A DNA stretch of 37,837 nt. Source: an uncultured Pelagibacteraceae bacterium. GTDB lineage: Bacteria; Pseudomonadota; Alphaproteobacteria; Pelagibacterales; Pelagibacteraceae. Shown piece by piece: positions 1 through 37,837 of this stretch (its first letter is position 1; every line of letters starts with the position of its first letter). The position numbers were made by a program, and so were the translations under genes. Where the stretch lies: assembly GCA_902633515.1 (NCBI GenBank), contig CACPGB010000004.1, positions 1 through 37,837 on the forward strand. Direction: 5' to 3'. The notes under the pieces are model-generated. The model ran no database searches and was not told the DNA's origin. It saw only the letters and a list, made by a program, of their open reading frames with translations.

Positions 1-623
1 CAATGGAACCCAATCTTTTAGTTGGAGATAGATTGTTTGTAACTAAATATTCATATGGGTATAGCAAGCATTCATTTCCATTTAGTCCTCCAATTTTTAA
101 AGGAAGATTAATTTTTAATGAACCTAAAAGAGGAGACGTTGTGGTATTTAAAACACCTGCTGATAATAGAACAGACTATATAAAGAGATTAATTGGTTTA
201 CCTGGGGATCAGGTTCAGTTTATAAATTCAAACTTGTACGTTAATAACTCTGAAATTCTAAAATCAAGAATCTCAGTTAATGATAAAATATTCTGTGGAA
301 AAAGAAATATTGATGTATTTACTTTTGAGGAAATTTTACCGAATGGGAAAAAACACAAAACTGTTTATTTGAAAGATTATAATTTTACAAATTCTGATAA
401 ATTTATAATTCCAAAAGATCACTATTTTTTTTTAGGAGATAATAGAGATTGCTCTAAAGATAGTAGATATTTATCTAGTGTTGGTTATGTTCATAAAGAT
501 AACCTAGTTGGGAAGGCTCAGTTTATATTTTTCTCTTCAGATAGATCTATCGGAAGTATTTTTTCATTTTGGAAATGGAACAGATCGATCAGATTTGATA
601 GATTTTTTCAAAAGATAAATTAA
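1..623 (+). CDS. lepB: Signal peptidase I, 5'-truncated by window edge
   Basis: Cleaves signal peptides from exported proteins at the outer face of the inner membrane. The window opens inside the catalytic motif: the first two bases (ca) complete a Ser codon, directly followed by Met-Glu-Pro, as in the family's S-M-x-P box. The ATG at base 3 is therefore an internal Met, not the start. The general-base Lys lies in DYIKRLIGLPGD (Lys about 61 residues after that Met), and the GDNRDxSxDSR box E is at visible residues 145-155. The N-terminal membrane anchor lies outside the window. The stop codon overlaps the rnc start by one base, and lepB-rnc pairing is usual in alphaproteobacteria. Confidence 0.95.
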   Translation, partial: MEPNLLVGDRLFVTKYSYGYSKHSFPFSPPIFKGRLIFNEPKRGDVVVFKTPADNRTDYIKRLIGLPGDQVQFINSNLYVNNSEILKSRISVNDKIFCGKRNIDVFTFEEILPNGKKHKTVYLKDYNFTNSDKFIIPKDHYFFLGDNRDCSKDSRYLSSVGYVHKDNLVGKAQFIFFSSDRSIGSIFSFWKWNRSIRFDRFFQKIN

Positions 624-1291
624 TGAAAATCAATTACCAAATTTTAGAAAAAAAAATTAAAATCATTTTTAAAGATAAAAATTTATTGATTAGATCATTA
701 ACCCACAAAAGTTATAGTAAAGAAATCAATAATGAAAAATTAGAATTTTTAGGAGATCGAGTTTTAGGGTTAGTAATTGCAAAGAAACTTTTGGAAATTT
801 ACCCCAATGAAAGAGAAGGTATATTAGACAAAAAATTTGCATCATTAGTAAATAAGAAAACTTGTTTACAAATTGCAAAAAAAATTAATCTTGATAAATA
901 TATTTTAACATTGGATATAAAGAAAAAGAAAAATATAATTGAAGATAAGGTTATATCTGATTGTTGTGAAGCTTTGATAGGATCAATATATTTAGATAAA
1001 GGTTTTGGTTCTGTAGAAAAAGTTATTTTAAAATTATGGTCAAATAATATTAAAGAAAGTATTGTAACTCAGATCGATCCTAAAACAAAATTACAGGAAT
1101 TTTCTTTAAAAAAATTTAAGAAACTACCTATTTATAAACTTGTTTCAAATACAGGACCAAGACACAAACCCCTCTTTAAAGTTGGTGTAAAATTAATCGA
1201 TACAAAGTTTTTTTTAGCAGAGGGTAATTCAAAAAAAGATGCTGAACAAAATGCTGCTACTAAATGTTTACAAAATCAAATAAAATTATGA
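623..1291 (+). CDS. rnc: Ribonuclease III
   Basis: Endonuclease for double-stranded RNA that processes rRNA precursors and some mRNAs; cytoplasmic. The 222 residues match the usual length. The RNase III signature NEKLEFLGD is at residues 37-45, and the second acidic cluster DCCEALIG (Asp113, Glu116) supplies metal ligands. A double-stranded-RNA-binding domain fills about residues 150-220, with the usual KKDAEQNAA helix near the end. The stop overlaps recO through ATGA. The era gene, often located between rnc and recO in alphaproteobacteria, is not here. Confidence 0.95.
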   Translation: MKINYQILEKKIKIIFKDKNLLIRSLTHKSYSKEINNEKLEFLGDRVLGLVIAKKLLEIYPNEREGILDKKFASLVNKKTCLQIAKKINLDKYILTLDIKKKKNIIEDKVISDCCEALIGSIYLDKGFGSVEKVILKLWSNNIKESIVTQIDPKTKLQEFSLKKFKKLPIYKLVSNTGPRHKPLFKVGVKLIDTKFFLAEGNSKKDAEQNAATKCLQNQIKL

Positions 1292-1965
1292 TTTGGGACG
1301 ATACTGGATTTTTATTAGCTAAAAATAAATATAATGAAAATTCATTAATATCGGAAATCTACACTCAAAATTTTGGCAAAATAAGTGGCATCATTTTTGG
1401 TGGAACTTCAAAAAAAATAAAGAGCTATCTTCAGATAGGTAATAAACTTTATGTAAATTATAATTCTAAAAATGAAAATAGCATGGGTCATTTTAAAATA
1501 GAAATTCAGGAGGCCCTAACTCCTTTATATTTTGACAATCCTCAAAAATTATCTTGTATTTACTCAGCTATGAATTTAGTTAAATTACTTACTGCTGAGT
1601 CACAAAAAAATACAAAAATATTTTCTTTGTTAGAAGAATTTTATATTTTATTGAATTCCAAATCTTGGATTAAGAATTATATCTTTTGGGAATTAGAATT
1701 GTTTAAATCCTTGGGATATGACTTAAATTTTAAAAACTTAGTAAATGAAAAAATTATTGATGATAAAAAACAATATATATCAAAATCACCAAAAAAAAGA
1801 ATTATACCTAATTTTCTTATAGAAAAAAAAGAGACTAAAGAAGATATAAATTCTCTGATAACTGGTTTAAAATTATTAAGTGATTATCTTGAGAAGTCTA
1901 TTTTAAAGCCCAATAATTTGAGTCAACCAGTTAGTAGATTACAATTTATCAACACTTTAAAATGA
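1288..1965 (+). CDS. recO: DNA repair protein RecO
   Basis: Recombination mediator that with RecR loads RecA onto SSB-coated single strands. I place the start at ATG 1288 (MIWDDTGFLL), which overlaps the rnc stop as ATGA and fits the family N-terminus (an OB fold beginning with short strands around residues 3-80). A longer reading from 1264 would run inside rnc. The protein has 225 residues, with the helical C-terminal region from about residue 85. The zinc-finger cysteines present in some RecO proteins are absent. The gene ends directly against the convergent hemB stop, with no base between. Confidence 0.85.
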   Translation: MIWDDTGFLLAKNKYNENSLISEIYTQNFGKISGIIFGGTSKKIKSYLQIGNKLYVNYNSKNENSMGHFKIEIQEALTPLYFDNPQKLSCIYSAMNLVKLLTAESQKNTKIFSLLEEFYILLNSKSWIKNYIFWELELFKSLGYDLNFKNLVNEKIIDDKKQYISKSPKKRIIPNFLIEKKETKEDINSLITGLKLLSDYLEKSILKPNNLSQPVSRLQFINTLK

Positions 1966-2955
1966 TTATTTAATAATATGATCTAATCTATCAGCATAGT
2001 AGCTTACAATTGCATTTGCGCCAGCTCTCTTAAATGCTATTAGACTTTCCAAAATTATGTTTTTGTCGGTTAAATTATTTTTAATTCCATTTTCCAATAA
2101 TGAATATTCCCCTGAAACTTGATATGCCATTACTGGAATCTTGAAATTTTCTTTAACTTTCTTGATAACATCAAGATAAGGGAGACCTGGTTTAACCATA
2201 ACCATATCAGCTCCTTCTTTAATATCTAAGGCTACTTCTCTTAGAGCCTCGTTAATGTTTCTGTAATCCATTTGATAATTTTTTTTATTTCCTTTTAATA
2301 AATTCTTTGAACCAACGGCGTCCCGAAAGGGTCCATAAAAACTTGATGCATATTTAACTGCATAAGAAAGAATTTGTGTCATCTTAAGATTGTGTTTGTC
2401 TAGATGTTTTCTAATTTCACCAATTCGACCATCCATCATGTCTGACGGTGCTAGAACATCACAACCCATTTGTGCTTGTAGTAAAGATTGATCTAATAAA
2501 ACTTTTATTGTCTCATCATTTAAAACATATTTGTCTTGTAAAAGACCATCATGACCATGTGACGTGTATGGATCTAATGCGACATCACACATTATCCCTA
2601 TCTCGTTTTTATATTTTCTTTTTATTTCCTTTAAAGCCCTACAAACAAGATTATTTTCATTAAGAGCTTCCGTTCCTAAAGCATTCTTTTTCTTTTTACT
2701 TATGTAAGGAAATAATGCAATCATGGGTATCCTTTTTTTGATTGCTCTATCTATTATAAAATTCAATTTATCTATTGAATACCTGTATACACCTGGCATT
2801 GATTTAATTGATTGTTTTTTATTTTTCCCTTCAATAAGAAAAATTGGTAAAATAAAATCACTAGGTGTTAGATTATTTTCTTCAATTAATCTTCTCGACC
2901 AATCAGTCTTTCTACTGCGTCTAAGTCTCAAAGCTGGAAATTTTCCTGTAATCAT
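1966..2955 (-). CDS. hemB: Delta-aminolevulinic acid dehydratase (porphobilinogen synthase)
   Basis: Condenses two 5-aminolevulinate molecules to porphobilinogen, the second common step of heme synthesis. It has 329 residues, full length. The two active-site lysines are visible: Lys201 before the SSFYGPFRDA motif and Lys255 in MVMVKPGLPY. The metal loop reads DVALDPYTSHGHDG with Asp instead of the Cys ligands of zinc enzymes, so this is the Asp-rich, Mg-type family typical of alphaproteobacteria and pseudomonads (family knowledge). It is divergent from the oxygenase gene at 3047, with 91 bases between. Confidence 0.96.
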   Translation of the reverse strand: MITGKFPALRLRRSRKTDWSRRLIEENNLTPSDFILPIFLIEGKNKKQSIKSMPGVYRYSIDKLNFIIDRAIKKRIPMIALFPYISKKKKNALGTEALNENNLVCRALKEIKRKYKNEIGIMCDVALDPYTSHGHDGLLQDKYVLNDETIKVLLDQSLLQAQMGCDVLAPSDMMDGRIGEIRKHLDKHNLKMTQILSYAVKYASSFYGPFRDAVGSKNLLKGNKKNYQMDYRNINEALREVALDIKEGADMVMVKPGLPYLDVIKKVKENFKIPVMAYQVSGEYSLLENGIKNNLTDKNIILESLIAFKRAGANAIVSYYADRLDHIIK

Positions 2956-2998
2956 GTTTAAATTTATTTAATATATGCGACAAATGTTATATACAAAT

Positions 2999-3016
2999 AT
3001 ATCTTAAAAAAGATAT
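2999..3016. promoter_or_regulatory. Small inverted repeat between hemB and the oxygenase gene
   Basis: ATATCTT at 2999-3005 and AAGATAT at 3010-3016 form a perfect 7-bp inverted repeat with a 4-base spacer, in the 91-bp divergent intergenic region. It could be a small operator or a hairpin in the leader of the oxygenase gene. AGGAG at 3028-3032 lies 14 bases before the ATG at 3047, a longer spacing than normal for a ribosome binding site. In such AT-rich DNA a short repeat can arise by chance. Confidence 0.25.
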
Positions 3017-3046
3017 TTAACAATATCAGGAGACAATTATTTAAAG

Positions 3047-3637
3047 ATGAATTTAAATTTTAATGACTTTCAAAAACAAGATGTCAAATTTGACATCAAT
3101 AAACTTCAAAAGGCTTATAAAGAATTATTAACTATTAAGGGATTTACAGGCGTTGATGGTGTTACAAATTTTGGAGCTATATCACTTACTCAAATTCCAG
3201 GTGATCCTAACTCCGTTAAGGGTAATAAGGCTAGAGGTATATTCTGGACTAAACCAGATTCTTCCGGAAAAGAAGCTGTAAGAGACCATATGATAGATGA
3301 AGCTGCTTATTCTGAGTTTATAGAAGATTACAAAAATACTTATTTTAAAGAAGTCTTTGACATTCTATCATCAAAATACAAGCTAGGTCGTGTAAGAATT
3401 TTGCTTAAAGAGCCGAGATCAACTTTAAGTTGGCATAGAGATCCTGAGCCAAGACTTCATATTCCGATAATTACTAACCCAGGTTCTATAATGGTTATTG
3501 ATAATGTTGCAAAACATATGCCAGCTGATGGATCTACTTGGATTACTAACAACACTAAATATCACAATGCCTTCAATGGTGGAGAAGAAAACAGAATCCA
3601 TTTAGTGGCATGTGTTTTAGATTACAAATTTAACTAA
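3047..3637 (+). CDS. 2-oxoglutarate/Fe(II) oxygenase, aspartyl/asparaginyl beta-hydroxylase-like
   Basis: A 196-residue protein. The central WHRDPEPRLHIPI segment carries an H-x-D iron-binding pair followed by the R-x-H-x-P stretch of the Asp/Asn beta-hydroxylase family (cupin core). The later HNAFNGGEENRIHLV segment supplies the third iron-binding His and the Arg that binds the 2-oxoglutarate carboxylate. Family members hydroxylate amino-acid side chains or small amino-acid-like molecules. The substrate here cannot be read from sequence. The N-terminal part (residues 1-100) resembles nothing I recognise with certainty. It is followed after one base by rpiB, so the two are probably cotranscribed. 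Confidence 0.75.
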   Translation: MNLNFNDFQKQDVKFDINKLQKAYKELLTIKGFTGVDGVTNFGAISLTQIPGDPNSVKGNKARGIFWTKPDSSGKEAVRDHMIDEAAYSEFIEDYKNTYFKEVFDILSSKYKLGRVRILLKEPRSTLSWHRDPEPRLHIPIITNPGSIMVIDNVAKHMPADGSTWITNNTKYHNAFNGGEENRIHLVACVLDYKFN

Positions 3638-3638
3638 T

Positions 3639-4064
3639 TTGAAAAAAATATATATTTCTTCAGATCACGCTGGATATAATTTGAAAGAAAAAATCAAAAA
3701 AAGATTCATTAAAAAATATAATTTTCATGACCTGGGAACAGATAATTCGAAGGTATCTGTTAATTATCCAGAATATGCTCACAAATTGTGCAAGAAAGTG
3801 AGTGATAATCCTAAAAATATAGGTATTTTAGTTTGTGGATCAGGTATGGGTATGTCAATGGCAGCAAATAAACATAAAAAAATTAGGGCAGCGATGTGTT
3901 ATTCAATAAAAAATACAAAATTATCTAGATTGCATAACAATGCAAATATTATAACATTAGGTTCTAGATTGACAAAAAAAAATATTGCTTTTAAGTGTAT
4001 TGACACTTTTGTTAATACAAAATTTGAAGGTGGAAGGCACAAAAAAAGAGTAAAAAGGATATAG
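3639..4064 (+). CDS. rpiB: Ribose-5-phosphate isomerase B (LacA/RpiB family)
   Basis: Interconverts ribose 5-phosphate and ribulose 5-phosphate in the pentose phosphate pathway; the product feeds the riboflavin and nucleotide routes encoded downstream. It begins with TTG at 3639, one base after the preceding stop; no ATG gives the family N-terminus ([14 protein letters not shown]). The SDHAG phosphate-binding motif is at residues 8-12, and catalytic Cys66 lies in VCGSGMGMS. The [15 protein letters not shown] segment follows. The 141-residue length is normal. glyA follows 7 bases later, an alphaproteobacterial arrangement. Confidence 0.93.
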
Positions 4065-4071
4065 GTACAAT

Positions 4072-5385
4072 ATGTCAAGTGAAACAAAATATATAAATTC
4101 TTCTTATCAAGATTTTTTTGAAAAAAGTCTTTCAAAGGCTGATCCTGATTTATTCAAGGCAATAAATGATGAATTAATAAGACAACAAAATCATATTGAA
4201 TTAATTGCTTCTGAAAATATTGTTTCACAAGCAGTTTTAGAAGCCCAGGGATCTGTTTTAACTAATAAATATGCTGAAGGTTACCCTGGTAAAAGATATT
4301 ACAATGGTTGTGAACATGTTGATGTAGCAGAAGAGCTGGCTCTAGAAAGAATAAAGAAATTATTTAATTGTAAATACGCTAACGTCCAACCTCACTCTGG
4401 AGCTCAAGCTAATGGTGCGGTATTTTTAGCTTTACTAAAACCTAATGATACATTTTTAGGTATGAGTTTAAATTCAGGTGGACATATTACACATGGTTTA
4501 AAAATTTCAATGTCCGGTAAATGGTTTAATGCAATAAGCTATGATGTAGATAGAAAATCTGAACTAATTGATTATGATAATGTTGAAAAATTAGCTTTAG
4601 AACATAAACCAAAACTAATTATAGCTGGAGGTAGTGCTTACTCAAGGGTTATTGATTTCAAAAGATTTAGAGAAATTGCAGACAAAGTAGGGGCATATCT
4701 TATGGTTGATATGGCTCATTTTTCCGGATTAGTTGCTGGTAAAGGTTATCCAAATCCTTGTGATCATGCTCATGTTGTAACATCGACGACACATAAAGTA
4801 TTTAGAAGTGCTAGAGGTGGAATAATATTATCTAATGATTCAGATTTAGGTAAAAAATTTGATACTGCCGTTTTTCCAGGCTATCAAGGTGGACCGCTAA
4901 TGCACGTGATTGCAGCTAAGGCCGCTGGTTTTTTTGAGGCATTAAAACCAGAGTTTCAAACTTATATCAAGAATGTGTTAGCTAATGCTAAGATGTTAGC
5001 TGAAACCTTAAAGAACAATGGTTTCAAGATTTATTCGGGTGGGACTGATACTCATTTGATGTTGGTTGATTTAAGGCCTTTTAATGTAAAAGGAAATATT
5101 GCTTCAGAGAGTTTGAGCAGAGCAAACATAACTTGTAACAAAAATGGAATTCCTTTTGATACTGAAAAACCAATGATAACTTCAGGTATAAGGTTGGGTT
5201 CTCAGGCAGCTACGACTAGAGGATTTGGTCTAAAGGAATTTGAGAAAGTAGGAGAATTAATAACTAAAGTTATAAAAGGTCTATCAGAAAATCCAGACGA
5301 TAATACTAAAGTAGAGGAAGAAGTTAGAAATGAAGTGGTTAATTTGTGTTCAAATTTTCCAATTTATAAAAATTTAAATAGATGA
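4072..5385 (+). CDS. glyA: Serine hydroxymethyltransferase
   Basis: PLP enzyme that interconverts serine and glycine with tetrahydrofolate, the main source of one-carbon units. It has 437 residues, slightly longer than E. coli GlyA because of an N-terminal extension. The [11 protein letters not shown] substrate loop is at residues 67-77, and the PLP Lys242 lies in STTHKVF, followed by RSARGG where most relatives have GPRGG. There is no riboswitch in the 7 bases before it, so it depends on the upstream promoter. Its end overlaps the nrdR start by 4 bases (ATGA). Confidence 0.97.
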
Positions 5386-5840
5386 TTTGTCCTTGTGAGA
5401 AAAAAGGCGAAACCTCAGTTGTCGACTCTAGACCCACAGAAGATGGTACCGCAATAAGAAGAAGGAGATTGTGTAGTTGCGGTGCAAGGTTTACTACATT
5501 TGAAAGAATTCAGCATCGTGAGGTGATGGTTGTTAAAAAAAATGGGAGGAAATCTTCTTTTGATCGAGATAAATTAGCAAAATCAATTTACATTGCACTT
5601 AAAAAAAGACCATTAGATTCAGAAACTGTCGAAAAATTTATTAGTCGTATTACAAGATCTTTAGAAGAACTTGGACAGAATGAAATTGCGAGCAATACAA
5701 TTGGAACAATGGTCATGGAAGGTTTAAAGGAACTTGATCCAGTTGCTTATGTTAGATTTGCTTCTGTCTATAGAAATTTTAGAGAAGAACAAGATTTCGT
5801 ACAATTTGTGGACAAGCTAGATGTCTACAAAAAAAGATAA
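5382..5840 (+). CDS. nrdR: Transcriptional repressor NrdR with atypical zinc knuckles
   Basis: Represses ribonucleotide reductase genes through an N-terminal zinc ribbon that binds DNA and an ATP-cone (about residues 48-138) that senses ATP/dATP. The core [14 protein letters not shown] and RFTTFER motifs are intact. The zinc ribbon is odd: the first knuckle reads Cys3-Pro-Cys5 and the second Cys31-Ser-Cys33, where NrdR proteins normally have C-x-x-C twice. No frameshift is needed to read it. The length of 152 is normal. It sits between glyA and ribD as in many alphaproteobacteria and overlaps ribD by 20 bases. Confidence 0.93.
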
Positions 5841-6924
5841 ATTCTCATCTCAAGATAAAAATTTCATGAAATTAGCCTTAAATTTAGCTAATGCGAGGAG
5901 AGGTTTAACAGGAAACAATCCTTCGGTTGGATGTGTAATTGTAAAGAATAATAGAATAATATCTATAGGGCAAACAAGCTATAATGGCAGACCTCATGCA
6001 GAACATAATGCTATTTTAAATTGTTCAGAAAATTTAAAAGACTCAAAAATGTATGTTACTTTAGAGCCATGTAATCATTATGGGAAAACCCCGCCCTGCA
6101 CCAAAAATATTATAAAGAATAAAATTGGAGAAGTTTATTATTCAATTGATGACATTGATTTAAAAGTAAAGGGCAAGAGTAATTCAATATTAAGAGAAAA
6201 CAAAATTAGAGTTAAAAAGGGGCTTTTAAGAAAAGATGCAGAGAATTTATACAGATCTTATTTTTTTAATAGAAAAAAGAAACTACCCTATGTAATTGGA
6301 AAAATTGCAGTATCAAAGAATAAGATTATTTACAGCGAAATATCAAAAAGAATTACTGATAAAACATCTGATAAATTATCTCATTATTTAAGATTAAAAA
6401 GTGATGGTATAATGATTTCTAGCAAAACACTAAATATCGATAATCCAAAACTAAATTGCAGGTTGGAGGGTTTTGATCAATTCTCTCCAAAAAGAATTAT
6501 TTTAGACAGAAATTTAGAAATAAATTTGAAAAGTTATATTGCTAAATCTATAAAAAAAAAAAATACTATAATTTTTCATAATTCTAACGATCAATCAAAA
6601 ATAAAGCTTTTAGAAAAAAAAGGTACTATTTTGATAAAGCAATCTACAGATAAATACAAAAATTTGGATCTAAAAAAAATTCTAAAAGATCTATTTAAAA
6701 TGGAAATAAGAAATTTATTGGTAGAGGGTGGAGATATGTTAACAAAAAATTTCCTTCAAAGAAAATTATTTAATGAATTTTATATGTTTAAAAGTTCTAA
6801 AAATTTATCTAGAAACAAAAAACATGTTAATTTTACCTCTTTCAGCATTTTAAATACCAAATATAATAAACATAAGATAAACTCTAAATTAGCTAAAGAT
6901 AAATTAACTATTTACAAAAATTGA
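5821..6924 (+). CDS. ribD: Bifunctional riboflavin deaminase/reductase RibD
   Basis: Catalyses steps two and three of riboflavin synthesis: deamination of the pyrimidine from GTP and reduction of its ribosyl side chain. The N-terminal cytidine-deaminase-type domain (about residues 12-145) shows the zinc motif His59-Ala-Glu61 and the paired cysteines Cys84 and Cys93 in the PCNHYGKTPPC element. The C-terminal reductase domain (about 155-365) is present but Lys-rich and diverged; DGIMISSKTLNIDNPKL corresponds to the family's NADPH-domain segment. The start at 5821 lies 20 bases inside nrdR. The 367 residues match the family. Confidence 0.93.
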   Translation: MSTKKDKFSSQDKNFMKLALNLANARRGLTGNNPSVGCVIVKNNRIISIGQTSYNGRPHAEHNAILNCSENLKDSKMYVTLEPCNHYGKTPPCTKNIIKNKIGEVYYSIDDIDLKVKGKSNSILRENKIRVKKGLLRKDAENLYRSYFFNRKKKLPYVIGKIAVSKNKIIYSEISKRITDKTSDKLSHYLRLKSDGIMISSKTLNIDNPKLNCRLEGFDQFSPKRIILDRNLEINLKSYIAKSIKKKNTIIFHNSNDQSKIKLLEKKGTILIKQSTDKYKNLDLKKILKDLFKMEIRNLLVEGGDMLTKNFLQRKLFNEFYMFKSSKNLSRNKKHVNFTSFSILNTKYNKHKINSKLAKDKLTIYKN

Positions 6925-6925
6925 A

Positions 6926-7519
6926 ATGTTTAATGGAATTATTTTCAACAAAGGTTTAATAACAAAAATAATTAAAAGACCAAAAGGAATTAATATCTTT
7001 GTAAAATCTAATCTTAAATTAAGTTTTAAAGATATAGGTGTTTCGGTAGCTTGCGATGGTGTTTGCCTTACTCTCATTTCAATAAAAAAAAAGATTATGG
7101 AATTTTATTTATCTAATGAAACTATAAAAAGATCGAAATTTAGATACATAAAGTTAAATGATAAAATTAACATAGAACTCCCTCTTAAATATGGTCAAAA
7201 AATTTCAGGTCATATTTGTCAAGGACATGTTGACACTGTTGGGAAAATATTATCAGTAAACAAAATTGATAAATCTTATTTATTTGATTTTGAAATTAAT
7301 AAAAAAGAGAGAAAAAATATCATTGAAAAAGCATCAATTAGTATAAATGGTATATCATTAACAATTTCTAAAGTGACGAAAAAAGGTTTTCAAATTTGGA
7401 TAATTCCTCATACTTATAAATTAACAAATCTATCATCTCTTAAAAAAGGTAATTTAGTTAACGTAGAAATAGATATTCTTTCAAAATACGTTAGAAACTA
7501 TTTTTATGAAAAAAAATAA
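6926..7519 (+). CDS. ribE: Riboflavin synthase (alpha chain)
   Basis: Dismutates two 6,7-dimethyl-8-ribityllumazine molecules to riboflavin. It has the two tandem lumazine-binding repeats expected in 197 residues: repeat one begins MFNGIIFNKG and contains SVACDGVCLTL, and repeat two contains SGHICQGHVDTVG and the matching ASISINGISLTI segment. Some genomes call this gene ribC. It starts one base after the ribD stop and overlaps the next gene by 14 bases, so translation is probably coupled. Confidence 0.93.
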   Translation: MFNGIIFNKGLITKIIKRPKGINIFVKSNLKLSFKDIGVSVACDGVCLTLISIKKKIMEFYLSNETIKRSKFRYIKLNDKINIELPLKYGQKISGHICQGHVDTVGKILSVNKIDKSYLFDFEINKKERKNIIEKASISINGISLTISKVTKKGFQIWIIPHTYKLTNLSSLKKGNLVNVEIDILSKYVRNYFYEKK

Positions 7520-8606
7520 TTATTCATCAATAGAAACTATAATAAATATAGCAAAAGGAGGGGGTATGTACATTTTAGTTGATGATGAAAAAAGAGAGAA
7601 TGAAGGTGATTTAGTTATGTCAACCTCGGACACAAATGCAAAGAATATTAACTTTATGGCTAAATATGGAAGAGGCCTTATTTGTTTGGCCTTGGATAGT
7701 CTTCAAGCTAAAAGATTAAATTTATCTTTGATGTCACCTGTAAACCAATCTAGAAATCAAACAGCTTTTACTGTCTCAATTGAGGCTAAAAAAGGTATCA
7801 CAACCGGTATATCAGCAAAAGATAGGGCAAAAACTATTAAGATAGCATCAAAAAAAAATGTAAATAAAAAGGATATCGTTTCTCCAGGTCACGTATTTCC
7901 AATTATTGCAAAAGATGGTGGTGTTCTTGTAAGAGCTGGCCATACTGAAGCTTCAGTTGATATTTCAAAATTAGCTAAAAAAAATAACTCAGCAGTTATT
8001 TGTGAAATTATGAATGAGGATGGGACTATGGCTAGAGGTCAAGAACTTTTCAATTTTGCAGTCAAACATAAACTAAAAATTGGAAAAATTGAGGATCTTA
8101 TTTCTTATCGATTAAAAAAAGAGAAATTAGTCAAACTTAAAAAAACATCACAAATTAGAGTAAAAAATCAAAAATATAAAATTAAGATTTATGAAAATCT
8201 ACTAGACGGATCTGAACATTTTGCATTGATAAAGGGCTCTTTACAAAGATCAGTTATACCACGTGTAAGGGTAATTTCGTCAAATGTTGTCTATAATTAT
8301 TTGATAAGTCAAGAATTGCCCAATTCCTTTAACAAAACTATAAATTATTTTAAAAGATATAATAATTGTGTGCTAATTTTTATTAAAGACACTAACTTAA
8401 ATTCTGTTACTCAAACACTTAAAAGCTTTAAAAATAAAGATTTAAACAAAAAAGGTAAGGATAATCTTATAAGAAATTATGGTATAGGTGCACAAATCAT
8501 AAAAGATTTAAAAATAAAAAAAATGATATTAATTACCAGAACCCCAAAAAAAGTTATTGGATTAGAGGGATACAATATTAAAATAATTAAACAAGAATTA
8601 ATTTAA
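7506..8606 (+). CDS. ribB: 3,4-Dihydroxy-2-butanone-4-phosphate synthase fused to a degenerate GTP cyclohydrolase II domain (RibBX type)
   Basis: The N-terminal domain (residues 1-200) makes the four-carbon riboflavin precursor from ribulose 5-phosphate. All its motifs are intact: DDEKRENEGDLVM (25-38), TGISAKDRAKT, SPGHVFPI with His129, and RAGHTEASVD. The C-terminal half (about 215-366) aligns with GTP cyclohydrolase II only at its end (RNYGIGAQI, IGLEGYNIKI). The three zinc cysteines of the G-D-x-x-G-S-x-R-C-D-C-G signature are missing; the only Cys in the domain (Cys288) is out of place. This domain is therefore probably inactive, as in the RibBX proteins described in other alphaproteobacteria. 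A separate ribA should exist elsewhere. Confidence 0.92.
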   Translation: MKKNNYSSIETIINIAKGGGMYILVDDEKRENEGDLVMSTSDTNAKNINFMAKYGRGLICLALDSLQAKRLNLSLMSPVNQSRNQTAFTVSIEAKKGITTGISAKDRAKTIKIASKKNVNKKDIVSPGHVFPIIAKDGGVLVRAGHTEASVDISKLAKKNNSAVICEIMNEDGTMARGQELFNFAVKHKLKIGKIEDLISYRLKKEKLVKLKKTSQIRVKNQKYKIKIYENLLDGSEHFALIKGSLQRSVIPRVRVISSNVVYNYLISQELPNSFNKTINYFKRYNNCVLIFIKDTNLNSVTQTLKSFKNKDLNKKGKDNLIRNYGIGAQIIKDLKIKKMILITRTPKKVIGLEGYNIKIIKQELI

Positions 8607-8992
8607 TGAAAAAAATTTTAATTGTTACAGCAGATTATTACAAAGAAATTTCTCTTGGGTTATTACATGCTGCTAAAAAAAATCTTCCAAGAAATTTAAA
8701 GATTAAGATTATTAAAGTTCCCGGGGTTTTTGAAATACCTGTAACAATTTCTAAATATATAAAAAAATTTGATGCATTTATTGCTCTTGGATGTGTTATA
8801 AAGGGCCAAACTCCACATTTTGATTTCATATGCCAATCATCTACTAATGCCATTATGGAATTGTCTATAAATTCAAAAAAACCAATAGGAAATGGAATTC
8901 TTACTTGTTTAAATATGATACAAGCTAAGGCTAGGAAAAAAAAGGGTGCTGAAGCAGCAAAAGCTGTTCTCTCAGTGTTGTCACAAAAATGA
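8606..8992 (+). CDS. ribH: 6,7-Dimethyl-8-ribityllumazine synthase
   Basis: Joins the products of the RibD and RibB branches to form the lumazine substrate of riboflavin synthase. It has 128 residues, a little short for the family. Visible are KVPGVFEIPVTISKYIK, ALGCVIKGQTPHFDFIC (the phosphate-binding loop and catalytic His region) and GNGILTCLNMIQAKAR. Start and stop are coupled to the neighbours through TAATG and ATGA overlaps. With ribD, ribE and ribB this completes the local riboflavin operon. Confidence 0.93.
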   Translation: MKKILIVTADYYKEISLGLLHAAKKNLPRNLKIKIIKVPGVFEIPVTISKYIKKFDAFIALGCVIKGQTPHFDFICQSSTNAIMELSINSKKPIGNGILTCLNMIQAKARKKKGAEAAKAVLSVLSQK

Positions 8993-9393
8993 GACTAAAG
9001 TATAGTCCAAAAAATAACCCAAGAGTTATTATCATTCAAAAATTATACGGTGTCTTATTTAATAACGATGACAAAATAGAATTCCCCAAGCATAGATTTA
9101 AAAAATTCATTAAGGATATAGTTTTAGGTACAATTGAACGAAATGAGTTTATTGTGGATGAATTGGACAAAAATTTAGGTGAAAATTTTAACTTATTAAA
9201 ATTAGATAAGATATTTCAAGTTATATTAAAATCTGCAACTTATGAAATTTTGTACAAACCCAATGTATCAATAAAAATAATTATTAAAGAATATCTTGAT
9301 GCATCTAATCTCTTTTTGAATGACTCTCAAACAAAATACTTGAATGCATTATTAGATAATGCTGCCAAAAAGTTAAGATCTTCTAATGCATGA
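8989..9393 (+). CDS. nusB: Transcription antitermination factor NusB
   Basis: All-helical RNA-binding protein that with NusE (S10) forms the rRNA antitermination complex. The protein has 134 residues. The C-terminal region with SATYEILYKPNVSIKIIIKEYLDASNLF is the family's recognisable helix pair, matching the usual pattern A-x-x-E-L-x-x-x-P-x-x-V-x-I-N-E-x-V-x-x-A. The N-terminal R-x-x-A-R stretch typical of NusB is weak here (MRLKYSPKNNPRVIIIQKLYG). Its position after ribH supports the call. It overlaps thiL by 8 bases. Confidence 0.85.
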   Translation: MRLKYSPKNNPRVIIIQKLYGVLFNNDDKIEFPKHRFKKFIKDIVLGTIERNEFIVDELDKNLGENFNLLKLDKIFQVILKSATYEILYKPNVSIKIIIKEYLDASNLFLNDSQTKYLNALLDNAAKKLRSSNA

Positions 9394-10345
9394 ATTTGAT
9401 ATAATCAAAAAATATTTTTCAAAACTATCTTTAGATAATAAAAATTCATTAAACTTAAATGATGATGTTTTTTTCGATAGATCTAAACAATTAGTTATTT
9501 CTGTAGATACTTATGTTGATAAAACTCATTTCTTTGATTTTAAAAAACCAAATTTAGTTATAAAAAAAATTCTTAGATCCTCTATTTCTGATCTGATCTG
9601 TAAAGGTGTTAAACCAAAGTACTATTTTATTTCAGGGTCTGGAAATAAAAAAACTTTTACAAAATCAAATCTAAGTAAAATTTCTCAATCACTAAAACAA
9701 GAGCAAAAAAAGTTTGGAATTTACATATCAGGTGGTGATACTGTTTTTTCAAATAAACTAAGCTTTACAATAATTTCTGTTGGTTTTTCTAATCGTATAA
9801 TATTTAGAAATAAAGCAAAGCTAAATGATGATATCTATGTAACGGGTAACCTGGGTGATAGTTACACAGGTTTAAAGATTTTAAAAAAAAAATTATTATT
9901 AAAAAAAAATTTAAACTATTATTTTTTGGCAAAATATTACCTTCCGCAGTTATATGTTAATTTGGCAAAAAGATTATTCAATTTTGCGAACACATCTATC
10001 GATGTTTCTGATGGTCTTTTCACTGATTTAGATAAATTAATTAATAAACAGAAACTTTCTTACAAAGTAAATTTAGCTGACGTTCCAATTTCTAAAAATT
10101 TAAATAATATGATTTTATCAAAAAAATTAAATAAAATCGACTTCGTGTCTAAAGGTGATGATTATCAAATATTATTCACTGCTTCTAAAAACAAGGCCAG
10201 AATCATTAAAAGAGTATTTAAATCGTTAAGTATTAAGATTTCAAAAATTGGAAATATTTGTACTGGTACTCAAAAATCACAAATTATTGATGAAAAAGGG
10301 AATAAAATTGCCATTAAAAACAAAGGTCATATTCATAGATTTTAG
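9386..10345 (+). CDS. thiL: Thiamine-monophosphate kinase
   Basis: Phosphorylates thiamine monophosphate to the cofactor thiamine diphosphate. It is a 319-residue AIR-synthase-type ATP enzyme: the LNLNDDVFF segment near residues 23-31 corresponds to the GDDAA motif (here NDDVF), ISVDTYVDKTHF is the usual VSTDTLVEGVHF segment, and YISGGDTV and ISIDVSDGL-like (SIDVSDGLFTDLD) motifs follow. The ribH-nusB-thiL order is classic for alphaproteobacteria. After it there are 82 bases before hppA, with T-rich runs but no clear terminator hairpin. Confidence 0.9.
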   Translation: MHEFDIIKKYFSKLSLDNKNSLNLNDDVFFDRSKQLVISVDTYVDKTHFFDFKKPNLVIKKILRSSISDLICKGVKPKYYFISGSGNKKTFTKSNLSKISQSLKQEQKKFGIYISGGDTVFSNKLSFTIISVGFSNRIIFRNKAKLNDDIYVTGNLGDSYTGLKILKKKLLLKKNLNYYFLAKYYLPQLYVNLAKRLFNFANTSIDVSDGLFTDLDKLINKQKLSYKVNLADVPISKNLNNMILSKKLNKIDFVSKGDDYQILFTASKNKARIIKRVFKSLSIKISKIGNICTGTQKSQIIDEKGNKIAIKNKGHIHRF

Positions 10346-10427
10346 AAGTTATTTATTGCCTTTTATACCTTTTTTTGTATTGTCCGATTTTTAATAACTA
10401 ACAACCAACAACTTAATTAAGGTTTAT

Positions 10428-12533
10428 ATGAATTCAACCATCGAAACTATTCTTTTATATACTATAGGCGCAGGATTATTATCTATAGTTTATGGATATT
10501 TAACTGGAAAAAATATTTTAAATTCAAGTGCAGGAAATGCTAAAATGCAAGATATTGCATCAGCAATTCAAATTGGTGCAAAAGCTTATCTAGCAAGACA
10601 ATATAAAACGATTGCCATAGTTGGTGTAGTTGTTTTGATTATTGTAAGTTTTGCTTTTAGTATGCTTGTTGGATTGGGTTATCTTATTGGTGCAACTCTA
10701 TCAGGTATAGCTGGATATGTTGGGATGTTAGTTTCTGTAGAAGCAAATGTAAGAACTGCTGAAGCATCTAAAAAAGGATTGGCTAGCGGCCTATCTGTGG
10801 CTTTTAAATCTGGAGCGGTAACTGGTATGTTGGTTGCTGGTTTAGCATTATTATCAATAGCAGTTTATTATTATTTATTATTAAAATTTAACGTTGATGA
10901 AAGGGAAATTGTTAATGCTCTTGTTGCACTTGGTTTTGGTGCATCATTAATTTCTATTTTTGCAAGACTGGGTGGTGGAATATTCACAAAAGGAGCTGAT
11001 GTAGGAGCTGACTTAGTTGGAAAAGTTGAAGCTGGTATACCAGAGGATGATCCTCGAAATCCAGCTGTAATTGCTGACAATGTGGGTGATAATGTAGGTG
11101 ATTGTGCAGGTATGGCAGCTGATTTATTTGAAACATATGCTGTTACTATTGTTGCTACAATGGTCTTGTCATCTATTTTTTTCCAGGGTGACATGTCAAT
11201 GATGATTTATCCTTTAACTATTGGTGGAGCTTGTATTTTAACATCTATATTAGGCACATTTTTTGTAAAATTAGGTAAAAGTAAAAATGTAATGAATGCT
11301 TTATACAAAGGTTTTGTAGTTTCAGCTATTTCGTCGTTAATAATTCTTTATCCTGTTACTGATTATGTATTAGGTTTAGACAATACATATAACTTAGAAA
11401 ATAAAGTTTTTTCAGGTATGAGTTTATACTATTGTGGGGTAATAGGTTTAGTAATAACAGGCTTATTAATCTGGGTTACTGAATACTACACAGGAACTAA
11501 TTACAGACCTGTTAGAAGTGTAGCTAGTTCATCTACCACAGGTCATGGAACGAATGTTATTCAAGGACTAGCTGTTTCACTTGAAGCTACAGCAATTCCA
11601 GCTTTAATTATTGTTACTGGAATATTAGCGACCAATCATATTGCTGGTCTTTATGGAATTGCAATTGCAGTCACAACTATGTTGGCTTTAGCTGGAATGG
11701 TTGTTGCACTAGATGCTTATGGTCCTGTTACTGATAACGCTGGCGGTATAGCTGAAATGTCTAAATTACCAAATAATGTGAGAAAAACTACAGATGCCCT
11801 TGATGCTGTCGGAAACACAACAAAAGCTGTAACAAAAGGTTATGCTATAGGTTCAGCAGGATTAGGAGCATTAGTTCTTTTCGCAGCATATACAGAAGAT
11901 ATAAAGCACTTTTCTAAAGAAGCAGGATCTGCACTTGAGGGAATTGTTGTTACTTTTGATCTATCAAATCCATATGTTGTCGTTGGTTTATTGATTGGTG
12001 GAATGCTTCCATATTTATTTGGTTCAATGGGTATGCAGGCTGTTGGTAGAGCTGGTGGTGCTGTAGTTGTTGAAGTAAGAAGACAATTTAAAAAATATCC
12101 AGGCATAATGAAGAGAAAACAAAAACCAGATTATGCAAAATTGGTTGATTTATTGACTGTTGCGGCAATTAAAGAAATGATAATTCCATCTTTATTACCT
12201 GTTTTATCTCCAATTGTTTTATATTTTATTATTTTTGCCATTGGAGGACAAGTTGCAGCATTAGCATCAGTTGGTGCAATGTTGCTTGGTGTAATTATCA
12301 CTGGTCTTTTTGTTGCTGTTTCTATGACTGCTGGAGGAGGCGCTTGGGATAATGCAAAAAAATATATCGAAGACGGAAACCATGGTGGAAAAGGATCAGA
12401 AGCTCATAAAGCCGCTGTAACAGGAGATACAGTAGGGGATCCCTATAAAGATACTGCAGGACCAGCAGTTAATCCTATGATTAAGATAACAAATATTGTT
12501 GCCTTACTATTATTAGCTGTTATCGCTGGCTAA
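10428..12533 (+). CDS. hppA: Membrane-bound H+-translocating pyrophosphatase, K+-independent type
   Basis: Couples pyrophosphate hydrolysis to proton pumping across the inner membrane. The 701 residues include about 16 membrane segments. The substrate loop is at residues 191-234: [13 protein letters not shown], then [22 protein letters not shown] with its chain of Mg-PPi-binding Asp residues. GNTTKA at 462-467 carries Lys466; in this family Lys marks the K+-independent class and Ala the K+-dependent one. Upstream (10346-10427) is an AT-rich promoter region, and AAGG at 10419-10422 is a possible ribosome site. Its 3' end overlaps the convergent bamE by 14 bases. Confidence 0.96.
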
Positions 12534-13005
12534 TTTCTTTTCTTTTCTTGGCCCTAACACCTAGAGGATCGTTTATTTTTTGCCTCATACTAGACATAAA
12601 ATCATAAATAAATGAGTTTCTTGCAAAAGTTGCCTCAGTCGTTTCTTCTACGACTTTTATTTTCTGCATATCATCCATATTATAAAAATCTTTTTTTTTA
12701 AGAATACCAAAATTATCAATTTCTAAAACAAGTACATCGTTTTTGAATATTTTCATTCTACCTAAATTTCTTAATTTTGATTGGGTCTGTTTCCTTTCAA
12801 TATATATCCATATATCATTGTCAAATTTACTTCGTGTGGATGGTGTACCTAAAATTTTTCTCACATCATTACTTGTAGATTCATCTATAATTAGTTGTTT
12901 TTGTTTTTTTTCAAGAAAGGGAACGCCATGGTGTTTGACAACCTTTTTAAAAGAACAATTTGTTACTACTAATGTAAAAAAAAATATATATAGTATTTTT
13001 ATCAT
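12520..13005 (-). CDS. bamE: Outer membrane assembly lipoprotein BamE (SmpA/OmlA family)
   Basis: Small lipoprotein of the BAM complex that inserts beta-barrel proteins in the outer membrane. A short signal peptide (residues 1-16, hydrophobic [11 protein letters not shown]) ends in the lipobox VTNC with lipidated Cys17. The SmpA/OmlA fold follows: [30 protein letters not shown], then a strand-rich part ending about residue 110. The C-terminal tail (110-161) is basic and specific. The gene is squeezed: its 3' end overlaps hppA by 14 bases, and its start codon shares CATG with the divergent gene at 13004, so its promoter must lie inside that gene. Confidence 0.88.
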
Positions 13006-13471
13006 GGCAGAAAATTATATTAATATTTATAACAATTTAATCAATTACTCTAGAAATAAAAAACTATATAGTTCACTAAATAGAGAAGATAATTTTTCTG
13101 ATCGTTTAACATTTTTTCTTATTCACTTTGCTTTCTTTTTGAAAAATTATAAAGACAAAGAAAATAAGGATTTTTTACAAAAAATTTACGATTTTAATTT
13201 TAGACAACTAGAATTAAGTATTCGTGAGATAGGCTATGGTGATCAATCAATAAATAAAAAAATGAAAGTTTATTTAAATTTATTTCATGCTATTGTTTCA
13301 GAAATACACTTTTGGGATGAATTGGATAAAAATGAAAAATTAAAAAAACTATCCTTTTTTTTAGATGATTTTAAAGAAATCAATATTTTGGTTGATTATT
13401 TTGATGATTTTGACCAAAATTTGAAGAAAAAAAATTTGAATTTTTTTTTAAAAAGTGTAATTAGTCCATAA
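13004..13471 (+). CDS. Ubiquinol-cytochrome c chaperone family protein (CBP3-like)
   Basis: Probably helps assemble cytochrome b into the bc1 complex, as the mitochondrial Cbp3 family does. The start is placed at ATG 13004 ([11 protein letters not shown]); the frame stays open upstream, but only as antisense of bamE. The diagnostic core is [23 protein letters not shown] (residues about 65-88), matching the family's D-x-x-L-R-E-x-G-V-G-D-x-x-V-x-K-x-M pattern, preceded by a helical region with [10 protein letters not shown]. It has 155 residues, near the family length. The same gene neighbours bamE and rpmF-plsX in other alphaproteobacteria, except that the usual DUF177 gene is absent. rpmF follows after 2 bases. 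Confidence 0.75.
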
Positions 13472-13473
13472 TT

Positions 13474-13656
13474 ATGGCAGTTCCAAAACGAAAACAAACC
13501 CCATCAAGAACTGGTATGAGAAGGTCTAAGAATATGAAATTCTCATCTAAAAATGTTATTGAAGATAAAAAAACGGGTGAATATAGGTTGTCCCATCATT
13601 TAGATTTAAAGACTGGGATGTATAAAGGCCGTCAAGTTTTAGACCCGGAAGATTAA
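13474..13656 (+). CDS. rpmF: 50S ribosomal protein L32
   Basis: Component of the large ribosomal subunit. The 60 residues begin with the family hallmark [20 protein letters not shown] and end with [13 protein letters not shown]. The zinc cysteines of some L32 proteins are absent, as usual in proteobacteria. It sits in the bacterial rpmF-plsX pair, linking ribosome synthesis to phospholipid synthesis. Confidence 0.97.
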
Positions 13657-13668
13657 TTATATTTGAAA

Positions 13669-14670
13669 ATGTCAGATTTAACTAAAATTGCAGTTGATGC
13701 AATGGGCGGTGATGGATCACCAAAAAAGATCATTGATGGTATAATCCATAATCATAAGTTAAATGGAATGAATTTTTTTATAATCTTTGGTAACCAAAAA
13801 GATATTGAACCCCATATAAATAATAAAATAAATAAAAATTTTTATAAAATAATACATACTGAAAATATCGTAAAAAGCACAGATAGCCCTCTTGAAGCTG
13901 CTAAAAGAGGTAAAAATACGAGTATGTGGTTAGCAATTGAGAGTGTTAAAAATAAAGAGGCAGATATTGTAATATCTGCGGGAAATACAGGTGCATTACT
14001 TGTGATAGCTAAATTAAATTTAAAGATGATAGAAAATATAGATAAACCAGCCTTATCAGCTTTATGGCCAAACAAGAAAGGGTTGAGCGTTGTTTTAGAT
14101 TTAGGTGCTAATATAGAATGTAGTTCAAAAAATTTAGTTGATTTTTCAATCATGGGTGCATCACTTTATAAATCTCTTTATCCCGATGAAACACCTAATA
14201 CAGCTTTACTTAATATTGGTTCTGAGGAATTAAAGGGCAATGAAATTATTAAAGAAACTTTTCAATTACTTAATGAAAAAAAATTAAATAATTTTAATTT
14301 CTCTGGTTACATAGAAGGAAATCAGATTATGGACGGTATTGTAAATGTAATAGTCTCAGATGGCTTTACAGGCAATGTTGCACTTAAAACAGCTGAGGGA
14401 ACAGCAAATTTTATCACAAATGAATTAAAAAAAGTTTTTAAAGGATCTTTATTGGGTAAAGTATCATCAATGTTAAATTATTCAAATTTAAAAAGATTTA
14501 AAAAAAGATTAGATCCAAGATTATATAATGGTGCAATTTTTATTGGATTAGACTCCCCAGTGGTTAAAAGTCATGGTGGAACAGATTACATTGGTTTTTC
14601 AAATTCTCTGGATGTCTGTAGTAAAATTGTTAAGGGAAATTTGATTAACAAAATTAGAGAAAATATTTAA
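13669..14670 (+). CDS. plsX: Phosphate acyltransferase PlsX
   Basis: Makes acyl-phosphate from acyl-ACP, the first step of phosphatidic acid synthesis through PlsX/PlsY. I prefer ATG 13669 over the in-frame TTG at 13663, giving 333 residues that begin MSDLTKIAVDAMGGDGSP, the family N-terminus. Further motifs: ISAGNTGALL, VLDLGANIECSS, NIGSEELKGN, VIVSDGFTGNVALK and the final SPVVKSHGGTD. fabH, which normally follows plsX in alphaproteobacteria, is missing; ihfA begins after 3 bases. Confidence 0.95.
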   Translation: MSDLTKIAVDAMGGDGSPKKIIDGIIHNHKLNGMNFFIIFGNQKDIEPHINNKINKNFYKIIHTENIVKSTDSPLEAAKRGKNTSMWLAIESVKNKEADIVISAGNTGALLVIAKLNLKMIENIDKPALSALWPNKKGLSVVLDLGANIECSSKNLVDFSIMGASLYKSLYPDETPNTALLNIGSEELKGNEIIKETFQLLNEKKLNNFNFSGYIEGNQIMDGIVNVIVSDGFTGNVALKTAEGTANFITNELKKVFKGSLLGKVSSMLNYSNLKRFKKRLDPRLYNGAIFIGLDSPVVKSHGGTDYIGFSNSLDVCSKIVKGNLINKIRENI

Positions 14671-14673
14671 TTA

Positions 14674-14979
14674 ATGAGAATAAATTTAACAAAAAAAGAT
14701 CTTATCAACGCTGTCTATATGCAGCTTGGGTTTTCTAAACAAATAGCAGAAAATTTAATTGAAGAATTTTTTTCTATAATTGTTACAAATCTTATTGAAA
14801 ATAAAAGTGTAAAAATTTCCAAATTCGGAACATTTTCTATTAGATCCAAAAATCCAAGAATAGGTAGAAATCCGAAAACTAAAGAGAAAAAAGAAATTTC
14901 TAAAAGAAATGTAGTTCTATTCAAGCCCTCTAAAGAATTCAAAAATTTCTTAAATATTACAGGAGATAATGCATCCTAA
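14674..14979 (+). CDS. ihfA: Integration host factor alpha subunit (HU/IHF family)
   Basis: DNA-bending nucleoid protein. The 101 residues show the HU/IHF fold: an N-terminal helical part (LTKKDLINAVYMQLGFSKQIAENLIEEFF), KISKFGTFSIRSK, then the DNA-inserting beta-arm around GRNPKTKEKKEISKRNVVLFKPSKEFK with the conserved Arg-Asn-Pro tip. IhfA rather than HU is suggested by position after plsX, where alphaproteobacteria keep ihfA. A MerR gene usually found next to it is instead at 28007. Confidence 0.88.
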   Translation: MRINLTKKDLINAVYMQLGFSKQIAENLIEEFFSIIVTNLIENKSVKISKFGTFSIRSKNPRIGRNPKTKEKKEISKRNVVLFKPSKEFKNFLNITGDNAS

Positions 14980-15025
14980 TAACACTTGATAAAAATACTA
15001 TTTTGCAATAAAAAAACTGAGATTT

Positions 15026-15100
15026 GGTCCCTTCGTCTATCGGTTAGGACACGTGGTTTTCATCCTCGAAAGAGGGGTTCGATTCCCCTAGGGACCGCCA
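15026..15100 (+). tRNA. tRNA-Glu (anticodon UUC)
   Basis: A full cloverleaf can be drawn. The acceptor stem is GGTCCCT (15026-15032) with AGGGACC (15090-15096), followed by discriminator G and an encoded CCA (15098-15100). The anticodon loop TTTTCAT gives anticodon TTC, and the T arm is GGGGTTCGATTCCCC. The anticodon stem has a U-U mismatch in its middle pair. Only five bases (taatt) separate the CCA end from the next ATG. Confidence 0.96.
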
Positions 15101-15105
15101 TAATT

Positions 15106-15354
15106 ATGATATTTTATGTTTATATGCTCAAAAGCATAAATAAGAGAACAACAAAAACATACGTAGGATATACTAATAACCTTGATTTGAGACTTAAAAA
15201 ACATAATTCAGGATTTGGAGCAAAATCAACACGTGGTCGAAAATGGAAAATAATCTATAAGAAAAAATTTTATGATAAAAGTTTAGCTATGTCATTTGAG
15301 TATAAATTAAAAAAAGATAAGATTGAGAGAAAACGACTATTAAGCATAAGTTAA
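15106..15354 (+). CDS. GIY-YIG domain protein (UPF0213-like)
   Basis: An 82-residue single-domain GIY-YIG protein. FYVYML and TYVGYT supply the two halves of the name motif in variant form (YVY and YVG), the catalytic Arg is in NLDLRLKKHNSG, GAKSTRGRKW follows, and the catalytic Glu is in SFEYKLKK. Proteins of this kind are uncharacterised but have the fold of Holliday-junction and repair nucleases. I start it at ATG 15106; a longer frame from upstream would read through the tRNA and is not real. It begins 5 bases after the tRNA-Glu CCA, with no ribosome binding site. Confidence 0.82.
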   Translation: MIFYVYMLKSINKRTTKTYVGYTNNLDLRLKKHNSGFGAKSTRGRKWKIIYKKKFYDKSLAMSFEYKLKKDKIERKRLLSIS

Positions 15355-15355
15355 A

Positions 15356-17464
15356 ATGAAAATAGCTTCAATACTTCCTTATAAAGAAAATTATACTAAA
15401 CATGGTGCTGGAGCTGTCTCCTTATGGATTAGTGAATTTTTGAGAGATTCCAAGTATAAAAAAGATACTTTTATTTTTGGAAATACACTTAAAAAAAAAT
15501 TTTTAACTAAAAACTACATTAATATTAATATAGAAAATATAAATTCTAAACTACACAGCACTACAAAGAAGTACTCAGAAAAAATTATACGAACAATTAA
15601 AGATTTTGAGTTTGATATAATTGAATTACATAATAGACCGATTATGGTAAAAAGCTTTTTTCAAAGGACTAATTCGAAAATAATTTTATACTTTCATAAT
15701 GACCCAACAACAATGAAAGGAGCTAAAAGTATCGAAGATCGTTTATACTTATTAAAAAATGTAGATAAAATAATCTTTATATCTTCATGGGTTAAAAAAA
15801 AATTTTTTAAAGGTCTGCCAATTTTGTCAGATAATAAAACAAGTATAATATATCATAGCATAGACCCTTTTAAAAAAAAACCTAAGAAAAAAAAACAAAT
15901 TATTTTTGTTGGTAAGCTCAATGAATCTAAAGGATATGATTTGTATTGTAAATCAATGTTTAAGATTTTGAATTTAAATAAAAAATGGCAAGCATTTTCA
16001 ATTGGTGAAGAAAAAAGATTTAAAGATTTTCCAACCCATGAAAGGCATAAAAATCTTGGACAGATAACTCATAAAAGAGTTCTGGACATATTAAGTAAAT
16101 CTGAGATAGCTATAATACCCTCTAGATGGGAAGAGCCATTTGGTCGAACAGCACTGGAGGCATCGTCACGTGGATGTGCAACAATTATTTCTAATTCTGG
16201 TGGCTTAATTGAGACAACAGATCATTCAATAGTTTTAAAAAAATTAGATGTTAAAAACATCGTATCTGAAACTTTAAAGTTAATTAGAAATAATAACTTA
16301 AGAAAAAATATACAATTTAAAAGTAGAAAATTTATTAAACATAAATTAAAAGAAAATTCAAAAAAAATTGATTTAATGAGACTTTCATTATTTCCATTTA
16401 CAAATATTAATATTAATAAGAAAAATAAATTAAGGATATTAAATATTTATAACGTAGCCCAAAAATTAAATCATAGGATTTATAACTTATCTCTTGGTAA
16501 AAAATTTACTAACGGATTTATTAGAAATGGTCACGATGTCATTGAAATAAGTGATCGGGACTATATGAAGCAAAACAAGTCTTTTGGATTTTTTAATTTA
16601 GAAAATAAATTTAATCAATATTTAAAAGAAACTTTTAAAAATTATAATCCAGATTTAATAATTTTTGGACATACTGAGAATATTAATAGCGAAATAATTG
16701 ATGATTTTAGATCTCTTAATAAAAATGTAATAATCTCTCAATGGAATGAAGATCCTTTAATGACTAATTTAACTGAAACTTCAAAAAATATAAATAAATT
16801 AAAAAATTTTATTCCATTAGTTGATCATTCTTTTATTACAACAAATCCAAGTATACTTAATATTTCTAAGAATAGTTTAAAGAATGTTCATTTCTTCATG
16901 ACACCAGTAGATAAAAATATTGAATGTTTTGATGTTTATAAACTCAATCCTACTAATGATGTTTTTTATGCTATGAGCCATGGTGTTAATCGAGGCACTT
17001 TAAAAGATAGAAAAACAGACAATAGAGCAAACTTCTTAAAAAAACTTATAAATAAAAGCAATGGTATTAAATTTGATTTTTATGGTTTTGGTAAACAAGA
17101 GCCAATTTGGGGTAACGATTTTTACAAGTCATTATTAAATTCCAAAATGGCCCTAAATTTGAGTAGAGGTAATCCAACTAAACACTATTCAAGCAATAGA
17201 ATTGCTTCACTTATGGGAAACGGATTGTTAGTTTTCATAGATAAAAAGGTTCAAATGGACTATTTTTTTAACCCAAATGAAATCATTTCATATGATTCTA
17301 TAGATGATCTTGCAAGTAAAATTAAGTATTACAAGATGAATGATAAATTAAGAATAAAAATTGCAAAAAAAGGTAAAGAAAAATACTTTAAATTATTCAA
17401 TGAAACAAAGGTTTGTAAATATATAATTGATAAATCTTTAGGAAAAAAAGCATCTTTAATTTAA
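15356..17464 (+). CDS. Two-domain glycosyltransferase (GT4-like + second GT-B domain)
   Basis: A 702-residue cytoplasmic protein joining two glycosyltransferase modules, probably for lipopolysaccharide or exopolysaccharide assembly. Residues 1-345 are GT4-like: GAGAVSLWISEFLRD near the N-terminus, IIFVGKLNESKGYD at 182-195, and the E-x7-E nucleotide-sugar motif EEPFGRTALEASSRG at 259-273. Residues 355-700 are a second GT-B unit of the spore-coat/DUF3880 kind, with LSRGNPTKHYSSNRIASLMGNGLL in place of the usual donor site. The acceptor and sugar cannot be inferred. It starts one base after the GIY-YIG stop and ends 4 bases from the convergent recombinase gene. Confidence 0.82.
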   Translation: MKIASILPYKENYTKHGAGAVSLWISEFLRDSKYKKDTFIFGNTLKKKFLTKNYININIENINSKLHSTTKKYSEKIIRTIKDFEFDIIELHNRPIMVKSFFQRTNSKIILYFHNDPTTMKGAKSIEDRLYLLKNVDKIIFISSWVKKKFFKGLPILSDNKTSIIYHSIDPFKKKPKKKKQIIFVGKLNESKGYDLYCKSMFKILNLNKKWQAFSIGEEKRFKDFPTHERHKNLGQITHKRVLDILSKSEIAIIPSRWEEPFGRTALEASSRGCATIISNSGGLIETTDHSIVLKKLDVKNIVSETLKLIRNNNLRKNIQFKSRKFIKHKLKENSKKIDLMRLSLFPFTNININKKNKLRILNIYNVAQKLNHRIYNLSLGKKFTNGFIRNGHDVIEISDRDYMKQNKSFGFFNLENKFNQYLKETFKNYNPDLIIFGHTENINSEIIDDFRSLNKNVIISQWNEDPLMTNLTETSKNINKLKNFIPLVDHSFITTNPSILNISKNSLKNVHFFMTPVDKNIECFDVYKLNPTNDVFYAMSHGVNRGTLKDRKTDNRANFLKKLINKSNGIKFDFYGFGKQEPIWGNDFYKSLLNSKMALNLSRGNPTKHYSSNRIASLMGNGLLVFIDKKVQMDYFFNPNEIISYDSIDDLASKIKYYKMNDKLRIKIAKKGKEKYFKLFNETKVCKYIIDKSLGKKASLI

Positions 17465-17468
17465 AAAT

Positions 17469-18422
17469 CTAAATTTTAATTTTATTAAGTGCGTTATTTT
17501 TAAAAATATTTGCTTCCTTTATATATCTTCTTACCATTTGTGTTGTTTTATGACCTGTCATAGCCATAATACTTCTTTCATCTGCACCAGATTCTGCCGC
17601 GGCCGTAGCAAAACCCGACCTTAGACTATGACCAGCAAAATTTTTATTTTCAATTCCTGATAGATTTAAATATTTTTTCATTATTAAAACTACAGATTGA
17701 TCAGTTAGTCTTTTGTTAGTTAAAGATGATCCTTTAGAAAATTTTCTAAAAATAGGTCCCGATTTAATTTGTGAAATTTCCAACCATTTTTTTATATTTG
17801 TAACTGGACAATAGGTTTCATTAGTGAAGTAGGGCAGTCCTTTTATCATACCCTCGCCAAATTGATCAGTTTTTGATCTTTTAATGGTAATTTTGAGTCC
17901 TTCAGGGACAAATTCCAAATCTTCATGATCAATTGATATAAGTTCTTTTCGTCTAAATCCGCCTCCAAAGCCAACTAATAAAATTGACTTGTCCCTGTAT
18001 TTCTTAATTTCCTGAATTTTTTGTTTATCTATTACATTAATTATTAATTTTAAATGATTGATTAATAATGGTTTTTTACCTTTTTGAATGCTCCCTTTTA
18101 CTCTTCTTATACCCATTAAATTCTCGACAATTATAGGATGTTTTGTATCTAAATAATGCCCTTTAAGCTTATGAACCATACTTATTGACACCAGTCTTCT
18201 TCTCAGAGTACTGATTTTTGAATTTTTCGAAAGATGAGTTAAATATAAAGAAACTACTTTAGGATCAGATGGTAGTGAATTTAACCCATGTTTAAAACAA
18301 AAAGCGGCAAAATCTCTAAAATCTGATTTATAAGCTCTTAAAGTATTATTAGATTTAGAATTTTTTAAATTATTTAAAGTTGCCTCATGCAGCGATTTTA
18401 GATCTGTTGTTAAATTATTCAT
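17469..18422 (-). CDS. Tyrosine recombinase / site-specific integrase
   Basis: Cuts and rejoins DNA at specific sites. The N-terminal SAM-like core-binding domain (about 10-105) contains NTLRAYKSDFRDFAAFC, and the catalytic domain (118-310) has all active residues: Arg157 (GFRRKEL), Lys184 (RSKTDQ), His265 and Arg268 (GHSLRSGF), His291 (GHKT) and nucleophile Tyr300 (VRRYI). With 317 residues it is intact. It resembles the widespread alphaproteobacterial/plasmid integrase group more than XerC or XerD. A perfect 14-bp inverted repeat lies 4 bases before its ATG. No flanking direct repeats or cargo cassette are visible, so a resident recombinase is as likely as a mobile element. Confidence 0.93.
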   Translation of the reverse strand: MNNLTTDLKSLHEATLNNLKNSKSNNTLRAYKSDFRDFAAFCFKHGLNSLPSDPKVVSLYLTHLSKNSKISTLRRRLVSISMVHKLKGHYLDTKHPIIVENLMGIRRVKGSIQKGKKPLLINHLKLIINVIDKQKIQEIKKYRDKSILLVGFGGGFRRKELISIDHEDLEFVPEGLKITIKRSKTDQFGEGMIKGLPYFTNETYCPVTNIKKWLEISQIKSGPIFRKFSKGSSLTNKRLTDQSVVLIMKKYLNLSGIENKNFAGHSLRSGFATAAAESGADERSIMAMTGHKTTQMVRRYIKEANIFKNNALNKIKI

Positions 18423-18425
18423 AAC

Positions 18426-18460
18426 ATTACTATTGATAACAATTAATTATCAATAGTAAT
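18426..18460. repeat. Perfect inverted repeat at recombinase start (candidate recombination core site or operator)
   Basis: ATTACTATTGATAA (18426-18439) and TTATCAATAGTAAT (18447-18460) are exact reverse complements around the 7-base spacer CAATTAA. The geometry (two 14-bp arms, 7-bp centre) is that of tyrosine-recombinase core sites such as loxP, FRT or dif. An 8-base copy of the arm core, TCAATAGT, recurs at 18481-18488, exactly 31 bases after the same core in the right arm (18450-18457). It could equally be an autoregulatory operator, as it overlaps the expected promoter/leader of the recombinase gene. Confidence 0.6.
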
Positions 18461-18504
18461 ATATTAAGTGATTTTTAATGTCAATAGTTTAAATATAAAA
18501 TAAT

Positions 18505-18681
18505 ATGGGTTCAGTAGATGGAGAAATTCCAGCAGTATGGTTCCTAATCACATCTGTTGGATTTATTATTTTGAGTTCAATTCAATATAAGAATCACGGA
18601 AAAAGCATTGAAACTATCTTTTTATCTATAATGGCTATTTTGTTTTTGATAAGTTATTTTATATTAGTTTTTAAATCTTAA
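18505..18681 (+). CDS. Small predicted two-helix membrane protein
   Basis: A 58-residue frame from ATG 18505 to TAA 18681, beginning MGSVDGEIPAVWFLI. Two hydrophobic stretches are visible: about residues 11-26 (VWFLITSVGFIILSSI) and 39-56 (FLSIMAILFLISYFILVF), separated by a short polar loop YKNHGKSIET. This is the pattern of a hairpin inner-membrane protein with no recognisable family. No Shine-Dalgarno is seen. It diverges from the recombinase, with 82 bases between starts that hold the inverted repeat. It is short, so a chance frame is possible, but the amphipathic layout argues for coding. Confidence 0.5.
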   Translation: MGSVDGEIPAVWFLITSVGFIILSSIQYKNHGKSIETIFLSIMAILFLISYFILVFKS

Positions 18682-18778
18682 ATTATCCCCAATATTCACA
18701 ACTAATTTTAAAATTTTTAAGAATCAATTATAAAGTGATACATGATTTCTTTTTAATTTGTTATTATGCACTTAATTA

Positions 18779-18958
18779 AGGGGCAACTCTTAACTGGCCG
18801 GTTGGAGAAAAGCCGAGAGGTACAATTCCAAAGGGCAGAAAGCTCTGCAAAGCATCGCTGAACATGCAGAGTGGTGGGCATGGCGGTAGCGCATCAACGA
18901 CGTGCCAAAACAACTGTTCTTTGCACCTTTAAAAAGTGCAAGGAAACAGGTGTTTTTT
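18779..18958 (+). ncRNA. GC-rich structured RNA of unknown class (sRNA or ogt leader)
   Basis: Bases 18781-18910 are about 54% G+C by hand count, standing out sharply from the AT-rich surroundings; in SAR11-type genomes that is a mark of structured RNA. Stems that can be drawn include GCAGA/TCTGC (18835-18847) competing with CTCTGC/GCAGAG (18843-18848 with 18876-18881), GCAT/ATGC within it, and GGCA/TGCC closing 18888-18906. A strong terminator ends it. A possible -10 (TATTAT, 18762-18767) precedes it. The signatures of RNase P RNA, SRP RNA, tmRNA and the riboswitches I know are not present. No protein frame of note covers it. Confidence 0.65.
18914..18958 (+). terminator. Intrinsic terminator at end of structured RNA
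   Basis: CTGTT (18914-18918) followed by CTTTGCAC pairs with GTGCAAGG, a one-base bulge and AACAG (18945-18949), giving about 13 base pairs around an A/T-rich loop. A run of six T follows at 18953-18958. It is the clearest Rho-independent terminator in the window. The ogt start codon is only 7 bases further on, so any ogt transcript from upstream must read through it. Confidence 0.8.
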
Positions 18959-18965
18959 AAAAAAA

Positions 18966-19241
18966 ATGATTTTTAAAGGCACAAAATTCCAAATTAAAGT
19001 CTGGAAATATCTTAAAACTATACCAAAAGGCAAGGTAAAAACCTATAAACAAGTGGCTATTGGTATAAAAAGCCCTAAATCAGCTCGTGCTGTAGCTAAT
19101 GCTTGTGCTAAAAACCAATATGCTCCAAAAGTACCCTGTCATAGAGTGGTCAGATCTGATGGAGCTCTTGGAGGTTACTCTGGGAGAGGTGGAATTATGC
19201 AAAAGCTCAAATTACTTAGGTCTGAAAAAGTAGTAATTTAG
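18966..19241 (+). CDS. ogt: Methylated-DNA-[protein]-cysteine S-methyltransferase, catalytic domain only
   Basis: Repairs O6-alkylguanine by moving the alkyl group to its own cysteine. The 91 residues are only the C-terminal domain of Ogt/MGMT: helix-turn-helix with Arg finger in SPKSARAVANACAKN, the active-site motif PCHRVV with Cys58, and GALGGYSGR. The N-terminal domain of classical Ogt is absent, as in short family members; retention of Cys separates it from alkyltransferase-like proteins, which have Trp there. I start it at ATG 18966; a GTG at 18936 in the same frame lies within the terminator stem. No ribosome binding site precedes it, only an A-run. Confidence 0.88.
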   Translation: MIFKGTKFQIKVWKYLKTIPKGKVKTYKQVAIGIKSPKSARAVANACAKNQYAPKVPCHRVVRSDGALGGYSGRGGIMQKLKLLRSEKVVI

Positions 19242-19274
19242 ACCTTTTTTAAGGCTTTTTTATGCTAAAAAAGC
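19242..19274 (+). terminator. Possible terminator hairpins after ogt
   Basis: Directly after the ogt stop, CCTT/AAGG (19243-19254) is followed by CTTTTTT, and GCTTTTTT (19254-19261) pairs exactly with AAAAAAGC (19267-19274) around a 5-base loop. Either could end the ogt transcript. The stems are weak because they are mostly A-T. Confidence 0.45.
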
Positions 19275-19697
19275 TAGTTAATTCGTGCTTTTTTGATCTT
19301 TTTGCTGGCTTTTCACTAAATAACATAATTCACCCTTCAGTTGTACCATATATGAGCCTATACTTAAAATAGACCCCTCTATGGGCGTTTAAATGGTATA
19401 TTCAATTAATGCATCACTCTACTATTCAACTATATCAACGTTTTTAGGCACCCCTATTTTATTAACAATTTAATAATTACAATGTTAAAAAACCTTAATT
19501 TTTATGTGTTATTTAATATTTTTTTTATTTATGAAAAATCTTAAATATTCTAACAAGAAAGTGGAGTGATTTAATTTAAAATATTAAAAATACTTAATTA
19601 ATTAAAATATTTCAATTATAAAAAAATCAATAAATACAACATTTTAAATATAATACTTAATGTAATACATTAGATATTAGTAAATAAAAATGACCTA
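19275..19697. other. Gene-free AT-rich gap
   Basis: No frame longer than about 20 codons with a plausible start is present on either strand. Bases 19320-19470 are slightly richer in G+C and hold the short motif ACCCCTCTATGGGCG around 19371-19387, which could fold into a weak hairpin. The rest to 19697 is almost pure A+T. This is the longest empty stretch in the window and lies between the converging ogt and EamA genes. It may be a deletion scar or hold an unrecognised RNA. Confidence 0.6.
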
Positions 19698-20549
19698 TTA
19701 TTTTATCTTTTTAACTAAGCTTTCTCGTCTAAAGATATAAAGACCACTTAATACGATTATTAATAAACCCAAAAAAGTCCAATTATCAGGAAAATCACTG
19801 AAGAAATAATAGCCTATAAAAATGTTTGTAATGATTTCAAAGTAGCTAAATGGAGCTAACTTAGAAGCATCAGCATATTTGAGAGACAATATAAGGAACA
19901 AATGACCAATACAGGCGAATATACCTATCGCCGCCATCATAGTCCATTGATTTAGTGTTGGTTTTACCCAAATAAATGGCATTACAGCAGAAGTAATTAT
20001 CGCCCCTACTACACCAGTTAATAATAAAGTTAATAATGGATTGTCTGAGGTGCTTAATTTACGAGTAATTATTAAATAAAACCCATACATAACTCCTGTA
20101 CAAAGTGCAGAAAGACTCGCTGAATTAATTTCTACAAATCCTGGTCTGATAACTATCAAAGAGCCAACAAATCCGATGATTACCGCTGTCCATCTTCTAA
20201 AACCAACTTTTTCTTTTAGAAATGTTGGTGAGAAAGCGGTAACAATTAATGGTGCAATAAATGCTAAAGTTAATGCCTTAGCCAAAGATATAATTGATAT
20301 AGCATAAAAAAAGAAAATATTTGCAAGAAGTAAGATCAATCCTCTAATAAGCTGTAACATAGGTTTATTGGTCCAAACTAAATTTTTCCTAAAAAATAAA
20401 AACATGATTGGCAAAGTAAGAACGACAGTAAAAAAATATCTTGCCCAAGTAATTTGTAATACAGGAAGGTCTGAGCTTAAATATTTTGCAAATCCATCCA
20501 TTATAGGAAGCATTATCCATGCTAATAAATTGAAAGTTATAGCCTTCAT
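19698..20549 (-). CDS. EamA/DMT-family transporter
   Basis: An inner-membrane transporter of the drug/metabolite superfamily with two EamA repeats and about ten membrane helices in 283 residues. Repeat one runs about 5-125 (WARYFFTVVLTLP; KALTLAFIAPLIVTAFSPTFLKEKVGFRRW) and repeat two about 140-272 (SLKYADASKLAPFSYFEIITNIFIGYYFF). The substrate cannot be told; relatives export amino acids or metabolites or take up compounds. It lies 20 bases downstream of the AEC carrier gene and appears to be the last gene of a long minus-strand run from rplM. Confidence 0.85.
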   Translation of the reverse strand: MKAITFNLLAWIMLPIMDGFAKYLSSDLPVLQITWARYFFTVVLTLPIMFLFFRKNLVWTNKPMLQLIRGLILLLANIFFFYAISIISLAKALTLAFIAPLIVTAFSPTFLKEKVGFRRWTAVIIGFVGSLIVIRPGFVEINSASLSALCTGVMYGFYLIITRKLSTSDNPLLTLLLTGVVGAIITSAVMPFIWVKPTLNQWTMMAAIGIFACIGHLFLILSLKYADASKLAPFSYFEIITNIFIGYYFFSDFPDNWTFLGLLIIVLSGLYIFRRESLVKKIK

Positions 20550-20569
20550 CTTTAGAAGAAGGATATAGA

Positions 20570-21472
20570 TTAATTAAAGTACTTTAAAGCAAAGAAAACA
20601 ACTATGGGAACAGTTATGAATGACATGAGTGTTGAAACAACAATGGTGCTTGCAACACTATCAACGATCCTTTTAGGAGAATATATTGATGCTACAAGAT
20701 AGTTAAGAACAGCACTTGGCATGGAGCATTGAATTAACAAAACCCCCGCTGCAAATCCTTCAAGATTAAAATATAAGATTAATAAATATCCAATTATGGG
20801 ACCAACGATAACACGTCCAATAGAGGAAAATATTGCTTTATTTAGGGAAAAAACTTTAAGTCTAGTTAAAGCGATTCCTAATGACATCAAGATAAGAAAT
20901 ATTGTTGCATACATTAAGAGAAAAGTAGTATTTTCAATAAATCCTGGAAGTTCTAAATCATAATAAAGTAAGAATATAGCAATTATTATTGCATAAAATG
21001 GAGGGCTTTTAAGTATTACATTTAAACTAAATTTTCTGTCAGACAAAAAAACTCCTAGGGTAAAATGACACAAAATAATTAAGGCAGATATTGCAGCTGA
21101 AACACCAAGACCTTGTGAACCATAGGCAAAAAGACATATCGGTAAACCCATATTTCCAGTATTTGGCATGGTTAATGGAGGTAGTTCCCTAATAATATCT
21201 TTAGTATTTAAAAAATATAATATTATTACTCCAGTAATCATGAATCCACCAATGGCTAATGCATAATACCAAAAATAATTAATAAAAATGTTAAATGATA
21301 TATTTACTGGATTTAAAGCATAAATAATCATTGCCGGAGTGCCTACATTAGCTGCAAAATTAGTAATAAAAGTTGTATCTATTTTTGGATTTTTTTTACC
21401 TAAATAATATCCAATTCCAACAACAAAAAAAACAGGAAATAAAACTTCAAAAAGTTTAATATAAATATCCAT
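20570..21472 (-). CDS. AEC-family (auxin efflux carrier-like) permease
   Basis: A 300-residue integral membrane protein with about ten helices in two halves. It begins MDIYIKLFEVLFPVFFVVGIGYYLGKK, and PLTMPNTGNMGLPICLFAYG holds the family's conserved N-x-G-N-x-G-L-P stretch of the substrate-binding crossover. C-terminal SMPSAVLNYLVASIY is also typical. Relatives carry malonate, malate or other carboxylates. It overlaps the end of hom by one base, so it is translationally coupled to it. A metabolite linked to the aspartate family is possible, but that is inference from context only. Confidence 0.85.
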   Translation of the reverse strand: MDIYIKLFEVLFPVFFVVGIGYYLGKKNPKIDTTFITNFAANVGTPAMIIYALNPVNISFNIFINYFWYYALAIGGFMITGVIILYFLNTKDIIRELPPLTMPNTGNMGLPICLFAYGSQGLGVSAAISALIILCHFTLGVFLSDRKFSLNVILKSPPFYAIIIAIFLLYYDLELPGFIENTTFLLMYATIFLILMSLGIALTRLKVFSLNKAIFSSIGRVIVGPIIGYLLILYFNLEGFAAGVLLIQCSMPSAVLNYLVASIYSPKRIVDSVASTIVVSTLMSFITVPIVVFFALKYFN

Positions 21473-22764
21473 TAATTATATAGTCTGATCAATGTTGGAA
21501 ATTTAAGAATATTTTTATTTTTTTTAAATATTGATAAACAATTTCTTGAGTTAATTTCTGTTGTTTTATGGGTGATAATCACAATTGTTGCTTTTTTATT
21601 CTTCTTATCAGGTGTTTGAATTATTCTTTTTACCGAAATTTTATATTTTGCTAATCTATTTGTTATTAATGAGAGAACTCCTTGTTTATCTTTGACCTCA
21701 AACCTAAGATATAAGGAATTTGTATATTTGTCATTGTTGAATGGTTTAATTGACTTTCTTTTATTGTATGAAATACCAAAAGGATATTTAGAATTACCCC
21801 TTAAAATAGATAATAGATCAGATAATAAAGATGAAGATGTTGGACCAGGTCCAGCGCCCTCACCTTGTAGAACACTTTGACCTATTGGTTTACCTTCTGT
21901 AATAACTGCATTCATAACACCATTAACATTTCCTATATATGTGTTTTTACTTACCAAACATGGGTGTACTGTCTCAAATAGTTGACCATTAATAATTTCA
22001 GAAATTCCGAGTAATTTAACTCTAAGACCTAATTGATTAGCAATCTTAATATCCTCTAATTTAATATTTTCAATACCTTCCATTATGCATTTACTTTTAG
22101 AAATTTTTGTATTGAAAGAAAGAGCAGATAATATTCTAATCTTCGCAAAAGCGTCAAAACCATTTAGATCTAATTTTGGATTACCTGGCTCCGCATAGCC
22201 AAGTTTTTGCGCTTTTTGTAAAACCTTATCAAAAGTTTCATTACTAATTTCCATTTCTGATAAAATATAATTAGTTGTACCATTCAGTATACCATAAACT
22301 TTACTAATTCTATTTGTTGCTAAACCCTCTTTGATTGTTCTTAAAATAGGAATTCCTCCGGCAACGGAAGCCTCAAACTCTAAATTTACTTTATTTTTTT
22401 CTGCTAGCTTAGAGAGATAATCTCCGTGTTTTGCTATTAGCGCCTTATTAGGAGTTATAACATTAATTTTATTTTGTAAGGCAATTTCTACAACTTTTTT
22501 TGAAATACCGTCCGATTGACCTACACATTCAAATAAAACATCTATTTTTTTTTCTGTAAAAATTTTAAGAGGATTTGAATAAAAAATTTTCTTATTAATA
22601 TTGAAACGTCTTTTTTTATTTATTTTTTTTGCTGATATAGCGATAACTTTAATTTTTTTTCCTGTTTTAATCTCAATTTCTTTTTTTTTTAGGTTTAATT
22701 CATTATATAAGTATATGCCAACTTGACCTAATCCCACTAATGCAATGTTAATATTTTTATTCAT
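21472..22764 (-). CDS. hom: Homoserine dehydrogenase
   Basis: Reduces aspartate semialdehyde to homoserine, the branch point to threonine and methionine. The 430 residues comprise an NAD(P)-binding domain (1-130, ALVGLGQVGIYLYNEL; VITPNKALIAKHGD), a catalytic domain (EFEASVAGGIPILRTIKEGL; GILNGTTNYILSEM; KLDLNGFDAFAKIRIL) and a C-terminal ACT domain (about 345-430) for feedback regulation, probably by threonine. It overlaps the preceding small lipoprotein gene and the following AEC gene by one base each. Homoserine made here feeds metY, which is nearby but separately controlled. Confidence 0.95.
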   Translation of the reverse strand: MNKNINIALVGLGQVGIYLYNELNLKKKEIEIKTGKKIKVIAISAKKINKKRRFNINKKIFYSNPLKIFTEKKIDVLFECVGQSDGISKKVVEIALQNKINVITPNKALIAKHGDYLSKLAEKNKVNLEFEASVAGGIPILRTIKEGLATNRISKVYGILNGTTNYILSEMEISNETFDKVLQKAQKLGYAEPGNPKLDLNGFDAFAKIRILSALSFNTKISKSKCIMEGIENIKLEDIKIANQLGLRVKLLGISEIINGQLFETVHPCLVSKNTYIGNVNGVMNAVITEGKPIGQSVLQGEGAGPGPTSSSLLSDLLSILRGNSKYPFGISYNKRKSIKPFNNDKYTNSLYLRFEVKDKQGVLSLITNRLAKYKISVKRIIQTPDKKNKKATIVIITHKTTEINSRNCLSIFKKNKNILKFPTLIRLYN

Positions 22765-22988
22765 TAATTAATATCCGGAAATTCACTTCTCTTAGCGTAA
22801 TTATTTATATAAACTTGATATTCATCAAAACTCATTAATCTAATATCATTTGATTTTTTCATAACTTCTACTAACTTTATACTCTTATCACTTTTTTTAT
22901 TATTTTTTTCGTGCCAATAAACAGAATCAATATTAAATGAGCACGAGCTTAAAGTAAGACCAAAAATTATAAATACTATTTTTTTCAT
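22764..22988 (-). CDS. Small lipoprotein of unknown function
   Basis: A 74-residue protein with a lipoprotein signal: MKKIVFIIFGLTLSSC, with lipidated Cys at residue 16. The mature part is short, charged and hydrophilic, with no family I recognise, so it is likely anchored in the inner or outer membrane facing the periplasm. It overlaps argC by 4 bases (ATGA) and hom by one, so it is embedded in an amino-acid synthesis operon. The tight coupling supports it being a real gene. Confidence 0.65.
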   Translation of the reverse strand: MKKIVFIIFGLTLSSCSFNIDSVYWHEKNNKKSDKSIKLVEVMKKSNDIRLMSFDEYQVYINNYAKRSEFPDIN

Positions 22989-24007
22989 TTAAATCCAGAA
23001 TTTGTTGGAAAACCAAATTTTAAATTCATATTTTGTATTGCTTGGCCTGCCCCACCTTTAATTAAATTATCAATTGCTGAAAGTATGATTATCTTGTTTT
23101 TATTTTTTGAAGTGCAGACTGATATTTTACAATTATTTGTGTTTATTACATCATTTGTACTTATTAATTTATCTTTACTTAATATCTTTATAAAATTTGC
23201 CTTTTTATAATATTTTTTTAATGTTTTTAATATTTTTGATATTGAGGAAGATTTATTGAGATCTACATAAATTGTGCTTAAAATACCTCTAAACATAGGT
23301 GTTAAGTGAGGAGTAAAATCAAACTGAATACTTCCTTTAATAAATCTTTTAATCATCTCTTCAATTTCAGAATTATGTTTATGTGAGGCAACACCATAAA
23401 CACTTAAAGATTCATATAGGTTTTTACCCTTATATTTTTTGTGAACAATTCGACCAGCGCCAGAATATCCTGATTTAGAGTCAATAATAATATTATCTTT
23501 TTTGATTAACTTATTCTTTAATAAAGGGATTAAAGGTAATAGAATAGATGTGGGGTAACATCCTGGACAAGAAATAATCTTATAATTTTTAACTTTTTGA
23601 TCTGTGATTTCAGGCAATGAATAGATACTTTTTTTAATATTATATTTTGCTTTATGATTTTTTTTATACCATTTTTTATATTCTGAAGCTTTTTGAAGTC
23701 TAAAATCTGCAGCAAGATCAATCAAGACATTTTGTTTATTTAAATATTTCGAAATTATCTGAGCTTCTCCATTAGGAAGAGCAGTAAATATTATATCAAC
23801 TTTTTTTAAAAGTTTTTTATCAAATTTAACAATTTTTGGTAATTTTTTTAATCCAACTGAGTTATCGTATTTAGATATTTTTTTGCCTATAGAAGTGTTT
23901 CCACATAAATACTTTATCCTTACGTATTTATGTTTAACTAACAATTTCACCAATTGGATACCTATGTAACCAGTTGATCCAGCGACTAATACATTAAGCT
24001 TAGGCAT
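22985..24007 (-). CDS. argC: N-acetyl-gamma-glutamyl-phosphate reductase
   Basis: Reduces N-acetylglutamyl phosphate to the semialdehyde in arginine synthesis. The 340 residues start with the nucleotide-binding VLVAGSTGYIGIQLVKLL, contain ALPNGEAQ (76-83), and carry the active-site Cys150 in SCPGCYPTSI. HLTPMFRGILSTIYV and the final GGAGQAIQNMNL are family landmarks. It lies 33 bases after the rpsI stop, following the L13-S9-argC order known in alphaproteobacteria. Confidence 0.95.
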   Translation of the reverse strand: MPKLNVLVAGSTGYIGIQLVKLLVKHKYVRIKYLCGNTSIGKKISKYDNSVGLKKLPKIVKFDKKLLKKVDIIFTALPNGEAQIISKYLNKQNVLIDLAADFRLQKASEYKKWYKKNHKAKYNIKKSIYSLPEITDQKVKNYKIISCPGCYPTSILLPLIPLLKNKLIKKDNIIIDSKSGYSGAGRIVHKKYKGKNLYESLSVYGVASHKHNSEIEEMIKRFIKGSIQFDFTPHLTPMFRGILSTIYVDLNKSSSISKILKTLKKYYKKANFIKILSKDKLISTNDVINTNNCKISVCTSKNKNKIIILSAIDNLIKGGAGQAIQNMNLKFGFPTNSGFK

Positions 24008-24040
24008 TTTTCATTATAACAGTTAAAATTTAAAAAAAAA

Positions 24041-24478
24041 TTATCTTTTAGAAAACTGAAAGCTTCTTCTAGCTTTTCTTCTTCCAGGTTTTTTTCTTTC
24101 AACAGCCCTGGAGTCTCTCGTGGTTAATTTCTCAGTTCTAAGTGTAGATTTAAAGCTTTCGTTGAATAATACTAAAGCTTTTGAAATTCCATGTACCATT
24201 GCCCCTGCCTGTCCTGTAGGACCGCCACCTTTAACATTGCATCTCACATCGTAATCTGTAGCTTGATTTATTAATTCAAAAGGTCTTGTAATTTGCATCT
24301 TATGGTTCTCACTAGCAAAATATTCATTGTATAATTTACCATTTACATAAATTTTCCCCGAACCTTTTTTCAACCAAACTCTTGCAACAGATGTTTTTCT
24401 TCTTCCAGTTGCATATTTACTATCCTTAAAATCAAGTTTTAATTTTATTGTTTTTGATAAAGTTTGAGTATTTTCCAT
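24041..24478 (-). CDS. rpsI: 30S ribosomal protein S9
   Basis: Small-subunit protein whose basic tail reaches the P-site tRNA. 145 residues: YATGRRKTSVARVWLKKGSG near residue 22, NVKGGGPTGQAGAMVHGISKAL in the middle and the C-terminal TRDSRAVERKKPGRRKARRSFQFSKR with the invariant final Lys-Arg. It begins one base after the rplM stop, the standard pair. Confidence 0.97.
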   Translation of the reverse strand: MENTQTLSKTIKLKLDFKDSKYATGRRKTSVARVWLKKGSGKIYVNGKLYNEYFASENHKMQITRPFELINQATDYDVRCNVKGGGPTGQAGAMVHGISKALVLFNESFKSTLRTEKLTTRDSRAVERKKPGRRKARRSFQFSKR

Positions 24479-24479
24479 A

Positions 24480-24938
24480 TTAATTTCTTGCTATATTCTT
24501 ATTATTCAATTTATCTAATTCTATTACTTTAAGATTTTGAGCAGAATGTGGATGATTATTACCAGAATAAATTTTTAGTTTTGTAAGTTGTTTTCGACCT
24601 AAAACTCCACCTGGTAACATTCTTTTAACTGCAAGCTTTAGAACTTCACTAGGTTTTTTCTCATGTAATTTTTCTGGTGTTGTTTCCTTGATACCACCTG
24701 GATAACCAGTGTGTCTATAATATGTTTTATTTTGAAATTTTTTACCTGTAAACTTTATATGTTCAATATTTTTAACTACTACAAAGTCTCCTGTATCCAT
24801 ATTCGGTGTGTAAGTAGCTTTGTTTTTTCCTCTTATAATTTTAGAAACTATTGTTGCGAGTCTTCCCACTACAGCATTTTTTGCATCAATTTCATACCAA
24901 GAGGAATTTAACTCACTTTTTTTAACAAATTTTGTCAT
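24480..24938 (-). CDS. rplM: 50S ribosomal protein L13
   Basis: Large-subunit assembly protein. I use ATG at 24938, giving 152 residues with the family N-terminus (MTKFVKKSELNSSWYEIDAK); a longer frame to 25004 adds residues unlike L13. Motifs: VVGRLATIVSKIIRGKNK, GDFVVVKNIEHIKFTGKK, YYRHTGYPGG and MLPGGVLGRKQLTKLKIYSGNNHPH. The promoter must lie within the 202 bases shared with the divergent metY riboswitch region. Confidence 0.96.
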   Translation of the reverse strand: MTKFVKKSELNSSWYEIDAKNAVVGRLATIVSKIIRGKNKATYTPNMDTGDFVVVKNIEHIKFTGKKFQNKTYYRHTGYPGGIKETTPEKLHEKKPSEVLKLAVKRMLPGGVLGRKQLTKLKIYSGNNHPHSAQNLKVIELDKLNNKNIARN

Positions 24939-25018
24939 CAAGCGTGGATTAATACTATTATTAAGTTTAAAGTCAATTTGATATTTGCTTGAAAAATAAA
25001 TCAATTCTGATAAAAGAA

Positions 25019-25062
25019 TTATGCCGATTTGATCCTATTGCGGGCATAACTGCTAAAAAGGA
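25019..25062 (+). promoter_or_regulatory. SAM-II-like riboswitch, upstream half of a tandem
   Basis: The pattern matches the SAM-II core: stem TTATGCC (25019-25025) with GGCATAA (25043-25049); between them GATTTGATCCTATTGC, equivalent to the conserved GATTTxAxxxTATTGC; then GCTAAAAAGG (25052-25061), which can pair back (GC with GC, AGG with CCT) to close the pseudoknot. The linker between stem and GCTAAAAAGG is only two bases, shorter than in the SAM-II sequences I know, so binding needs proof. It would sense S-adenosylmethionine for metY. Confidence 0.68.
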
Positions 25063-25081
25063 ATTTTCATATTAAATCGGT

Positions 25082-25137
25082 AGGCATTTGAACTATATTG
25101 TGCGCCTTGTACTTATCAAAAGCACTAAAAAAGGAGC
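25082..25137 (+). promoter_or_regulatory. SAM-V riboswitch controlling metY translation
   Basis: It closely matches the SAM-V class known from SAR11 and other marine bacteria: stem AGGC (25082-25085) with GCCT (25104-25107), conserved ATTTGAAC and TATATTGTGC in the loop, and GCACTAAAAAAGGAG (25122-25136) as the 3' part. GTGC (25100-25103) pairs with GCAC (25122-25125) in the pseudoknot. The 3' strand contains the metY Shine-Dalgarno AAGGAG, 4-5 bases before the ATG, so SAM binding should hide it and stop translation. Confidence 0.9.
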
Positions 25138-25140
25138 AAA

Positions 25141-26469
25141 ATGAAAAAAAAAAGAAATAATCCAGAAACCATTGGTTTACATGGAGGTGAGTATAGAAAA
25201 GATCCCGCCACCAATGCTGTTACAGTTCCAATATACAGAACAACTGCTTATCAGTTTGATAATACAGAACATGCAGCAAAACTTTTCAAGCTCGAAGAAT
25301 TTGGGAATATTTATACAAGAATAATGAATCCAACCAATGATGTTTTAGAAAAAAGATTAGCAGAATTAGAAAGTGGTTTAGCTTGTTTAACTGTTTCTTC
25401 TGGTCAGACTGCTTCAACATTTGCCGTGTTAAATGTAGCACAAGCAGGTGATAATATAGTTAGTTCAACTGATTTATATGGAGGAACTGTGTCTCTGTTC
25501 ACAAACACTCTAAGCAAATTAGGTATTGAAATTCGTTACGCAGACCCATTAGATCCTAAAAATTTTGAAAAACTTGTCGACGATAAAACAAGAGCTTTTT
25601 ACGGAGAAACACTTCCAAATCCTTATTTGAGAGTTTTTCCTATAAAGGAAGTTTCAGATATAGGAAAAAAATATAGTATCCCTCTAATTATGGATAATAC
25701 TGCTGCACCAGTTATTTGCAGACCGATTGAACACGGTGCAGCTGTTACAATCCACTCTTTAACTAAGTATATAGGAGGTCATGGTACTGCTGTTGCAGGT
25801 AGTATAGTAGATGGTGGTAATTTTGACTGGACTGCAGATCCTAAAAGACAACCATTATTTAATGAACCAGATCCTAGTTATGGTAATGTGATATGGGGTA
25901 AAGCAGTTCCAGAATTAACAGGAGCAAATATACCATTTGCTATTAGAGCTAGAGTTTGTTTATTGAGAGACTTAGGTTCGTCATTAGCACCTGACAATGC
26001 CTTTTCTATTATACAAGGGTTAGAAACTTGTGCTTTAAGAATGAAACAACATTGTCAAAATGCAAATAAAGTTGTCGAATTTTTATCTAAACACAAAGAA
26101 GTTTCAAAAGTAATATACTCAACTAAGCATGAAAAAAAGATATCAGATAGGGCAAAAAAATACCTCACAGGTGGAAATGGTGCAATGGTTGGAATTGAAC
26201 TCAAAGGTGGTATTGAAGCTGGTAAAAGATTTATTGAGTCTTTAAAGATGTTCTATCATGTTGCTAATATTGGTGATGCAAGAAGTTTAGCTACTCACCC
26301 AGCTAGTACAACTCACAGTCAATTAAGTGAAAATCAACTTGCAGCATCAGGTGTTACTCAAGGTTATGTAAGATTATGTATAGGTATTGAACACATAGAT
26401 GATATAATTTCGGATCTAAATCAGGCTTTAAATAGATCTTCTAGGGGTAATTTAAAAGCAGTAAGTTAA
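25141..26469 (+). CDS. metY: O-acetylhomoserine sulfhydrylase
   Basis: PLP enzyme that makes homocysteine from O-acetylhomoserine and sulfide (or methionine from methanethiol). The 442 residues have the Cys/Met-metabolism fold; PLP Lys209 lies in HSLTKYIGGHGTAVAG, with SSGQTAS, YGGTVSLF, MDNTAAP and SLATHPASTTHSQL as further landmarks. The +20 to 40 length over cystathionine synthases fits MetY. Control is by the two SAM riboswitches just upstream. Its stop codon interlocks with the convergent ctaA stop in a shared TTAA. Confidence 0.95.
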   Translation: MKKKRNNPETIGLHGGEYRKDPATNAVTVPIYRTTAYQFDNTEHAAKLFKLEEFGNIYTRIMNPTNDVLEKRLAELESGLACLTVSSGQTASTFAVLNVAQAGDNIVSSTDLYGGTVSLFTNTLSKLGIEIRYADPLDPKNFEKLVDDKTRAFYGETLPNPYLRVFPIKEVSDIGKKYSIPLIMDNTAAPVICRPIEHGAAVTIHSLTKYIGGHGTAVAGSIVDGGNFDWTADPKRQPLFNEPDPSYGNVIWGKAVPELTGANIPFAIRARVCLLRDLGSSLAPDNAFSIIQGLETCALRMKQHCQNANKVVEFLSKHKEVSKVIYSTKHEKKISDRAKKYLTGGNGAMVGIELKGGIEAGKRFIESLKMFYHVANIGDARSLATHPASTTHSQLSENQLAASGVTQGYVRLCIGIEHIDDIISDLNQALNRSSRGNLKAVS

Positions 26470-27479
26470 TTTTGTTTATTTATATATAAAAAATATATAG
26501 AGGAACTTATTAAAAAAATTGAACTTAACTGGTGCATAGCTGCTAAATATATGTAGGCACCATGAATGACTGTATAAATTCCTAAAATAATTTGTAAAAA
26601 GATAAAAAAACCAAGAATATTGATTGCTCTATATAGATGGTAAATTTTATTTTTGTAGACTTTAAAAAACATGAATAGATAGTAAAGTGTAATAACATAT
26701 GCTAAATTTCTATGCATGAACTGAACTAATGACGGTTCGCTAAATGCAGACAATTTAAATAAATTATTTACCATATTATCATCTGGAAAATAATTATTGC
26801 CCATTAATGGCCAAGAATTATAAATTTTACCAGCATCCATGCCTGAAACAAAGGCTCCAATTATTATTTGAATAAATATCAATACCAAAAAAAAGAAAGG
26901 TATCTTAAGATTAATTTTATATAGATTACCATTATCAACTTTTATCTTTAGATAGTTCCACAATATTAAAGACAAAATTACAAATGCGATTAATAAATGT
27001 AAAGAAAGTCTAAAATGACTTACATCTACTCTATTAGTTAACCCACTACTGACCATATACCAGCCAATAAAACCCTGAAAACATATGAGGAAAAAAATAA
27101 AATAATAATTTATTAAATTAGAAATTTTGATTTTGAAAGAAAAATAAATTAACGGAATTAAAAAACTGAGGCCAATTAATCTTCCTAAAAAACGATGAGC
27201 CCATTCCCACCAGAAAATAATCTTAAATTCTTGTATATTCATATTATAATTTTGAAGTTTAAATTCTGGTATTTCCTTATACAGACTAAAATATATCACC
27301 CAATCTTTCTGACTTAAGGGTGGTAATAATCCTGAAAATAACTGCCATTTAGTAATTGAGAGACCTGAGTCAGTTAATCTTGTTAAACCACCAACTACAA
27401 TCATCGTCGATACAATCCAAAACATTGAAATTAACCAAATAGATAATTGATTATTAATTCTTTGATTTACTGTGTACAT
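26466..27479 (-). CDS. ctaA: Heme A synthase (COX15/CtaA)
   Basis: Oxidises heme O to heme A for cytochrome aa3 oxidase; integral membrane, about eight helices. I use ATG at 27479 (MYTVNQRINNQLSIWL), giving 337 residues; a frame opening at 27554 has an implausible N-terminus. Diagnostic pieces: VVGGLTRLTDSGLSITKW, WWEWAHRFLGRLIGL with a heme His, the VSHFRLSLHL His, GAFVSGMDAGKIYNSWPLMG and FMHRNLAYV, and AAMHQLSS. This is the alphaproteobacterial/mitochondrial COX15 type. Its start is 43 bases from that of the divergent chorismate mutase gene. Confidence 0.95.
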   Translation of the reverse strand: MYTVNQRINNQLSIWLISMFWIVSTMIVVGGLTRLTDSGLSITKWQLFSGLLPPLSQKDWVIYFSLYKEIPEFKLQNYNMNIQEFKIIFWWEWAHRFLGRLIGLSFLIPLIYFSFKIKISNLINYYFIFFLICFQGFIGWYMVSSGLTNRVDVSHFRLSLHLLIAFVILSLILWNYLKIKVDNGNLYKINLKIPFFFLVLIFIQIIIGAFVSGMDAGKIYNSWPLMGNNYFPDDNMVNNLFKLSAFSEPSLVQFMHRNLAYVITLYYLFMFFKVYKNKIYHLYRAINILGFFIFLQIILGIYTVIHGAYIYLAAMHQLSSIFLISSSIYFLYINKQN

Positions 27480-27522
27480 AATCGCATAAATATAATAATT
27501 TTTTATATATCCAAATATATAA

Positions 27523-27813
27523 ATGTCGCCATTAAAAAGAAAAAAACTAAGCAAAATTAGACTAGAATTAGATAAATTAGATAATTCTCTTATAAAGATA
27601 ATAAAAAAAAGAACTAATTTAGTTAAAAAGGTTTTAGATCTAAAAGATAAAAAAAATCAAATAGTCGATCAAAAAAGAATTAAGTCAATACTTCTTAATA
27701 TAAAAAAAAAATCATTAAAAAATAAAATTGATCCACTTATTACAAATAGGATATGGAAAAATATGATATGGTCATATATCGATTTTGAAAAAAGGAATTT
27801 TAAAAAAAAATAA
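27523..27813 (+). CDS. Chorismate mutase, minimal AroQ type
   Basis: Likely converts chorismate to prephenate for Phe/Tyr synthesis. The 96 residues match the single AroQ domain of three helices: LSKIRLELDKLDNSLIKIIKKRTNLVKKV contains Arg13 and Arg30 at the positions of the E. coli active-site Arg11 and Arg28, with Lys41 (Lys39) and Asp49-x-x-Arg52. The Glu that normally follows that Arg is Ile, so activity is not certain. The stop abuts the convergent rpmG stop with no base between. Confidence 0.72.
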   Translation: MSPLKRKKLSKIRLELDKLDNSLIKIIKKRTNLVKKVLDLKDKKNQIVDQKRIKSILLNIKKKSLKNKIDPLITNRIWKNMIWSYIDFEKRNFKKK

Positions 27814-28005
27814 TTATTTACTATGTGGTGGTAGCTTCTTTTCCACAAAAATTTCATGTTTTCTAGTTGATGGATTATATTTTCTAGCTTTTAATTTTAC
27901 CTTTGCTTTTTCACCACCAGCTGGTTTTTTGACATAATAAAAAAAAGAGCTATCAGGTTTTTCCTCTGGTACTAGACGAACTTTAACGTGTGTTTTCTTT
28001 GCCAT
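27814..28005 (-). CDS. rpmG: 50S ribosomal protein L33
   Basis: Small basic large-subunit protein of 63 residues. It shows the L33 pattern MAKKTHVKVRLV, then SFFYYVKK, KLKARKYNPSTRKHEIFVEKK. It belongs to the cysteine-free type that does not bind zinc. It has a short insertion (PAGGEKAKVK) relative to the 55-residue norm. It begins one base downstream of the MerR-type gene stop and is the last gene of the minus-strand run from tRNA-Pro. Confidence 0.88.
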   Translation of the reverse strand: MAKKTHVKVRLVPEEKPDSSFFYYVKKPAGGEKAKVKLKARKYNPSTRKHEIFVEKKLPPHSK

Positions 28006-28006
28006 T

Positions 28007-28378
28007 TTATTTTAATTTTTTTAAGCTTTTTACTATATTAGAAATTTTATTTAATTTTATTTTTAAATTGACAGTTCTTATAGAATTATTATCTATTTCG
28101 TCAAGCTTTAAAGGTTCTTTGTTATCAAGTATTTTTTTTACACCTTTAATTGTCATTCCTTGATCTTTTAATAAAAAATGAATTTTTTTTAATAATTCAA
28201 TATTTTTTTTATCGTAATATCTTCGGTTCCCTAAGAAAATCTTTGGTTTTATTTGTTTAAATTTTTTTTCCCAAAAACGAAGCGTATGAGTTGGTATGGA
28301 ATGACTTTTTTTTGATTTCAAATTTAATAATTCTACAACTTCACTTATAGTTTTGTAAGAATTATCCTCTTTATTCAT
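28007..28378 (-). CDS. MerR-family transcriptional regulator
   Basis: A 123-residue protein with a winged helix of the MerR type: KTISEVVELLNLKSKKSHSIPTHTLRFWEKKF (recognition region with the family's LRYWE-like LRFWEKKF), then FLGNRRYYDKKNIELLKKIHFLLKDQGMTIKGVKKIL. The C-terminal 40 residues are Lys/Ile/Asn-rich and lack effector-binding Cys. Alphaproteobacteria commonly keep such a gene after ihfA; here it is instead between glpX and rpmG, overlapping glpX by 8 bases. The target is unknown. Confidence 0.82.
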   Translation of the reverse strand: MNKEDNSYKTISEVVELLNLKSKKSHSIPTHTLRFWEKKFKQIKPKIFLGNRRYYDKKNIELLKKIHFLLKDQGMTIKGVKKILDNKEPLKLDEIDNNSIRTVNLKIKLNKISNIVKSLKKLK

Positions 28379-29318
28379 TTATTTTTTTTTTTAATTTAAT
28401 AATTTTTTTTGTGTTAACAGATTTATGAGTGATCAAAGTTTCTGAAATATAACTATCTTGCTCAATTTTTATTCCAGAAACAATATCTCCATTTGTAATG
28501 CCAGTAGCACAAAATATTGAATCTCCGGTAATGATTTCGTCTAATGAATACTTCTTGTTCAAATCAGTGATTCCCATTTTTTTTGCTCTATTTATATCAC
28601 TCTCGTTATCAAAAATAAATCTACCTTGGAAAAAACAATTATAAGCATCTAATGCCGATGCAGCTAGCACTCCTTCAGGTCCTCCGCCAATACCCAAAAA
28701 AATGTCAATATTATAACTTTCCTTGGAAACCAATAAAGCTCCTGAAATATCTCCATCAGTTATAAGTTTTAAATTTACATCTAAACTTTTAAGCTCATCA
28801 ATAATTTTTTTATGTCTTGGTCGATCTAAAATACACGCAAATAATTCATTAGGTTCCTTATTTTTATAATCTGCAAGATTAAAAATATTTTTTTTAATTG
28901 AATAGTCTAAATCAATTATTCCTTCAGATGGTACATTTGCTGAAATTTTATTCATGTAAGTCTCTGGCGCGCTGAATAGATTTGATTTTTCTGCAACTGC
29001 AATAACAGATAAAGCACCAGGTAAATTATTTGCAGCAAAATTTGTTCCCTCTAAAGGATCTACAGCAATATCTAGTTCAGGACCAGACATAGTTCCTAAA
29101 GTTTCTCCAATATATAACATGGGAGCTTTATCCAATTCTCCTTCTCCTATAACAACTTTACCTTTCATCTCTATTTGATTTAATTTATTTCTCATCGCAT
29201 CTACAGCAGATTTATCAGCTGCTATTTTATCTTTTTTACCAACAAAATAATAAGATGATAATGCTGCTCTGGTAGATACATTAAGAAACAAATCTTCAAA
29301 TTTTTTGTCTAATGACAT
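28371..29318 (-). CDS. glpX: Class II fructose-1,6-bisphosphatase
   Basis: Hydrolyses fructose 1,6-bisphosphate in gluconeogenesis. The 315 residues carry GEGELDKAPMLYIGE (58-72), the metal motif DPLEGTN at 87-93, SKLxxLITDGDISGAL-like LKLITDGDISGALL, and GIGGGPEGVLAASALD. The C-terminal ATGITNGDIVSGIK is also typical. Glycolytic type I FBPase features are absent. It overlaps the sbmA-like gene upstream by one base and merR downstream by 8, so all are probably cotranscribed. Confidence 0.94.
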   Translation of the reverse strand: MSLDKKFEDLFLNVSTRAALSSYYFVGKKDKIAADKSAVDAMRNKLNQIEMKGKVVIGEGELDKAPMLYIGETLGTMSGPELDIAVDPLEGTNFAANNLPGALSVIAVAEKSNLFSAPETYMNKISANVPSEGIIDLDYSIKKNIFNLADYKNKEPNELFACILDRPRHKKIIDELKSLDVNLKLITDGDISGALLVSKESYNIDIFLGIGGGPEGVLAASALDAYNCFFQGRFIFDNESDINRAKKMGITDLNKKYSLDEIITGDSIFCATGITNGDIVSGIKIEQDSYISETLITHKSVNTKKIIKLKKKINE

Positions 29319-30310
29319 TATTTTGCAGTTTCAATGGAAATATTTTTCTCTAATTTTGACTCAAATTCTCTTAATCTTTTCCAAACAGAAATTAGTTCAA
29401 CAATAATTGGCCAACTTCTAACTAAATATTGAAGTGAAGTTTCAACACGACCAAAGGCTCTTATAATTTGTTGAACAAAACCAAGGGTTATTGCACCAGT
29501 TACAATTGTTGGTGCTAAAGCAAGATAAGGAACAATAACCATACCTTGTAAATAACTCCATTTAACGGCATTAAAATAAAGATAATGAAAATACATTTTA
29601 TAATGAATTTTTCTCACCCCACCATAAAGATCTGTAATTTTTGCTGGTTGCGCGCTTTCCTTAAAATCCTCTCCTAACACTAACTCTTTTCTGTAAGCAG
29701 CTTCTTCTTTTTGGATATCATATTCGATACCCGGAAGTTTAATTCCTACACTTGCTAAAATTATCGTACCTCCTAATGCAGATATAATTGCGACCCAAAC
29801 TAAAGCATGATCAACTTCACCGATCCAAGGCAAAACAGTAATACTTTTAGATAAACCCCATAAGATTGGAGTAAAAGCAATTAAAGTCATTACGCTTCTT
29901 AATAATTCAGCACCCAAACCTTCCATTATTCTTGCAAATTTAAGTGTATCTTCTTGAACTCTTTGTGATGCCCCCTCTATAGAAGATGCTTCATTCCATT
30001 TATCATGGTAAAAATTAGCCATTGCAGTTCGCCATCTAAATGTCCAATGACTAGTAAAATAATCACTTAAAATAACAACTAAAATATATACTGCTGCAAT
30101 TTTTGCGAATGTAAAAAGATAAGCAATGAACTCTTTTTCAGATACAGAGTTTGGATTTGTAAGTGCTTTTTGTAAAGTATCATAAAATTCTCCAAACCAC
30201 TCATTAATTCTTACATCAAGTTGAACTTGATACCAAGTAGCAATCAAGATCAGTAAAGTTCCACCTATACTCCATAAATGCCATTTTTTATCTGTAAAAA
30301 ATTTAAACAT
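29318..30310 (-). CDS. SbmA/BacA-family peptide transporter, N-terminally short
   Basis: Inner-membrane protein related to SbmA/BacA, which import peptides and antibiotics using the proton gradient. Strong family blocks: FRWRTAMANFYHDKWNE, SIEGASQRVQEDTLKFARIME, SVGIKLPGIEYDIQKEEAAYRKELVLGED, and LYFHYLYFNAVKWSYLQ; the C-terminal LVRSWPIIVELISVWKRLREFE also fits. It has 330 residues, against about 400 in E. coli SbmA; it begins where that protein is at about residue 80, so the first membrane segment(s) are missing. The upstream gene ends 7 bases before, so no extension is hidden. About six membrane helices remain. Confidence 0.88.
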   Translation of the reverse strand: MFKFFTDKKWHLWSIGGTLLILIATWYQVQLDVRINEWFGEFYDTLQKALTNPNSVSEKEFIAYLFTFAKIAAVYILVVILSDYFTSHWTFRWRTAMANFYHDKWNEASSIEGASQRVQEDTLKFARIMEGLGAELLRSVMTLIAFTPILWGLSKSITVLPWIGEVDHALVWVAIISALGGTIILASVGIKLPGIEYDIQKEEAAYRKELVLGEDFKESAQPAKITDLYGGVRKIHYKMYFHYLYFNAVKWSYLQGMVIVPYLALAPTIVTGAITLGFVQQIIRAFGRVETSLQYLVRSWPIIVELISVWKRLREFESKLEKNISIETAK

Positions 30311-30317
30311 AATTTAT

Positions 30318-30599
30318 TTATTTTAAAAAGTTATCTGCATAAGACTTTTTTACTATTTTTCTTTTTTTTGGCTCAATTAATTCAAATTGAATTTTTTTTT
30401 TCTTTGCATAATTTACAGCAAGTTCTTTTGTGGAAAATTCTAATTTTAGTTCAGTATAAGTATCATTAGAACTTTCCCATCCCATTAAAGGATTTTTGGT
30501 TGGATCATTAGTTTCAAATTCAAGTACCCATTTATCAAGTTTTCCTAAACCTGACTGCATCGCACTTTTGTTAGGTATATATATCTTTGCTTTTCTCAT
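30318..30599 (-). CDS. NADH dehydrogenase accessory subunit (NDUFS4/ETC_C1 family)
   Basis: A 93-residue homologue of the mitochondrial complex I 18-kDa subunit found in alphaproteobacteria. Recognisable are the start MRKAKIYIPNKSAMQSGLGK, WVLEFET, NPLMGWESSNDTYTELKLEFSTKELAVNYAKKKK, with the family's PLMGW and F-x-t-k-e-x-A-x-x-y-A patterns. It assists complex I assembly or stability at the cytoplasmic side. Its ATG is 5 bases after the tRNA-Pro CCA end, with no ribosome binding site in between. Confidence 0.88.
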   Translation of the reverse strand: MRKAKIYIPNKSAMQSGLGKLDKWVLEFETNDPTKNPLMGWESSNDTYTELKLEFSTKELAVNYAKKKKIQFELIEPKKRKIVKKSYADNFLK

Positions 30600-30604
30600 A
30601 TTAA

Positions 30605-30681
<77 letters not shown>

Positions 30682-30802
30682 AGATTGTTGGTTATAGCGT
30701 TTTTACTTATGTTTTCAATAAAAAGAAAAAGAAAAACAACAGGTAAAAATAGCATTAATTGATTTTACTTTATATATTTTAATATAATTTCAGGAAGCGA
30801 CA

Positions 30803-31585
30803 ATGTTTATATTAAATAGATATTATAAATTTTACAAATATAATGGATTAGTTAAGACTATTAATAAGATTTTAACAACACCATATCGTATTGTTAAAAA
30901 GCATATTTACCAAAAAAATAAAAAAATAATCTTTGAGCAAAATACCTCAGAAAAAAGATTTAATCTGATTTATAAAACTAATTTCTGGTCATCAAATGAA
31001 AGTACTTCAGGCTTAGGATCTGAACTAAAAAATACTGCTAATATTGAAAAGGAAATTGTAAATATTATTAAAAAATATGAAATCAAAAGCATTTTAGATG
31101 CACCCTGTGGAGATTTTAATTGGGTTAAAAATGTTTTAAATGAAGATTTGTCTTATATTGGTGGAGATATTGTTCAAGAAATAATTGATAATAATATTAA
31201 AAAATTTAAAGCTGATAACTTAGATTTCATCAAACTTGACATTACCAACGAAAATTTTCCTGATTCAGATTTGATGATCTGCAGGGATTGTTTAATTCAT
31301 TTATCGTTTAAAAGTATCAAATTATTTTTTGAAAACTTTAGAAAAAGTAAGATTAACTACTTATTACTTACAACATATAAATTAAAAGATAGAGGTAAAG
31401 AAATAGATAATTTAGATATTCCTGATGGAGAATATAGAGAAATAGATTTAACCAGACCTCCGTTCTGTTTACCTAAGCCATTATATGAAATACTAGATAA
31501 AGACGAACTGAATAAAAATAGTGGTTTTAATTGTTACTTGAATCTTTATACAAGAAATCAAATTAATGAATTAAAAATTAAATAA
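30803..31585 (+). CDS. SAM-dependent class I methyltransferase
   Basis: A 260-residue protein. The Rossmann-type methyltransferase domain starts at about residue 90: ILDAPCGDFNWV is motif I (SAM binding), YIGGDIVQEIIDNN motif II, then LDFIKLDITNENFPDSDLMICRDCLIHL. The N-terminal 80 residues are basic and resemble those of methyltransferases found in polysaccharide loci. The substrate is unknown; its pairing with a converging glycosyltransferase suggests surface-glycan modification (inference). A good ribosome site AGGAAG lies 8 bases before the ATG. The 3' end overlaps the next gene by 8 bases. Confidence 0.78.
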   Translation: MFILNRYYKFYKYNGLVKTINKILTTPYRIVKKHIYQKNKKIIFEQNTSEKRFNLIYKTNFWSSNESTSGLGSELKNTANIEKEIVNIIKKYEIKSILDAPCGDFNWVKNVLNEDLSYIGGDIVQEIIDNNIKKFKADNLDFIKLDITNENFPDSDLMICRDCLIHLSFKSIKLFFENFRKSKINYLLLTTYKLKDRGKEIDNLDIPDGEYREIDLTRPPFCLPKPLYEILDKDELNKNSGFNCYLNLYTRNQINELKIK

Positions 31586-32348
31586 ATAAATTCTTATATT
31601 TTTTAATAAAATTAACTCTATCTCTTCGCCTTATACCAGCTAAATGAATTACCACAGGATTAAAATAAAAATTTGATATTTCATTATTTTTTGGATCATT
31701 AAAATTTTTATTTGGCATACTATTCCAGATTCCAGATAATAACTGAATTTTATTTAAAGTAGACTTGTTTGGTTTATTATCTGACAACTTTGAAATTTCA
31801 GCTTTGAAACCAATTTCATCCATTACTGCAGCGTTATCTGGCCAATGATGATTTAAATATCTTTTTTTATTCCATACATTTTTAAAAAAATTTAAAGACC
31901 ACTCAGTACCTCTTACCAGAATTACTCCAACATTAGGTCCCCAGGTTAAAAAATCAACATTTTTATATTTTGTTTTATGTTTGGACCTAAAAAATTGATT
32001 GTGAATAAAAATATGTTTTGTTTTATCAATATGATTTAAGATATTTTCGTATCTGCACACAAAGGCATCAGCATCTATCCATAAATAAAATTCATGTGTT
32101 TTAGCCTCAAGATTCTCAATTAACATTTTTATTTTCAGCCAATAAAAATGTCTTTCAAATGAACTTCTTTTATCAATTTCATAATCAAATTTGAAATGAT
32201 TAGCATATTTGATTATGGTTTTTTCTGATTCTTTTCCAACATTTCTATATCTGTGATTGTAACCAGATAAAATTTTTAATTTACTATTTTTAAAATTTTT
32301 TGTTTTGCTTTTAAAAAAGAACATCTCTGCATTTATTAGATTTATCAA
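31578..32348 (-). CDS. GT34-like (GMA12/MNN10) glycosyltransferase
   Basis: A 256-residue GT-A-type transferase. KILSGYNHRYRNVGKESEKTIIKYANHF begins the nucleotide-sugar fold, EFYLWIDADAFV contains the metal-binding D-x-D (Asp93 and Asp95 in IDADAF), WGPNVGVILVRGTEWSLNFFKNVW and HHWPDNAAVMDEIG follow, matching the galactosyl/xylosyl transferase family 34 layout. Met9 at 32324 is an alternative start. Sugar and acceptor cannot be read. It converges with the methyltransferase gene, and the two may form a small surface-polysaccharide patch. Confidence 0.75.
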   Translation of the reverse strand: MINLINAEMFFFKSKTKNFKNSKLKILSGYNHRYRNVGKESEKTIIKYANHFKFDYEIDKRSSFERHFYWLKIKMLIENLEAKTHEFYLWIDADAFVCRYENILNHIDKTKHIFIHNQFFRSKHKTKYKNVDFLTWGPNVGVILVRGTEWSLNFFKNVWNKKRYLNHHWPDNAAVMDEIGFKAEISKLSDNKPNKSTLNKIQLLSGIWNSMPNKNFNDPKNNEISNFYFNPVVIHLAGIRRRDRVNFIKKYKNLFI

Positions 32349-32477
32349 TGATTTTAACCATATACATCAATAGTCAAATGTAAATAAAAAACAAATTTGT
32401 TTAAATAATATCAAAACTATAATTAACTTTTTCTAATAAATGATTATAAGTGAATAACAATATTTACTAAAAAAATT

Positions 32478-32951
32478 ATGATTATTGAGTGCATTTGCGG
32501 TCAGAAAAAATTTGAAGTCAATTCTGAATTAATCCCTAATACTGGAAGAACAATTCAATGTGGTTCATGTGATAAAGTATGGTTTTATAAACCAGAGAAT
32601 TTAAATAATGAAAATCAGAAAGATTTAATTATTGAAAATGAAATACCAAATAGTCCCTCAAAAAAAGTCATTAAATCAGATAACAAGGATACACTTGCAA
32701 ATCAAAATATTTCCTATTTAGAAAACATAAAAAATTACGAGATAACAAAATATAAACCAAGAAAAAGTTTATCTTTTACAAAACTACTTTCTTATTTAAT
32801 TGTATTTATGATAACTTCTGTTGCTTTATTAGTTGTCATAGATACTTTTAGCACATATTTATATCAATTGTTCCCCTCTCTTGAGCTTGTTATATTTAGT
32901 CTTTTTGAGATATTGAAAGATATTAAATTATTTATTAAAGACTTAGTTTAG
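32478..32951 (+). CDS. Zinc-ribbon membrane protein (MJ0042-like)
   Basis: A 157-residue protein. The N-terminal zinc ribbon of the MJ0042 type has Cys5-Ile-Cys7 and Cys28-Gly-Ser-Cys31 around GQKKFEVNSELIP and ends KVWFY, the usual W-F end. The first knuckle is one residue short (CxC rather than CxxC). A polar Lys/Asn-rich linker (40-95) leads to one membrane helix (about 103-122) and a hydrophobic tail with a possible second amphipathic helix (130-157). The function is unknown in the family. nhaA starts 2 bases after the stop, so they share a transcript. Confidence 0.72.
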   Translation: MIIECICGQKKFEVNSELIPNTGRTIQCGSCDKVWFYKPENLNNENQKDLIIENEIPNSPSKKVIKSDNKDTLANQNISYLENIKNYEITKYKPRKSLSFTKLLSYLIVFMITSVALLVVIDTFSTYLYQLFPSLELVIFSLFEILKDIKLFIKDLV

Positions 32952-32953
32952 TC

Positions 32954-34126
32954 ATGATTAATTACTTATCTAAACCTTTTAAATGGTTTTTTAAACTTGA
33001 AGCTGCTAGCGGTCTAGTTTTGCTATTTGCGGCTATAATTGCATTAATAATCAGTAACTCTAATTTATCTGATTTATATTTTTCAACTTTAAATAAATAC
33101 TTATTTATAGGTATTAACAACTTTGGGTTAAAATTATCTGTTTTACATTGGATTAATGATGCCTTAATGGCAATATTTTTTTTCTTTGTCACTTTAGAAA
33201 TAAAAAGAGAATTTTTACAAGGAGAGCTTTCAAATATAAAACAAGCCTTACTTCCAATAATTGCTGCTGTAGGTGGTATGTTAGTTCCTGCATTATTTTA
33301 TGTATTTATAAACTTCGGTGATAGCGAAACTATGAATGGATGGGCTATTCCCTCTGCTACCGACATTGCTTTCTCACTTGGTGTATTATCTCTATTAGGA
33401 AAGAGAGTACCATTATCTCTAAAAGTTTTTTTAACTGCTTTAGCAATCATTGATGACTTAGGAGCGATTGTTATCATTGCTTTATTTTATTCAGGTGATT
33501 TGAACGTCAAATACTTAACGCTTATGCTATTAGCTTTTATTATGCTATTAGTAATAAATAAATTTGATATTAAAAAATTTTTACCTTACTTAGTTGTAGG
33601 TATATTTCTTTGGGACTTTACACATAATTCAGGTATTCATGCTACTATTGCTGGAGTTTTATTGGCCATGACCATACCTCACCGAAAGAAAGAAAAAGAT
33701 TTTTCTTTATTAATCAAAGTTGAACATGCAATAAGTCCTTACGTAGCTTTTGGTATTATGCCTTTATTTGCTTTTGCAAATGCAGGAGTATCTCTAGAGG
33801 GCTTATCTTTCAATTCTTTATTAGACAAAGTGCCACTAGGAATTTTATTAGGATTATTTATAGGTAAACAATTAGGTGTGTTTGTATTTTCATATATATC
33901 AATTAAAACAAAAATTGCTCAAATGCCTAACAATTCAAATTGGTATAACTTTTATGGTGTTGGCGTTCTAACAGGTATTGGTTTTACAATGAGTCTTTTT
34001 GTTGGAAATTTAGCTTTTGTTGAGAATATGCAATATATGGATGGTGTAAAAATAGGAGTACTAACTGGGTCACTTTTATCCACTTTATTTGGTTACTTCT
34101 TAATACTACTTACACCTAATAAATGA
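32954..34126 (+). CDS. nhaA: Na+/H+ antiporter NhaA
   Basis: Exchanges Na+ for H+ across the inner membrane and is important for ion balance in seawater. The 390 residues have about 12 helices. The ion-binding pair Asp167-Asp168 is in ALAIIDDLGAI, and ATDIAF holds Asp137 corresponding to E. coli Asp133. GIHATIAGVLLAM and FGIMPLFAFANAGVSLEG are family landmarks. The last codons overlap gpx by 4 bases (ATGA). Confidence 0.96.
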   Translation: MINYLSKPFKWFFKLEAASGLVLLFAAIIALIISNSNLSDLYFSTLNKYLFIGINNFGLKLSVLHWINDALMAIFFFFVTLEIKREFLQGELSNIKQALLPIIAAVGGMLVPALFYVFINFGDSETMNGWAIPSATDIAFSLGVLSLLGKRVPLSLKVFLTALAIIDDLGAIVIIALFYSGDLNVKYLTLMLLAFIMLLVINKFDIKKFLPYLVVGIFLWDFTHNSGIHATIAGVLLAMTIPHRKKEKDFSLLIKVEHAISPYVAFGIMPLFAFANAGVSLEGLSFNSLLDKVPLGILLGLFIGKQLGVFVFSYISIKTKIAQMPNNSNWYNFYGVGVLTGIGFTMSLFVGNLAFVENMQYMDGVKIGVLTGSLLSTLFGYFLILLTPNK

Positions 34127-34668
34127 CAAAAAAATTTATATTAGGTTTTACAATAATTATGTTTTTTTTTAAAAACTCAGCTATCGCAAATTATGAAGAA
34201 AACTTTTTTGATCTAAATATTGAGAGTATATCTGGTGAAACAATAAATTTTAGTGATTTCAAAAATAACGCAGTATTAATTGTAAATACGGCAAGTTATT
34301 GTGGATTTACAAATCAATATCAAGAACTTCAAATCCTTTGGGATAAATATAAAAAAAAGGGTTTAGTTGTTATTGCTGTACCGTCAAATTCATTTAATCA
34401 AGAAAAAAATAAGAATTCAGAAGTTAAAGAATTTTGTGAAGTAAATTTTAATATCACCTTTCCAATTTCAGCTATTACCGAAGTAAAAGGAAATAATGCG
34501 CATAAGTTATTTAAATGGGCTAAAACTAATCATGGTAGCTCAGCAGTACCAAAATGGAATTTTCATAAGATTCTAATAAATAAAGAAGGAAAAATTGAGG
34601 ATACCTTTTCTTCCTTTACTAAGCCATTATCAAATAAGATAATTAATAAAATAGAGAATATTTTATAA
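34123..34668 (+). CDS. Exported glutathione peroxidase-family protein
   Basis: Thiol peroxidase that reduces hydroperoxides. The 181 residues start with a signal peptide (MTKKFILGFTIIMFFFKNSAIA, cleavage probably after residue 22), so it acts in the periplasm. The catalytic triad is visible: peroxidatic Cys60 in NTASYCGFTNQY, Gln93 in PSNSFNQE, and Trp145 (with Asn146) in PKWNFHK. Cys105 in EVKEFCEVNF is a candidate resolving cysteine, as in thioredoxin-dependent family members. The stop codons of this gene and the converging MBL gene overlap in TTATAA. Confidence 0.88.
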   Translation: MTKKFILGFTIIMFFFKNSAIANYEENFFDLNIESISGETINFSDFKNNAVLIVNTASYCGFTNQYQELQILWDKYKKKGLVVIAVPSNSFNQEKNKNSEVKEFCEVNFNITFPISAITEVKGNNAHKLFKWAKTNHGSSAVPKWNFHKILINKEGKIEDTFSSFTKPLSNKIINKIENIL

Positions 34669-35433
34669 ATTTAGAGCAAGCCCATCAAAAGCTGGTATTA
34701 TATTTTTAGGTAAAATTTTCTTTAGAACTTTGTAATCTAATACTGGAGATAAATTGGTTAAAATTGCTTTTCTTGGTTTGAACTCTCTAATCATAGAAAG
34801 GGAGGTCTCTAAATTAAAATGTGATGGATGGTAGTTATACCAAAGGCAATCTATTACTAAAAATTTTAAATTTTTAAAATATCTGAAATCTTTTCTATAA
34901 ATTTTACTTACATCACTAATATAAGCCAATTTCTTATCAATAATAAAGCAATTAGATTTAACTTTTCCGTGTTCAACTTTAATTGATTTAACAGAAATTT
35001 TTTTCTTATTATTAGATGTAAAAAAAGTTTTAGGTAATTTATGCAATTTTAATGTAGCAGGATACTCTCTAGAGAAACTTTTAAATATATATGAAAAATT
35101 ATTTTTCAAATATTTAGAGGTAAATGGATCTGCATAAACATCGATTTGATTTTTGCTACTTATATAAAATGATCTTAAATCATTAATTCCATGTGTTTGA
35201 TCACCATGCATATGTGAAAAAAGCACTTTATTTATCTTTTTAATCTTATGTCTTAATAGTTGTTGACGTAAATCAGGTGATGTATCAATTAAAATATTTT
35301 GACTAGAGGTTTTTAATAGTGCAGAACATCGTGTTCTATAATTTTTCTTAATTTTAGGATCACAATTACCAAAAAAACCATCTGGCCTTGGTACACCCAT
35401 TGAACTACCACAACCAAGTATTATAAACTTCAT
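34663..35433 (-). CDS. MBL-fold hydrolase (PhnP-like) with an incomplete second metal site
   Basis: A 256-residue metallo-beta-lactamase-fold protein beginning MKFIILGCGSSMGVPRP, then ILIDTSPDLRQQLL. The metal motif reads SHMHGDQTHG: His74, His76 and Asp78 are kept but the usual next His is Gln79. His155 (EHG) and bridging Asp174 (ISDVS) are present, while the final ligand His, expected in a T-N-M-H motif, is Ser229 (TNLSP). The Zn1 site is thus complete and the Zn2 histidines are lost. Close relatives sit after metG-tatD in alphaproteobacteria and are annotated as phosphodiesterases; activity here is uncertain. Confidence 0.83.
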   Translation of the reverse strand: MKFIILGCGSSMGVPRPDGFFGNCDPKIKKNYRTRCSALLKTSSQNILIDTSPDLRQQLLRHKIKKINKVLFSHMHGDQTHGINDLRSFYISSKNQIDVYADPFTSKYLKNNFSYIFKSFSREYPATLKLHKLPKTFFTSNNKKKISVKSIKVEHGKVKSNCFIIDKKLAYISDVSKIYRKDFRYFKNLKFLVIDCLWYNYHPSHFNLETSLSMIREFKPRKAILTNLSPVLDYKVLKKILPKNIIPAFDGLALNL

Positions 35434-35439
35434 TCGATC

Positions 35440-36201
35440 TTAATTAAAAAAAAGATTATTAAAATTATTAGTGGTGATCTTAATAAGTTGAGATTTTTCA
35501 ATACCCTTTATTTCTGCAAGTTTAGCTGCAGTAAAATCTATAAATGATGGTTCATTTTTTTTTCCTCGATTTGGCACTGGAGCTAAAAAGGGACTATCTG
35601 TTTCAATTAGAATTCTATCTAATGGAAGAAACTTAAATGTACTCTGAAGGTCAACAGAATTCTTAAAGGTAATAATACCACTTGCAGAAAAATAAGAGTT
35701 AAATTTTAAGAGCTTTTCTGCAAATTTTTGGGATCCTGTGAAACAATGCATCAAAATTTTGAGCTTTTCACCTTTGTATTCATTTAATATTTCATAAGTT
35801 TTTTCTTCAGCATTTCTTGAATGAATAATCAATGGTATATTTGCTTTTAATGCAGCTGAAATGTGTATCTTGAAACTTTCTATTTGTTTATCTCTATCTG
35901 AATTATCGTAATAAAAATCAAGACCAGTCTCCCCTACTCCAATAATTTTTTTATTTTCATCTAAATTTTTTTTGAAAAATTCTGAGTTGACGTTATTTTT
36001 ATTTGCCTCATGTGGGTGTATTCCAATGGTGCCAAATATAATTTCATCCTTATTTACAATTTCTTTAACTCTAGAAAAACTTTCAATAGAGGTTGAGATT
36101 GTTAATAATTTTTTAACACCGATTTTTTTTGATCGCTGTATAACATTTTTTAAATCACTAAATAATGGCTCATGATCTAGATGGCAATGTGAATCAATCA
36201 T
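35440..36201 (-). CDS. tatD: TatD-family metal-dependent hydrolase
   Basis: Probable DNase or phosphoesterase of the TIM-barrel amidohydrolase superfamily. The 253 residues begin MIDSHCHLDHEPL with metal-binding His5 and His7. GVGETGLDFYYD contributes the metal Glu, PLIIHSRNAEEKT and LMHCFTGSQKFAEK give further His ligands, and ILIETDSPFLAPVPNRGKKNEP is the family end motif. It overlaps the metG start by 8 bases and precedes the MBL gene by 6. Confidence 0.93.
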   Translation of the reverse strand: MIDSHCHLDHEPLFSDLKNVIQRSKKIGVKKLLTISTSIESFSRVKEIVNKDEIIFGTIGIHPHEANKNNVNSEFFKKNLDENKKIIGVGETGLDFYYDNSDRDKQIESFKIHISAALKANIPLIIHSRNAEEKTYEILNEYKGEKLKILMHCFTGSQKFAEKLLKFNSYFSASGIITFKNSVDLQSTFKFLPLDRILIETDSPFLAPVPNRGKKNEPSFIDFTAAKLAEIKGIEKSQLIKITTNNFNNLFFN

Positions 36202-37735
36202 TTTGTTTTTCTATTTTCTTAAATAGTATATCAATTTTATTAATATCACTTCCTTTTTTTAAAAAATCATTATTTCCGATTGTCTCAAAAAGTACATCTT
36301 TTTCTTTAAGATTAAAAATTTTAAGTGCTCTAAGTGATGATTGCGGAATAATGGGATATAGTAAAAAAGATACTTTTCTAAGAATTTCAAGAGTTGTGTA
36401 AACTATTGTGTTTAATCTGATCTTATCATCTTTTTTTTTCCACGGCTCCTGATCATTAAAATATTTATTGGCTTCAAATAATCGATTAACAATATAATTA
36501 ATATAATAATTGATATTTTGATTGTCTATTTCTGATCTTAACTTATTTAAATTTTGACTATATTCATCTAAAAGTTTTATGTCATCATTTTCAAATTTGA
36601 CTTTTTCTGGCACCTTGCTATCACAATTTTTAATAACAAAAGCAGATACACGTTGACATAAATTACCAAAATTATTTGCTAAATCACTATTAATACAATC
36701 CTCTAATCTTTCTTGGGAAATATTACCATCATTTCCAAATGAAACTTCTTTTATTAAATAATATCTTAAAGGATCCAATCCATATTGTTTTATAATTTCT
36801 AATGGATCCAATATATTTCCTTTCGATTTAGACATTTTTTCCTCATTGGATAATATCCATCCGTGTCCATAAACTTTTTTTGGAGGAGAAATTTTTGCAG
36901 CCAATAGGAATGCAGGCCAATATATTGCATGAAATCTCAATATATCTTTTCCGATCAAGTGAACAGATGCTGGCCAAAATTTTTTATATAACTCATCATC
37001 TTTATTGGGATAATTTAAAGCACTAATATAATTAGTGAGAGCATCTAACCATACATATATTACATGATCATCATCATTTGGGACCTTAATACCCCATGAA
37101 AAACTTTTTCTACTCACTGACAAATCCTTTAATCCACTTTTAACAAAACTTATCACTTCATTTTTCCTAGACGCTGGAGAAATAAAAGCAGGATTTTTTT
37201 GGTAAAATTCTAATAATGGCTTTTCCCACTTAGATAATCTAAAAAAATAAGACTCCTCATCAACCCATTCAACAGGGGATTTAGATGATATAGCAACTTT
37301 TTTACTATCAAGCTCTTCTATTTCATCTTCATTGTAAAACGCCTCATCCGATACAGAATACCAACCAGAATATTTTGATAAATAAATATCATCATTTTTT
37401 TTCAATTCTTCCCATAAATATTGAACAGATTTTTTATGTCGAGACTCGGTTGTTCGTATAAAATCATTATTTGTTAAATTTAAGGTTTTTGATAAATTCT
37501 TGAATGTTTTGCTAATTTCATCACAGAACGCCAAAGGTTCAACTCCTTTTTTTTCAGCAGCTCTTTGAATTTTTAAACCGTGTTCATCAGTCCCAGTCAG
37601 AAAATAAACTTTATATCCATCAATTCTTTTAAATCTAGCAAAAAAATCAGCAATAATACTTGAATAAGCATGTCCCATATGAGGTTTAGCTGAGGGATAA
37701 TAAATAGGTGTTGTAATATAATAATTTTTACTCAT
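36194..37735 (-). CDS. metG: Methionyl-tRNA synthetase
   Basis: Charges tRNA-Met. The 513 residues match the short form without the C-terminal tRNA-binding dimer domain. HIGH appears as HMGH at residues 19-22, and the KMSKSKGN loop is near residue 300; YWPAFLLAAKISPPKKVYGHGWIL precedes it. TGTDEHGLKIQRAAEKKG starts the connective peptide, which lacks the four-Cys zinc knuckles, as in the MetG2 subclass. It is downstream of a gene that ends 8 bases inside it, apparently holB. Confidence 0.96.
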   Translation of the reverse strand: MSKNYYITTPIYYPSAKPHMGHAYSSIIADFFARFKRIDGYKVYFLTGTDEHGLKIQRAAEKKGVEPLAFCDEISKTFKNLSKTLNLTNNDFIRTTESRHKKSVQYLWEELKKNDDIYLSKYSGWYSVSDEAFYNEDEIEELDSKKVAISSKSPVEWVDEESYFFRLSKWEKPLLEFYQKNPAFISPASRKNEVISFVKSGLKDLSVSRKSFSWGIKVPNDDDHVIYVWLDALTNYISALNYPNKDDELYKKFWPASVHLIGKDILRFHAIYWPAFLLAAKISPPKKVYGHGWILSNEEKMSKSKGNILDPLEIIKQYGLDPLRYYLIKEVSFGNDGNISQERLEDCINSDLANNFGNLCQRVSAFVIKNCDSKVPEKVKFENDDIKLLDEYSQNLNKLRSEIDNQNINYYINYIVNRLFEANKYFNDQEPWKKKDDKIRLNTIVYTTLEILRKVSFLLYPIIPQSSLRALKIFNLKEKDVLFETIGNNDFLKKGSDINKIDILFKKIEKQND

Positions 37736-37837
37736 TTAAAAGCTTTGAATTTATCTCTAAAAATAAAGATTCATCATCTAAATTGAATTTCTTAAAATCA
37801 TTTATTCTTCTTAAAAAATAATTGTAAACATCTGAAT
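37728..37837 (-). CDS. holB: C-terminal end of an upstream gene, probably DNA polymerase III delta' subunit
   Basis: Thirty-five codons of an open frame enter from the right edge and stop at 37728, overlapping the metG start by 8 bases. The peptide ends with NSKLLNE. It is too short to identify by motif; holB is inferred because tmk-holB-metG-tatD is the normal alphaproteobacterial order. The other two frames on this strand are closed by stops in this stretch, supporting this frame. Confidence 0.5.
   Translation of the reverse strand, partial: SDVYNYFLRRINDFKKFNLDDESLFLEINSKLLNE

Follow-up and report, generated by a model that had tools for sequence, protein, structure and literature searches.

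Among the systems described so far, the closest parallel to the locus reported here is XerL of the Legionellales, likewise a lone tyrosine recombinase from a group formerly believed to be without a dif/Xer system, with a site near the replication terminus and a mobile element carrying a dif mimic (Nicholson et al. 2022, PMC9765430). One recombinase and a palindromic, AT-rich site that lies near the terminus and adjoins the gene are also known as difSL/XerS in streptococci and lactococci and as difH/XerH in Epsilonproteobacteria (PMC5357621, PMC2731167). Two proteins and a 6-bp centre characterise XerCD/dif; Cre/loxP, borne by phages or plasmids, needs a single protein for its pair of inverted arms, which in loxP are 13 bp long and separated by an 8-bp spacer. 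For SAR11, the most abundant bacteria of the ocean, no paper naming a Xer system was found in the literature searched; Carnoy and Roten (2009) reported P. ubique to be without a dif/Xer system, and Pelagibacter has served as an example of free-living bacteria in which genome streamlining removed it (PMC2731167).

The window, i.e. the whole stretch of 37,837 nucleotides analysed here, derives from a draft genome of the Pelagibacteraceae (SAR11), and the evidence presented below indicates a distinct system in SAR11 instead of none. This system satisfies those criteria of the single-recombinase dif/Xer class, comprising XerS, XerH and XerL, that sequence analysis can test; catalysis, a dimer-resolution phenotype and control by FtsK are inferred. 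Gene and site are more closely linked than in XerL (3 bp apart, with the site overlapping the predicted promoter), and SAR11 has two specificities. XerL is also longer (catalytic Y387), and no sequence comparison between it and the SAR11 recombinase was made. XerS (356 aa) and XerH (354-362 aa) differ in length from the SAR11 proteins (303-317 aa), and the arm sequences differ as well. Fold, catalytic residues, terminus position and FtsK-gamma are common to XerCD/dif and SAR11, but the latter has one protein, as in Cre/loxP, and a 7-bp centre.

The recombinase gene and the adjoining inverted repeat

The features of the locus are listed in Table 1. In the recombinase, R157/R158, K184, H265, R268, H291 and Y300 were all present and were invariant across 134 orthologues, and no other PF00589 protein was found in the draft genome. 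Scores against the XerC, XerD and XerS models (71.3 of 329.6, 64.9 of 335.15 and 51.2 of 267 bits, respectively) were far under the curated cut-offs. A PDB search returned Cre among the best matches and XerH as a distant one (33.6 bits, below XerD and Cre), and a PHROG integrase was also matched. By sequence, the protein is not XerS, XerH, XerC or XerD; XerL was outside this comparison.

The arms of the repeat, ATTACTATTGATAA and TTATCAATAGTAAT, are exact reverse complements of 14 bp each and enclose the asymmetric centre CAATTAA. With up to three mismatches allowed, the site gave one match in the window, none in 100 shuffles and a single place in the entire 667-kb draft genome. The preliminary description, made from sequence alone, had claimed such a repeat with a 7-bp centre, an intact Arg-Lys-His-Arg-His-Tyr recombinase and an 8-bp arm core recurring 31 bp downstream, all of which held; its 4-bp gap between repeat and gene held only in part, the gap to the ATG being 3 bp. 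The recurrence, TCAATAGT, differs in many relatives although these retain TTGACA. Its overlap with the -35 box and its lack of conservation led to its rejection as an accessory site, and it is read as part of the promoter.

Table 1. Positions of the recombinase gene, the proposed site and neighbouring features in the window
Feature	Positions	Strand	Remarks
Switch in gene orientation (+ genes left, - genes right), read as the replication terminus	15616-19036		Change point 17177; 2-log-unit range given
Tyrosine recombinase (single; 317 aa), proposed as the SAR11 Xer	17469-18422	-	PF00589 and PF02899
Proposed dif-like recombination site, type A, 35 bp (14+7+14)	18426-18460		Exact inverted repeat, single genome copy, position kept in relatives
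Gene-side arm	18426-18439		Hardly varies in type A; reads ATTACTATTGATAA on + and TTATCAATAGTAAT on the gene strand
Asymmetric 7-bp centre	18440-18446		TTAATTG on the gene strand; TTAATTG in 97/106 type A, TTAATGG in 25/27 type B
Promoter-side arm	18447-18460		Two positions vary among relatives: AT, AC, TT, GT
Predicted -10 hexamer TATTAC	18456-18461	-	17 bp from the -35 box; overlaps the outer end of the promoter-side arm; consensus-only prediction
Predicted -35 box TTGACA of the recombinase gene	18479-18484	-	TTGACA/TTGACT kept in relatives; consensus-only prediction
8-bp recurrence TCAATAGT	18481-18488		31 bp off; overlaps the -35 box (minus strand 18484-18479)
IMES-2 structured RNA	18769-18908	+	140.6 bits
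GIY-YIG ORF	14986-15354	+	Overlaps tRNA-Glu
tRNA-Glu	15026-15100		
SAM-V riboswitch	25073-25139	+	Ends 2 bp before ORF 25141-26469

Conservation among the Pelagibacteraceae

The comparison set comprised 297 Pelagibacteraceae genomes, 127 of them near-complete. The recombinase was present in 230/297 genomes and in 111/127 near-complete ones, and the site core GATAATTWATKGTTATC occurred exactly once in 223/297 and 111/127, respectively; every listed genome with a match carried one copy. A 26-base site pattern, searched with up to three mismatches, was detected in 155 genomes (once in each genome listed), and the reversed control yielded 0. All upstream regions of the closest relatives showed the site at the same place, and in 134 of 134 distinct recombinase loci read directly it was located at the gene start.

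Sixteen of the 127 near-complete genomes had neither site nor gene. All of these are drafts, in which gaps are possible but unproven. Ten near-complete genomes of the window's genus that were without the recombinase were missing the core as well. The near-complete drafts without recombinase and site include G172, G176, G198, G216, G222, G226, G256, G260, G284 and G288 of the same genus and G012, G019 and G028 of the same family; assembly gap, loss and replacement by another system are indistinguishable in such drafts.

Two site types and matching recombinase clades

Two SPECIFICITIES were distinguished, with 106 of the 134 distinct proteins belonging to type A, 27 to type B and one to a near-B variant. 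The arms of the two specificities end in TATTGATAA or TTCCGATAA, and both arms switch together between the types. The right arm AATAGTAAT was found in 97/106 type A loci, and the centre of type A was 97-100% conserved per column, with variable DNA from the -35 box to the site. The type B site, TTCCGATAA-TTAATGG-TTATCGGAA, occupies the same position, and its recombinases are about 52-67% identical to that of the window. Over both types the consensus of the centre, TTAATKG, is nearly fixed. SloxP arms, which contain TCCGATA/TATCGGA, resemble those of type B.

In the recombinase tree type A formed one group (support 93/92), and the type labels required 2 changes, against a mean of 9.3 after shuffling. 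Type A proteins have Q242 in place of the K of type B proteins, together with a 12-residue insertion ahead of the DNA-recognition helix (the helix matched to TRQT of XerD in the alignment). Both the insertion and type A arms were present in a distant member (L154, 58% identity). Since both types occur within the window's genus between the same flanking genes (a small ORF, ogt and an EamA transporter), recombinase and site appear to have been exchanged as one unit at the same locus.

Position relative to the replication terminus

In 11/11 single-contig complete genomes the site was located 0.42-0.49 genome lengths from dnaA, in dnaA's direction. Local fits of gene orientation gave change points at 997.0, 918.2 and 1014.6 kb in three distant complete genomes (G026, G035 and the type B genome G040) and at 17.2 kb in the window; the sites were at 998.8, 920.0, 1013.4 and 18.4 kb, i.e. 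all less than 2 kb from the orientation switch. For G026 (1,308,759 bp), fitting the whole circle placed one switch at 290 kb and the other at 1,000 kb, the latter with a 2-log-unit range of 995-1002.5 kb; the site is at 998.84 kb. By gene orientation and distance from dnaA, the site lies at the replication terminus. The weakest part of this argument is the GC3 skew of G026, which breaks best at 870 kb, not 999 kb, and is disturbed by a variable region near 900 kb.

The third-position GC skew of G026 is inverted at about 890-920 kb, 80-110 kb from the site, in what is possibly a foreign hypervariable region. Among KOPS-like octamers, GGGNAGGG was found 13 times on the leading and 2 times on the lagging strand, numbers that are too small and confounded with gene direction. 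An IMES-2 structured RNA, belonging to an RNA family of unknown function, lies beside the terminus site in the window; it adjoins the recombinase in most type A loci and in some type B loci.

Other tyrosine recombinases and FtsK

The recombinase was the only tyrosine recombinase present in all complete SAR11 genomes; the few others were sporadic and could be prophage integrases. Neither XerC nor XerD was found in the complete SAR11 genomes. The sister family of the same order has retained XerC and XerD: 6 of 7 genomes had two proteins scoring about 244-322 bits with the XerD model and one had a single protein scoring 324.5, whereas the SAR11 recombinase scored 65-82 bits. FtsK with a gamma domain was present in 12/12 genomes searched.

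Copies of the site in phages

The core was found in 29 IMG/VR contigs, none of which carried the recombinase, and a viral scan for the recombinase gave one weak partial match only. Type B arms at 7-bp spacing were present in at least 120 phage contigs, with 0 in the control at 9-bp spacing, and type A arms in 25; in many AT-rich contigs, sites of the two types were adjacent. A terminase was recognised in 111 AT-rich contigs, and 110 of these had the site 184-1169 bp upstream of terL. These terminases have relatives in HTVC106P, HTVC010P and other cultured pelagiphages. The centre TTAANNG was present in 62/95 AT-rich type B phage sites, like the host centres TTAATGG and TTAATTG. Several cultured pelagiphages also showed degenerate sites upstream of terL, but these are weaker evidence than the contigs, as single degenerate sites occur near the chance rate. 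Mimicry of the host -10 box by the phages was unsupported (14/43 left and 7/43 right flanks within one mismatch).

No prophage was detected at the host site among the 297 genomes; a terminase search found 5 genomes, in none of which the terminase was beside the site, and around the site of G022 the promoter side holds ordinary genes and the opposite side a glycosyltransferase. An HTVC010P-like terminase in a SAR11 contig (G123, C1:267517-268710) is about 180 kb from the recombinase locus and probably belongs to a prophage integrated elsewhere.

Twenty-seven GC-rich viral contigs without a related terminase (L367, L371, L373, L376, L382, L387 and others) carry TTCCGATAA-N7-TTATCGGAA as well, in many cases in the longer form ACTTCC...GGAAGT. 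Phages whose hosts are quite different seem to use the specificity of the type B arms.

Abundant pelagiphages have been described as encoding no known integration mechanism (PMC11094077). The situation resembles that of IMEX, dif-integrating phages and islands as in Vibrio cholerae, which likewise include phages without integrase and a dif-like site, often with one degenerate arm (PMC5357621). The criterion for IMEX, a phage site matching that of the host and no recombinase for it, was met; pelagiphages differ in being tailed dsDNA phages that often have two tandem sites of differing specificity, and their integration is inferred. HTVC010P-type phages without a lysogeny module are reported to integrate at nearly one SAR11 site, and a host tyrosine recombinase was reportedly suggested as perhaps responsible (Du et al. 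2021, doi 10.1099/mgen.0.000596). If so, the phage half of the present account would be partly known already and would be backed by direct recombination evidence.

Proposed function

The reading best supported by these data is that SAR11 chromosome dimers are likely resolved by a single-recombinase dif/Xer system, which is probably both autoregulated and exploited by pelagiphages. Strand exchange, control by FtsK, autoregulation and phage integration are all inferred. In the proposed mechanism, one tyrosine recombinase would bind both arms of the site, and late in division the two sites of a dimeric chromosome would be brought together at the terminus, FtsK probably assisting. Strand exchange over the 7-bp asymmetric centre would then restore monomers. 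Because the site overlaps the predicted promoter of the recombinase, binding is expected to repress the gene, so that one stretch of DNA probably serves as both operator and recombination site. For pelagiphages related to HTVC010P and HTVC106P, the sites upstream of the terminase would most simply be attP sites for integration by the host recombinase.

The preliminary description had proposed for the locus a possible resident single-recombinase site for inversion, dimer resolution or excision, in analogy to the dif site beside xerS in streptococci. This reading is supported, with dimer resolution favoured among its options, and the likeness to xerS holds as an analogy only, the SAR11 protein not being XerS by sequence. 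Resident inversion or excision failed, since there is one site per genome. Of the checks it had proposed, conservation beside orthologous recombinases and covariation of the arms with the recombinase subtype both held, and the position relative to the terminus held by gene orientation and distance from dnaA, the GC3 skew being less clear. A search for junctions yielded neither recombination junctions nor dimers nor phage-host junctions in the genomes and viral contigs searched; other replicons, the phages, were found to carry the site, which likewise favours dimer resolution.

A dif/Xer system of this kind would mark the SAR11 terminus precisely and provide two recombinase/site specificities as a natural pair. 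For abundant pelagiphages it opens a possible integration route, and copies of the site are carried by some of the commonest viruses of the ocean. A bolder reading, which can be offered only as a possibility, is that SAR11 swapped XerCD for a self-contained module in which the site overlaps the promoter and serves as operator. The module, with its two interchangeable specificities, would be swapped whole at the terminus; HTVC010P-like phages may have supplied the pressure and would have responded by carrying sites for both in tandem. As the site lies between promoter and gene, phage integration would cut the recombinase from its promoter and so stabilise the prophage.

Alternative explanations

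The alternative that survives best concerns the phage copies only and remains possible: the host recombinase might resolve phage concatemers or circular multimers, as plasmids use cer, without integration. The sites adjoin the terminase and no integrated copy was seen at the site in the 297 genomes, both of which are in its favour. A match to the host centre would, however, not be needed for multimer resolution, yet most AT-rich type B phage sites have one, and the composite sites of types A and B suit a choice of hosts.

It is unlikely that the repeat is an operator only, at which the recombinase or another dimeric regulator represses the promoter while the true recombination target lies elsewhere. 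The predicted -10 box and transcription start are in or beside the site, its two-fold symmetry suits a dimer, and the promoter overlap leaves such a role possible. Autoregulation, the main alternative of the preliminary description, is indeed probably also true, but alone it leaves unexplained the terminus position and the asymmetric invariant centre, neither of which an operator needs, and the copies in phages without the recombinase gene. Nor was a second conserved site found in the genomes.

A domesticated or degenerate phage integrase or invertase with an old attB or inversion site, having no role in dimer resolution, is very unlikely. The PHROG integrase match and the presence of the same site in phages could be taken to favour it. 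Against it, phages with the site have essentially no copy of the gene, the single site per genome rules out resident inversion or excision, and the gene is vertically present at the terminus throughout a family that lacks XerCD.

An RNA hairpin in the 5' leader controlling translation of the recombinase is all but excluded, for although a folding energy of -15.5 kcal/mol (z -6.3) was obtained for the leader in the window, common variants disrupt the stem (ATTACTAAC: -9.0 kcal/mol, z -2.9) whereas the gene-side arm stays fixed, phage copies are distant from any recombinase gene, and the loop is kept across diverged proteins. That a hairpin forms in the transcript is still possible, a case weakened by the same variants.

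Other features of the window

Apart from the recombinase locus, a SAM-V riboswitch was found directly ahead of an ORF (Table 1). The GIY-YIG domain of the ORF overlapping tRNA-Glu begins past the tRNA, so the true start of this ORF is probably further down.
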